From a virus, in IMG/VR virus record IMGVR_UViG_3300023257_000045, positions 1 through 44,757 of that record: a DNA stretch of 44,757 bases. One strand, 5' to 3'. This document shows positions 1 through 44,757 of this stretch, in pieces. Under the pieces are notes generated by a model that saw nothing but the letters and a program-made list of their open reading frames with translations, ran no database searches and was not told where the DNA came from. The position numbers and the translations under genes are program-made. How positions within the stretch are numbered: position 1 is the first letter of the stretch; every line of letters begins with the position of its first letter.

Positions 1-2
1 AA

Positions 3-1007
3 ACGATTAAAAAATATGAACTAGACTTAGAGCAAATTGAAGCCTCAAAAGCTAGCGGTGGAGCGATATATACCATCCCCGAAAACATTTGGGAGACGTA
101 CGGATGGATTGCCGAAGAAAAACTGGACGGGACGAGACTCAAGATGCACATAACTCCAGAAGGCAATAGATTTGATACTAGAAGGATATCCGATAAGACT
201 CAAAAATTTATGGAAAGAACGAATAACTTCCCACATTTAAGAGATTTAGAATTGGTAGAATTTAAGGGAACGATACTTGACGGAGAAGGGATTGCCCCCG
301 TTAAAATAGATACGATGGGAGCTACACAAAGTATAGTGGGGGCGAGCCCAGAACACGCTTGGGAAAGACAGCAAGATATCGGATGGATTAAATATAGAAC
401 ATTCGATTTAATAAAGTATCAAGGGAAAGACGCTAGAGCCATACCATTTCGTGAAAGAAGAATTATATTAGAAGATATAGTAAAGAAAATAAGATTAAAA
501 TATCCTGATACGACAATAGAAATTCTTGTACAAAGAACCAAGAATATGAAAAAATTCTATGAGTTAGAAATTGGAATGGGAAAAGAAGGAATAATGTTAA
601 AGAATCTAGATGGTTTATATGGAGATATACATAGTTTATTAAAAGTTAAAAAACATACTAGACTCACAATGATAGTGACAGGGTTTAAGGATGGGGCGGG
701 AAAGCATAAAGGTAAAGTCGGAAGCGTGGGGATAGGATTTTATGGAGAAAAACAACTTACATATGCCGGAGGACTTTCAGATGTTTTAAGACAGGATATG
801 CAAGATAACCCAAACGAATATCTCGGGAAAACGATTGAAATAGAATGCCAAGAATTTACTAAAACGGGGGCTCTAAGGCATCCAAGAGTAGTAGGAACAA
901 ATGACAAGAGAAATTCACAGGATATAGAGCAAGAAAAATTAAGAATATTTAGACTTGATAAAAATCCAGAAGATTGCAAGAGAAGCCAAGAAATAAAAAT
1001 TCGATAA
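3..1007 (+). CDS. ATP-dependent DNA ligase (5' end outside window)
   Basis: Seals nicks in duplex DNA through an enzyme-AMP intermediate during phage replication. The frame is open from the left edge, so the true start lies upstream. Motif I is read as EEKLDGTR at about 115-138, where Lys is the AMP-accepting nucleophile. It is followed by LDGEG (motif III), EGIMLKN (motif IV) and LLKVKKH (motif V), then a C-terminal OB-fold-like stretch. The first ATG inside the window (144) lies just after motif I, so a protein starting there would lack its active-site lysine and is not the real product. The motif order is typical of viral ATP-dependent ligases. Family call is firm; the N-terminal extent is unknown. 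Confidence 0.92.
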   Translation, partial: TIKKYELDLEQIEASKASGGAIYTIPENIWETYGWIAEEKLDGTRLKMHITPEGNRFDTRRISDKTQKFMERTNNFPHLRDLELVEFKGTILDGEGIAPVKIDTMGATQSIVGASPEHAWERQQDIGWIKYRTFDLIKYQGKDARAIPFRERRIILEDIVKKIRLKYPDTTIEILVQRTKNMKKFYELEIGMGKEGIMLKNLDGLYGDIHSLLKVKKHTRLTMIVTGFKDGAGKHKGKVGSVGIGFYGEKQLTYAGGLSDVLRQDMQDNPNEYLGKTIEIECQEFTKTGALRHPRVVGTNDKRNSQDIEQEKLRIFRLDKNPEDCKRSQEIKIR

Positions 1008-1030
1008 TTTAGGTTTAGGGAAAATAAAAA

Positions 1031-1384
1031 ATGAAAATACTTGTGGCTACAAACAAAGGATTTGAGAAAAATAAATTTGATATCCTTCAATGTAAAGAGA
1101 ATGAGCCTGTGATGTTCGGCCTTAATTATAAAAATATGATAGGAATGGAAACCTTAAAGATTACTTCAGCCTTTAAAGTTATAAATTCAAGCCTAACTCC
1201 TTCAGAGATTAAAGGAAAAATCAAGTCTGCTGAAATGAAGTTAGGGTGGTATAGAATAATGAATAAAATCGATTTTAACGCTGATATTACGGAAGAGGCT
1301 GAAATTCTCTTACTACTAGCGGATGAATGGCCTACAAGGGTTATACTTGAACGTACAGAGGGTTTCATAGACAAAAGGACCTAG
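1031..1384 (+). CDS. hypothetical protein, 117 aa
   Basis: Not recognised. The ATG is preceded by a TAGGGGAA-type ribosome binding site, 23 bases after the ligase stop, so it is probably co-transcribed with the ligase. The protein is mixed alpha/beta, Lys- and Glu-rich and without Cys pairs or membrane segments. The C-terminal half (around TEEAEILLLLADEWPTR) looks helical. No function can be assigned. Confidence 0.6.
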   Translation: MKILVATNKGFEKNKFDILQCKENEPVMFGLNYKNMIGMETLKITSAFKVINSSLTPSEIKGKIKSAEMKLGWYRIMNKIDFNADITEEAEILLLLADEWPTRVILERTEGFIDKRT

Positions 1385-1437
1385 ACTATGGGTAAATATT
1401 TACTATTAGTGATGACCATTTAACTAAGGAGGATATT

Positions 1438-1575
1438 ATGCCACATACAAAAGGAAAGTGGGAAGCAGTAAAGGGAGATGGTTGTTTTCATTTATTTGTA
1501 GATTCTAAGAAAGCTAATACCGATAATGACCTCGGAGATATATTTAATGAAGATAGAGCCAAGGGGGGAAAATGA
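1438..1575 (+). CDS. small phage protein, KGKW-type N-terminus, 45 aa
   Basis: Begins MPHTKGKWEAVKG, an opening shared by a widespread family of short phage proteins of unknown function. Here only a short version remains. The start has a good ribosome binding site (AAGGAGG, 8 bases upstream). The stop overlaps the next start (ATGA at 1572-1575), suggesting translational coupling. Nineteen bases at 1442-1460 are identical to 28227-28245, where a second and broken copy of this family lies, so the two are related by duplication or recombination. Too short for standard ORF filters. Confidence 0.6.
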   Translation: MPHTKGKWEAVKGDGCFHLFVDSKKANTDNDLGDIFNEDRAKGGK

Positions 1576-1943
1576 AAGCATTTACAGACAGACAAAAAGT
1601 TTTACTTTATAAAAAGAATATGGAACAATGCCATGTTCAAAAACCAGCATTTTTTATAGGCAATTTAGTTAAAATAGTAGATGTAGGTAATATTTGCATC
1701 AACGAAGTGTATATTGATTCCGCTAGCGGATGGGGAAAACCGATTGGTGTATGGGAATATTTAGATAAGATAAGAACAGAAAGAGTAGGTACTTATGGTC
1801 GTATTATATCGATGAGTTACTTAAATGTAAGAACTAGACCAATAGTAAAAAAATGGAGTTATTTTGTAAAATTTAAAGATGGCGCAAAGATTGTATTTGG
1901 GGAATCTTATCTTATCTACAAGGTAAAAATCATTAATAATTAA
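1572..1943 (+). CDS. hypothetical protein, 123 aa
   Basis: Not recognised. The start overlaps the stop of the preceding gene (ATGA), with an AGGGGGGAAA ribosome binding site. The protein is beta-rich with many aromatic residues and no clear catalytic motif. The middle (IDSASGWGKPIGVWEYLD) and end (WSYFVKFKDGAKIVFGES) resemble a small beta-barrel or SH3-like fold, but that is only an impression. Confidence 0.55.
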   Translation: MKAFTDRQKVLLYKKNMEQCHVQKPAFFIGNLVKIVDVGNICINEVYIDSASGWGKPIGVWEYLDKIRTERVGTYGRIISMSYLNVRTRPIVKKWSYFVKFKDGAKIVFGESYLIYKVKIINN

Positions 1944-1968
1944 ATTTAGAAAATATAATGGAGGAATT

Positions 1969-2085
1969 ATGAAATATCTTACATTAATTGCTGAAAAAAT
2001 AATATATTTTTTATATATAGGGTTGTCAAAGTTGGTTGATTTTGTTGAACAAGCTATAGAGAAAAATAGGAGAAGGGAGGGATAA
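1969..2085 (+). CDS. small putative membrane protein, 38 aa
   Basis: Short frame with an ATG placed after GGAGG. It carries one hydrophobic stretch (roughly residues 10-25, IIYFLYIGLSKLVDF) and a basic tail (KNRRR), consistent with a single inner-membrane segment with its C-terminus inside. It sits two bases before a lipoprotein gene. A pair of small membrane protein plus lipoprotein recalls spanin pairs, but both proteins are shorter than usual spanins and no lysin is next to them, so this is only a thought. Confidence 0.45.
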   Translation: MKYLTLIAEKIIYFLYIGLSKLVDFVEQAIEKNRRREG

Positions 2086-2087
2086 AT

Positions 2088-2273
2088 ATGTATCGTTTTA
2101 TCATTTGTATTCTATTTATATTTTTAATGGGTTGCGCTACTCCTTCGCCAAAGACTTATCAAAGAATTGAAGATACCGCTTGGAAAGAGAAAACTTCTAC
2201 GTCTAGATTTTATAATATATCTAGTAAGCTTGAAAAGGGATTATTTAATGATTGCATTAATTATTCACGATAA
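2088..2273 (+). CDS. small lipoprotein, 61 aa
   Basis: Starts MYRFIICILFIFLMGCATP: a short positive N-terminus, a hydrophobic core and a lipobox (LMGC, Cys16), so the mature protein of about 46 residues should be lipid-anchored outside the cytoplasmic membrane. The ribosome binding site is GGGAGGG. The rest is polar with a Cys near the C-terminus. Possible roles are superinfection immunity or lysis (o-spanin-like); neither can be shown from sequence. Confidence 0.6.
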   Translation: MYRFIICILFIFLMGCATPSPKTYQRIEDTAWKEKTSTSRFYNISSKLEKGLFNDCINYSR

Positions 2274-2290
2274 GGAAGTGGGTATAATTT

Positions 2291-2533
2291 ATGGGAAATT
2301 TTAAAGTTCAAATCAAAGAACCTGCCCAATTAGTTACTCTTGAAAAAATAATTTGGTTCGGAAAACATAAAAACAAAAGTATTAAAAATATAATTGACAA
2401 CGAAGACGGGGGAGCAAATTATATTTGTTGGATGATAAATTCAGATATTATAGAATTAGATGTAGATGGAGTCAGTTATTTAGAGGTTGCGGAAAATGAG
2501 AATTATTTAGATTGTGACGAAAATGATAGATAA
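2291..2533 (+). CDS. ExoX-like C-terminal domain (DUF3820-type) protein, 80 aa
   Basis: Contains the pattern FGKHKNKSIKNI followed by YICWMI, which matches the small domain found at the C-terminus of exonuclease X-like proteins and in stand-alone DUF3820-type proteins (usual pattern fGkhkGk...dp.Yl.W). The function of the isolated domain is not known. The start is ATG 2291. The frame ends inside the next gene (11-base overlap). Moderate confidence in family, none in role. Confidence 0.55.
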   Translation: MGNFKVQIKEPAQLVTLEKIIWFGKHKNKSIKNIIDNEDGGANYICWMINSDIIELDVDGVSYLEVAENENYLDCDENDR

Positions 2534-2861
2534 AAATGATTATATTCTTGGGGTTTGGCATTGCGAAAGACTTAGAGGAAATGATAAAGGTTATGCTTTT
2601 GTAATAGCTAAAAAGCCTAAAGAGGGAAACTGGCAATTATTGATTAAAACTCATACAAAAAATTTAGCTTCGAAAGAGCCTTTAATTTTAACTTTTGATG
2701 ATTCTCCGGATATAGATACTATAAAATTAAGGGCTGAATTAGTGTTCGAACCTGCGAAAAGTTTCTTCCCAGATTTTTCTGAGTATGTTGAAGTTAAAGG
2801 TTCTAAAGAAAAGTTATTACTTTTGGTAGCTGAAGCTAGATTTCATGGAAAGATTAAATAA
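2523..2861 (+). CDS. hypothetical protein, 112 aa
   Basis: Not recognised. ATG 2523 is chosen over an in-frame GTG at 2514; both lie inside the end of the previous gene, so translation is probably coupled. The protein is mixed alpha/beta, with a central strand-rich half (YAFVIAKKP, WQLLIKTHT) and a helical end (KEKLLLLVAEARFHGK). No catalytic motifs. Confidence 0.55.
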   Translation: MIDKNDYILGVWHCERLRGNDKGYAFVIAKKPKEGNWQLLIKTHTKNLASKEPLILTFDDSPDIDTIKLRAELVFEPAKSFFPDFSEYVEVKGSKEKLLLLVAEARFHGKIK

Positions 2862-2877
2862 ATATTATAAAGAAATT

Positions 2878-2907
2878 TTGACAGAACATTCTAGTATGTT
2901 ATATTAT
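2878..2907 (+). promoter_or_regulatory. sigma70-type promoter
   Basis: TTGACA at 2878-2883, then 16 bases to TATATT at 2900-2905 (or 18 to TATTAT at 2902-2907). It lies just after the stop at 2861 and would drive 2967 onward. A second element, GGCTATAAT at 2937-2945, lies between this promoter and the gene. Confidence 0.55.
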
Positions 2908-2936
2908 GTTATAAGATGGAACAAATAAAAGATGAT

Positions 2937-2951
2937 GGCTATAATATAATA
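2937..2951 (+). promoter_or_regulatory. GGCTATAAT element (putative phage-specific -10)
   Basis: GGCTATAATATAATA directly before the AGGAGG ribosome binding site of 2967. It is one of seven near-identical intergenic copies (2937, 5075, 11672, 16279, 16831, 20344, 27531). The -35 side is not clearly conserved. If used as a -10 box, the transcript would start about where the ribosome binding site starts. Confidence 0.45.
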
Positions 2952-2966
2952 GGAGGAAGAAACAAA

Positions 2967-3113
2967 ATGAAAAAAGAAAAATCAGGATGTAACGGTTATT
3001 ATTTAGATAGTAATGGGAAACATTGTGATGTAATACTTACCCGAGACGTAAAGTTATCTGATTGTAAAAAGTGTAGTTGTCCTTCAAATCAGTATTCAAG
3101 GGAAAAGAAGTAG
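2967..3113 (+). CDS. small Cys-rich protein, 48 aa
   Basis: The start at 2967 (MKKEKSGCN) is set by AGGAGG at 2951-2956; an earlier in-frame ATG at 2916 has no ribosome binding site and would span the GGCTATAAT element. Five Cys (one near the start, one in KHCDV, then DCKKCSC) suggest a small metal-binding protein. Function unknown. Confidence 0.55.
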   Translation: MKKEKSGCNGYYLDSNGKHCDVILTRDVKLSDCKKCSCPSNQYSREKK

Positions 3114-3125
3114 AGGGGAAAATAA

Positions 3126-3581
3126 ATGAATGTGAAAGAAGTAATAACGCTCGGAAGAAATAAACTTGATGAAAATGGATTATCTGAATGGAAAATAAAA
3201 GCAGAAAGAGCTTATAGCCGAGCGGGAGTATGTTTTTCCTATGAAAAAGAAATTAGAATATCAAAACAATATATAGAAATAATGTCTGATGAAGATATCT
3301 TAGATACGATATTCCACGAAATAGCACACGCTATAATCGGAATAGGTCATGGGCATGATAACGTTTGGAAAAAGAAATGTTTAGACCTTGGGTGTAGACC
3401 TAATAGGCTTCTTTCCAATGAATTTCAAGTCGAAAGAAAATGGGTTGCGGTATGTTCGGCTTGTGGGGCTAGATTTGGACGAATGAAGAGAGCCAAAGAA
3501 CGACGTTGGTGTGGCGAATGCGATAATAAAATGATAGGTCATGGACTAAAATTTAAACCAAATATCAAATATAAAGGATGA
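3126..3581 (+). CDS. SprT-like zinc metalloprotease
   Basis: The SprT/Spartan-like fold combines a zinc protease centre with a zinc ribbon. The HExxH motif is HEIAH (about residues 62-66), followed by GHGHDNVWKKKC, which supplies the third His. The C-terminal ribbon is CSACG...RRWCGEC. At 151 aa it has the usual size of a bacterial or phage SprT-like protein. Relatives in eukaryotes cut DNA-protein crosslinks; the role in phages is not established. The start follows a GAGGGGAAAATAA ribosome binding site. Confidence 0.85.
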   Translation: MNVKEVITLGRNKLDENGLSEWKIKAERAYSRAGVCFSYEKEIRISKQYIEIMSDEDILDTIFHEIAHAIIGIGHGHDNVWKKKCLDLGCRPNRLLSNEFQVERKWVAVCSACGARFGRMKRAKERRWCGECDNKMIGHGLKFKPNIKYKG

Positions 3582-3585
3582 TAAA

Positions 3586-3771
3586 ATGTCTAGAACGTTA
3601 AATAAAAAACAAAAGGAATATCTAATTCGTCAGTTTGAAGATGGAGTTAGGGAATGCAATCATTTAACTCCAAAAGAATTAAAAGTTTTAGAGCGGATGA
3701 ATAACCATGAAGCTTTATATTATAATATTAATAGATTTTTAGCTGACCGAAAAACTGAAGTAGGATATTGA
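3586..3771 (+). CDS. hypothetical protein, 61 aa
   Basis: Not recognised. Four bases after the SprT-like gene and probably translated with it. Helical and charged (KKQKEYLIRQFEDGVREC, LTPKELKVLERM), without membrane segments. A helix-turn-helix is possible but not convincing. Confidence 0.5.
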   Translation: MSRTLNKKQKEYLIRQFEDGVRECNHLTPKELKVLERMNNHEALYYNINRFLADRKTEVGY

Positions 3772-3803
3772 AACGGGAAAAATATTTTAATCGAGAGGTA
3801 AAA

Positions 3804-3920
3804 ATGAATTGTAAAAAATGTAATAAACCGATGATGAAGGACGGAAAAAGTTGGGTATGTCCATACTGCAACGTAACCGTATCTTTTGGAAAGGAGAAGA
3901 AAGATGGGGGACGGAAATAA
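3804..3920 (+). CDS. tiny zinc-ribbon protein, 38 aa
   Basis: Two CxxC knuckles, CKKC (residues 3-6) and CPYC (19-22), spaced as in a minimal rubredoxin-like zinc ribbon. The start follows GAGAGGTAAAA. The stop lies 17 bases inside the following gene. Function unknown, perhaps a nucleic-acid or protein adaptor. Confidence 0.6.
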   Translation: MNCKKCNKPMMKDGKSWVCPYCNVTVSFGKEKKDGGRK

Positions 3921-4323
3921 TAAGGTAGTTAAAAGGGGTGAAGCAGTCAAAACGGAAAAGATTTTAAGTGAATATGATTTAATACAATTTACAGGAACGG
4001 AACATTATTATAGACACTCTCTATCAGGATTTGTTTACACAGATGGTGTTGCGTTTATGGCCGAAAAGGGAGGAGCTTATTGGCTAATAGACAAAATTTT
4101 AATAACAACTAAACATTTAGAGGATGAAGAGGTGAGAGCTAAAATGGAGGCATTTGGAGTTTGGATTTTACAGAAAAATCCTGACGGCTCAGCAGTCCTT
4201 GAATGCGAAGACGGTAATGGTAATTCCCTTTATAAAGAGAATATTAATTGGTCTGATTTTCCAATGAATAAAATTACATTATGGTCAATTAATGGAATTT
4301 TAATCCTACCTAGTGAATATTGA
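3904..4323 (+). CDS. DUF6876-like phage protein, 139 aa
   Basis: Recognised by the sequence FTGTEHYYRHSLSG, then YTDGVAFMAEKGGAYWLID (about residues 18-58), the hallmark of a phage and plasmid protein family of unknown function (DUF6876). ATG 3904 is preferred (AAGGAGAAG 6 bases upstream) over an in-frame TTG at 3886. The C-terminal half contains a LECEDGNG turn that may bind a metal, which is not certain. Confidence 0.65.
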   Translation: MGDGNNKVVKRGEAVKTEKILSEYDLIQFTGTEHYYRHSLSGFVYTDGVAFMAEKGGAYWLIDKILITTKHLEDEEVRAKMEAFGVWILQKNPDGSAVLECEDGNGNSLYKENINWSDFPMNKITLWSINGILILPSEY

Positions 4324-4335
4324 CCTAGATAGACC

Positions 4336-4385
4336 TCTAGAACAGGGCAAATTCTTTACTGGAGACCTGTGGGGATGAGTCTAGA
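4336..4385 (+). other. possible structured leader before 4453
   Basis: The 129-base gap 4324-4452 has no gene. TCTAGA (4336-4341) can pair with TCTAGA (4380-4385), and directly inside it ACAGG (4342-4346) with CCTGT (4366-4370). This would give an 11-bp interrupted stem with a 19-base loop. It could be a leader or small RNA; no terminator or known riboswitch motif is seen. Confidence 0.25.
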
Positions 4386-4452
4386 CGAAAAGGGATATGG
4401 ACTATAGGTAGGTTTATAAAGTGGCCTAAAATGGATTTAAACGAGAAATTAA

Positions 4453-4725
4453 ATGAAGAGTTTAACTCAACTTGCTTATGAATTAAATATTTGTCCTTCT
4501 TGGATAAATAAAGCAATATTAAGAACAGGTGGGAAATTAGGTCAAAGCGGAAAACCCGTATTATATACTATAAAAGAAGAAAATAAAATTTCTTTGATAA
4601 GATTTTATAGACTATTAAGCTATAGTTTCCAAGAAATTAAAGAATTTTTAGATATTAATATTATTCCAGAAGATTTGCATATAAGAAAGAATAAAATAAA
4701 AAAAATATTAAATAAATATGAATAA
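4453..4725 (+). CDS. MerR-type helix-turn-helix protein, 90 aa
   Basis: The N-terminus (SLTQLAYELNICPSWINKAI) reads as a winged HTH. It is followed by ISLIRFYRLLSYSFQEIKEFL, the typical second helix pair of MerR-like DNA-binding domains. There is no C-terminal effector domain, as in short excisionase or phage regulators. It could control neighbouring early genes. The last 8 bases overlap the next gene. Confidence 0.55.
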   Translation: MKSLTQLAYELNICPSWINKAILRTGGKLGQSGKPVLYTIKEENKISLIRFYRLLSYSFQEIKEFLDINIIPEDLHIRKNKIKKILNKYE

Positions 4726-4894
4726 AGAAGAATTAATTAAAGTATTAGATGCATTTGAAATTGTCTTAAAAGAGAACGTCGAACTGAGAAGAGACGCTTT
4801 AACGTTTATGGTTGAGAAAGGTTTATGGGATGAATTTATGAAGTATCATTGGGCGGAACGTCTTAAAAATACGACAAATCTAAAGGGAGATTGA
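4718..4894 (+). CDS. hypothetical helical protein, 58 aa
   Basis: Not recognised. Overlaps the stop of the HTH gene by 8 bases, which suggests coupling. All-helical and acidic (NKEELIKVLDAFEIVLKEN). No motifs. Confidence 0.5.
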   Translation: MNKEELIKVLDAFEIVLKENVELRRDALTFMVEKGLWDEFMKYHWAERLKNTTNLKGD

Positions 4895-4899
4895 TTAAA

Positions 4900-5076
4900 A
4901 TGGTTAATAAGATTAAGGTCTCAGCTAGACTTCGGGCTACGATAAAGGTTTCAAATTTAGTAGGTTTAAAATATGATACTAAGAAAAATCCCTACGGAGG
5001 CTTTTATACTGTTTTAGAGCTAGAAAGAATTGTAGAAAAAATAGAGGCTCTACAGACTCTATCGCCCACGAAATAG
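4900..5076 (+). CDS. hypothetical protein, 58 aa
   Basis: Not recognised. ATG 4900 is chosen because AGGGAGA sits about 9 bases upstream; an in-frame TTG at 4891 is too close to it. Basic N-terminal half (KIKVSARLRATIKVS) and helical end. Last gene of this cluster before a promoter region. Confidence 0.5.
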   Translation: MVNKIKVSARLRATIKVSNLVGLKYDTKKNPYGGFYTVLELERIVEKIEALQTLSPTK

Positions 5077-5083
5077 CTATAAT
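5075..5083 (+). promoter_or_regulatory. AGCTATAAT element
   Basis: Copy of the recurring GGCTATAAT element, overlapping the last codon of the 4900 gene and upstream of a TTGACA promoter that serves the same downstream gene. The two would form a tandem promoter for 5156. Confidence 0.35.
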
Positions 5084-5105
5084 ATAAAAAGAAACAGCTT
5101 TCTTC

Positions 5106-5135
5106 TTGACAAATATAATATATTATGATATATTT
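5106..5135 (+). promoter_or_regulatory. sigma70-type promoter with inverted repeat
   Basis: TTGACA 5106-5111, exactly 17 bases, TATATT 5129-5134. The arms AAATATA (5111-5117) and TATATTT (5129-5135) form an inverted repeat overlapping the spacer and -10. The same arrangement is found at 30994 and 41490. The first gene downstream is a ribbon-helix-helix protein that could bind here. Confidence 0.7.
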
Positions 5136-5155
5136 GGTTTACAAAGGAGGTTGAT

Positions 5156-5326
5156 ATGGCAAATACAACTATTTATTTTCCAGATGATAGTAAAACGAAA
5201 GAACTTTTGAAGAGGGTTGAGATTTACAGAGCAACGCACGAAAAACTATTGAGTCACAAGCCTTCATTTTCGGAATGCGTCATTAGGGGATTAAAAAAAT
5301 TAGTAGAAGTCGATAAAAATAAATGA
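5156..5326 (+). CDS. ribbon-helix-helix DNA-binding protein, 56 aa
   Basis: Starts MANTTIYFPDD, a short strand typical of Arc/MetJ-like proteins. Two helices follow (TKELLKRVEIYRATHEKLL and FSECVIRGLKKLVE). Such dimers bind operator DNA with the N-terminal strand. The ribosome binding site is AAAGGAGG. It lies directly behind a strong promoter with an inverted repeat, so it may repress its own transcription and possibly the two similar promoters further right. That is inference. Confidence 0.65.
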   Translation: MANTTIYFPDDSKTKELLKRVEIYRATHEKLLSHKPSFSECVIRGLKKLVEVDKNK

Positions 5327-5327
5327 T

Positions 5328-5339
5328 GACCTTCGGGTC
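5328..5339 (+). other. UUCG tetraloop hairpin
   Basis: GACC-TTCG-GGTC, a 4-bp stem closed by a stable UUCG loop, two bases after the stop of the ribbon-helix-helix gene and 23 bases before the helicase start. No U-tract follows, so it is not a standard terminator. It could be an RNA stabiliser or attenuate readthrough into the helicase. Confidence 0.4.
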
Positions 5340-5362
5340 GGGAAAATTCGGAGAAATAGCCG

Positions 5363-8002
5363 ATGTTACTATTACGAGCTCCAGATAGCTCCCATGTTGG
5401 ATATTTTGAAGCGGTTGTTCACGGAGACAATTTTTCGTCATATGTTGATGCCCTTAAAAATACTCCCACTAGAGTCTGGGAATCTAAAGCTAAAGTTTGG
5501 CGTATATCAATTTGCGATTATAATATTTTAATAAAAAATTGCAAGGATAAAGGCCTAAATAGCATAGATGTAGATAATAAGTTAAAAGGTATATTAGCAT
5601 CTTATAGAGCTTGGGAATATAATACTAAAGCATTGATAGCTGAAGATGATGTAGAGTTATGCGTTGACGCTTCTATCCTAAAAATTCCAATGATGCCCCA
5701 CCAAAGAGTTGCTCTTAAATTCTTTCTCGAAAGAAAAACAGCTATAAACGCAAGCGAAATGGGATGCCTATCTGGAGACACAGAATATCTTTCCCCGACA
5801 GGGTGGAAAAAAATATCTCGATATCATGGTGGTAAAGTTTGCCAGACAACAAAAGAAGGAATTGCGTCTTTTACTCTCCCGAAAGCATACATCAAAAGAC
5901 CTTGCAAGGAAATGTTTCGGTTTCATCATACCAGAGGTCTCGACCAAATGTTAAGTCCCGAGCACCGAGTTTTAACTTTTTCAGAAAATGACATAGGAAC
6001 GGTTATCTCAGCCGAAAATTTGGCTCGTAGACATGACGAAAACGAAAGTGGATGCAAGGCAAGATTTTTAGGTGCTGTTTCGCTTGAAAGGAAAACGACG
6101 ATAAAATTATCGGAAGCTCAGCTAAGGCTCCAAGTTGCCTGTATGGCAGACGGGAGTTTTCCCTATCCGAGAAGATGTAGGGTGCGATTAAAGAAGCAAA
6201 GGAAAATTATTAGAATTAAAAGATTGTTGGAAGATGCGAAGATTGAATACCATTTTAGACTCGATACTGATGGCCTAAGTAGTTTTGAGTTTACTCCACC
6301 GATAAGCACGAAGATTTTCACTAAAGGGTTCTGGAAAGCCTCGCTAGCCCAACGACAGATTATTTGCGATGAAGTTCGTTATTGGGATGCTACTATCAGA
6401 AAGGCAGGAGCCGTTACCTTCTGCGCCCAAAACAAACAAGATGCAGATTTTATTCAATACTGTTTTATTTCTACCGGCAGACGTGCAAGAGTAACGGTTT
6501 CAAAAGATAGAGGATATTTTTCGACAGGATATATTGTCCATGCAGTAGGCAACGGAAGAAGCGGAAACTATATTCATATCGGAACGGCAAAGAAAAATAT
6601 CTCAATTCAAAAGTCACCTGATGGGTTTAAATATTGTTTTGAAGTTTCTGATACTTTTTTACTCGTTCGAAGAAATGGATGCGTGTTCGTAACGGGTAAC
6701 ACAGGCAAAACTTTTCCCGCCTTGGTGGCTGCTAAACATCTTTACGATACTGGTCAGATAAAATCTTGCTTGGTAGTTTGCATAGCGTCTGTAAAGTGGA
6801 ATTGGGCTAGGGAGGTCGAGAAATGTTTAAACGGAGCTACTTATAAAGTGATTGAAGGCCCTCAAGAGAAAAGAATTGAAGGCTATATGTCAAAAGCTCA
6901 TTTTAAAATAGTAAATTATGAAATATTAAGAAATGATATTGACCCTATACTTTATGACACTACTTTTGATTGTATCATAGTTGATGAAATTCATAGAATA
7001 AGGACCTATAAAGCTAAGCAAACGAGGGCCCTTTACACCCTTGGGAAAACAGCTACTTATAAATATGGTTTGACTGGAACTCCTATTCAAAATAAATTAA
7101 ATGATTTATTTTCAATAATGAGATTTGTTCATCCTAGTATTCTTGGAAATTGGTTTGCCTTTGATAGGCGATATGTAATAAAAGGATATTTTGGAGAGAT
7201 AGCTGATTATAGAAGACTCGATGAAGTTCATGATAAATTAAAAACAATAATGTTTAGAAGATTAAAATCAGAAGTATTGAAAGACCTACCCCCAAAAGTC
7301 TATAATGATATTTTAATAGACTTATCTCAGAAGCAAAGAAAATTTTATAATGATGTTAAGAACCAAATTCTTGAATCTAAATCGGAAGACGTGGAAGATA
7401 AGATAAATGCTCAAGCTAAACTTTTAGCTAATATTACATTTTTGCGAGAAGTTTGTGACTCTTGTGAATTGATTGACCCTTTAGTGAATGCATCCTCAAA
7501 GCTAAAAGAACTTAAGAAGATTGTTCCAGAGATATTGGAAAACGGCCATAAAATAGTCATCTTTTCCCAGTTTAAAAGAATGATTTATATAATAGAACGA
7601 GAATTGAAGTTGCCAGCTATACTATTAACAGGAGACGTTTCTACTACTGGTGGAGCTAGGGATGAATTGATAGATGAATTTAAGGAGTCTAAAAAGAAAA
7701 ATTTATTTTTGATGACTACTGCAGGAGGAGAAGGGATAAATTTACAATGTGCTGATTATGTAATATTTTTTGATTTACCTTTTAACCCACAAGTAATGGC
7801 TCAGGTCGAAGATAGACTACACAGAAAAGGACAGAAGTCTACTGTTAACGTTATCAGATTACTGGCTAAAAATACTATCGAAGATAGGGTGTTAGATATT
7901 TTAAAATTTAAAACAAAACTCTTTAAAGCCGTAGTAGATGGAAAATCAGTTAATCCAGTAGTTTTGACTCAAAAGGAATTATTAAATGCTATTGAACTAT
8001 AA
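5363..8002 (+). CDS. SNF2/DEAD-type superfamily II helicase with intein in Walker A
   Basis: ATP-dependent DNA translocase or helicase. A short N-terminal domain comes first (VWESKAKVWRIS, HARP-like). The Walker A loop is interrupted: EMG (to 134), an intein (135-446), then TGKTF (447 on). The spliced product is about 567 aa, against 879 aa translated. Motif II is DEIH (541-544), motif III LTGTP, and the C-terminal lobe carries FSQFKRM, TTAGGEGINLQ and QVEDRLHRKGQ (motif VI). These identify an SNF2-like phage helicase, probably for replication or recombination restart, as it is followed by the loader, helicase and primase genes. The weak ribosome binding site (GGAG) may limit expression. Confidence 0.9.
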   Translation: MLLLRAPDSSHVGYFEAVVHGDNFSSYVDALKNTPTRVWESKAKVWRISICDYNILIKNCKDKGLNSIDVDNKLKGILASYRAWEYNTKALIAEDDVELCVDASILKIPMMPHQRVALKFFLERKTAINASEMGCLSGDTEYLSPTGWKKISRYHGGKVCQTTKEGIASFTLPKAYIKRPCKEMFRFHHTRGLDQMLSPEHRVLTFSENDIGTVISAENLARRHDENESGCKARFLGAVSLERKTTIKLSEAQLRLQVACMADGSFPYPRRCRVRLKKQRKIIRIKRLLEDAKIEYHFRLDTDGLSSFEFTPPISTKIFTKGFWKASLAQRQIICDEVRYWDATIRKAGAVTFCAQNKQDADFIQYCFISTGRRARVTVSKDRGYFSTGYIVHAVGNGRSGNYIHIGTAKKNISIQKSPDGFKYCFEVSDTFLLVRRNGCVFVTGNTGKTFPALVAAKHLYDTGQIKSCLVVCIASVKWNWAREVEKCLNGATYKVIEGPQEKRIEGYMSKAHFKIVNYEILRNDIDPILYDTTFDCIIVDEIHRIRTYKAKQTRALYTLGKTATYKYGLTGTPIQNKLNDLFSIMRFVHPSILGNWFAFDRRYVIKGYFGEIADYRRLDEVHDKLKTIMFRRLKSEVLKDLPPKVYNDILIDLSQKQRKFYNDVKNQILESKSEDVEDKINAQAKLLANITFLREVCDSCELIDPLVNASSKLKELKKIVPEILENGHKIVIFSQFKRMIYIIERELKLPAILLTGDVSTTGGARDELIDEFKESKKKNLFLMTTAGGEGINLQCADYVIFFDLPFNPQVMAQVEDRLHRKGQKSTVNVIRLLAKNTIEDRVLDILKFKTKLFKAVVDGKSVNPVVLTQKELLNAIEL
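5765..6700 (+). mobile_element. intein with degenerate LAGLIDADG endonuclease
   Basis: 312 residues read through in frame inside the helicase gene. The first residue is Cys (CLSGDTEYLS, block A), with block B MLSPEHRVLT. The end is FEVSDTFLLV...VFVTGN followed by Thr as the +1 nucleophile. The penultimate residue is Gly where His is usual. The middle has a LAGLIDADG-like helix (RLQVACMADGSF) and a weaker second candidate (IICDEVRYWDA), so a homing endonuclease is present but may be worn. The insertion point is the GTGKT loop, a highly conserved site that favours homing. Confidence 0.88.
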
Positions 8003-8009
8003 TCAATCT

Positions 8010-8029
8010 CCCGAAGTGAATACTTCGGG
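8010..8029 (+). other. perfect hairpin 1 of 3
   Basis: CCCGAAGT-GAAT-ACTTCGGG, 8 bp plus a possible T-G closing pair. First of three closely spaced perfect hairpins after the helicase gene. It could be a terminator-like or RNA-processing element. No U-run follows. Confidence 0.6.
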
Positions 8030-8032
8030 GTA

Positions 8033-8047
8033 TTCGCTGAAAGCGAA
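8033..8047 (+). other. perfect hairpin 2 of 3
   Basis: TTCGCT-GAA-AGCGAA, 6 bp with a 3-base GAA loop, three bases after hairpin 1. Confidence 0.55.
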
Positions 8048-8060
8048 GGGTTGTGTATAT

Positions 8061-8081
8061 ATTACCTACGAAGTAGGTAAT
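8061..8081 (+). other. perfect hairpin 3 of 3
   Basis: ATTACCTAC-GAA-GTAGGTAAT, 9 bp with the same GAA loop as hairpin 2. Because it is perfect, it would form equally as a DNA cruciform or single-strand hairpin. Confidence 0.6.
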
Positions 8082-8094
8082 AGATAATTTATAT

Positions 8095-8122
8095 ACTATA
8101 TGTTTATACACTATATGTTTAT
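8095..8122 (+). repeat. 13-bp tandem direct repeat
   Basis: ACTATATGTTTAT occurs at 8095-8107 and 8110-8122 (15-base period), in an AT-rich stretch right after the three hairpins and before the 8164 gene. Such iterons next to replication genes can be initiator binding sites or regulatory sites; neither is shown. Confidence 0.55.
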
Positions 8123-8163
8123 TATAGGGGAACATATAAGACAGGGAAACAGGAGATTATTTA

Positions 8164-8622
8164 ATGGCTGAATATAAAGTTAAAAAAGGAGTTACTAGCT
8201 TTAAAAAAATTCCTGTGGAGGATTGGTCAACAGACCAGATGTGCTCATATTTCCGTGATGAGTTTAAATCTAAATATGGGATAGATACAAGACGCCCCAT
8301 TGGACAGATTAAAATTCATATAAACAAAAGAACAATATCTAATCTATTCAGGTTAGAGGGTCGTTCAATAGACATCCATCCTAATGAACTATTTAAACAA
8401 TTTATAATTTGGTTAGTAGATAAAAAGCAAGTTCATAATTTTAGAGTATGGCTTTTTTCTAAACAAGACGTAATGGTAGATTATTTAGACGAAAGGGCTA
8501 AGAGATTAATGGACAAGAATCTTGGTTCGGTTGAAGACTTCAAGAAGCAGGAAGAGAAAAAAGTTAAAGATGCTTTAGAATATTTCAAGGGAGGTGGAAG
8601 TGCAAAATCCAGACCTAAATGA
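8164..8622 (+). CDS. hypothetical protein in replication operon, 152 aa
   Basis: Not recognised by sequence. The ATG follows AACAGGAGATTATTTA. Basic N-terminus, a helical centre (NELFKQFIIWLVDKKQVHNF) and a charged coiled C-terminus (EDFKKQEEKKVKDALEYF). It overlaps the loader gene by 23 bases and heads the loader-helicase-primase group, so a primosome or origin-binding role is plausible by position only. Confidence 0.6.
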   Translation: MAEYKVKKGVTSFKKIPVEDWSTDQMCSYFRDEFKSKYGIDTRRPIGQIKIHINKRTISNLFRLEGRSIDIHPNELFKQFIIWLVDKKQVHNFRVWLFSKQDVMVDYLDERAKRLMDKNLGSVEDFKKQEEKKVKDALEYFKGGGSAKSRPK

Positions 8623-9328
8623 TAATGTTAGAGGAATAGTTACTCCGACGGATGTAGAGATAGAAGAATTAAATATTTTGAAGGAAGAAATAAAAAAGAG
8701 GGGTGGGCCTAGAAAAGAATTTGATTTAAAGTCTAAGTATTTATTAGCCTCACTACCTTATAGTTATTGGGATATAGGTTGGGATGAGTTTGAGGGGAGC
8801 AAAGATGCGAGAGATTTTGTTAAACTTTACTGTGATAATTTGGGGAACGCTTTGAAAGAAGGGCAAGGAGTAATACTTTCGGGTTTACATGGGACGGGCA
8901 AGACGACGTTATCTTGTTTGATAGGCAAGGCAGCTATAGAGAAAGGCTTTTCAGTTAGATATATTTCTATAGCTAAAATTCTTGATTTGATTATGGAGGG
9001 TTTTGATTCTAAGGCGGCAAAAGAACGATTAAATATTATGATAGAAAGGGTAGAGGTTTTAATACTAGACGATTTGGGAAAAGAATATAAGGGAGTCCGA
9101 GGACAGTTAAATCCTATGATGTCGTTAAAGTTGGATTCTATGTTGAGGGAAAGAATAAATCGGAATTTAATTACGATAGGGACGACTAATTACGGGAAGA
9201 ACGCTATAAAAGAGAAATACGGAGATTCGGTAATGTCGGTTTTATATGGTTGTTGTAAAACCTTTGAGGTGGTGGGTCAGGATTATAGAACAATAAGAGG
9301 ATTAAACTTTTGGGAGAACTTAAAATGA
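8600..9328 (+). CDS. DnaC/IstB-like AAA+ helicase loader
   Basis: AAA+ ATPase that would load the DnaB-like helicase encoded next. Walker A GLHGTGKTT (about residues 95-103), Walker B VLILDDLG, then sensor 1 (TIGTTNYG). GTG 8600 is chosen: AAGGGAGG at 8587-8594 is spaced correctly for it, while the earlier GTG at 8594 overlaps the binding site. The 242-aa length is normal for DnaC-like loaders. The stop overlaps the helicase start (ATGA). Confidence 0.85.
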   Translation: MQNPDLNDNVRGIVTPTDVEIEELNILKEEIKKRGGPRKEFDLKSKYLLASLPYSYWDIGWDEFEGSKDARDFVKLYCDNLGNALKEGQGVILSGLHGTGKTTLSCLIGKAAIEKGFSVRYISIAKILDLIMEGFDSKAAKERLNIMIERVEVLILDDLGKEYKGVRGQLNPMMSLKLDSMLRERINRNLITIGTTNYGKNAIKEKYGDSVMSVLYGCCKTFEVVGQDYRTIRGLNFWENLK

Positions 9329-10638
9329 TAACAGATGTTATTAAATTTGAAAGAGCAATAATTAAAGGTCTTTTACTTGGACATCATTCTAGAAAATTGA
9401 TGACTAGATTAAATGTAGATTATTTTGAGACTCTTCAGCTAAGAACTATCTTTCAGGTTATCATAGAATATTATAAAGAATATAGCGAAATCCCACAGGT
9501 AGATATATTGGTTAATGAGTTAAAGAAATCCAAGATTGAGGACGCTGAGTTCAAGAATATGGAAGCATTTTTGACTAAAGGGGAAAATCTTACAAGCGAT
9601 AGATTTAGGTATGCCGTTCAGGAAGTAGAAAAGGAATATATATCTCGTAAACTAAGGACTTCGATGAAACAAGCTATAGGATTCCTCAACAAAGGAGAAC
9701 CCAAAAAAGCGCAAGATATATTGCTAAAGGAAACGATACAGCTTTCAAGCTTTGGGAGAGAAATAAGGATAGTAGATTTTGTTTCTGATTTCGAGAAGAG
9801 AAGAGCTCATTTAGTGGACCGTAAAGCTAACCCAGATATACTTAAAGAACTTTGCATTCCTACTGGTATTGACAGATTAGATTACGAGCTCGACGGTGGA
9901 CTAAGAAAAGGGGAATTGGGTTTGATACTTGGACAGCCCGAAGGAGGTAAGTCTATAACTTTACAGGATATGAGCGTATCAGCCGTTATGTCTGGGTTTA
10001 AGGTGGCCCTAGTGACTATAGAAATGACTCCCGAGCAAACGGCTTATAGATTGGATTCAAGATTATCTCAAATTAAATATAGAAAGTTTAGAAAGGCTCA
10101 GTTGACGGACGAAGATTTAGTTAAGTGGGAGCTTGACATTAAAGCGTTAAAGGAAAATTCTCTTAAAATAATAGGAGTTCCCGAGGGTTGTTCCTGTAGA
10201 TTGATAGAGTCAGAATTACATAGATTGGCTGGCATATTTCAACCAGATTTAGTCGTGGTCGATTATGCTGGAATAATGAGTCCGAACGAGGGAGCTTTCG
10301 GCTCGAGCATGGACTGGAAATATATTGGAGCGATAATAAGAAATTTAAAAGGTTTATCTCTTAAAATGAATATTCCAGTTTGGTCAGCGTGCCAGATATT
10401 AGTTGGGGCTAAAGAAAAGGCCGAGGTAGGATTTGTTGATGTTGGGTTGGCTAGACAACAGATAGCAGCTCACGCAGATATTTGTGTAGCTATAATCCAG
10501 ACGAGTCAAATGTTGGCTATGGATTTAACGAAATTACAATTAGTTAAGGTTCGAGAAGGTTGCGAGTCGAGGTTTATAGAGTTTACGAATGATTATGATA
10601 GGATAAAATTGGTGAGAGAAATACCTACAGGGTCTTAA
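9325..10638 (+). CDS. DnaB-like replicative helicase
   Basis: Hexameric 5'-3' replicative helicase with a RecA-type motor. N-terminal helical domain (residues 1-150), then PTGIDRLDYELDGGL, Walker A GQPEGGKS (203-210), VALVTIEMT, Walker B LVVVDYAG, and an arginine-rich C-terminal end. At 437 aa it is typical of phage DnaB. ATG 9325 lies in the ATGA overlap with the loader stop, and GGGAGA is 7-12 bases upstream; an in-frame TTG at 9310 is not needed. Confidence 0.88.
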   Translation: MITDVIKFERAIIKGLLLGHHSRKLMTRLNVDYFETLQLRTIFQVIIEYYKEYSEIPQVDILVNELKKSKIEDAEFKNMEAFLTKGENLTSDRFRYAVQEVEKEYISRKLRTSMKQAIGFLNKGEPKKAQDILLKETIQLSSFGREIRIVDFVSDFEKRRAHLVDRKANPDILKELCIPTGIDRLDYELDGGLRKGELGLILGQPEGGKSITLQDMSVSAVMSGFKVALVTIEMTPEQTAYRLDSRLSQIKYRKFRKAQLTDEDLVKWELDIKALKENSLKIIGVPEGCSCRLIESELHRLAGIFQPDLVVVDYAGIMSPNEGAFGSSMDWKYIGAIIRNLKGLSLKMNIPVWSACQILVGAKEKAEVGFVDVGLARQQIAAHADICVAIIQTSQMLAMDLTKLQLVKVREGCESRFIEFTNDYDRIKLVREIPTGS

Positions 10639-10683
10639 TATGTTAGAAGAATTAAGGTTTAAATATAACGTCGGGATAATTTT

Positions 10684-11649
10684 ATGAAACATGAAGATAT
10701 AATAATTAAAATAAGCATTCTTGCTTTGTTAGATTTTTTGAGTATAGAGGGCAAGATTCAGGGCAAAGAATTTCTCGCATCTTGTCCGTTTCCAGAACAC
10801 TCCGATAAGTCTCCTTCGTTTAGCATAGCTATTGATGGGGAGAAGAAGGGCTGTTGGCATTGTTTTGGTTGTGGAGCGAAAGGGAATATAATTCATTTAG
10901 TTCAAAGATGTTTGAATTTAGACAGGAGCAATGCTGTAAGACAGATTGCTAATTGGTTTGGGTTTCCTGAATCAGTTAGTTCTCCTTCTACTCAGGAAAT
11001 AGCTAAATTGTTAGAGAAAGAAAAGGAAGAAGATGTAGAGACGGATTTAATAAGAATACCGTTACCCAAATATATTGAAGATAAAGAGGAACTTTTAAAA
11101 TATTTAATGACCAAACGAAAATATACAGAAAAGCAGTCGTGGTCTATTATAAATTATTATAATCTTTGTTGGACGAATCAGGGTTATTATAAAGATAGAA
11201 TTATAATTCCTATATACGATTCTATTGGGTCTTTGGTTACTTTCGAAGCTTCCGATTTAACTGGTCATAGCGACAAGAAGAAGTTATACCCGAAGGGAAG
11301 TCCTATGTCTAGGCTATTGTTTAATAATCATAATGTAAATAGTGGTTATACTTGGATGGTTGAGGGTATATGGGATGCTATCAGAATATGGAGCTTTGGC
11401 GAGCCTGCTATAGCTACATTTGGAGCTCATTTATCAAGCTATCAGGCTCAGATGATTATACAGAAATATTCTGATGTTATGATATTATATGATGGGGACG
11501 AAGCGGGAAGAGTAGCTCGGGATAAGGTTTCAGCCGTGTTGAGCCCTTATTTAAACATAGTAGAGGGAGATTTGAGATTTGGCGACCCTGCCGACTTGAC
11601 TAAAGAGGAGTTTAGAGAGCTTATTACATTTCTAAATATTCATAAATAG
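10684..11649 (+). CDS. DnaG-like primase (CHC2 + TOPRIM)
   Basis: Makes RNA primers for the phage fork. The CHC2 zinc finger is CPFPEH (Cys34) ... CWHCFGCGAKG. The TOPRIM domain has VEGIWDA (Glu near 227) and YDGDEAG (Asp270, Asp272), the metal-binding acids. At 321 aa it is short, lacking the C-terminal helicase-binding domain of bacterial DnaG. A 15-codon frame at 10640-10687 (starts MLEELRF) ends in ATGA over the primase start; as no strong ribosome binding site precedes 10684, this leader may couple primase translation to that of the helicase. Confidence 0.88.
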   Translation: MKHEDIIIKISILALLDFLSIEGKIQGKEFLASCPFPEHSDKSPSFSIAIDGEKKGCWHCFGCGAKGNIIHLVQRCLNLDRSNAVRQIANWFGFPESVSSPSTQEIAKLLEKEKEEDVETDLIRIPLPKYIEDKEELLKYLMTKRKYTEKQSWSIINYYNLCWTNQGYYKDRIIIPIYDSIGSLVTFEASDLTGHSDKKKLYPKGSPMSRLLFNNHNVNSGYTWMVEGIWDAIRIWSFGEPAIATFGAHLSSYQAQMIIQKYSDVMILYDGDEAGRVARDKVSAVLSPYLNIVEGDLRFGDPADLTKEEFRELITFLNIHK

Positions 11650-11671
11650 TTTAAGATATTTGGTTCTTTCT

Positions 11672-11686
11672 GGCTATAACATAATA
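11672..11686 (+). promoter_or_regulatory. GGCTATAAC element
   Basis: GGCTATAACATAATA before the AAGGAGGG ribosome binding site of 11701; one of the recurring elements. A weak TTAAGA lies 18 bases upstream of TATAAC. Confidence 0.45.
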
Positions 11687-11700
11687 AGGAGGGACACAAC

Positions 11701-11889
11701 ATGGGAGGAATGATAGGGGAGAGAGAAATAAGAAGTAATAGGGCTAGGATGAAAGTGGTAAAGAGGGTTTCGGAGATATTGAAAGATAAGAGTCTAATCG
11801 TATATAAAAGATTCTTGATGAAAATGGCAAATCAATATAAACCGATAATGAACACAGGGGTAGTATTAACGGAATTTACAAATAAATAG
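11701..11889 (+). CDS. hypothetical basic protein, 62 aa
   Basis: Not recognised. Good ribosome binding site (AAGGAGG). Positively charged (IRSNRARMKVVKRVSEILKD), as in small nucleic-acid-binding proteins. It has its own GGCTATAAC element upstream and a stem-loop downstream, so it may be a single-gene transcription unit. Confidence 0.55.
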   Translation: MGGMIGEREIRSNRARMKVVKRVSEILKDKSLIVYKRFLMKMANQYKPIMNTGVVLTEFTNK

Positions 11890-11892
11890 GAT

Positions 11893-11928
11893 GACTCTAC
11901 CATAGGAGCAAGACCCTATGGTAGACTC
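11893..11928 (+). terminator. strong stem-loop after 11701 gene
   Basis: CTACCATAGG (11897-11906) pairs perfectly with CCTATGGTAG (11915-11924) around an 8-base loop, and the stem extends outward with one mismatch. It is followed by CCTTCTTC rather than a clear U-run. Possibly a terminator or a stabilising hairpin before 11952. Confidence 0.45.
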
Positions 11929-11951
11929 CTTCTTCAAAGAGGAGAAGATAA

Positions 11952-12215
11952 ATGTCTAGAGCAAAGCCGAAATCGTCAAAAACGACGAAAGAGCAGGATA
12001 ATCAAAGGATTAGAGATTTAGAGGCTCGGAAGGAAAGAGATAGACTTTTGAATTATCAGTATTCTCCTTGCGTTTATTGTGGCGAGGCAGCGAGATGGCG
12101 TTGGCCTACTGGCAAAGAAGCTGAGAAAGAGAAGTACGAGCCAAAACATTGTGGTAAGGAAGATTGTCAGAAGAAGTTTATGGATGCGATGATGGACAAA
12201 AAGAGGTCGAAATGA
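11952..12215 (+). CDS. zinc-finger protein, 87 aa
   Basis: Lys/Arg-rich N-terminal 35 residues, then CVYCGEAARWRW and CGKEDCQKKF, a four-Cys zinc site (CxxC plus CxxxxC). The ribosome binding site is GAGGAGA. Probably nucleic-acid binding. The stop overlaps the next ATG (ATGA). Confidence 0.6.
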   Translation: MSRAKPKSSKTTKEQDNQRIRDLEARKERDRLLNYQYSPCVYCGEAARWRWPTGKEAEKEKYEPKHCGKEDCQKKFMDAMMDKKRSK

Positions 12216-12409
12216 TAAAAAGATTTAAGAGATATATTAGGACGAAAAGGCTGAAAAATCAACTTACTATGCTCTTGTCTTTGGATTCATATTTAAAGAA
12301 TCAAGGAATCTCTAGACAGTTAAGGAGACTTTTTTGGAGGAAGATGGCTTCAGAGGAAAATCGAACTTCTACTATAATGCAGTTGTTAGGAGAGGTAGAA
12401 AAATTGTGA
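12212..12409 (+). CDS. hypothetical basic helical protein, 65 aa
   Basis: Not recognised. The start in the ATGA overlap at 12212 is preferred over an upstream in-frame start at 12164 inside the zinc-finger gene. Strongly basic (MIKRFKRYIRTKRLKNQ). It ends in a GTGA overlap with the next gene. Confidence 0.5.
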   Translation: MIKRFKRYIRTKRLKNQLTMLLSLDSYLKNQGISRQLRRLFWRKMASEENRTSTIMQLLGEVEKL

Positions 12410-12924
12410 CAGATACGACTCGTGAATGTTTAATTGAGTTTTTAAACGAATTTCAGAACGAGATTAAAGAGCCTATAGCTGATTATGGAGGGAATGAAAG
12501 GCAGGATTTTAAATTTGTTAAAAAGACTCTTGCTTCTGGAGGGATAGTCGATTGTTCTCCTCTTGATTATTCGACTGGAGTAGATTTATTAAAGCCGATA
12601 AAGGGCCGTAAATATAACACGGGAATATGTATGGATTTATTAGAGCACGTTTCCAATCCTTTTATTGTTGGGGAAAATATTACTAATTCTTTAAGAAAAG
12701 GAGCATTACTATTTGTTACAGCTCCGTTTGTTTGGGGCACACACAATTGTCCGAATGATTACTTCAGATTTACTGCTGAAGGCTTGAAGGTTATATTTCC
12801 TAAGCTCGAATGGTTACGGATAGATATTCGGGTGGATGATTGTTGGAAGAATCTTAAAAAGTTTAGAAAAGATGATAAGATTGTAAAGTTTTTTAGGGTT
12901 GTAGGAGTCTTTAAAAAGATATGA
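12406..12924 (+). CDS. SAM-dependent methyltransferase-like protein, 172 aa
   Basis: Resembles the C-terminal half of class I (type 11) methyltransferases: a CMDLLEHVSNPF segment after motif II, then LRKGALLFVTAPFVWG and a DYFRFTAEGLK helix as in sugar or lipid methyltransferases. The start is GTG 12406 overlapping the previous stop. The glycine-rich SAM-binding motif I is not obvious (IADYGGNERQ is the best candidate), so SAM binding is uncertain. It overlaps the glycosyltransferase genes downstream and probably acts with them on a surface sugar. Confidence 0.6.
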   Translation: MTDTTRECLIEFLNEFQNEIKEPIADYGGNERQDFKFVKKTLASGGIVDCSPLDYSTGVDLLKPIKGRKYNTGICMDLLEHVSNPFIVGENITNSLRKGALLFVTAPFVWGTHNCPNDYFRFTAEGLKVIFPKLEWLRIDIRVDDCWKNLKKFRKDDKIVKFFRVVGVFKKI

Positions 12925-13529
12925 ATAAAATAATAGTTTATACATCGATATATGGAGATAAGGATAATTTGATAGTCCCTAAATTAGAGGGATGTGATTT
13001 TGCATTTTTTACTGGCGATGGTGGGATAATGAACGCTAAGAAATTCAAGATACTACCTCATAGATATTTTGGAGAATATAAATATAGTATGTGGGTAGAT
13101 GGAAATATTAAAGTTTTTGGGGATATTAAATCTTTAGTCCAAAGGTATATGAAAAATTATGATATTGTAGCTCTAGCCCATCCTTTAGAAAGTCTTGGAA
13201 TTAAGGTTTTAATTTTTGATGAATTTAAGGTATGTATAGACCAGAAATTTGGAAATGTTTTGGATGTGAAAAGGCAGATGTTAGATTATAAAAATGATAA
13301 TTGTTCTGATATTCCCGTTTTGGCTGGTGGAGTAATAATAAGAAAGCATAATGTAGAATCTATAAAAAATTTTGGTGAGCGATGGTGGGAAGAGATTAAA
13401 AAATATAGCATTCGTGACCAATTAAGTTTTTCGTATCTTATCTGGAAATTAGGGCTTAGATGCGGTAAATTGGATAACGTTGGGCTAGAGGCTAACTGGT
13501 TTAAATATTATAATCATAAAAATGAATAA
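12921..13529 (+). CDS. DUF616/TOD1-like glycosyltransferase, copy 1
   Basis: Pattern YTSIYGDKDNL, CDFAFFTGD, LPHRYFGEYKYSMWVDGNI, then AGGVIIRKHN and WWEEI..YSIRDQLSF. These are the conserved segments of the DUF616 family (GT-A-like, related to plant TOD1/MUCI70 proteins). VDGN would sit where GT-A enzymes carry their metal-binding DxD. 202 aa. It overlaps the upstream gene by 4 bases and a paralogue downstream by 8. Substrate unknown, presumably a cell-surface or virion glycan. Confidence 0.72.
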   Translation: MNKIIVYTSIYGDKDNLIVPKLEGCDFAFFTGDGGIMNAKKFKILPHRYFGEYKYSMWVDGNIKVFGDIKSLVQRYMKNYDIVALAHPLESLGIKVLIFDEFKVCIDQKFGNVLDVKRQMLDYKNDNCSDIPVLAGGVIIRKHNVESIKNFGERWWEEIKKYSIRDQLSFSYLIWKLGLRCGKLDNVGLEANWFKYYNHKNE

Positions 13530-14142
13530 ATCAATTCTTTACACAGCAGTATTTGGCGACGATATAAATGTTTTAGACAAAAGCAAGGAGAATATTTCCG
13601 ATGGTTGTGATTTTGCTTCTTTCACGTCTTTGAAGGAGGATAGGTTTACGGCTAGAAAGATGAAGTTATTACCTCATAGATATTTTAATTCTTATAAATA
13701 TAGTATTTGGACGGATGGCAATATACAAATAACGCAAGATATTGTTCCTATCGTTGAAAGATATATGGAAAAGGGAAAGATAGTTGTTTTAACTTATCCA
13801 GATGAACCTCATAATCATTATCGAGAGGGCGAAATCTGTGTTGAATTTGGTAAAGATATAAAAGAGAATGTAAACCCTCAATTAGAGAGATATAGGCGGG
13901 AGGGTTGTCCGCCACTGTCTACTGTTTGGACTGGAATAATCATTAGAAGGCACAATGACCCAGAGGTTATTAAATTTGATGAGTTGTGGTGGAATGAAGT
14001 CTGCATTGGAAGCGTAAGGGACCAGATTAGTTTTCCTTATGTTGCTTGGAAACTTGGAGTCGAATATGTTACGGTAAAGAATGAAGGATGGGATGGGGAA
14101 TGGTTTAAATATTTTAATCATTTTATAAAAGAGGAGGAGTAG
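13522..14142 (+). CDS. DUF616/TOD1-like glycosyltransferase, copy 2
   Basis: Paralogue of the preceding gene with the same segments in the same order (YTAVFGDD, CDFASFTS, LPHRYFNSYKYSIWTDGN, GIIIRRHN, SVRDQISFPYVAWKLG). The two diverge in between, so the duplication is old or both were acquired. Translation is coupled through an 8-base overlap. Two consecutive transferases of the same fold suggest two similar sugar additions. Confidence 0.72.
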   Translation: MNKSILYTAVFGDDINVLDKSKENISDGCDFASFTSLKEDRFTARKMKLLPHRYFNSYKYSIWTDGNIQITQDIVPIVERYMEKGKIVVLTYPDEPHNHYREGEICVEFGKDIKENVNPQLERYRREGCPPLSTVWTGIIIRRHNDPEVIKFDELWWNEVCIGSVRDQISFPYVAWKLGVEYVTVKNEGWDGEWFKYFNHFIKEEE

Positions 14143-14406
14143 ATGGCTAAAAAATGTAAATGTCCTGTAAAGAAAAAGCTTATGGGTTTAAAAAAAGGAA
14201 TGATTTTAGACGGTAAGGTGATAGACAAAATATCTAGCTGGAAACTTTATTATGATATGGAGGTTGAAAAGGTTTGCGGGCATTATGACCCTGCCCAAAA
14301 GGTTAATAAGGTTTTAATGGCAGCTTTAGATGAACTGATGCCTGCCTATATAAACAAGCCGCAATGGGTTGAGGAACGAAAGGCGATGTTGATAGTTTTT
14401 AAATGA
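14143..14406 (+). CDS. hypothetical protein, 87 aa
   Basis: Not recognised. Begins MAKKCKCPVKKK (CxC), then mixed alpha/beta. Ribosome binding site GAGGAGGAG immediately upstream. It directly follows the transferase stop and ends in an overlap region with a zinc protein. Confidence 0.55.
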   Translation: MAKKCKCPVKKKLMGLKKGMILDGKVIDKISSWKLYYDMEVEKVCGHYDPAQKVNKVLMAALDELMPAYINKPQWVEERKAMLIVFK

Positions 14407-14420
14407 TAGGAGATAGAGTT

Positions 14421-14639
14421 ATGGAAATTTTTACCGATAAGGCTTTGACTTGTATTTCTTGTAGTCTAGATTTTATTTTCACTAAAGGTGAACAAGATTT
14501 TTTCTTCAAGAAGAATCTCGATATCCCGAAAAGATGTCCTGAGTGTAGAAAGAAAAAGGTGGTAAGAAATAAGAAGCGACAGAAGAAATTTTTAGCCGCT
14601 ATTGCAGTAAGGGAGTATATAAATATTGAAATAATATAA
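14421..14639 (+). CDS. zf-trcl-type zinc-ribbon protein, 72 aa
   Basis: DKALTCISCSLDFIFTKGEQ, then FF, and PKRCPECRKKK match the probable zinc-ribbon family zf-trcl (CxxC...FtxgEQxFf...P.RCxxCR). ATG 14421 is preferred (AGGAGA 8-13 bases upstream); an earlier ATG at 14403 has no binding site. Basic C-terminus. Function of the family is unknown. Confidence 0.72.
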   Translation: MEIFTDKALTCISCSLDFIFTKGEQDFFFKKNLDIPKRCPECRKKKVVRNKKRQKKFLAAIAVREYINIEII

Positions 14640-14666
14640 TAATGATTTTAAGGAAAGGAGGTTGTT

Positions 14667-15512
14667 ATGTCCAAGTTTTTGATAGTTGGCGGTGGCTATA
14701 TTGGTTCGTATTTAGCGACTAAGTTGCCTGATAGTAAATTATTAACGGGTTATATTGGGGATGAAGCTACTCTTGTTAATGCTTTAACTAAAGAGTTTCC
14801 TAGCCATATTTTAATAAATTGTGCCGGAAAGACTGGTAGACCGAATATAGATTGGTGCGAAGATAATAAAGATATAACTTTTGGAGCTAATGTAGGCCTT
14901 CCTGTTATGATTGCCGAAGTTTGCAAAAAGCTTGGTCTTTATTGGATGCATATTGGTTCAGGCTGTATTTATGATGGATACGAAAAAGATTTTGACGAAG
15001 AGGATACTCCTAATTTTTTCGGTAGTTTTTACGCAAGGACAAAATATTGGTCTCAAGAGATATTGTCAGAATATGCAGAGGCTTGTGTATTAAGAATCAG
15101 GATGCCGATAGACGAAAATCTCGCTCCGAGGAATTATATTTCAAAAGTTGTAAACTATGCTAGAGAAGGTAAGCCTATATTCAATCTTTTAAATTCAATG
15201 ACGATATTAAATGATTTAGTTGAAGTTATTAAGTTTTTAGCCGAAGGAGGGGAGACGGGGGAATATAATGTTGTAAATAATGGAAGTATGGTCATTGGAG
15301 ACATACTTAAAATTTATAAACAATATGCAGACCCAAGGCTTGAGTGGATAGAAAAAGAATATTCTACTGTAGCTAAAGGGCTTAAGGCTGGTAGGTCAAA
15401 TTGCATTATACTTCCAAAGAAGTTGGAAGATAAGGGATTTATAATGCCAGAATTAGAAGGAAGTGTTGCCAAGATACTAAAAGAATATGCAGAAAAGAAA
15501 AAGGGTTTGTGA
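14667..15512 (+). CDS. RmlD-like NAD(P)-dependent sugar reductase
   Basis: Extended short-chain dehydrogenase fold of dTDP-4-dehydrorhamnose reductase. Rossmann motif GGGYIGSYLA near the N-terminus, NCAGKTGRPNIDWCE, HIGSGCIYDG, catalytic YARTK (YxxxK) and LRIRMPID. 281 aa, the usual size. A matching RmlA-like nucleotidyltransferase lies at 39681, but RmlB and RmlC are not in the window, so the phage probably modifies or tops up a host pathway for deoxysugars. Strong ribosome binding site (AAAGGAGG). Confidence 0.8.
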   Translation: MSKFLIVGGGYIGSYLATKLPDSKLLTGYIGDEATLVNALTKEFPSHILINCAGKTGRPNIDWCEDNKDITFGANVGLPVMIAEVCKKLGLYWMHIGSGCIYDGYEKDFDEEDTPNFFGSFYARTKYWSQEILSEYAEACVLRIRMPIDENLAPRNYISKVVNYAREGKPIFNLLNSMTILNDLVEVIKFLAEGGETGEYNVVNNGSMVIGDILKIYKQYADPRLEWIEKEYSTVAKGLKAGRSNCIILPKKLEDKGFIMPELEGSVAKILKEYAEKKKGL

Positions 15513-15560
15513 AAAGAATAAAAAGATTATAAAAATTTTTTATAGTTTTAAACTAAGTAT

Positions 15561-15591
15561 ATAAAGGAGATTTACCTTTATGTTTTGTTGT
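15561..15591 (+). terminator. possible rho-independent terminator
   Basis: ATAAAGG (15561-15567) pairs with CCTTTAT (15575-15581) around a 7-base loop, followed by GTTTTGTTGTT. It ends the reductase unit just before the sigma-factor promoter. Confidence 0.5.
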
Positions 15592-15611
15592 TAAACTGTC
15601 TTACATTTCCC

Positions 15612-15639
15612 TTGACCGCATGATATAATATGTTATATT
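15612..15639 (+). promoter_or_regulatory. sigma70-type promoter of the sigma-factor gene
   Basis: TTGACC 15612-15617, 16 bases, TATATT 15634-15639. It lies 20 bases upstream of the start codon of 15660. The phage sigma gene would thus be read by host RNA polymerase, as expected for a middle or late regulator. Confidence 0.6.
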
Positions 15640-15659
15640 ATATGAAAAGGAGGGGAAAG

Positions 15660-16277
15660 ATGAAAACAGAATTAACAGAAATGGCTATAAGGGCGAAAGA
15701 GGAGCCGGGAGTCCTCGATGGAATACTCCTGAAATGGCAGAGAAAGGTTAAGTTAGAGGGATGGGTGAGGAATAAAACTTTACAAGATTCGGACACGAAC
15801 GATTTGAAACAGGAAGTTTTGATGAATATAGTTGAACGATTTGGGGAATATGATGAACATAGAGCAGCGTTTGAGACTTGGGCTTTTAACCGAGCAAGAC
15901 AAGTTATAAGAAGTTGGGTGAGAAAAAGATGCTTAGAAAAAGCCCCAGTTTTGAAGAAAGGTTTTAGGGGGAGGGAGTCTATAAGAGGGAAGATAGGTCC
16001 TATTCCCGAAGGAGACATAATAACATATCCTGAAGGGGTTGGATATGTAGATGAGTTTGAGGGGCATGTCCAGATGATAGGAACAATAATATCTGAAATG
16101 GATATGCAAGAAAGAAACAGGGAAACGACAAGGAAGACTTTTAAGATGTTAGCCGAAGAACAAACTAAAAAAGAGATTGCTGAAGAGTTAGGGATAACCA
16201 AAGGGAAGGTAGAAGCAAATATAAAGAGGATAAGAAAGGCCTACGGAATACTCGAAGAAGCCAAGATGTTAGTATAA
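15660..16277 (+). CDS. phage RNA polymerase sigma factor (ECF-like)
   Basis: Directs host RNA polymerase to selected promoters. Region 2 reads TNDLKQEVLMNIVERF, then FETWAFNRARQVIRSWVRKR (about 45-100). Region 4 is KKEIAEELGITKGKVEANIKR near the C-terminus, an HTH. About 205 aa with a longer, Gly/Pro-rich linker (RGKIGPIPEGD) between them. ATG 15660 follows AAGGAGG; an upstream in-frame ATG at 15630 overlaps the promoter. A close GGCTATAAT element follows the gene, and six others occur in the window; they are candidate targets. Confidence 0.78.
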   Translation: MKTELTEMAIRAKEEPGVLDGILLKWQRKVKLEGWVRNKTLQDSDTNDLKQEVLMNIVERFGEYDEHRAAFETWAFNRARQVIRSWVRKRCLEKAPVLKKGFRGRESIRGKIGPIPEGDIITYPEGVGYVDEFEGHVQMIGTIISEMDMQERNRETTRKTFKMLAEEQTKKEIAEELGITKGKVEANIKRIRKAYGILEEAKMLV

Positions 16278-16278
16278 A

Positions 16279-16293
16279 GGCTATAATATAATA
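16279..16293 (+). promoter_or_regulatory. GGCTATAAT element
   Basis: GGCTATAATATAATA, starting two bases after the sigma-factor stop and 27 bases before the start of 16314. Best match to the recurring consensus. Confidence 0.5.
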
Positions 16294-16313
16294 AGAATAG
16301 ATTGGAGAGGGAG

Positions 16314-16736
16314 ATGGCAAAGAGGCAGATTATAGAATATGAAGGTAGAAAGATGCGTTTGACTTACGCCATACACGAAAGGATGATGAGGCATTACGCT
16401 ATAGCCGAGTTCTTAGGAATAAAAAATTTATCGGGTTATTTTAGACTTAAGGTTTTTCCTAACGTTAGTTTGGACAGGCCGTATGAAAAGGCAAAAGATT
16501 ATTGGATTACTGATTGTCATATTAAAAAATATTTTGATGATGTTTTGAGGGGATTCGAGAAAGCCCATTCGATTATGGGTGAGGGGGCATTTAGAAAAGA
16601 TATAAATAAATTATTAATAGAAATAAATGCTATGGCGGGGGCTGCCATTGAGTTATGGCCTACTCCTCCTAAAGGTTGGAAGCCATTCAAACATTTAAAG
16701 CCAAAGCCAAGACCAAAGTCAGATGGTAAAAAATAA
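16314..16736 (+). CDS. hypothetical protein, 140 aa
   Basis: Not recognised. ATG 16314 follows GGAGAGGGAG; an in-frame TTG at 16302 overlaps the binding site. Residues MRHYAIAEFLGIKNLSGYFRLK look like an HTH or MerR-like entry. The tail is Pro/Lys-rich (KPKPRPKSDGKK). It directly follows the sigma gene and a GGCTATAAT element. Confidence 0.55.
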   Translation: MAKRQIIEYEGRKMRLTYAIHERMMRHYAIAEFLGIKNLSGYFRLKVFPNVSLDRPYEKAKDYWITDCHIKKYFDDVLRGFEKAHSIMGEGAFRKDINKLLIEINAMAGAAIELWPTPPKGWKPFKHLKPKPRPKSDGKK

Positions 16737-16830
16737 AGACTTAAAGTCTAAATGTCTGTCAATGATTAGTCATTTATAATGTGACTATGTTAGGAAATTT
16801 TTGACTAAATGAGACAAAATTAAGGTTGAT

Positions 16831-16839
16831 GGCTATAAT
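16831..16839 (+). promoter_or_regulatory. GGCTATAAT element before DNA polymerase
   Basis: In the 132-base gap before the polymerase gene. TTGACT (16801) is too far (27 bases) to act as its -35. A second TATAAT at 16775-16780 with a poor -35 is also present in this gap. The leader to the start codon would be about 25 bases. Confidence 0.45.
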
Positions 16840-16868
16840 AGACTGAAGAAAGATGAGGGAGTTATGGA

Positions 16869-19800
16869 ATGATAAAAATGAAGATAGGTTTAGACGGAAG
16901 AGTTTGGAAGAAGGAAGAGGGTAAGCAGGATTTGATAATAGGCATCATAGAGCAGGATGTTTATAAATGTCAAAGGTCGGCTAACGAGCATTTACATTTT
17001 GTTCATAATGGCTGGGGCCTTGATTCTGATTTACTTAATTCGTTGATAGATAGAGGCGTTAAGATAATTCATATTCACGATAAATTTTTTGATGAACATT
17101 ATTATTCTGAGCTTGATATGATGAAGGAGTTCGGCGTAGAAGAGGAATATGGAACTAACGGTAGACAAACACTTCTTTCTAAAAAATATTGGGGAACAAG
17201 TCCAGATTACGAGAATAAATCTAATGGATTTGTTCACTTGCACGTTCATACCGAATACTCAATGCTTGACGGTATGGGTCCGCTACCTGAGCTTATTTTG
17301 AAGGCTCGCAGAATGGGGATGAATTCTCTAGCCATTACTGACCATGGAAATTTATTTGGAATACATAAGTTTCATAGATTTTGTAAAAGGGTAGGGATAA
17401 AGCCTTTGATGGGTTGCGAATTTTATGTGGTTGATGATGTGTCTGTGAGAGAAAGAGGGAGAAATCATATAGTTTTAATAGCAAAAAATAAAAAGGGATA
17501 TAAAAATCTATTAAAACTATCTACCTTATCTAATTTAGAAGGTTTTTATTATAAACCGAGAATAGATAAAAAAATGTTGGCTGAATGTAATGAAGGACTT
17601 ATAGCTTTATCTGGGTGCATAGCCGGAAGAGTGTCTCAACATATTTTGAATGATGAATTAGACAGAGCTAAACAGCATATTTCTTGGTGGAAGGAAACTT
17701 TCGGGAATGATTATTATATAGAGATTCAGCCTGATAAATTAGAAAAATATATTAAAATAAATCCTATTCTTATAAAATTGGCTAAAGAGTTTGGGGTTAA
17801 GATTGTTTCTACAAATGATGTCCATTATGTCGAAAAGTCGGATAAGAAAGCTCACGACGTCTTATTGGGTATCCAGAAAAAACAAACATTAAAAGATAAG
17901 CCCGGTTTCGATACTGATGTATATTGGTTTCAAGGTTTAAAAGATATTAGAGGCCATTTTGAACAGTATCATCCTACCATTCATCATTTAGACTTTGACG
18001 AAGCTATCAAGAATACCCAAGAGGTTGCGGATAAAGTAGAAATATTTGATATAAAGGGAAGTTATGAACTTCCGAAAGCGAAAAGTAATGCCTTATCGTT
18101 CAGTAAATATTCGGAGACAGAATCAAGGTCAGAATATCTTGATAGATTTCAATATGAATTAGGTGTAATTAAGAGTCTTGGATTTGAAAATTACTTCTCC
18201 CTTATAGCGGAAATAGTCAGTTTCGCTAAGAGCAAGGGAATACAGGTAGGGCCCGGCAGAGGTTCGGTATCAGGTAGTCTTGTTTCTTATTGGATGGGAA
18301 TTACAGCCGTAGACCCTATAAAACACGGTCTTATATTTGAAAGATTTTTGAATACTAGCCGAAGAGGTGCTCCTGATATTGATATTGATTTTGACGCTTC
18401 GAGGCGAGAAGAAGTTTTAGATTATATAAGGTCTAAATGGAAAACTTCTAAGATATCCACTTATATATCTATTCAAGGCAGAGGTTCGATAAAGGATTGT
18501 TGTAGAGTATTTGGGATATCTTATGGAATGGCAGAGGTAATGTCTAAAGCCTTTCCGGCTAGGGCTGCTCAAAATATAACTATCGACAAGGCTATTCTAA
18601 CCGAAGGTTCTTTTAAGAAGTTCTATTTTGAATATCAAGAAATGTTTAAGGTCGCTCGAAGGCTTGAAGGTAGAATTAAAACTGTAGGTCTTCACCCCGC
18701 AGGAATAATAATATCAGATGTTTCTATATCCGACATAGTTGCGTTGAGGTTAAGTAGCGCATCGACTGGAGAGCCTGTCGTTCAATGTGATATGGAAGAT
18801 GTAGATATTCTCGGGTTATTAAAGTTTGATTGTCTCGGGTCCAAAACTCAAACGACTTTATCTATAGCGAAAGAATTATCTGGAGTTAAAAGTTTGCTAG
18901 AAATACCATTGGATGATAAAAAGATTTTTAATGAGTTCAAGAAAGGTAATTGTTGGGATATATTCCAATTCCAGAGCGAGTTAGGGCATGATACCGTTAT
19001 GAAGGTAAAACCTAATGATTTTGAGACTTTAACTGCTATAACGGCTCTCATCAGGCCGGGAGCATATGATTTTATTGATGACTTCACTAAAGGAAATTAT
19101 GACCCTATCATCGAGGCCTTGAGGCCTATTTTAAAGGATACGAGAAATATAATTTTATATCAAGAGCAAACCATGGAAATAGCTGTAGAGCTAGCAGGGT
19201 TTAGTTTAGAACGAGCAGACGATTTGAGAAAGGCTATAGGAAAGAAAAAGATAGATAAAATGGCATCTCTGAGAGATGACTTTATAGAAGGAGGAGTCAG
19301 CAAAGGCCATTCAGAAAAGATGATGATGCAATTATTTAAGATAATCGAGAGGTCATCAAATTATGCGTTTAACAAGTCTCATGCTGTGGCTTATACCCTT
19401 AATTCTTATTGGTCTATGTGGTTTAAAGTCTACCATCCCGTAGAATGGGCTACTGCTGAATTATCGGTTCAAATAGAAGACGAAGATAAGTTGAAGAAAT
19501 ATTTGGAAGATACAATGAGGAATGGAATATCTATTTTACCCCCAGACATAAATAAATCAGAATGGGGATTTATAAAAGAAGAAAATTCTGTGAGATGTGG
19601 TTTGGGGATGGTAAAGAAGTTTTCGGTTAAAGGGTATGCAGAATTATCAATACATAGACCTTACGAAACTTTTTTAGACTTTATGGGTAAGACATCAGGT
19701 GTTAAAATAAATAAGGGTGCGGTTCAATCTCTCATCAAAGCGGGCGTGTTTGATGGTTTCGGCAAAGGTAGAAGGCCTTTATATGATTTAGTCGAGCAGT

Positions 19801-20237
19801 TAAAGAGCAAAAAGAAAGCATCTAGTCAAGATATAATTTTAAAGGATGTAGAATGGACACCTAAACATAAATCTAAGATGGAGAAAGAGGCGATGGGGTT
19901 TTATATATCTGGACATCCTATATTACATTATAAAGAAAAGCTGAAGGATTTAGGTATAAACGTAGAAGACGGGTTAGGAGAAACAGGGGAGAGAAGGACT
20001 ATTAAAGTAGCGGGAATTATTGATAATATAAAAAAGTGGAAGTCAAAAAATGGCGAGATGGCTTTTATAGATATTTCAGGATATGAACAATATTCAATTA
20101 ATGTATGGCATAATGCTTGGATAGTTTACGAAAAACATTTATCTATAGGTGATATGATAGTCGTAATTGGTCACAAACTTGAGTCGAGAAATAAGATAGG
20201 AATAGAAAAAGGTGATAGTCTAACGGTGGTTCAATGA
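16869..20237 (+). CDS. DNA polymerase III alpha subunit (DnaE-type)
   Basis: Replicative polymerase of family C, 1122 aa. PHP domain HLHVHTEYSMLDG (from residue 123) and ITDHGN; polymerase core GPGRGSVSG, catalytic acids in PDIDIDFD (Asp503/505/507), KSHAVAYTLNSYW (from 836) and a C-terminal OB-like segment (KVAGIIDNIKKWKSKNGEMA). The first ~118 residues precede the PHP domain and are not part of normal DnaE. No separate epsilon exonuclease or clamp is seen in the window; host proteins or genes outside may supply them. The start at 16869 follows GAGGGAG by 8 bases. Confidence 0.93.
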   Translation: MIKMKIGLDGRVWKKEEGKQDLIIGIIEQDVYKCQRSANEHLHFVHNGWGLDSDLLNSLIDRGVKIIHIHDKFFDEHYYSELDMMKEFGVEEEYGTNGRQTLLSKKYWGTSPDYENKSNGFVHLHVHTEYSMLDGMGPLPELILKARRMGMNSLAITDHGNLFGIHKFHRFCKRVGIKPLMGCEFYVVDDVSVRERGRNHIVLIAKNKKGYKNLLKLSTLSNLEGFYYKPRIDKKMLAECNEGLIALSGCIAGRVSQHILNDELDRAKQHISWWKETFGNDYYIEIQPDKLEKYIKINPILIKLAKEFGVKIVSTNDVHYVEKSDKKAHDVLLGIQKKQTLKDKPGFDTDVYWFQGLKDIRGHFEQYHPTIHHLDFDEAIKNTQEVADKVEIFDIKGSYELPKAKSNALSFSKYSETESRSEYLDRFQYELGVIKSLGFENYFSLIAEIVSFAKSKGIQVGPGRGSVSGSLVSYWMGITAVDPIKHGLIFERFLNTSRRGAPDIDIDFDASRREEVLDYIRSKWKTSKISTYISIQGRGSIKDCCRVFGISYGMAEVMSKAFPARAAQNITIDKAILTEGSFKKFYFEYQEMFKVARRLEGRIKTVGLHPAGIIISDVSISDIVALRLSSASTGEPVVQCDMEDVDILGLLKFDCLGSKTQTTLSIAKELSGVKSLLEIPLDDKKIFNEFKKGNCWDIFQFQSELGHDTVMKVKPNDFETLTAITALIRPGAYDFIDDFTKGNYDPIIEALRPILKDTRNIILYQEQTMEIAVELAGFSLERADDLRKAIGKKKIDKMASLRDDFIEGGVSKGHSEKMMMQLFKIIERSSNYAFNKSHAVAYTLNSYWSMWFKVYHPVEWATAELSVQIEDEDKLKKYLEDTMRNGISILPPDINKSEWGFIKEENSVRCGLGMVKKFSVKGYAELSIHRPYETFLDFMGKTSGVKINKGAVQSLIKAGVFDGFGKGRRPLYDLVEQLKSKKKASSQDIILKDVEWTPKHKSKMEKEAMGFYISGHPILHYKEKLKDLGINVEDGLGETGERRTIKVAGIIDNIKKWKSKNGEMAFIDISGYEQYSINVWHNAWIVYEKHLSIGDMIVVIGHKLESRNKIGIEKGDSLTVVQ

Positions 20238-20356
20238 CGGAATTAGATTTTATTTATCATGTTAAAAGAGCTAGAAACCTTAGAGGGATTAAAAGGGTTG
20301 TGGGTTTTATTTTAGGAAAGTTTGAAGCTATTAGAGGGTTTATGGCTATAATATAG
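20234..20356 (+). CDS. tiny protein coupled to polymerase, 40 aa
   Basis: Frame starting in the ATGA overlap with the polymerase stop; basic and hydrophobic (HVKRARNLRGIKRVVGF). Its end is coded by the GGCTATAATATAG element. Not recognised; plausible only because of the overlapped start and complete filling of the gap. Confidence 0.35.
   Translation: MTELDFIYHVKRARNLRGIKRVVGFILGKFEAIRGFMAII
20344..20352 (+). promoter_or_regulatory. GGCTATAAT element
   Basis: GGCTATAATATAG before 20371, with a weak TTGAAG 19 bases upstream. The predicted transcript would begin close to the GAGGA ribosome binding site. Confidence 0.45.
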
Positions 20357-20370
20357 TGAGGACGGAAGCT

Positions 20371-20625
20371 ATGAATAAAGTGGTTAATGAACCAATTAGA
20401 AAACAATCGATGTTGATAATAAGAAAGTCTTTGAACGAATGGGTTTTCCCCTCTTCCTCGGGAGATAAAGATTGGACGGTAAAGTATTTTGGCCCTAGTC
20501 GCTCGGGAGGGGCGAAAAGATTATCCTGTAATTGCCCTTCGGCTATTTATAAACATTCAGATGACAGGATTTGTAAACATATAAAATATTTACTAAAAGA
20601 AGGAGTGTCTTTATATGGAATTTAA
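20371..20625 (+). CDS. SWIM-type zinc-finger protein, 84 aa
   Basis: CNCPSAIYKHSDDRICKHI gives the CxC...CxH zinc pattern of SWIM domains, found in nucleic-acid and protein interaction modules (e.g. near SNF2 proteins). ATG 20371 has GAGGA 7-9 bases upstream; GTG 20356 is also open. Probably binds DNA or a partner in replication, given its location after the polymerase. Confidence 0.65.
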   Translation: MNKVVNEPIRKQSMLIIRKSLNEWVFPSSSGDKDWTVKYFGPSRSGGAKRLSCNCPSAIYKHSDDRICKHIKYLLKEGVSLYGI

Positions 20626-20830
20626 AGAAGAAATAAAATTAGACGGAGATATACATTTATCCTCTACGACTCAAGAAGAAATGGAGTGGATGAAGTCTAC
20701 TCTTCAGACGACTATAACAAAAGCGTTAGATGGATGGCATAGTTGGCACAAAGTGAAAGGGGAAAAGACTTGTAAAATAAAGGCAAATTTTCAGCTAATA
20801 CTTAAAAAAAGGAAGGTGAAAAATGGGTAG
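20615..20830 (+). CDS. hypothetical protein, 71 aa
   Basis: Not recognised. Overlaps the SWIM gene by 11 bases and the next gene by 8. Acidic N-terminus, Trp- and His-rich centre (GWHSWHKVKGEKTCK), basic end (KKRKVKNG). Confidence 0.5.
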   Translation: MEFKEEIKLDGDIHLSSTTQEEMEWMKSTLQTTITKALDGWHSWHKVKGEKTCKIKANFQLILKKRKVKNG

Positions 20831-21302
20831 GTTGCAAGAGGTCAAGAAGGAAATAGAACAGATTTATAACGATAACGGCTTGATGTCGGTGATGGAGGCT
20901 ATGGATATAATAGATAAATATACTGGCGTAGATGCAGCTAAGTTAATGGAGTGTTCGATAGATTCTTTACAGGCTGATGCTCTTAAATTATGTTCTTTTA
21001 ATTGCTATCTTACCACTATAGCAAGTGACCTTGAATCTAATTTTGTCAAGGCTACTAACAACAGAAAATTTCAAGAAGCAAATCAATGGATGACCATAAA
21101 GGCCGCTACTCCTGCTATGAAGTTGGGGGAAGTAGATAAACATGCTGAATCTGGAATTGCCCTCTATAGACAGGAGGAAGCTTCCAAGCAAAAAAAGGCT
21201 ATGATAATGAGGTCGGCTGTGGAAAGTATTCAGGAAGTAGTTCAGATGTTAAAGAAAGTAGTAGAAAGGCTCTTGATGCAGGGCCCAATGGCAAATATAT
21301 AA
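20823..21302 (+). CDS. hypothetical helical protein, 159 aa
   Basis: Not recognised. Predicted nearly all helical with a long C-terminal amphipathic segment (AVESIQEVVQMLKKVVERLL) suited to oligomerisation. Placed between the replicase and the SSB-like gene, so it may be a replication or recombination accessory. The start follows AAGGTGAAAA. Confidence 0.55.
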   Translation: MGRLQEVKKEIEQIYNDNGLMSVMEAMDIIDKYTGVDAAKLMECSIDSLQADALKLCSFNCYLTTIASDLESNFVKATNNRKFQEANQWMTIKAATPAMKLGEVDKHAESGIALYRQEEASKQKKAMIMRSAVESIQEVVQMLKKVVERLLMQGPMANI

Positions 21303-21322
21303 AATAGTAAATTAATAAACTT

Positions 21323-21344
21323 GTTGAGACTGGAAGTCCTCAAC
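21323..21344 (+). other. stem-loop before 21371
   Basis: GTTGAG-ACT-GGA-AGT-(C)-CTCAAC: 9 bp with one bulged C and a 3-base loop, in the 68-base gap before an AAAGGAGG ribosome binding site. Possible RNA stability or regulatory element. Confidence 0.4.
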
Positions 21345-21370
21345 GGGAGAAGGTTAAAGGAGGTGATTGT

Positions 21371-21586
21371 ATGGAGAAAGTTTTGAAGACTTCCTATATG
21401 GAAAACTTGCCTAGTCCGAATTATAAGACGAGACAGTTTTCTAGGACGATTGAAGAAACTCTTGAGCTTCAGGATTCAGAGGAAGGAAAGCAGCAATTTC
21501 TCGAAGCATCTGCTAGACAGCAGACAATATGCGAGACTCTAGTCAAGAATGATATCGCAAGGCATAAGGAGTTGATGGAAGGATAA
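21371..21586 (+). CDS. hypothetical protein, 71 aa
   Basis: Not recognised. Strong ribosome binding site (AAAGGAGG). Helical, Glu/Gln-rich (FSRTIEETLELQDSEEGKQQ). Directly upstream of the SSB-like gene, so possibly a partner in single-strand handling. Confidence 0.5.
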   Translation: MEKVLKTSYMENLPSPNYKTRQFSRTIEETLELQDSEEGKQQFLEASARQQTICETLVKNDIARHKELMEG

Positions 21587-21653
21587 TGTGGGATAGCCCA
21601 CCAATAGCGAATCAATCGCACAAAAGCGCATAGGCGTAAAAGGAGAAAAGAAG

Positions 21654-22208
21654 ATGTCAAATTTTAAAGTAGAGAAATCGGATTTTGTAGTTCCACCGGA
21701 AGATAGTTATTTTCTGGACTTAGTTTGGATAGAACAGCTTGAAGGAAAGAATGGGCCATATTATAGATGGCATTGGAAGATGTCAGATATTCCCGAACAA
21801 AAAGAATTAGTAAGGGCAAGGGCTACATCTCAAACTTCGTTAGTTCCTACATTAAATAATCGTTTTGGAATGTTTTTGGATATTCTCTCAGGCGGTTTAA
21901 AGGAAGGACAAGCAGGTTCTACCGAAGGGATTGTGGCCAAGAAGTACAGAGTTAAAGCGTTTATTGAGCATAACAAGGTTGGAGAGAATACGTTTTGCAA
22001 CGTGACTAAACTCATTACTGGAACCTCTAAGGCTGGAGAAGGGATAGGCTATAAAGGGGTTACAGAGAAGTTGAAAGAGCAGGTTAACGAGGTCTTAGCC
22101 AAAGCGGGCAAGGAACAGCTTGAGGTTAAAGAGCCTAAAGAGCCCAAGGAATCTAAGGACGAAGCTAGTCCTGTGAAGTCGAGCGCACCAGCCGATATTC
22201 CTTGGTAG
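21654..22208 (+). CDS. single-stranded DNA-binding-like protein with DIPW tail
   Basis: Likely phage SSB analogue. The first ~120 residues are strand-rich with aromatic residues (YFLDLVWIEQLEG, YYRWHWKM, VKAFIEH). The rest is a flexible Lys/Glu/Pro tail (KEPKEPKESKDEASP) ending SAPADIPW. Bacterial SSBs end in an acidic tip with DIPF that binds replication and repair partners; DIPW is a close variant and the main evidence here. 184 aa, strong ribosome binding site (AAGGAGA). It sits between the replicase and SbcCD genes. Confidence 0.65.
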   Translation: MSNFKVEKSDFVVPPEDSYFLDLVWIEQLEGKNGPYYRWHWKMSDIPEQKELVRARATSQTSLVPTLNNRFGMFLDILSGGLKEGQAGSTEGIVAKKYRVKAFIEHNKVGENTFCNVTKLITGTSKAGEGIGYKGVTEKLKEQVNEVLAKAGKEQLEVKEPKEPKESKDEASPVKSSAPADIPW

Positions 22209-22297
22209 TTAGTCGGTAGTTAGATGAAGTCGGCGGGTAGGCCATCCCTATCTTGAGTCTTTCCCTTGGTTTACCCGTCAGACTTTTAAAGGATAAA

Positions 22298-24262
22298 ATG
22301 CGTATAACTAAATTAGAATTAAAAAATTTTCAAAAGCACGAACATTTTGAGGCAGATTTTACGGATAAGGTCAATGCCTTATACGGGGAAACCGACTGTC
22401 TATCGTCTGATACTTTTATTCTATATCATACTGTATCAATTAAAGGAGTTTTGCAGAACTGTAAAGGTGGAACGATTAAAAGACTTTATGATTTATTTCA
22501 TAAAATTTCGGCTAAAGGTAAAGGGCTTTATTTTAGAAAAGAGTCTTTAAATAGTAAATATAAAATTGCTTCAATAAATGATGAGGATTTAGTTTTTAGA
22601 AATGATATTGAAGATGTCGTTCATTCAGGTAAAAAACATTTATTTGAGGTAGTTACAGAAAGTGGGTTTAAGATTAAAGCCTCAGGAAAGCATAGATTTT
22701 ATGTAGGTTCAGGAAAATATCGAAAATTGCAGGAATTGTCTAAAGGAGATATTGTTTATATTCACACAAATAAGAGGAAGAAAATAAAGAAAAAAGTTGA
22801 AAGGCATAAATCAGTTTGTGTAAAACAACATCCTCAAGGTAGCTTGAAAATAATCAATAAATGTAGATATTACCGAATCCAAAAAAGTAGATTAGTTTAC
22901 GAAGCTCGATTAAATGGTTTGACTATAGAGGGATATAGAGGAATTTTAAATAGTAATGAGGATATAAAACATTTAAGATTTATAAATTCATCTATATATG
23001 AAATACATCATAATAATTTTGATAGATTAGATGATAGATTTGAAAATCTTAGTTTGATGATAAAGACAGACCATAAAAGATTACATAGAGAACAATCTAT
23101 TTTAAATGTAAGGCCTAAAGCCTATCCTGATATTATTCAAGAAATAAAAGATGTTGGATTTGGTGATACATATGATATTAAAGTAAAAAATCCTTATAAT
23201 AATTTTATAGCAAATAATTTAGTGGTTCATAATTCAGGAAAATCTTGTATAGTTAGAGCTATTAAGTGGGTGATTTATGGAGAGCCTAAAGGGGATATAG
23301 TTAAGAAGGAAGGAACGGATAAAACGTCGGTTCGGATTACTCTCGATTCGGGGGTAATAGTAGAGAGAAGAAAGTCAACATCAGTTAATGCTTATATAAT
23401 ATATAAAGACAACGAAGCAAGAAAGTTTGATTCTATAGGTAAATCTGTTCCAGATGAAGTCAAGAATATATTTAATATGAATCCGATGATTGTGAATAAA
23501 GAGCAAGTTTTTTTAAATATATCTAATCAAATATCTCTGCCTTTTATGTTAAAAGATTCTTCTACTTTTAGGATGAAAGTTTTAAATAAGTTAACAGGAA
23601 ATGATGTTCTTGACGAAGTCGCCCAATCATTTAACAGGGATTCACTTAAGTTTAGTCGTGAGGGTAAAATTATAGATGAAGAAGTTGAGGCTAAGAGGTC
23701 ATCCTTAAAAGAGTTAAGTGACGAAAAGAACATAACAGAAGGATTATTGTCTAGGGTAAAACCTTTAGTGGAGTCATCATCCAAGAAGATAAAGAAATAT
23801 AAAGAGGCTTCAGATATTAAGCGTAGATTGAGCGTATTAGATGACAATGTTCAGTTTAACTTGAATAAAATGGAGTGCATAAAATATCCAGATGAGAAAA
23901 TCATTTTTCGGGTTGAGAAAATAATTGATAAATTTGAAAAAGTTAAGGCCTTTTCTCAAAGGTTATCGTCAGGTCAGGAAAATTTATCTATTATATCTGA
24001 CCAGTTAAAGTCTATAAAATTTCCCAAAAATGTAAAGTCTTTATATGAGAGGGCAGAAATGCTCCTCAAAGTGTCCAGATTGACTGCTGATGAACGAAAG
24101 AAGGCAACCCTATGGTCTACCATAGGCGAGGAATTGGTTACAGTTGCGGAGCGGGTAGAGGAGGGTAACATTAGATATATTCAAATTTTAAAGAAGTATA
24201 ACAAATGTCCAGTTTGTCAGAGTAAATTGACGGATGAGATATTTAAGGGGATTAAATTATGA
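22298..24262 (+). CDS. SbcC/Rad50-like ATPase, N-terminal half, with intein in Walker A
   Basis: SMC-like ABC ATPase of the SbcCD (Rad50-Mre11) DNA-end processing complex. MRITKLELKNFQKHE is the usual N-terminus. The Walker A loop is split: LYGETD (to 33), intein (34-312), SGKSCIVRAIKWVIYG (313 on). A Q-loop-like segment (VNKEQVFLNIS) follows, then coiled coil, and near the end CPVC (Cys637, Cys640), the zinc hook. The protein stops there (654 aa translated, about 375 spliced); the signature motif and Walker B come from the separate gene at 25772. ATG 22298 follows AAAGGA; the earlier TTG at 22253 is not supported. Confidence 0.85.
   Translation: MRITKLELKNFQKHEHFEADFTDKVNALYGETDCLSSDTFILYHTVSIKGVLQNCKGGTIKRLYDLFHKISAKGKGLYFRKESLNSKYKIASINDEDLVFRNDIEDVVHSGKKHLFEVVTESGFKIKASGKHRFYVGSGKYRKLQELSKGDIVYIHTNKRKKIKKKVERHKSVCVKQHPQGSLKIINKCRYYRIQKSRLVYEARLNGLTIEGYRGILNSNEDIKHLRFINSSIYEIHHNNFDRLDDRFENLSLMIKTDHKRLHREQSILNVRPKAYPDIIQEIKDVGFGDTYDIKVKNPYNNFIANNLVVHNSGKSCIVRAIKWVIYGEPKGDIVKKEGTDKTSVRITLDSGVIVERRKSTSVNAYIIYKDNEARKFDSIGKSVPDEVKNIFNMNPMIVNKEQVFLNISNQISLPFMLKDSSTFRMKVLNKLTGNDVLDEVAQSFNRDSLKFSREGKIIDEEVEAKRSSLKELSDEKNITEGLLSRVKPLVESSSKKIKKYKEASDIKRRLSVLDDNVQFNLNKMECIKYPDEKIIFRVEKIIDKFEKVKAFSQRLSSGQENLSIISDQLKSIKFPKNVKSLYERAEMLLKVSRLTADERKKATLWSTIGEELVTVAERVEEGNIRYIQILKKYNKCPVCQSKLTDEIFKGIKL
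22397..23233 (+). mobile_element. intein with HNH homing endonuclease
   Basis: 279 residues in frame inside Walker A. Starts CLSSDTFILYHT, ends FIANNLVVHN followed by Ser (+1). The block F/G ending VVHN is canonical. The endonuclease is HNH type: EIHHNNFDRLDDRFENL and HKRLHRE give the His-His/Asn/His pattern. It is a different class from the LAGLIDADG-like intein at 5765. An intact reading frame and complete splicing residues suggest it is active. Confidence 0.9.
24247..24262 (+). repeat. 16-bp direct repeat, copy 1
   Basis: GGGGATTAAATTATGA at the junction of the SbcC N-half stop and the next start. It is identical to 24576-24591 at the start of the SbcD gene. The two small genes between the copies look inserted or duplicated at this junction. 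Confidence 0.7.
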
Positions 24263-24435
24263 GGGTGGAAATTAGATTGAGTAATTTTGAGGAATGTAAA
24301 GATTGTCTTTTATTGAAAGATTCGGGTCAAATTGAGGATAGGTATAAATGCAAACTTTATAAGATAAATTTAGATTGTGATGTGAGGCATAGAATCCATA
24401 GGCCTCAAAAATGTATATTGGATAATGGGAGATAA
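24259..24435 (+). CDS. small Cys-rich protein, 58 aa
   Basis: Starts in the ATGA overlap with the SbcC N-half. Has ECKDC, YKCKL, DCDV and KCILD Cys positions, fitting one small zinc site. Not recognised. Lies in the segment flanked by the 16-bp repeats. Confidence 0.55.
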   Translation: MRVEIRLSNFEECKDCLLLKDSGQIEDRYKCKLYKINLDCDVRHRIHRPQKCILDNGR

Positions 24436-24438
24436 AAT

Positions 24439-24591
24439 ATGATATGGATTGAAAGATTATTCTGGATATTAGGTATGTCATTCCTAGCATATATTTGTTT
24501 TGTTGGGGGGTATAAAAGGGCTACTGACCGTTGGACGGAACATTACCGAAAAGTTCTTGCTAAGCTATACCTGTTGGGGATTAAATTATGA
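24439..24591 (+). CDS. small membrane protein, 50 aa
   Basis: One hydrophobic segment (LFWILGMSFLAYICFVGGY), then a basic and aromatic tail ending LLGIKL. Starts three bases after the previous stop; its stop overlaps the SbcD start. Function unknown. Confidence 0.5.
   Translation: MIWIERLFWILGMSFLAYICFVGGYKRATDRWTEHYRKVLAKLYLLGIKL
24576..24591 (+). repeat. 16-bp direct repeat, copy 2
   Basis: GGGGATTAAATTATGA, identical to 24247-24262. Here it covers the end of the small membrane protein gene and the SbcD start codon. Confidence 0.7.
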
Positions 24592-25556
24592 AATTTTTAT
24601 ATACTTATTGTAGTCATATAAAAGGTTCAAATCCTCTTTATCGTAAAGGTAATTATTATGAAGATATAAAAGCTAAGATTAAAGAGATAGTGTTCTTATC
24701 GGGTGGTGTAGATATGGTGGTTCATGGAGGGGATTTCGGAGATGCTCCGATGATGGCTCTTGGCGTGGCAGATGAGATAGTAGATATGATTGAGGCGGGA
24801 GGAATTCCTTGGTATATAGTTAGAGGGAATCACGACGAAATAGGCCATAACCCAAATCTTTCGGGTGAATCAATTTTAGACCATATTTTTAGACGTTCAA
24901 AGTTAATAAGGCATCTTGATGTCATAAATGATGGTATCGTTACTGAATTTGAAAACGGAAAACAGATTAGAGGTGCCAAGACTGTTATTCAGGGATTTGA
25001 TTTTTATCACGGAATAGAAAAAGATTTGAATGAAAAAGGTTTATATTGTTCTGTTGAAACAGATGGGAAGAAGATAGCTGTTGTTCATGCTCTTATAATG
25101 GATAAACCATTCCATCCCCAAGTATTACATTCCGTCATAGGCGAGATTAAAACAGATTTTGATTTAGTTTTGATAGCCCATAATCATACAGAGATGGGAA
25201 TTATTAAATATGGGAAAACTTCTTGGATTAGTATAGGGTCGTTAGCTCGTATTACGTCTGCTAAGAGCGATATAAACAGAATGCCTAATGTTTTATATGT
25301 TGATACCCTTGAACCTTCTTTAAAGATAATTCCTCTTAAATGCGGTAGACCAGTAGAGGATGCGTTTAATTTAGAGTTAGTGGATAAAATTAAGGAGAGG
25401 GAAGGTTCAATAGAGAGTTTTATAAAAAGTCTTGAATCGACAAAAGTTAAAGGTTTAAATCTTAAGGGTATTATTGAAGAATTATGCGAAAAGGAAGCTG
25501 TAGATAAAGAAGTTTTAGATGAGATAATAGATAGGATAGGAGCCACTGAACAATGA
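24588..25556 (+). CDS. SbcD/Mre11-like nuclease with altered motif I
   Basis: Calcineurin-like phosphoesterase partner of SbcC. HGGDFGD (motif II), RGNHDE (motif III), VVHALI and IAHNHTEMG (motifs IV-V) are present. The family's first motif (DxH...NP) reads CSHIKGSNP, so the first metal-binding Asp is replaced by Cys. The C-terminal part is helical, as in Mre11 proteins that bind their ATPase. 322 aa. Either the enzyme uses an altered metal site or it has lost part of its nuclease function. It lies between the two SbcC halves. Confidence 0.8.
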   Translation: MKFLYTYCSHIKGSNPLYRKGNYYEDIKAKIKEIVFLSGGVDMVVHGGDFGDAPMMALGVADEIVDMIEAGGIPWYIVRGNHDEIGHNPNLSGESILDHIFRRSKLIRHLDVINDGIVTEFENGKQIRGAKTVIQGFDFYHGIEKDLNEKGLYCSVETDGKKIAVVHALIMDKPFHPQVLHSVIGEIKTDFDLVLIAHNHTEMGIIKYGKTSWISIGSLARITSAKSDINRMPNVLYVDTLEPSLKIIPLKCGRPVEDAFNLELVDKIKEREGSIESFIKSLESTKVKGLNLKGIIEELCEKEAVDKEVLDEIIDRIGATEQ

Positions 25557-25565
25557 GGAGGGTTT

Positions 25566-25799
25566 ATGGATTACAAAGAAGAGCTTGACAAAATCGAAAA
25601 GGATGTTAACGAAAAGAAGATAGAAAAGGTTCGGTTAGAGGAAAGACAAAAGGCGTTAGGGATTGAAAGGGATGACATATTAAAGGAGCTTGCAGAGCTT
25701 GGGGTTTCTCTCGACGAGTTAGATAGTTATTTAGAGAAAGAGGAAAAGGAAATAAAAGAGGGGATAGAAGAATGTCAGAAGATTTTACTGGAAAAATAG
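25566..25799 (+). CDS. coiled-coil protein, 77 aa
   Basis: Almost entirely heptad-like (EELDKIEKDVNEKKIEKVRL and onward), with no globular domain. The ribosome binding site is GAGGAGGG. It lies between the SbcD-like gene and the SbcC C-half and overlaps the latter by 28 bases. It may be a detached part of the SbcC coiled-coil arm. That is inference from position and composition. Confidence 0.65.
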   Translation: MDYKEELDKIEKDVNEKKIEKVRLEERQKALGIERDDILKELAELGVSLDELDSYLEKEEKEIKEGIEECQKILLEK

Positions 25800-26392
25800 A
25801 AGAGATTGGATATAAGCTAGCTATTCATCAAAGACATTTTGATGAATTAGTTGGAAAGTGCGATATGTTATCTCAACAGCTAGATGTCCATAAGAAGAGG
25901 TCTAGCCTTATTTCTCATAAACAGGAAGTTTATTCCAAGTCAATAGAGATATTGGATTTAGCCCAAAAGGTCTCTAGGGTTACGATGAAAGATGGCTTCG
26001 AATCTATAGTAACATATGCCCTTCAATTTATTCTTGGCGTGGGTTATAAGTTTGAACTTGAGTTTGATAGGTGGGGTAAATATCACGAAGTTAACTTCAA
26101 TATAAAAACTGATGATTTCAATCTAGCGTTTGACCCTCTCGATACATCTGGAGGCGGAACGATAGATATAGTTTCTCTGGCGTTAAGGGTAGCTATTATG
26201 GAATTACATAAACCAGAAATATGTGGGCCTATAATTCTTGATGAAAGTTTTAAACATTTATCTCGTCAGCATTTATTTAAGGCAGGTGAATTTTTAAACG
26301 CTTTAGCTGAAAGAGTGGGTAGGCAGATAATAATAGTGTCTCATAAATCTGAACTTGTTAAAATGGCTCACAAAGCTATAGAGGTTAAATGA
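25772..26392 (+). CDS. SbcC/Rad50-like ATPase, C-terminal half
   Basis: Second half of the split SMC-like ATPase. N-terminal ~90 residues are coiled coil, then DTSGGGTIDIVSLALR (ABC signature), Walker B GPIILDESF and the switch His in IIIVSHKSE. It has no Walker A, which is provided by 22298. 206 aa. Together with 22298 and 24588 it should form an SbcCD-like complex acting on DNA ends during replication or recombination. Confidence 0.85.
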   Translation: MSEDFTGKIEEIGYKLAIHQRHFDELVGKCDMLSQQLDVHKKRSSLISHKQEVYSKSIEILDLAQKVSRVTMKDGFESIVTYALQFILGVGYKFELEFDRWGKYHEVNFNIKTDDFNLAFDPLDTSGGGTIDIVSLALRVAIMELHKPEICGPIILDESFKHLSRQHLFKAGEFLNALAERVGRQIIIVSHKSELVKMAHKAIEVK

Positions 26393-26820
26393 AATTAAAG
26401 ATTGAATTAGTTCCTTCGTCTTCTTTTTATAAGAACGTTCGTAGTAATGTATCAAGAAGTGAATGGGATATAATCAGAAGAAAATCTTATCAGAAGGCAA
26501 ATTATAAATGCGAAATATGTGGCGGAGTAGGGAGCAAGCATCCAGTTGAGTGTCACGAAGTTTGGGAATATGATATAAAAACTAAAATTCAAAAATTAGT
26601 TGGATTTATTTCTCTTTGCCCTAAATGTCATCAAGTAAAACATATTGGGTTATCGCAAATTCGAGGTCTTTACGGTGAATGCTTAGAACATCTTTCTAAG
26701 GTGAATAATATATCGATAGATAAAGCTGAAAAATATATTGATGAGCGCTTCGAGGAATGGCAAGAGCGGAGTAATATTAAATGGACGTTGGATATAAGTT
26801 TACTAGAAATAAATAAATGA
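26389..26820 (+). CDS. HNH-family protein (phage HNH nuclease type), 143 aa
   Basis: CEICGG, HPVECHEVWEYD, LCPKCHQVKHIG and a C-terminal WQERS..KWTLDISLL pattern match a well-known group of phage HNH proteins. HNH nucleases cut DNA; this group may act in recombination or as a free-standing homing nuclease. Start overlaps the previous stop (ATGA). Confidence 0.75.
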   Translation: MKLKIELVPSSSFYKNVRSNVSRSEWDIIRRKSYQKANYKCEICGGVGSKHPVECHEVWEYDIKTKIQKLVGFISLCPKCHQVKHIGLSQIRGLYGECLEHLSKVNNISIDKAEKYIDERFEEWQERSNIKWTLDISLLEINK

Positions 26821-27161
26821 GTATATGGACTTATCTTAAAACTTGTTTGGTAAAGGGTTGTAAAAATGAAGTAGATTTTCAAGGGCATCATATTATACAT
26901 AGAGGTTCGGGAGGAAGTGATGGACCTTGGAATAGATTAAAAGTTTGTAGAATTCATCATAATGAAGCACATGATATCGGGGAAGATGGATTTTTAAGTA
27001 ATCATCCAGAACTTAAATTTTGGGTGGAGAGGGGAAAAAGGATTGAACGGGTATGGCAGAAAGAAAAGACAGGAAAGCTAGAGAACTTATCGGAAGAAGA
27101 GCGAGACATCTTGAAATACATCCAGAAAGTAAGAAAGTTTTACTCAACGGTTTCGAGTTAA
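26817..27161 (+). CDS. HNH-like zinc protein, 114 aa
   Basis: CLVKGCKNEVDFQGHHI, then RLKVCRIHHNEAHDIG: Cys pair and His cluster as in DUF968/HNH-like phage recombination proteins. Starts in the ATGA overlap with 26389. Its 3' end overlaps the RusA-like gene by 109 bases in another frame, unusually long. Confidence 0.65.
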   Translation: MSIWTYLKTCLVKGCKNEVDFQGHHIIHRGSGGSDGPWNRLKVCRIHHNEAHDIGEDGFLSNHPELKFWVERGKRIERVWQKEKTGKLENLSEEERDILKYIQKVRKFYSTVSS

Positions 27162-27532
27162 TAGTTTGTTGCGATAAAGTATGTGCGAAGCCTAGAATGA
27201 CTCGGAGTGATGTTTGGAAGAAGCGTCCGATAGTTGAAAGATGGCTTGCTTATAAAGATTTAATCGCAATGTCATATCGTTCACAAGGAGGAGTTACGTT
27301 TTTTAATCCTGTATCGGTTGGATATATATTTTATCTAAAGGACAATCGGCGGATAGATTTGGATAATTTAATTAAAGGTATAAATGATGCGTTAAACAGG
27401 TTGGCTTGGCCTGACGACGATGTAAAGCATATTAGGCAGTATGATTATGCTCGGGCAGTTATAGATACAAGTTTAGAAGAGGAAAGAGTAAAAATAACAA
27501 TAAAGCCGTTAGATGTTGGATTATGTTGTTAG
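27053..27532 (+). CDS. RusA-like Holliday junction resolvase
   Basis: Resolves four-way junctions. KPRMTRSD near the N-terminal half, then RRIDLDNLIKGINDALN with the acidic pair, and WPDDDVKHI, the typical RusA C-terminal motif. ATG 27053 is the only good start codon upstream of these motifs; it makes a long N-terminal extension (about 30 residues) and the 109-base overlap with 26817. Ribosome binding site AAAGGA, weak. Confidence 0.78.
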   Translation: MAERKDRKARELIGRRARHLEIHPESKKVLLNGFELIVCCDKVCAKPRMTRSDVWKKRPIVERWLAYKDLIAMSYRSQGGVTFFNPVSVGYIFYLKDNRRIDLDNLIKGINDALNRLAWPDDDVKHIRQYDYARAVIDTSLEEERVKITIKPLDVGLCC

Positions 27533-27539
27533 CTATAAT
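27531..27539 (+). promoter_or_regulatory. AGCTATAAT element
   Basis: Right at the RusA-like stop and 28 bases before the start of 27568. One of the seven recurring copies. Confidence 0.45.
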
Positions 27540-27567
27540 AAGATATAGAGGATAGGGGGGTAGAGAA

Positions 27568-27843
27568 ATGAAAAATTTAATAGCCATAGTTATAATAGGG
27601 ATTATAGTTTTATTATCTAATGCATCAGTAGCGTTGGCTAAACAGGTCTATAATTGTGTTGAGGGAAAGTGGGAGACTATTCCAGATAATTCAAAATGGA
27701 ATCTTAGGTATAATTCTCATTCAGGCAAGTGGAGTTATCAGCCTAATGGGGCTAAGATTGTTGTAAATCATCATAATGATTCTTGGGATTGGGATTCAGG
27801 TCACGCCAATGAAGAGGACGAAGAGGATGAAGAGGATGATTAA
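27568..27843 (+). CDS. secreted small protein with acidic tail, 91 aa
   Basis: N-terminal signal peptide (KNLIAIVIIGIIVLLSNASVALA, cleavage after ALA about residue 24). The mature part is Trp- and His-rich (GKWSYQPNGAKIVVNHHNDSW) and ends in a run of Glu and Asp. Probably exported; role unknown. Ribosome binding site GGGGGGTAG. Confidence 0.65.
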   Translation: MKNLIAIVIIGIIVLLSNASVALAKQVYNCVEGKWETIPDNSKWNLRYNSHSGKWSYQPNGAKIVVNHHNDSWDWDSGHANEEDEEDEEDD

Positions 27844-28036
27844 TTTAATACAGAAAATTGCTAAGAAGAAGGTTCAATGTATTTATGTTGAAAAATTTTC
27901 ATTTACTTCTCGTAAAAAGTATTTATTAGAACAATCATTTTTGTGGGAAAATTCTTTAAGGTATCAATTATTAGAATTAGGTATTGCATGGTGCGATTTT
28001 AAGATAGAGTTTATTGGGTGTTTATGTAGGATATAG
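27836..28036 (+). CDS. hypothetical protein, 66 aa
   Basis: Not recognised. Start taken at 27836, in the end of the acidic-tail gene where GAGG lies upstream; earlier in-frame ATGs (27776, 27809, 27827) lie deeper in that gene. Aromatic, mixed. Weak evidence that it is translated. Confidence 0.35.
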   Translation: MINLIQKIAKKKVQCIYVEKFSFTSRKKYLLEQSFLWENSLRYQLLELGIAWCDFKIEFIGCLCRI

Positions 28037-28058
28037 TTAACTCAAAGGAGCGTGAGAA

Positions 28059-28223
28059 ATGAGCGATTATAAAGAATGTTTTTGTGTTGGTGCTTCTAAA
28101 TGTGGAGATGATTCGTGCAATATCGTCAAAGATTATATAAAGAAATGGGGTAGAGCATTTTGGAAAGAAGGACTAGGAAAGAAAGATGATAAGATATTTA
28201 GTTTAAGCAAGGAGACCAAATGA
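28059..28223 (+). CDS. small protein, 54 aa
   Basis: Good start (AAAGGAGCGTGAGAA before ATG). Cys-rich first part (ECFCVGASKCGDDSCN), then helical and basic. Stop overlaps the next start (ATGA at 28220). Not recognised. Confidence 0.55.
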   Translation: MSDYKECFCVGASKCGDDSCNIVKDYIKKWGRAFWKEGLGKKDDKIFSLSKETK

Positions 28224-28511
28224 ACACACATACAAAAGGAAAGTGAAAAGTAGAAAAAGGCATGGACAGCAAGTTTTGCAAGACTTGGCTAATTACAGAA
28301 GGTTCTAGAATTATAGTTGAAATATATAACGAAGAATCAGCCAAACCACATAGTCCATTGTGTTAATGTGCATGATAAGATGTTAAGAATGCTAAAAAAT
28401 GCAAGTCTTTGGCATAAAGGGGATAAGTGGAGAAACGGAAGTAAATTGAGTAGAGCAGCTTGGAAATCTCATAATAATAACTTAGACCAAATAATCGAGG
28501 AGGGACTATGA
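28220..28511 (+). pseudogene. broken KGKW-family phage gene
   Basis: Starts MNTHTKGK then TGA at 28244-28246 where the paralogue at 1438 has TGG (Trp). It reads on as KVEKG...SRIIVEIYNEESAK, and after a 1-base shift near 28337 continues HIVHCVNVHDKMLRMLKNAS. The full order (KGKW, IVEIYNEE, NAKHIVHCVNxHD) is that of a common phage protein of unknown function, so two lesions break it. TGA is a normal stop elsewhere here, so recoding is unlikely. The last frame could still be made from TTG 28317. Confidence 0.7.
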
Positions 28512-28675
28512 ACGAGCATGAATGCCAAGCTTGTGGAGGGCTTTTAAGTGAGTGCGTGAATTATGTCGGAAGCGAAGGAGCTCTTCAGGAGATTAAAACT
28601 GGTCGGTGGGTATGTTTGAATTATAAGTGCAAGGAATATAAGAAACCGAAGGAGCTTAAAGAGGACAATAAATGA
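28508..28675 (+). CDS. zinc-binding small protein, 55 aa
   Basis: ECQACGG, SECVNY, VCLNYKCKEY: four or more Cys as in a zinc ribbon. Start overlaps the broken gene's stop (ATGA at 28508). Not recognised beyond that. Confidence 0.55.
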   Translation: MNEHECQACGGLLSECVNYVGSEGALQEIKTGRWVCLNYKCKEYKKPKELKEDNK

Positions 28676-28676
28676 A

Positions 28677-28982
28677 ATGGCAACATTAATTTTTATAGAG
28701 AATAAGCATTGGCAGTTGAATTTTAGGGCAGACGGAAAAAGACATCGACTTTATGTACCTACTAAAAGAGTTGGCGAAAAGTTGGTGATGATGATTAAGG
28801 AGAATGAAGATATCAAGAAAATGCGAGAGCGGTTGAAGTTTTATTTTGAAGAGGAGATTGGGCTATTGGAATATGAGATGCTTGCTGTAAAACAATTTAT
28901 TTATAAAAAAAGGCTTTCTCCAGTTGAAAGAAAACAATGCCGAGATATATATAAAAAGGTTTTAAAGAGAAGTGGACAATGA
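28677..28982 (+). CDS. hypothetical protein, 101 aa
   Basis: Not recognised. N-terminal strands (LIFIENKHWQLNFRADGKRH), then helices rich in Lys and Glu. No clear motifs. Confidence 0.5.
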   Translation: MATLIFIENKHWQLNFRADGKRHRLYVPTKRVGEKLVMMIKENEDIKKMRERLKFYFEEEIGLLEYEMLAVKQFIYKKRLSPVERKQCRDIYKKVLKRSGQ

Positions 28983-29027
28983 TAATAATTATTGGTGAAA
29001 ACTATTAAAGAAAAATAGTATAAGGAT

Positions 29028-29216
29028 ATGGAAATGAAAGATAAATTTATGTCTCAATGGACTTTTGAAGGAAAAGAATTAACTACAGATGAAGCTAATG
29101 AAATGAGAGAGAATAAAGAAGATTTTATGAGTGACGTTAATACGCAGACAATTAAACGAATAATAAAAGATAATCCTATGGAGTTTATGGACAAATTGTT
29201 AGAAGATAAGGAATGA
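29028..29216 (+). CDS. hypothetical acidic protein, 62 aa
   Basis: Not recognised. Mixed helical (WTFEGKELTTDEANEMRENK). An in-frame ATG at 29034 is an alternative start. First member of the run of genes with AAGGA(G)TGAGGATATG-like starts. Confidence 0.45.
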   Translation: MEMKDKFMSQWTFEGKELTTDEANEMRENKEDFMSDVNTQTIKRIIKDNPMEFMDKLLEDKE

Positions 29217-29220
29217 GGAT

Positions 29221-29580
29221 ATGAAGGTTAAGGTTAATTTATGTGGATGGGCAGATAGCTTTTATGGCAGCAAAGTATTTTTTCCTTTACAAATAGCTAT
29301 GAATGAATGTGTTGGAGATTGTGATTTCTTTTTTCAAGTTAAGAAAAAGTCTTCATCAGGTGGAGGTGTTAATACCCATTATAGAGTTGAAGTAATTGCT
29401 GCTAGATGTTGTGCCTGTGGATATCATGGTACACAAGAGACAATGGATTTTAGTATCTATGAATTTTCTTTTGAAGTTGCTCAATACACTAAAAATCTTA
29501 TTTATCAAGGTGCAAGAGATTGTTTAAAGAATAAAAGGTTTACTACGGAAACCATAGAGATGCTGACTAAGGAGGAGTAA
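29221..29580 (+). CDS. hypothetical protein, 119 aa
   Basis: Not recognised. Contains RCCACGYHG, a compact Cys cluster, and a Gly/Ser patch (KKSSSGGGVN). Start in GGAATGAGGATATG, the repeated initiation module of this region. Confidence 0.5.
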   Translation: MKVKVNLCGWADSFYGSKVFFPLQIAMNECVGDCDFFFQVKKKSSSGGGVNTHYRVEVIAARCCACGYHGTQETMDFSIYEFSFEVAQYTKNLIYQGARDCLKNKRFTTETIEMLTKEE

Positions 29581-29583
29581 GAG

Positions 29584-29778
29584 ATGAATGCATGTGATTT
29601 TGAAAATATATGTGAAAGAGTTCATAAAGCATACTGTCAATATTGTATTGATATTAAGGGCAAAGAATATTGGACTAAAGGAGATTATTCAAAACTTGAA
29701 TATAAAGTAAAATTAGCAGATAGATACACAGCTAGAGCAGTTTTAGATTATTTAAAAGAGAAAAATCTTTTAGTTTAA
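29584..29778 (+). CDS. hypothetical protein, 64 aa
   Basis: Not recognised. ECxx-like start (CDFENICERVHKAYCQYC), then helices. Ribosome binding site AAGGAGGAG, coding the C-terminal KEE of the upstream protein. Confidence 0.5.
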   Translation: MNACDFENICERVHKAYCQYCIDIKGKEYWTKGDYSKLEYKVKLADRYTARAVLDYLKEKNLLV

Positions 29779-29795
29779 CAAGGAGGAGTGAGGAT

Positions 29796-29981
29796 ATGAT
29801 AACCCCAAAAGATTGGAAAGAACATAAGAGCGAGATAATAGAACAAATCCTCGGTGAATATATTGATAATTATTTAAAATCAATCAATGTTAAAATATGG
29901 TATAGAGAAAGTAAATATGGGCGATGGACTTTTTCAACACCCCAATCTGAACTTACAGCAAATTACTTTATAGGAGAGTGA
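29796..29981 (+). CDS. hypothetical protein, 61 aa
   Basis: Not recognised. Start in AAGGAGGAGTGAGGATATG. Helical N-terminal half, aromatic C-terminal half (KIWYRESKYGRWTFSTP). Confidence 0.45.
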   Translation: MITPKDWKEHKSEIIEQILGEYIDNYLKSINVKIWYRESKYGRWTFSTPQSELTANYFIGE

Positions 29982-29985
29982 GGAT

Positions 29986-30288
29986 ATGAAACGACCTGTT
30001 AAGGAAAATATTACAAAAGATATGGATTCCATTGAGATAGCCTTAACAATCCAATGGAACAACTGCTGTGATGATTGGGAGAAGTATTGGGAAGAAGAAC
30101 ATACTCTACATATTGAATCCGAGAAAGAATTATGCAAGTTAAAAGAATCTCTCCCTACTGTTGAGGAGATAGAGAAGATATTAATTAAAAAGATAGAAGT
30201 TATAGAGTGTAACCCAAGAACTTGTGGTGCTTATGCAACTTTTAAAGGAGCAGCCAAAGCCATACATAAAAGTTTAACTAAGGAGTGA
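29986..30288 (+). CDS. hypothetical helical protein, 100 aa
   Basis: Not recognised. Start in GGAGAGTGAGGATATG. Charged helical segments (WEKYWEEEHTLHIESEKELCK) and a C-terminal CNPRTCGAYATFKGAAKAIHK stretch. Ends LTKE, coded by the next ribosome binding site. Confidence 0.5.
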   Translation: MKRPVKENITKDMDSIEIALTIQWNNCCDDWEKYWEEEHTLHIESEKELCKLKESLPTVEEIEKILIKKIEVIECNPRTCGAYATFKGAAKAIHKSLTKE

Positions 30289-30292
30289 GGAT

Positions 30293-30442
30293 ATGAAATT
30301 CATAGTTGATTTAACTTGTCCCGACGGAGATTTCATAAAAGAAGAAGTTGAAGAAATGATAACTGATTGGTTGGATAAGAAAAGAAAAGAAGGAATCGCT
30401 TTTAGATTATTATATTCAGTTAAAAAAAGAATTAAGGAGTGA
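30293..30442 (+). CDS. hypothetical protein, 49 aa
   Basis: Not recognised. Start in AAGGAGTGAGGATATG. One strand (KFIVDLTCP) and two helices. Ends RIKE, again from a ribosome binding site. Confidence 0.45.
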   Translation: MKFIVDLTCPDGDFIKEEVEEMITDWLDKKRKEGIAFRLLYSVKKRIKE

Positions 30443-30447
30443 GGAAT

Positions 30448-30585
30448 ATGGAATTATTGAATGAATTAATATTATATATAGCTAAGACCTTTACTTATGA
30501 CGATGTGGTGCAACATTCAAAAGAAATATTAGAACAAGTTTTTTATGAAGCAGTTATTAATAATTTAACTAAGGAGGTTAAATAG
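30448..30585 (+). CDS. hypothetical protein, 45 aa
   Basis: Not recognised. Start in AAGGAGTGAGGAATATG. Ends NLTKEVK, coded by the AAGGAGG of the next gene. Last of the repeated-start cassettes. Confidence 0.45.
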   Translation: MELLNELILYIAKTFTYDDVVQHSKEILEQVFYEAVINNLTKEVK

Positions 30586-30981
30586 ATGAGCAAACAGGAT
30601 AAGCAGGATAATTTGGAATATCATTTAGACACGGGAATAAGCTTAGAAGGATTGACGGGCCTCCCTTCAGACTTAAAGGAGGATGTAGTCTTTTTAAACG
30701 CCTGTGTTGGTGCTGTCGTAACGTATTCCAAGGTTAAAGGCGGGCTAGGTATGCATGAGCATCGAAAGTTTTTTAGATTCAGAGAAGCTGTTCAAAAGGC
30801 TTTAGATTCTGAAGAGACTACAATCGCTGATATAGATTCTGAGGCATTTAAGACTTTCTTGAAATGGTGGAACGAACAAAAGCCTGATGCTGGTATTAAT
30901 GAGATGGTAATAAGAGTCGATAAGAAGATAGTCGAGGCCGTATCTAATCACGATAAGGTTCTCAACGAGGGTAAATCTTAA
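30586..30981 (+). CDS. hypothetical phage protein, 131 aa
   Basis: Not recognised. Starts right after the previous stop with AAGGAGG upstream. Codon use is like the structural genes rather than the small cassettes. Helical (KFFRFREAVQKALDSEE). Its end is followed by a strong promoter. Confidence 0.55.
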   Translation: MSKQDKQDNLEYHLDTGISLEGLTGLPSDLKEDVVFLNACVGAVVTYSKVKGGLGMHEHRKFFRFREAVQKALDSEETTIADIDSEAFKTFLKWWNEQKPDAGINEMVIRVDKKIVEAVSNHDKVLNEGKS

Positions 30982-30993
30982 CTTTTAATCATC

Positions 30994-31023
30994 TTGACAA
31001 ATGAAATATAATATGATATATTT
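30994..31023 (+). promoter_or_regulatory. sigma70-type promoter before radical SAM gene
   Basis: TTGACA 30994-30999, 17 bases, TATATT 31017-31022. Arms AAATATA (31004-31010) and TATATTT (31017-31023) form an inverted repeat as at 5106. It should drive the radical SAM gene and could read into the structured RNA behind it. Confidence 0.7.
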
Positions 31024-31055
31024 GATATTGTCGGTATATTATCTTGGGGGTGTGT

Positions 31056-33020
31056 TTGAAAATAGATACCAGTTCGTTTAAGTCAGTTATAAAGGGTCAT
31101 AAACTTCAAGGCGATAGCTATGATGAGGGGATAAAGGGAATGTTTGACACCGACATCCCTTGTAATCCTACTGACTTCAAAACCTGTCTAATCCATACCG
31201 TTCCATACTACACGGGAGCGGGAATGATGGGTGTTCATATTATCCATAATGTCTTGAATAATATTAAAGATGTTTGTGTAGATTATTGTTACCTTCCTGA
31301 ACCATCTATCCGCAAAGTATTAAAATCTGGAAAAATCCCTCTCTTTGGCTTCGGAACAAAAATTCCGTTGAGGGAGTTTGATGTTTTGGGCTTTAGTATG
31401 TTCTTCGCTCCTAATATTTGTAATATGGTTCATATTGTAAAACTCGCTAATATTCCTTTTCTTGCCGAGGAGAGAGGTGAAGGATGGCCTATTTTTCTTT
31501 CTGGAGGTGTTTTAAATACTGCACCAGAATCTATTGCTCCTATTTTTGATGTTATGTTTATCGGAGAAGGCGAAGAGCAGACTCCTGTTATAATCAATAC
31601 TATAAAATTTATGAAGAAAGATGGAAAGAAGAAGGAAGAAATTTTAAAGGCAATAGCTAAAATCCCCGGCTGTTATGTTCCGAGGTTTTATGAAAACATT
31701 TTCGACCCTATTACGAAAAGATATATTGGTTATAAAAAATTGTGGGATGGAGCTCCTGATAGAATAGATTGGCAAAAAGTAGACATATCTAATCCTAAAT
31801 ATAATTATACGATTGTTGACTATAAAAAGGATGTGGCTCGGAAGAGACTATATTTGACTAAAGATGTCGAAGTAACGAGAGGTTGTGTTCACGGCTGCAG
31901 ATTTTGTGCGCCTTTTTCTTGGTATAAGCCATATAGAGAAAGAAACTTTGAAGGGGTGAAAGAAGCCATTAAGGCCCGAGAGGAAATGGGGACTGTAAGG
32001 ATGATGGGCTTGACTCCTACAGATTATTCAAGATATAATGAGGCGAGGGATTATGCTATAAGTCTTGGTATTCAGTATGACGGATATTCAGAAAGAGTAG
32101 ACCAGTTCGAGAGGACTTGGGATGACCATAGGAAGAAAAGGTCGGTCTGTTTTGCTCTTGAGTGTGCGGGTGAGTCTATGAGGAGAAGAATAAATAAGCA
32201 TTTATCGGATAATGTTTTTTGGTCTGCCTTTAAGAAGGCTATCAAAGAGGGTATAGTAAAGACAAAGGTTATGTGTATGATAGGTTTACCTTTTGAGACT
32301 AAAGAGGATGTTATCGGGCTTCATAATTTAATGGATGAGATGTGGAAAGCTTCGAGAGCAATAAGGCCTATGTCCGCTATAGAGTTATCCGTAAATCCGT
32401 TTTTACCCAAGCCTCACACTCCTTTTCAATGGTGTGCACATAAAGAGAGCCCTTGGATGGCAGATTATGTTAGGATTTATAATGAAAAGTTTAATGACGG
32501 TTCTTTTGTCGTTTTCGATGAAAAATTAAATAGAAATGTTGTTAAGGGTTGGAGAAATGTTAAAGGTTCTCCTACGGGGAGGAAGTTAGAGTCTTTACTC
32601 GATAGGTCAGATAGACGGTTTTGTTTGCCGATGATACAATCTATTCTTAAATTCAATATATATTCAGAACAAGATTGGGGAGAGTCAAATTCTAAACTTT
32701 GGGTAGGCATAAAAAGTTATATGAAGTCAATCCATAATTATGATGTAGATGATGTTTTAAGGGAGTTTAAATTTGATGAGCCTTTGCCTTGGGATATAGT
32801 CGATGTTGGAACAAGTAGGGAATTTTTGTGGGCCGAGTGGCAAAAGGCCGCAAAAGCAGAAGAAACCGAAGGATGCAATTTTGGTTGTTCGGATTGCGGG
32901 ATAATGCAGAAGCATCCAGAGTTGGTTAAAAATTCAGTTTGTAAGAAAAAGAAGGAATGGTTTGATAAATCCAATCCTTCAGGGGTTTTACAAAAAGCTC
33001 CGAAGCAGGAAGAAGGATGA
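31056..33020 (+). CDS. B12-binding radical SAM protein (TIGR03960-like)
   Basis: Radical SAM enzymes cleave S-adenosylmethionine at a 4Fe-4S cluster. The cluster motif is CVHGCRFC (Cys277/281/284). The N-terminal part is a cobalamin-binding-like Rossmann domain (REFDVLGFSMFFAPN, IFLSGGVLNTAPE, FIGEGEEQTP). The core continues GLTPTDYSRY, CFALECAGESMRRRINKHL and CMIGLPFETKEDV. The C-terminal EFLWAEWQKA...CNFGCSDCG matches the TIGR03960-type family, whose reaction is unknown. 654 aa. Start probably TTG 31056 after a GGGGGTG ribosome binding site (TTG 31044 and GTG 31050 are less well spaced). Very unusual cargo for a phage. Confidence 0.85.
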   Translation: MKIDTSSFKSVIKGHKLQGDSYDEGIKGMFDTDIPCNPTDFKTCLIHTVPYYTGAGMMGVHIIHNVLNNIKDVCVDYCYLPEPSIRKVLKSGKIPLFGFGTKIPLREFDVLGFSMFFAPNICNMVHIVKLANIPFLAEERGEGWPIFLSGGVLNTAPESIAPIFDVMFIGEGEEQTPVIINTIKFMKKDGKKKEEILKAIAKIPGCYVPRFYENIFDPITKRYIGYKKLWDGAPDRIDWQKVDISNPKYNYTIVDYKKDVARKRLYLTKDVEVTRGCVHGCRFCAPFSWYKPYRERNFEGVKEAIKAREEMGTVRMMGLTPTDYSRYNEARDYAISLGIQYDGYSERVDQFERTWDDHRKKRSVCFALECAGESMRRRINKHLSDNVFWSAFKKAIKEGIVKTKVMCMIGLPFETKEDVIGLHNLMDEMWKASRAIRPMSAIELSVNPFLPKPHTPFQWCAHKESPWMADYVRIYNEKFNDGSFVVFDEKLNRNVVKGWRNVKGSPTGRKLESLLDRSDRRFCLPMIQSILKFNIYSEQDWGESNSKLWVGIKSYMKSIHNYDVDDVLREFKFDEPLPWDIVDVGTSREFLWAEWQKAAKAEETEGCNFGCSDCGIMQKHPELVKNSVCKKKKEWFDKSNPSGVLQKAPKQEEG

Positions 33021-33029
33021 TTTTAGTTC

Positions 33030-33540
33030 TTTGATATGTTGTAGAGTTACAACGCATTATATGTGCGGGAAAGCTACAACAAAACTATATGAGAGTGGCA
33101 GTTGATTAGATAGCCTAACAATGGTATTTGTCTCCTGTGGCAATATCGGACAGCATTATCATCAGCTAAAACTAACGCAGGAAAATCAGCGGTGATAATG
33201 TTGGCAAAACTGCAGACCAACTGCCTCTCTTAACAAGGCTATACAGGAAACGCTAGAAGGATGATGGATTGTAACGCCTATTGTATAAACCGAATAGCCT
33301 TGTAACATTTAGGCTCTGAGGAGAAATCCTCCCCACGGAATTCATCCGTAAAGAGCCTTAATGAGCCCTACGCATCACCGTTTATGGAGCTGTTGTGGGG
33401 CGACTATTGTTCCGCTTGAGGGTCACTTAACAATATCCTCTTTGCTGAAATCCCCAGCCTCTACGCTAGCTAAGTGAGGTTGTGGTAAACGGGGTGGTAT
33501 TGCGTACCGTTTATGGAACGAAGTACCACCCTTGGTTTAA
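33030..33540 (+). ncRNA. large structured RNA, about 500 nt, class not identified
   Basis: No long ORF, and visibly more GC than the flanks (32 of 60 at 33361-33420). Perfect or near-perfect helices cover it: 33038-33044/33074-33080; 33091-33104/33218-33229 (12 bp, one bulge); 33154-33163/33191-33200 (10 bp); 33233-33242/33294-33303 (10 bp); 33311-33317/33352-33358 enclosing two hairpins (33318-33331 with a GAAA tetraloop, 33335-33349); 33423-33429/33471-33477; 33492-33499/33524-33531 (8 bp). 33378-33384 can pair with 33486-33492 and close the 3' domain. Size, ornate folding and phage location recall the ROOL and GOLLD RNAs, but I cannot confirm membership. Not tmRNA, RNase P or intron by visible motifs. 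Confidence 0.82.
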
Positions 33541-33558
33541 TATTTAGGAGGAAAAGAT

Positions 33559-33579
33559 ATGTCTATAGGAGCATGGTAA
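33559..33579 (+). CDS. possible six-residue peptide MSIGAW
   Basis: ATG TCT ATA GGA GCA TGG TAA with an excellent ribosome binding site (AGGAGG, 7 bases upstream) just after the structured RNA. Could be a real peptide, a ribosome landing site or a remnant. Listed because the initiation signal is too good to ignore. Confidence 0.3.
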   Translation: MSIGAW

Positions 33580-33613
33580 TTTGTCTAAATCCGTTAACCA
33601 TCACGGAGAATGG

Positions 33614-33633
33614 GGGACTGTCACGGCAGTCCC
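33614..33633 (+). terminator. strong hairpin downstream of structured RNA
   Basis: GGGACTG-TCACGG-CAGTCCC, a 7-bp perfect stem, followed by TAATATTTAG. It could stop or stabilise the RNA transcript or mark the 3' end of a larger RNA. Not a classic U-tract terminator. Confidence 0.5.
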
Positions 33634-33655
33634 TAATATTTAGTTTGGAGGAAAG

Positions 33656-33781
33656 ATGGAAGAAGTAGGAAAGAGTTTAATAATTTCAAGTTTCGTATTT
33701 TTTGAATTAATAATGAGTTCTTTGTTTGTGATTTTGGTTTATAAAGTTATTAAATGCGTTATAAGAGATAGAATAAAGTAA
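33656..33781 (+). CDS. small membrane protein, 41 aa
   Basis: One long hydrophobic helix (SLIISSFVFFELIMSSLFVI) with a basic C-terminus (RDRIK). Strong ribosome binding site (TTTGGAGGAAAG). It could be a small holin-like or other membrane protein, but it is not near a lysin, so no role is claimed. Confidence 0.55.
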   Translation: MEEVGKSLIISSFVFFELIMSSLFVILVYKVIKCVIRDRIK

Positions 33782-33821
33782 CATTTAGCTTGTGGCGGGA
33801 TAGACAGAAAGGCAGGCAGAC

Positions 33822-34106
33822 ATGATAGTAAAGATTAAAGAAAGAGGAACACAGTACGGAAGTTTTAGTTTCTTTGAGGGCGATTCGATAACTCAGAGCC
33901 TTTCAAAGGATATATCTTTAGCCGAGTTGCAGAAAATATGCAACAATGATACATTATTTTTGGTGTTGGTTAAGGATTGCGACGAAAAGCAAGAGTTTTT
34001 AGGTATTCACGTTTATAAGAATCACAAGCCAGTTCAATGGATTATGACAAACAATCCATGTTATTTAATGAATAATGAGGGTAGAACAATAGAAAAACTT
34101 TATTAA
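33822..34106 (+). CDS. hypothetical protein, 94 aa
   Basis: Not recognised. Strand-rich (VKIKERGTQYGSFSFFEGD, LFLVLVKDCDEKQEFLGIHV). The end (VQWIMTNNPCYLMNNEG) is aromatic. Ribosome binding site AAAGGCAGG. First gene of the packaging side. Confidence 0.5.
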   Translation: MIVKIKERGTQYGSFSFFEGDSITQSLSKDISLAELQKICNNDTLFLVLVKDCDEKQEFLGIHVYKNHKPVQWIMTNNPCYLMNNEGRTIEKLY

Positions 34107-34158
34107 TATTTTTTATATCCCGTCACAAGATATAAAAACAATCAAGGAGGACAAAGAA

Positions 34159-34902
34159 ATGAGTTTACCGTTACCAGAAATAAAAAAAATTAAAATAACA
34201 GATTTAAGTCCAAACGACTATAATCCGCAGGAGATGCCTAAAGATAAATACAAAGGATTAGTCGGGCATATGCGTTCAGTAGGGTTTACGGACCCGCTCA
34301 AGATAAGGCCTAAAGGAGAGGAAGACCCAGAGACTATTAAGACTCCTTATGTATTGGTAGATGGCGAGCATAGATTAAGGGCTTTTATGGAGGTCTTTTC
34401 GGAAGAAGATGAGATACTTTGTGCAATAATGAAAGGTCCATCAGGCAATCCTTTGTCAAGAACAGAAGCTGTCATAAGCACAATAGCTTATAATTTTCAG
34501 CATGGAGATGAAAATCCCATCAAGATGGCCTCGGCTCTTAAGATAGCTTTAGATGATGGAATCTTAATGGAAGATATTGAAGATTTAACTGGGATGAAGA
34601 GAAATAGGATAGAAAATTTTATGGATTTTAGTAATCTTCCAGTAGGCGGAGGAGGAGCTATAGATGGGCCAGGCTTTGAAGGTTCGGGTGGAGGCGATGG
34701 GATTGAAAGAAAAGAAGCTATAATAATAAGTTTTTCTGTTTACCCAGAAGATAGGGTAAAGATAGAGGCAATCTTGAAAAAGGCAGAAAAGTTTCTTGAG
34801 CCTGAGACAGATATTGATGAGGCAAGAGGGAAGCAATTATTGATAGCCTTAGAGGGCTCAGAAGCATCATTGGATGAGCGGTTGAAGTCCCAAGAAGGTT
34901 AA
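34159..34902 (+). CDS. ParB/Srx-like nuclease-domain protein
   Basis: ParB N-terminal-like fold: IKITDLSPNDYNPQEM, GLVGHMRSVGFTDPLKIRP, VDGEHRLRAF (the DGEHR nucleotide-binding motif) and a helical part (LTGMKRNRIENF) like the ParB HTH. Such proteins (some are CTP- or ATP-dependent) often precede the terminase in phages; role unclear, perhaps genome segregation or packaging. 247 aa. Ribosome binding site AAGGAGG. A Gly-rich linker splits it from a C-terminal helical piece. Confidence 0.8.
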   Translation: MSLPLPEIKKIKITDLSPNDYNPQEMPKDKYKGLVGHMRSVGFTDPLKIRPKGEEDPETIKTPYVLVDGEHRLRAFMEVFSEEDEILCAIMKGPSGNPLSRTEAVISTIAYNFQHGDENPIKMASALKIALDDGILMEDIEDLTGMKRNRIENFMDFSNLPVGGGGAIDGPGFEGSGGGDGIERKEAIIISFSVYPEDRVKIEAILKKAEKFLEPETDIDEARGKQLLIALEGSEASLDERLKSQEG

Positions 34903-34984
34903 AATACGTTTATTGAGATAATTTCTGTAAGGTTAAGCAGGAGCTAGGGTTAGATAAAATTGACAGCGTGGAAAGCGTGGAATA

Positions 34985-35461
34985 ATGGACGAGTTGCCAA
35001 AAAGACATTTTAAGGTAATGGACGTAGTGATAGTTAGAAACGGGCTATCAAGGGTGTCTTTCTATATAGATGAGATAGATAATACTTTTGGGATAGAGGA
35101 TTCGGTTGGCATTCTTCTTGAAGGAGAAACTCTTGATATTCTTGTGACAGCTAAAGACTATGCTGGCTCGGGAAGATATTTTATTAAGGGGTTGGTAATG
35201 GATGATTTGAAAAAGGGCTGGAAAGAAGCGAAACGGGTGGAGACTAAAGTCAAAGCCTTTATTGAAGACGTATCATCCACAGGCAAAGAAGTTTGGATGT
35301 CTGATACTTTACGGTATCTTGGTTTTGATGAGTTAGACGTTTATTCTTTGAGAATGTCCTTGGAGGAAGAATACGGAGAATTCATAACGGGTAAGATGAC
35401 CGTTGATAGTAAGGTCTCTGAGGTCGTTGAGGTTGTAAAGAAAATATTTCGTCCACAATGA
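34985..35461 (+). CDS. acyl-carrier-protein-like domain lacking the attachment serine
   Basis: The C-terminal ~60 residues read LRYLGFDELDVYSLRMSLEEEYGE, then VDSKVSEVVEVVKKIF, as in acyl carrier proteins (LGFDSLDxVELxMxLEEEF...TVgdvvdyi). The attachment site DSL is DEL here, so the phosphopantetheine-bearing Ser is missing. The first ~90 residues are an unrelated strand-rich domain. 158 aa. It may be a structural reuse of the fold rather than a carrier. The match is by pattern only. Confidence 0.5.
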   Translation: MDELPKRHFKVMDVVIVRNGLSRVSFYIDEIDNTFGIEDSVGILLEGETLDILVTAKDYAGSGRYFIKGLVMDDLKKGWKEAKRVETKVKAFIEDVSSTGKEVWMSDTLRYLGFDELDVYSLRMSLEEEYGEFITGKMTVDSKVSEVVEVVKKIFRPQ

Positions 35462-35468
35462 GGATATA

Positions 35469-36410
35469 ATGATAGATATTAATGTTTTTGACGGTATATA
35501 TGTTAGTTCTGTTATCTCCCCTGTAATACCTATTAACGTAGGAATTGAGGGGAATATTAAGGTTGTCGAGTCAGTTAACATAAGTCCTTTGATAAAAAGG
35601 ACTACAGTTGATTGGTTGAAGATAAATGAGTTGATATATATCCAGTTGGTAAAACAGCCGATAATAGTTGATTCCCAGATAAGACCAGAAATTATAATAG
35701 AGCAGGAGTTTGACCTGACGAAGAAAGAATTATTGTATCAGGTTGAACTTATTGGAAATCCATCTGAGGATAGAAAGAAAAAGGTAGTAAGATATTTCTT
35801 TGCCTTAAAGGCTTCTGTTAGGGAAATAGCGGATAATTTAAAAGTTTCTCCTTCGGTTGTTTACAAGGACATCAATAATTATAAAAGAGATGTCCTAAAA
35901 GAAATCAAGAGAGACTTAAGAACGAATAAGAAAATATTAGGCCATATGGCCGGAATGATGTATCAGATTGAGCATCAGGTAAGGACTATTTGGGATAAAT
36001 ATAATCTGTTAGACGCAGATGCTTACGCATTAAGGGCCATAATAAGAGACTCAACCACTCCTGAACAGAGAAGAGAAAACCAAACTGCCATTATAAATGC
36101 AGCTAAAACTGTATTGTTGATTCACGATAGGCAACAAGGATATTTAGATTTGCTTGGAAAGAAAACTATGAATATGTTGGCTGTTTGGGATAAATTTGGC
36201 TTATGTGGGGACGAAGCCATTAAGCTTATATTATCTGATGGGGTCGATATTGATGCGAAAATACATCAGGTCAGAGGAATAATCGTGAATTTAATTTCTA
36301 TAGTAAAGGTAGAGGTTAAGGACTCAGAGCAAAGAAAGAAAGTGTTTACCAGAATAGCAAGGGAGACTAACTTCAATGATGTCGAAGAAGCTGAAATCAT
36401 CAAATCCTGA
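35469..36410 (+). CDS. probable terminase small subunit
   Basis: Directly upstream of the large subunit and overlapping it by 35 bases. Central HTH: FALKASVREIADNLKVSPSVVYKDI (about residues 115-140), as in DNA-recognising small terminase subunits. The C-terminal half is helical and suits oligomerisation. The strand-rich first ~70 residues are unusual. 313 aa is long for a small subunit. Recognises the packaging site, by position and HTH. Confidence 0.62.
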   Translation: MIDINVFDGIYVSSVISPVIPINVGIEGNIKVVESVNISPLIKRTTVDWLKINELIYIQLVKQPIIVDSQIRPEIIIEQEFDLTKKELLYQVELIGNPSEDRKKKVVRYFFALKASVREIADNLKVSPSVVYKDINNYKRDVLKEIKRDLRTNKKILGHMAGMMYQIEHQVRTIWDKYNLLDADAYALRAIIRDSTTPEQRRENQTAIINAAKTVLLIHDRQQGYLDLLGKKTMNMLAVWDKFGLCGDEAIKLILSDGVDIDAKIHQVRGIIVNLISIVKVEVKDSEQRKKVFTRIARETNFNDVEEAEIIKS

Positions 36411-38115
36411 GTTCGCTACGGCCAAAGACGAGAAGGTTTATGACAATATTCTCGGTAATGAGTGGAGTAGTATGTTCTTGACTCAGGGAGCGGGATATAA
36501 TTCTAGTGTTTGGCGTTGGATTCCTGTAGAGCCAGAAGAGTGGATGCTCGGGGAAAGATATCTTAATCTTGGTGGGGTTGTTCGTAAGTCTGTCTTTGAT
36601 GATATTGTAGAATTTTTTAAGTCCCCTGACGGAAACCCTTGGCATAGAAATTATGATATGGCTGCTTTGTGCGAGGGAATAGGTTCAGGTAAATCATTTA
36701 AGACTTCAATAATGGTAACTTATTTTCTGCATTTACTTCTTTGTCTGCGGGAGCCTCAAAGATATTTTAAATCAAGTAAGTCGTCTAAAATAGCTATTAT
36801 GAATATGTCTATATCGGAAAAGAATGCTAAAAAGGTTATCTTTTCTGAAATAGCATCTAAGATTTATGATTGTGATTGGTTTAAAGAGCGTCCTTGGACT
36901 ATGCCTGATGCACGGATGCCAGACCCTAACTGCTTATCTGAGTTAAGGTTCAAGAATAATATCTTTATAATTCCCGGAAGTTCGAGTTGGAGGACGGCGG
37001 TTGGATATAACATTATTGTAGGAATAATTGATGAGGCTGGAGCATATCGGGCTACGGATAGGTCGGACCAAGCAGAAGATATCTTTAATGCTCTCGAGAG
37101 AAGGTTAGGGTCAAGGTTTGAAAGCAAAGGGGCCATCATTATCGCAGGCTCTCCGTTATATGAGAGTGACTTTCTTGAAAGGAAATTGCATGAAGCCGAT
37201 ATCCCTGATTCTAGGGTATTCGCTAAAAGAAGAACTCTCTGGGACGCAAAATATTCAGATTGGGATGGAGAGTTTTTCTATGTAGATAGAATTAATAGGG
37301 TGCTTCTTGAATCAAAGCCAGAAAATTTGAAGGATATTGACGCTATTCCAAAAATACCTTTTTTGTTTAAGGCTTTTGTTTCTAGCGTAACGAAAGCTTA
37401 TAGAGACTTTGGGGCTAGACCTTCTCCTACTCTTAATCCATTCTTCGAAGCACCCAAGGTCGTGATTGAAAGATATAATAAAGATAGGACTAATGACCCT
37501 ATATCTAAAAATGGGAGTATAGAAAATTGGCTTACCCCTCAAGACCAAAATGCTTTTCACGCTATACATATTGACCTTGCACTTACGGGTGATGCTTGCG
37601 GGTTTGCTTTAGGCCATAACGCAGGGACTACTGAAGAGGGTGGGATTAAAATTTATATTGATTTAATGCTTCGCTTGAAAGGCTCTAAAGAATCTCCGAT
37701 AAGAATAGGTAAGGTCAGAGAATATATTTATGCCTTAACTGCATTAGGGTTTCCGATAGGCGTAGTTACTTATGATGGTTTCCAAAGTTCAGACTCTATG
37801 CAGATTCTTGCGGGGAAAGGCTATCGAACAGAGTATTTATCGGTAGATAGAACTATGACTCCATATTCTAATTTAAAAGAATCTATAAATGAAAAGAGGT
37901 TGGATTATTATTATATCCCTAGTGGGATTGAAGATGAGCCGAGCGCCTCAGAAGTATTTGTGAAAGAATGTATGCAGCTCGAAGAAGTGAAAGGTAGAAA
38001 GATAGACCATCCGCCTAATGGCTCGAAAGATGTAGCTGATGGTGTAGCGGGGGTAGTACAAAATATACTTGAAAATTCAAATTATTTCGGAACAGTAACC
38101 GTAGGGAGGGCATGA
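36376..38115 (+). CDS. terL: terminase large subunit
   Basis: Motor and nuclease that packages DNA into the prohead. Walker A GIGSGKS (101-107), Walker B GIIDEAG (Asp219, Glu220), coupling motif IIIAGSP, then an RNase H-like nuclease: HIDLALTGDACGFALG (Asp400), VVTYDGFQSSDS, KDVADGVAG. 579 aa, normal for terminases. The ribosome binding site GGGAGA lies about 10 bases upstream, within the small-subunit gene. Confidence 0.9.
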   Translation: MMSKKLKSSNPEFATAKDEKVYDNILGNEWSSMFLTQGAGYNSSVWRWIPVEPEEWMLGERYLNLGGVVRKSVFDDIVEFFKSPDGNPWHRNYDMAALCEGIGSGKSFKTSIMVTYFLHLLLCLREPQRYFKSSKSSKIAIMNMSISEKNAKKVIFSEIASKIYDCDWFKERPWTMPDARMPDPNCLSELRFKNNIFIIPGSSSWRTAVGYNIIVGIIDEAGAYRATDRSDQAEDIFNALERRLGSRFESKGAIIIAGSPLYESDFLERKLHEADIPDSRVFAKRRTLWDAKYSDWDGEFFYVDRINRVLLESKPENLKDIDAIPKIPFLFKAFVSSVTKAYRDFGARPSPTLNPFFEAPKVVIERYNKDRTNDPISKNGSIENWLTPQDQNAFHAIHIDLALTGDACGFALGHNAGTTEEGGIKIYIDLMLRLKGSKESPIRIGKVREYIYALTALGFPIGVVTYDGFQSSDSMQILAGKGYRTEYLSVDRTMTPYSNLKESINEKRLDYYYIPSGIEDEPSASEVFVKECMQLEEVKGRKIDHPPNGSKDVADGVAGVVQNILENSNYFGTVTVGRA

Positions 38116-39602
38116 TGAGTAGAAGAAGAGGAAAGGATAATATCGTTGGAGATAAAGATGGGGTCCAAGTTATAATGACGGATAAAGGGGACCTTGTTAA
38201 TGTTGATATTTTAAAAAAATATGAAGTAAAAGCAAATACTTCTCAGCAGATTGAAAGAGAAGATTGGAAGCCGAAGATTATTGAACCGCCATATCGACTT
38301 CCTCAGTTGATGCAGTGGATTGATTTAGATACTATTCATTCATCTTGCATTAGAGTTAAAATGCAAGATGCTATCGGGATAGGTTATTATCTTGAATCAG
38401 ATGACGCAGAGACTATGGCGTTAAAGGATAAGGATAAGAATTATCAATCCTTAATGAGTTTTTTCTCTCTTGTTAATCCAAACGAAGATATTTCTGCTAT
38501 GCTTGAGAAAGTTTTTATGGATTACGAGGGATGTGGTAATGGATATATAGAAGTTTCTAGGGACATACATGATAAAATAAATGCTCTCTATCACGTCAAT
38601 GCTACTACTATGCGTTGGTGTGGGGATAAGGACAAATTAGTTCAAAGGGTTGGAATGAATTATGTTTATTTTAAGCCTTTTGGAGAGGAGAAGATTTTAA
38701 ATAGGAAAACAGGAAATTATGTGCAAAGCGTAAGGCAGGTGGAAGATGCAGCTAATGAGGTAATCGTAATAAATCAATATTCTTGGAAGTCAATCTATTA
38801 TGGAATTCCAGAGTGGTTACCTGCTGTCTATGCTATGTTTGGGGAGATGAAAGAGCGAGAGTATAATCTTGATTTCTTTCTTAACTTTGGTATTCCTGCT
38901 TATGCTGTAATTCTTGAGGGCGTTACTCTTAATCCAGACGTAGATGAGGAGATAAAGAAATTCTTTGAAACTACTTTAAAGGAATCTAATTATAAGACTC
39001 TTACATTGTCTTGTCCAAAAGGCGGAAAGATACATTTTGAGCCTTTGAATATAGATACCAAGGAAGCTAGTTTTAGGATGTATCACGCAGATAACACTAA
39101 TACAGTTTTAGCTGCTCATCGGGTCCCACCTTATAGAGTAGGGATAGTCGTTGAGGGAAAGCTCGGTGGCTCTGTATCTAAAGATACAGATAGAATATAT
39201 CTTGATTCGGTTATTAATCCGAGACAAAAGAAATTCGCTTGGGTGATAAACGAATTGATAATAAATAGGGGAATGGATATTCAGGGTTGGACATTTCGGT
39301 TTGAGGATATAAATATCGTAGACGAAAAGGTTAATAGTGAAATTTATGATAGATATATTAAAAATGGAATTATGTCTCCTAATGAAATCAGAAATGGATT
39401 AGGTTTACCTCTCTATGAAGGAGGAGATGCGGTCTATGTCGCATCGAGTCTTATTCCTATAGGAATTGTAGGAGAAACGGCTGAACAAGCTTCAGCTAGA
39501 AAAAAGAATGAAGAAGAAGTTAAGGACGAGGAAGAGGATGCAGCTAAAGAGGAAGTGGGCGAAGAGAACGGAAAAGAAGAAGAAGAAGAGGCAGAAGAAT
39601 AA
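38112..39602 (+). CDS. portal protein (PBSX-type)
   Basis: Dodecameric portal ring. Pattern LMQWIDLDTIHSSCIR, then MEDYEGCGNGYIEV-like (VFMDYEGCGNGYIEV), WKSIYYGIPEWLPAVY, FFLNFGIPAYAVIL, VLAAHRVPPYRVGI, LDSVINPRQ. Segment order matches the PBSX/HK97-type portals. C-terminal ~40 residues are Glu/Lys-rich. Overlaps the terminase by 4 bases. Confidence 0.88.
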   Translation: MMSRRRGKDNIVGDKDGVQVIMTDKGDLVNVDILKKYEVKANTSQQIEREDWKPKIIEPPYRLPQLMQWIDLDTIHSSCIRVKMQDAIGIGYYLESDDAETMALKDKDKNYQSLMSFFSLVNPNEDISAMLEKVFMDYEGCGNGYIEVSRDIHDKINALYHVNATTMRWCGDKDKLVQRVGMNYVYFKPFGEEKILNRKTGNYVQSVRQVEDAANEVIVINQYSWKSIYYGIPEWLPAVYAMFGEMKEREYNLDFFLNFGIPAYAVILEGVTLNPDVDEEIKKFFETTLKESNYKTLTLSCPKGGKIHFEPLNIDTKEASFRMYHADNTNTVLAAHRVPPYRVGIVVEGKLGGSVSKDTDRIYLDSVINPRQKKFAWVINELIINRGMDIQGWTFRFEDINIVDEKVNSEIYDRYIKNGIMSPNEIRNGLGLPLYEGGDAVYVASSLIPIGIVGETAEQASARKKNEEEVKDEEEDAAKEEVGEENGKEEEEEAEE

Positions 39603-39680
39603 TTATAGAGTTAATTTTAAGTTAGGGGTATCGAAAAGAATTAGCTATTAATGTAAATATGAGATTAGAGGATTAAGATT

Positions 39681-40409
39681 ATGAAAGGTGTTATTTTAGC
39701 TGGAGGGGATGGAACAAGATTATATCCTTTAACTTACGCAGTTAATAAACATTTATTAAGAATTGGTAAAGCTCCGATGATTGAATATCCTTTGCGGAAA
39801 ATGATTGAGGCGGGGATAAAGGATATTCACGTTGTTACTGGAGGGGAAAACTATCAGGGAGTAGTTAAGTATCTTGGAAGTGGTAGTCGTTGGAATGTAA
39901 GAATTACTTATTCTATTCAAGATAAAGCTGGCGGAATAGCAGAAGCATTGGGCTTAGCAAAAGCTTTTGTAGGTCAGGATAAGATGTTAGTCCTCCTTGG
40001 AGATAATGTTTTTGATATGAATCTCACCTCTTCGGTTAATTATTTTGACGACGAGTCAGCCGGAGGGGAAGCTTTACTGTTTAGTCATTATTCTTTTGCT
40101 CCAAATAGATTCGGAGTATTAAAATTTAAAGGAGATAGAGTTATTGATGTAATCGAAAAGCCTGAAAAGTTCATGGGCAACTTAGTCTTAGCGGGAATTT
40201 ATATGTTCACTCCTGATGTGTTTGATGTTATTAAATGTTTGATACCAAGCAAAAGAGGAGAGCTAGAAATTTCAGACGTTAATCGTCATTATATAATGAT
40301 TGAAAATTTTAGAGTTGTTCCTTTAAAGGGAAGTTGGACTGATTGTGGAACATTTGAGACATTAATGGATGCAGAGCAACAAGTTAGGCTTGAAAATGAG
40401 CAATGTTAA
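39681..40409 (+). CDS. RmlA-like sugar-1-phosphate nucleotidyltransferase
   Basis: Makes an NDP-sugar, typically dTDP-glucose from glucose-1-phosphate and dTTP. GVILAGGDGTRLYPLTYAVN is the N-terminal substrate-binding motif. KHLLRIGKAPMIEYPL, VLLGDNVFD (metal-binding Asp) and IEKPEKF follow. 242 aa. The usual KQLLPI segment reads KHLLRI. Placed between portal and Mu-F-like head gene, so likely an inserted moron. Works with the RmlD-like reductase at 14667. Confidence 0.85.
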   Translation: MKGVILAGGDGTRLYPLTYAVNKHLLRIGKAPMIEYPLRKMIEAGIKDIHVVTGGENYQGVVKYLGSGSRWNVRITYSIQDKAGGIAEALGLAKAFVGQDKMLVLLGDNVFDMNLTSSVNYFDDESAGGEALLFSHYSFAPNRFGVLKFKGDRVIDVIEKPEKFMGNLVLAGIYMFTPDVFDVIKCLIPSKRGELEISDVNRHYIMIENFRVVPLKGSWTDCGTFETLMDAEQQVRLENEQC

Positions 40410-41361
40410 AAATTATGTAAATAAATCTAGGTCAAAAGCTAAAGCCTATTTAGCTAAAGCAAAGGCCCAGACTACTCAAAGGAATTGGCGTGATTCCGTA
40501 GGTTATATAAAATTAGTCAATGCCCAAGCTGCAGAGGTTTACAAGGAATTTCAAAGACAGAAGAATGGAGCGTTAAAGGTTTATAATCAAATAGCTCCTG
40601 CATTAGAAAAATGGTCTAAGAAAGAATATCCAGACATCTGGGAGAAAAGGCTTATCAATATAATAGTCATTCCTCCGGCAGAGGAATCTGAAATATTAGA
40701 AAAGATATCAGATAAAGACAGACGTTTAATAAATAAATTTATTAAGAGTTGGGATGCGAATGTTAAGCCAAAGAAGATAACTAGAATATTACAGGCTTGG
40801 GCCGTGAAGGCGGGTGTCGCTGGAGGTTCTCACGCCTTAAAAGTTCTAGGGGTAAATCTTAGTTTTAATTTAAGAGATAAAAATCTTTTGAAAGCTTTAA
40901 TGTCTAGAGGAACTAAAATAACGGGAGGGATAACTAAAAAGACTTTAAAAGATTTTCAGAATATTTTAGTTAAGAGTTATGTTGAGAAAGGTATAAGTCC
41001 GTATGAAGTTAGAAAACAAATTAAATATTTATTCGAAGAAACGTATAAGCATAGAGCTATGGCAATAGCTAGAACGGAAACAGGAGTCGCTTCTTCTACT
41101 GTTCAGCATGCTACTTATAAAAATAATAAAGTTAAAAAGAAAAGATGGTTTGCTTTAGCTGATGATAGAACGAGAGAGAGTCATGCTTTTACCGACGGAC
41201 AAGAACAGCTTATTGATGACCCGTTTGACGTTATGGGAGTATTAATGATGCATCCGCACGACAGCGCAGCTCCCGCAGATGAAGTTATAAATTGTAGATG
41301 TGATGAAGATGCTATCGTGGAGACTAAGATTGTAGACGCATCCGCTTGGACTGGCGGATAA
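40396..41361 (+). CDS. Mu-F/SPP1 gp7-like head morphogenesis protein
   Basis: Minor head protein. Typical signature at the C-terminus: KHRAMAIARTETGVASSTVQ, KKRWFALADDRTRESHAFTDGQ, PHDSAAPADEVINCRCDED. The N-terminal half is helical. ATG 40396 overlaps the RmlA-like stop by 14 bases; an upstream in-frame ATG at 40369 is less likely. 321 aa. Confidence 0.85.
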   Translation: MSNVKNYVNKSRSKAKAYLAKAKAQTTQRNWRDSVGYIKLVNAQAAEVYKEFQRQKNGALKVYNQIAPALEKWSKKEYPDIWEKRLINIIVIPPAEESEILEKISDKDRRLINKFIKSWDANVKPKKITRILQAWAVKAGVAGGSHALKVLGVNLSFNLRDKNLLKALMSRGTKITGGITKKTLKDFQNILVKSYVEKGISPYEVRKQIKYLFEETYKHRAMAIARTETGVASSTVQHATYKNNKVKKKRWFALADDRTRESHAFTDGQEQLIDDPFDVMGVLMMHPHDSAAPADEVINCRCDEDAIVETKIVDASAWTGG

Positions 41362-41480
41362 TGATTAGCGTCGGCGGTATGATTAAAAATATATTAAAAG
41401 AATACATTAAAGATAAGAATAAATTAAACGTATGTCTTAACAAAATTCTTGCTATTCTTAGAAATATTTCTTGGTATTAA
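41361..41480 (+). CDS. tiny hypothetical protein, 39 aa
   Basis: Starts in a TAATG overlap with the head gene stop. Basic and helical (IKNILKEYIKDKNKLNV). No strong ribosome binding site. Marginal. Confidence 0.3.
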   Translation: MISVGGMIKNILKEYIKDKNKLNVCLNKILAILRNISWY

Positions 41481-41489
41481 ATAGTTTCC

Positions 41490-41519
41490 TTGACAAATAT
41501 ATTGTGATGTGATATATTG
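41490..41519 (+). promoter_or_regulatory. sigma70-type promoter before protease gene
   Basis: TTGACA 41490-41495, 17 bases, TATATT 41513-41518. AAATATA (41495-41501) and TATATT form the same inverted repeat as at 5106 and 30994. Drives the protease-scaffold-capsid group. Confidence 0.7.
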
Positions 41520-41540
41520 TTAATTATCTGGAGGAATATT

Positions 41541-42485
41541 ATGCCCGAACAAAATACGAAGAATATTCGTGTTCCCGTAAAAGGTGAAGAAAGTAAACAT
41601 ACTAACCATAAAATAAGAACTATTGTTGTATCTCAAAGTAAAGGGACTAAAGCCCTTTATTGTATTAGTTGCAAAAAAATTATAACCTATCTCTTCGTCA
41701 AAGCAAAAGACTGGACTATGGCTACGGCAGAAGAGTGGGCTGTTGAACATTCCAAAACAATCAAATCTCTTGAAGAAGTTCACGTAGACCAAATGGATGA
41801 ATTTATGAAACTTTTGGTCACTAAGCAAGATAATTCGACCGAAGAATATTTACCTAATTCTCCTTCTTTTATTATGAATAAAGATAACGAAGAGGAGACT
41901 ATGGGGTATTCTGAAGAAGATTTAAAAGCTAGAGGTGAAGGTCAAGGCCAAGGAGGCCAAAGGCAAGGAGATGGTGGAGCTTCTAAGTGTGTTTGTTCTA
42001 AGTGTGGAGCGGAGATAGTTCACAAAAAAGGTGTTTCCTGTTCTAAGCAGAAATGCCCTAAATGCGGTAACGTAATGGTGGGTAAGGCTTTGGAAGAAGA
42101 TGAATCTGTAGAATCAATAGATGTGGTGAAAGTAGACAAGACTAAGCAGATAGTTTACGGAGTCTTTCTCGTTCCAGAAAAGGCTGACCACGATGGGGAT
42201 GTGATTTCATCCGATGATATTGAGAAGGTTGCTCATGGGTTTCTCGTTGACTATCGAACAGTAGATGAAATGCATAAAAATATAATAGCAGCCGAAATTG
42301 TTGAATCTTCTATTGCGTGGAAGGATGATTTAGACTATCAGGGAAAGAAATTATCGAAGGGAACTTGGTTCGGGGCTATCAAGATTAACGACAGAGATGT
42401 GTGGGAAAAAGTTGTTTCAGGAGACTATAAAGCCTTTTCTGTTAGAATAGCTGGCATTAGAGAGCCTATAAAAGAGGAGTCATAA
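41541..42485 (+). CDS. XkdF-like prohead serine protease with zinc-ribbon region
   Basis: C-terminal ~110 residues from about 205 (VYGVFLVPEKADHDGDVIS, EIVESSIAWKDDL, KGTWFGAIKINDRDVWEKV, YKAFSVRIAG) match the XkdF/prohead protease fold. N-terminal part has a CISC pair. The middle has a Gln/Gly-rich linker and a Cys-rich segment (CVCSKCG...CPKCG, about 150-176), which is a zinc ribbon. ATG 41541 follows TGGAGG; an earlier ATG at 41517 lies in the promoter. Confidence 0.75.
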   Translation: MPEQNTKNIRVPVKGEESKHTNHKIRTIVVSQSKGTKALYCISCKKIITYLFVKAKDWTMATAEEWAVEHSKTIKSLEEVHVDQMDEFMKLLVTKQDNSTEEYLPNSPSFIMNKDNEEETMGYSEEDLKARGEGQGQGGQRQGDGGASKCVCSKCGAEIVHKKGVSCSKQKCPKCGNVMVGKALEEDESVESIDVVKVDKTKQIVYGVFLVPEKADHDGDVISSDDIEKVAHGFLVDYRTVDEMHKNIIAAEIVESSIAWKDDLDYQGKKLSKGTWFGAIKINDRDVWEKVVSGDYKAFSVRIAGIREPIKEES

Positions 42486-42486
42486 A

Positions 42487-43719
42487 ATGACTAACCCTAA
42501 AGCTAAAAATAGATTACACGCATCAAGAGTGGATAGGATAGCTATTGTTGACCGTCCTGCCGTTCCTGATGCTCAAATACTTGTGTATAAAAGGCACAAT
42601 GAAGATATTTCTGATGGATTAACTTCTATCATTGAAAAAGGAATATGGTCTACAGGCTTTAATGCGAGTTTTGTAATAAAAGGCACGCAAGCAGCAGTAG
42701 ATGCTTTGGCTAATGAAGTTTATGATGCTATTTATGATGATGGAGACGCTAATCAGGGCGTAGCGATTAAAGAAGCTTTCGATGACTTTAGGGATGTTGT
42801 CGTAAACTTTCTTATGAAACTAGCGAAAAAGGTAAAAGCAGAAGAAGATGCCTCAAATAAGCTCACCAAAGAGGATATTATTAAGCCTTTTGCTAGAGGA
42901 TTAACGCTTACCGCTATGGATAGTGTCTTTCAATATTTTAGATATAGCATTTCATCATTAGTTTTGGCTCATAAGATGATGGCTGAGCCAGAAGCGACCA
43001 TAAATGACGTAATAAGTCAATTTGAAAAATTTATAACTGAATCTGCTATGGAAATCGTAGCGAATAAAAAAGAAGGCGATGAACCTGCCTTCGAAAAAGC
43101 TGGAAGAACTATATCTATGGCCCGGCTCGGAAAGATAAAAGAAGCCATTTCAGTATTGAACGATATGGTGGAGGAAACACACATCCGCTATAGCGAAAAG
43201 TCAAAGAAAAAGGAGGAGGAAAACACGATGGAATTGAAAGAACTTATAAAACAGTTTGAATCTCTTTCGGGTAAAATCGACTCCATTGTATCAGCTCTTA
43301 AGGGAAAAGGAATGTTGTTGAACGAAGAAGAGCTTGGTATATATACGGAGAAGAGCAAATCTGAAGAGAAGCTTAGAATTGAGACCGAAGGGGTTGAAAC
43401 TAAAAAGCTTGACCTTATCGCAAGAGCGAAAGTTCTTGGGTTAGAAGAAAATGCTTCTGAATCTGATATTATCGGGGCCGAGAAGAAGGCTGAGATTGAT
43501 GTTAAGAAAACAGAAGAGGATGTTATTGAGGCTGATAAGAAAAAAGCCGATATAGCTGAAGCTCGAATAGTGAAAATCGAAGCGGGGCTAGAAAACTTTG
43601 ATAAGATTACTGCTGTAATCTCAAAGAAGTTTGGGCTAAAGACATCTAAGGACGAAGAAGTTGAGTCCGAGAAGGATAAGAGTGACGTATTCGGAGAAGC
43701 TATAACAGGTAAGGCATAA
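42487..43719 (+). CDS. phage scaffold-type protein (XkdF-associated), 410 aa
   Basis: N-terminus (RVDRIAIVDRPAVPDAQILV) is typical of the protein after XkdF-type proteases. The body is helical. The C-terminal 160 residues (LKELIKQFESLSGKIDSIV..., Glu/Lys-rich) look like a scaffolding coiled coil. Directly follows the protease gene. A strong internal ribosome binding site precedes ATG 43228 (see nested entry), so a short form is probable. Confidence 0.65.
   Translation: MTNPKAKNRLHASRVDRIAIVDRPAVPDAQILVYKRHNEDISDGLTSIIEKGIWSTGFNASFVIKGTQAAVDALANEVYDAIYDDGDANQGVAIKEAFDDFRDVVVNFLMKLAKKVKAEEDASNKLTKEDIIKPFARGLTLTAMDSVFQYFRYSISSLVLAHKMMAEPEATINDVISQFEKFITESAMEIVANKKEGDEPAFEKAGRTISMARLGKIKEAISVLNDMVEETHIRYSEKSKKKEEENTMELKELIKQFESLSGKIDSIVSALKGKGMLLNEEELGIYTEKSKSEEKLRIETEGVETKKLDLIARAKVLGLEENASESDIIGAEKKAEIDVKKTEEDVIEADKKKADIAEARIVKIEAGLENFDKITAVISKKFGLKTSKDEEVESEKDKSDVFGEAITGKA
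43228..43719 (+). CDS. nested scaffold short form (internal start)
   Basis: ATG 43228, in frame with the 42487 gene, is preceded by AAGGAGGAGGAAAACACG, the best ribosome binding site of this gene group. It would make a 163-aa acidic coiled-coil protein (MELKELIKQFESLSGKID...), as lambda Nu3 is made from inside gene C. In-frame nested starts are known for scaffolds; whether it is used here is inference. Confidence 0.5.
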   Translation: MELKELIKQFESLSGKIDSIVSALKGKGMLLNEEELGIYTEKSKSEEKLRIETEGVETKKLDLIARAKVLGLEENASESDIIGAEKKAEIDVKKTEEDVIEADKKKADIAEARIVKIEAGLENFDKITAVISKKFGLKTSKDEEVESEKDKSDVFGEAITGKA

Positions 43720-43825
43720 ACCCTTAATGAGTAATTTTAAATGAAATTAGACGGGTAATTCCGTTCTTCTGTTTACGTAAAATGCTTATTAAGTTTAAGA
43801 TAATTACAGAAGGAGGAAGATAAAA

Positions 43826-44757
43826 ATGAGAATGACGATTGACCAAATTATTAACAAAGCTTTTACTGATACTGATTTGGCGAATGGTGGATTACTTTTG
43901 CCGGACCAAGCTGCAAAGTTTGTGCAAGGAGCCATAGACCGAACAGTCATTATTAAGGAATGTCGTAGAGTTCCGATGAAAGCTAATAAAAGGCAGATAG
44001 ATAAAATGACTTATGGTTCTGCTGTATTACAAAAGCCAAATGCTGTAGGAACTGTGCCGACGACTACGACTAAGCCGACGACTACAAAAGTAACGCTTGA
44101 CGCACAGGAGACTATTGTAGCGCTTGATTTAGGCTATGATGCCCTTGAGGATTCTATTGAGGGTAAAGGGATATTTGATACGATTTTGCAGTTGACTTCT
44201 AAGCAAATGGCGTATGATATCGATAACCTTTGTCTTAACGGCCTAGCAGATGGTGGAGCGACTTATTTAGATATTTTGGATGGTGTTTTTGAGCAGATAT
44301 CTACATATACGTATGACGCTCTTGCAGCAACGCTTTCGGATACAATTCTTTTTAACACCTTAAAATTGATGCCCGGTAAGTATATTGATGAGGACGAGGC
44401 TAATATGAGATTTTACGTTAGTCATCTAGCAAGATTAGATTATGTAAAGGCTTTGGCCGATAAGAATGTGAACGATGCTTTCACTCGCTATCTTATTGAA
44501 GCAAAAGAACCTGCATATAATGGTATTCCTGTTAGAAAAGTTCCAGCGATTACGACTGAGAGCATTACTGAAGGAACAGGAACTTGTAATGGTTCTAAAG
44601 CACTTTTAATCAATCCAAAAAATATCGTAATGGGCGTTCATCGTGACATTATGTATGAGATGGAAAGAGTGCCAAGAAAGAGAATAGTTGAGGTTACTAT
44701 AACAATGCGTCTCGACTTCAAGTTGGAAGAAGAAGGAGCAGCAGTTAAGGTAACTAA
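43826..44757 (+). CDS. major capsid protein (3' end outside window)
   Basis: HK97-fold capsid protein: LLLPDQAAKFVQGAIDRT and VIIKECRRVPM at the N-terminus, VALDLGYDALEDSIEG, ILQLTSKQMAYDIDNLCLNG, FYVSHLARLDYV, YNGIPVRKVPAI, NPKNIVMGVHRDIMYE. At least 310 residues before the right edge; no stop seen. Strong ribosome binding site (AAGGAGGAAG). No obvious N-terminal propeptide cut site can be placed. The capsid gene is the last of the head module visible here. Confidence 0.88.
   Translation, partial: MRMTIDQIINKAFTDTDLANGGLLLPDQAAKFVQGAIDRTVIIKECRRVPMKANKRQIDKMTYGSAVLQKPNAVGTVPTTTTKPTTTKVTLDAQETIVALDLGYDALEDSIEGKGIFDTILQLTSKQMAYDIDNLCLNGLADGGATYLDILDGVFEQISTYTYDALAATLSDTILFNTLKLMPGKYIDEDEANMRFYVSHLARLDYVKALADKNVNDAFTRYLIEAKEPAYNGIPVRKVPAITTESITEGTGTCNGSKALLINPKNIVMGVHRDIMYEMERVPRKRIVEVTITMRLDFKLEEEGAAVKVT

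Follow-up and report, generated by a model that had tools for sequence, protein, structure and literature searches.

A predicted structured RNA of about 500 nucleotides adjoining a radical SAM gene in a phage genome

Genomic setting of the RNA stretch

The analyzed window is a phage record consisting of one contig of 44,757 bases, in which replication, terminase, portal, and head genes are present and all major genes are carried on the plus strand. A radical SAM (rSAM) gene (31044 to 33020, plus strand), the nearest NCBIfam model of which is TIGR03960 with a score below the cut-off, lies directly 5′ of the stretch studied here. This stretch starts right behind the rSAM stop codon at 33020 and is followed by small open reading frames (ORFs) and then by a ParB-like gene at 34159, with the terminase genes located nearby at 35.5 to 38.1 kb. 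The sequence and its alignment with related phages point to a probable promoter of the rSAM transcript at 30995 to 31023 on the plus strand (TTGACA, 17 nt, TATATT); the TTGACA and AT-rich −10 elements before the rSAM gene align in all four phages, three of which have the exact −35 element. No convincing promoter of its own was found in the sequence for the RNA stretch. Downstream of it, a terminator-like hairpin at 33613 to 33634 (plus strand) is a candidate 3′ end of the transcript. In the region 33539 to 33640, two terminator-like hairpins flank a six-codon ORF (MSIGAW). This ORF has a strong ribosome site, and the string AATATTTAG occurs 5′ of it, with a second copy after the second hairpin.

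Noncoding character and base composition

The original prediction described 33030 to 33540 as gene free, with a raised G+C content and at least nine helices, and the first two descriptions hold. The stretch contains no open frame, and stop codons are as frequent as in random sequence in each of the six frames. The window has just two ORF-free stretches of at least 150 nt, and the RNA maps to one of them. Searches of its plus-strand frames revealed no Pfam domains, and no protein similarity of the stretch to the related phages was detected. The G+C content is 43%, compared with a phage mean of 35%, and the GC skew is 0.06, compared with 0.30 ± 0.09 for the phage, a value reached by 0.6% of the phage windows. 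Elsewhere in the window, a short ORF-free stretch (8003 to 8163) after a SNF2 helicase gene contains three strong hairpins, and a z score of −4.6 was obtained for 7990 to 8163.

Anatomy of the predicted fold

The whole folded unit, a predicted structured noncoding RNA, spans 33037 to 33538 on the plus strand and is supported by folding energy, positional entropy, strand asymmetry, skew, and the lack of an ORF. All features described below are on the plus strand, and the helices named in the original prediction were recovered in the minimum free energy (MFE) fold at their predicted positions with high pair probabilities. The unit begins with a 5′ hairpin, P0 (33037 to 33081), formed by the helices 33037-33044/33074-33081 (probability, 0.94) and 33053-33057/33063-33067 (0.85). 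The terminal closing helix, P1 (33082-33087/33533-33538), is the weakest main helix, with a probability of 0.51. In the MFE fold, P2 to P8 surround one junction closed by P1, with about 20 unpaired linker bases, and there is no gap between P2 and P3, P8 and P1, or P0 and P1.

The P2 domain (33090 to 33232) is built on a 14-bp helix (33090-33104/33218-33232; probability, 0.96 to 1.0) and contains four inner hairpins (33106 to 33118, 33123 to 33147, 33151 to 33203, and 33204 to 33213), including the helix 33151-33163/33191-33203, with a pair probability of 0.99. A possible kissing loop within P2 would join UCCUGU (33133 to 33138) with GCAGGA (33177 to 33182), the entire 6-nt loop being complementary; with a P value of 0.12 for the best such pair, it is suggestive and not significant by itself. 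P3 (33233 to 33303) has a perfect 10-bp helix (33233-33242/33294-33303; probability, 0.98). P4 (33306 to 33363) is a three-way element closed by 33311-33317/33352-33358 (probability, 0.98) and carries a GAAA-capped hairpin (33318 to 33331; probability, 0.79) and a second hairpin at 33335 to 33349.

The 3′ part of the unit consists of four hairpins. P5 (33365 to 33401; probability, 0.93) has the tip ACCGUUUAUGGA at 33377 to 33388, and P6 (33410 to 33449) and P7 (33453 to 33485) have partly complementary loops, CACUUAACAAU and GCUAGCUAA. P8 (33491 to 33532; probability, 0.94) is terminator-like, with a weak, U-rich tail, and has the tip ACCGUUUAUGGA at 33506 to 33517. The P5 and P8 tips are thus 12 identical bases, with no third copy in the window even at one mismatch. 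Repeats of 12 nt occur in 0.5% of the shuffled sequences and in 7% of the other phage windows, and the placement of the repeat at two hairpin tips is a stronger argument than its length. The linker UAAAC (33486 to 33490), which lies between P7 and P8, is complementary to the P5 and P8 loops, and the linker GUAAACGG is complementary to both tips and could pair with either. Within P6, 18 of the 19 bases at 33426 to 33444 are complementary to 42867 to 42885, in the mRNA of the gene at 42487 to 43719. Antisense pairing with this gene was rejected, because the score corresponds to the 99th percentile of the shuffles and several places had been examined.

Folding statistics and strand preference

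The MFE of the 516-nt fold is −174 kcal/mol. Relative to dinucleotide-preserving shuffles, which served as the null model, the MFE z scores are −4.84 for 33035 to 33534 and −6.48 for 33030 to 33545, and the domains are also significant individually, with z scores of −4.1 (P2), −4.9 (P3-P4), −4.65 (P4 alone), and −3.8 (P5-P8). The fold is also sharply defined. Pairs of the MFE fold have an average probability of 0.86, compared with 0.62 in the shuffles, and this value exceeds that of all 120 shuffles. The positional entropy (0.47 versus 1.10 ± 0.27) is lower than in any of the 120 shuffles and lower than in every one of the 129 phage windows sampled. The plus strand folds better than the minus strand by an energy difference of −26 kcal/mol, compared with −8.5 ± 6.5 kcal/mol in the shuffles, none of which (0 of 150) reached this value, and G-U pairs contribute to the plus-strand fold.

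Two measures turned out to carry less information. The original prediction argued that so many long stems would be improbable by chance, and this argument fails: helices of at least 5 bp number 15, compared with 14.7 ± 2.0 in the shuffles, which is the chance level. The stem count therefore proves nothing, and the conclusion that the RNA is structured stands on the other measures. In addition, coding windows at 35530, 38435, and 43235 also reach MFE z scores of −5.4 to −7.1, so that a low MFE by itself does not set the element apart. One of these regions contains an extreme RNA structure at 35490 to 35650, inside the gene at 35469 to 36410 (z score of −7.1 for 35530 to 36029), and most of the DNA of this region is conserved in a relative. 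The case for an RNA is the combination of the missing coding signal, the skew, the sharpness of the fold, and the strand bias. The central claim of the original prediction, a large, ornate phage RNA, is supported by the folding z scores, entropy, strand bias, skew, and lack of an ORF, and 33037 to 33538 very probably encodes a real structured RNA.

Comparison with known RNA families

Rfam searches over the entire window identified no family at its threshold, and at E values of up to 10 the RNA stretch gave only chance-level matches. The original assignment to ROOL or GOLLD found no support, since neither Rfam model matches at an E value of ≤10. The ROOL covariance model detected nothing in the window, whereas the control, the ROOL RNA of Lactobacillus salivarius, was detected at 130.4 bits; the GOLLD model likewise detected nothing in the window, and its control genomes also remained below the cut-off. 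The models of OLE, HEARO, tmRNA, and RNase P, which had been considered along with ROOL and GOLLD, do not match the RNA stretch, and neither do those of group I and group II introns. ARAGORN predicted no tmRNA, and no tRNA genes were found in the window or in the overlapping near-identical contigs.

The ROOL RNA of L. salivarius pMP118 is 520 nt long (PMC5643018). The best-folding 520-nt stretch of the pMP118 ROOL region was used as a yardstick and has a z score of −5.8 and an entropy of 0.54, compared with 1.18 in its shuffles. The MFE z score and entropy of the phage RNA and ROOL (RF03087) are therefore nearly equal, and both have a sharp, multibranched fold. ROOL RNAs are phage or prophage RNAs of 520 to 660 nt, a length comparable to the approximately 500 nt found here. 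However, the sequences are unlike, with no model match at an E value of ≤10, and ROOL is often, although not strictly, found near phage tRNA genes, whereas the RNA here has no tRNA nearby. GOLLD (RF02032) is likewise large, structured, and found in phages, including those from lake samples, but many of its members exceed 800 nt (PMC12286853), compared with about 500 nt here, and the phage RNA shows neither a model match nor a nearby tRNA. OLE resembles the phage RNA in being structured, with a multiway junction and a length of about 600 nt, but it has a bacterial rather than a phage setting and its model does not match. By analogy, the phage RNA may work like ROOL or GOLLD, while membership in either family is unsupported.

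Homologues and related phages

Blastn against phage and plasmid records at E values of up to 10 revealed no homologue of the RNA. Scans of IMG/VR for an 18-mer from the three-way element and for the kissing-loop pair were equally negative, as were covariance models that were built for P2 and P4-P5 from the single sequence and run over 185 kb comprising the window and the related phages. An IMG/VR scan with a loop 15-mer gave 76 matches, all of them chance-like, and a genome scan gave one match, by chance, in a Paludibacteraceae contig. The downstream 94-amino-acid (aa) ORF, used as bait, also revealed no relative.

Three related phages encode rSAM proteins that are 87%, 74%, and 70% identical to that of the window and keep the rSAM-ParB gene order; two of them, L002 and L020, are from metagenome 3300035698, an Antarctic lake coassembly (PMC8542988). 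The RNA element is absent between rSAM and ParB in all three relatives, which have small ORFs or nothing there. The original prediction had named the rSAM neighbor; the gene does adjoin the RNA, but the neighborhood is probably incidental, since the three relatives keep the gene order with no RNA downstream. Coconservation of the RNA with the rSAM gene was rejected for the same reason. The absence at the locus in relatives and the lack of a detected homologue indicate an accessory module that is an orphan for now. The element is spanned by none of the near-identical contigs, which stop at 32549 or begin only at 34267, 34325, and 35238. That four such contigs from other assemblies each break off beside the RNA (32549 to 35238) hints at strain variation.

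L020, the relative with the 70% identical rSAM protein, has a 429-nt ORF-free stretch directly upstream of rSAM. A tRNA-Ala gene (5135 to 5221) overlaps the start of this stretch and is followed by about 270 nt of structured noncoding sequence (5222 to 5494); the MFE z scores of 5157 to 5585 are −4.8 on the plus strand and −2.7 on the minus strand. Like the phage RNA, the L020 sequence is noncoding, strongly structured, and located beside the same rSAM gene. However, it lies upstream of rSAM and adjoins a tRNA-Ala gene, whereas the phage RNA lies downstream with no tRNA. ROOL and GOLLD have been described from this kind of setting, in which large structured sequence adjoins a tRNA (PMC12286853), but neither model matches the L020 stretch. 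Homology between the L020 stretch and the phage RNA was rejected, as they show no sequence similarity (P = 0.51).

Alternative explanations

The main rival, although an unlikely one, is that the stretch is a long cis-acting leader or attenuator controlling the downstream region (33656 to 34902), with its small genes and ParB-like gene. P8 followed by UUGGUUUAAU would then be a first terminator, the hairpin at 33613 to 33634 a second one, and pairing of the linker with L5 or L8 the switch. The terminator-like form of the second hairpin, the weak U-rich tail behind P8, the complementarity of the linker to both tips, and the MSIGAW ORF with its strong ribosome site between the hairpins are consistent with this model, but a length of 500 nt would be highly unusual for an element of this type, the U-tracts are poor, no relatives of the 94-aa ORF were found, and ParB occurs in the related phages with no such RNA. 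A still weaker candidate is a ROOL or GOLLD RNA that has diverged so strongly that the Rfam models miss it; the size class, the phage setting, the GAAA loop, and a folding profile nearly equal to that of ROOL argue for it, whereas the failure to match at an E value of ≤10 when the ROOL control worked, together with the missing tRNA, argues against it.

Two further explanations are each very improbable. Insertion or loss of the element, as suggested by its absence at the locus in relatives, would suit a degraded element of some kind, such as the remnant of a mobile ribozyme (group I or group II intron), but no intron model matches, the element leaves every gene intact, with a stop codon before it and a ribosome site after it, and the fold is sharp rather than decayed. 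The many inverted repeats, the phage context, and the nearby terminase genes would suit a DNA element with hairpins, such as a replication origin or packaging site, but the folding advantage of the plus strand, which lies beyond all shuffles and to which G-U pairs contribute, favors an RNA over a DNA hairpin element. Least probable of all, and hardly to be expected, is degenerate coding sequence that is structured by chance, a concern raised with the original prediction. Other phage coding windows can indeed reach strong MFE z scores, but the random-level stops in all frames, the lack of a Pfam match in the plus-strand frames, the gene-unlike GC skew, and the lack of protein similarity to the relatives speak against it.

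Proposed mode of action and implications

The preferred explanation, which we consider about as probable as all others together and which draws on the analogy with ROOL and GOLLD, is that the stretch encodes a free, stable, trans-acting, compact structural RNA of about 500 nt on the plus strand that belongs to no described family. The RNA would be transcribed with or after the rSAM gene, and the 3′ end of the transcript would lie either close to 33540 or farther downstream, at the 33634 hairpin. It would then fold with P1 closing a seven-arm junction (P2 to P8). The identical tips L5 and L8 (GUUUAU) may be competitors or partners in binding the linker UAAAC, and the GUUUAU-UAAAC contact may form within one molecule or between copies. 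By analogy, its most likely role in the course of infection would be that of a trans-acting structural or scaffold molecule, either by itself, as an oligomer, or together with a protein. It may have been acquired as a variable accessory module, and its absence between rSAM and ParB in the relatives is as expected of such a module.

Only a small number of large structured RNAs have been described from phages. Two of them, ROOL and GOLLD, assemble into cages made of RNA alone, with no known purpose, the ROOL cage being homo-octameric. The fold evidence comes from one sequence, and a new class is possible. A bolder and rather improbable reading is that the RNA represents a new class of large phage RNAs that is unrelated in sequence to ROOL and GOLLD and forms an RNA-only homo-oligomer through the GUUUAU tips and the UAAAC linker. 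If this were true, this phage group, with the L020 stretch, would carry unrelated large RNAs at one locus. The RNA is short enough for in vitro transcription, which makes oligomer formation directly testable. One more RNA that shares this folding profile but is unrelated to these two would extend this kind of RNA beyond the described families, and the accessory position suggests that phages exchange such RNAs in the way they exchange other optional modules.
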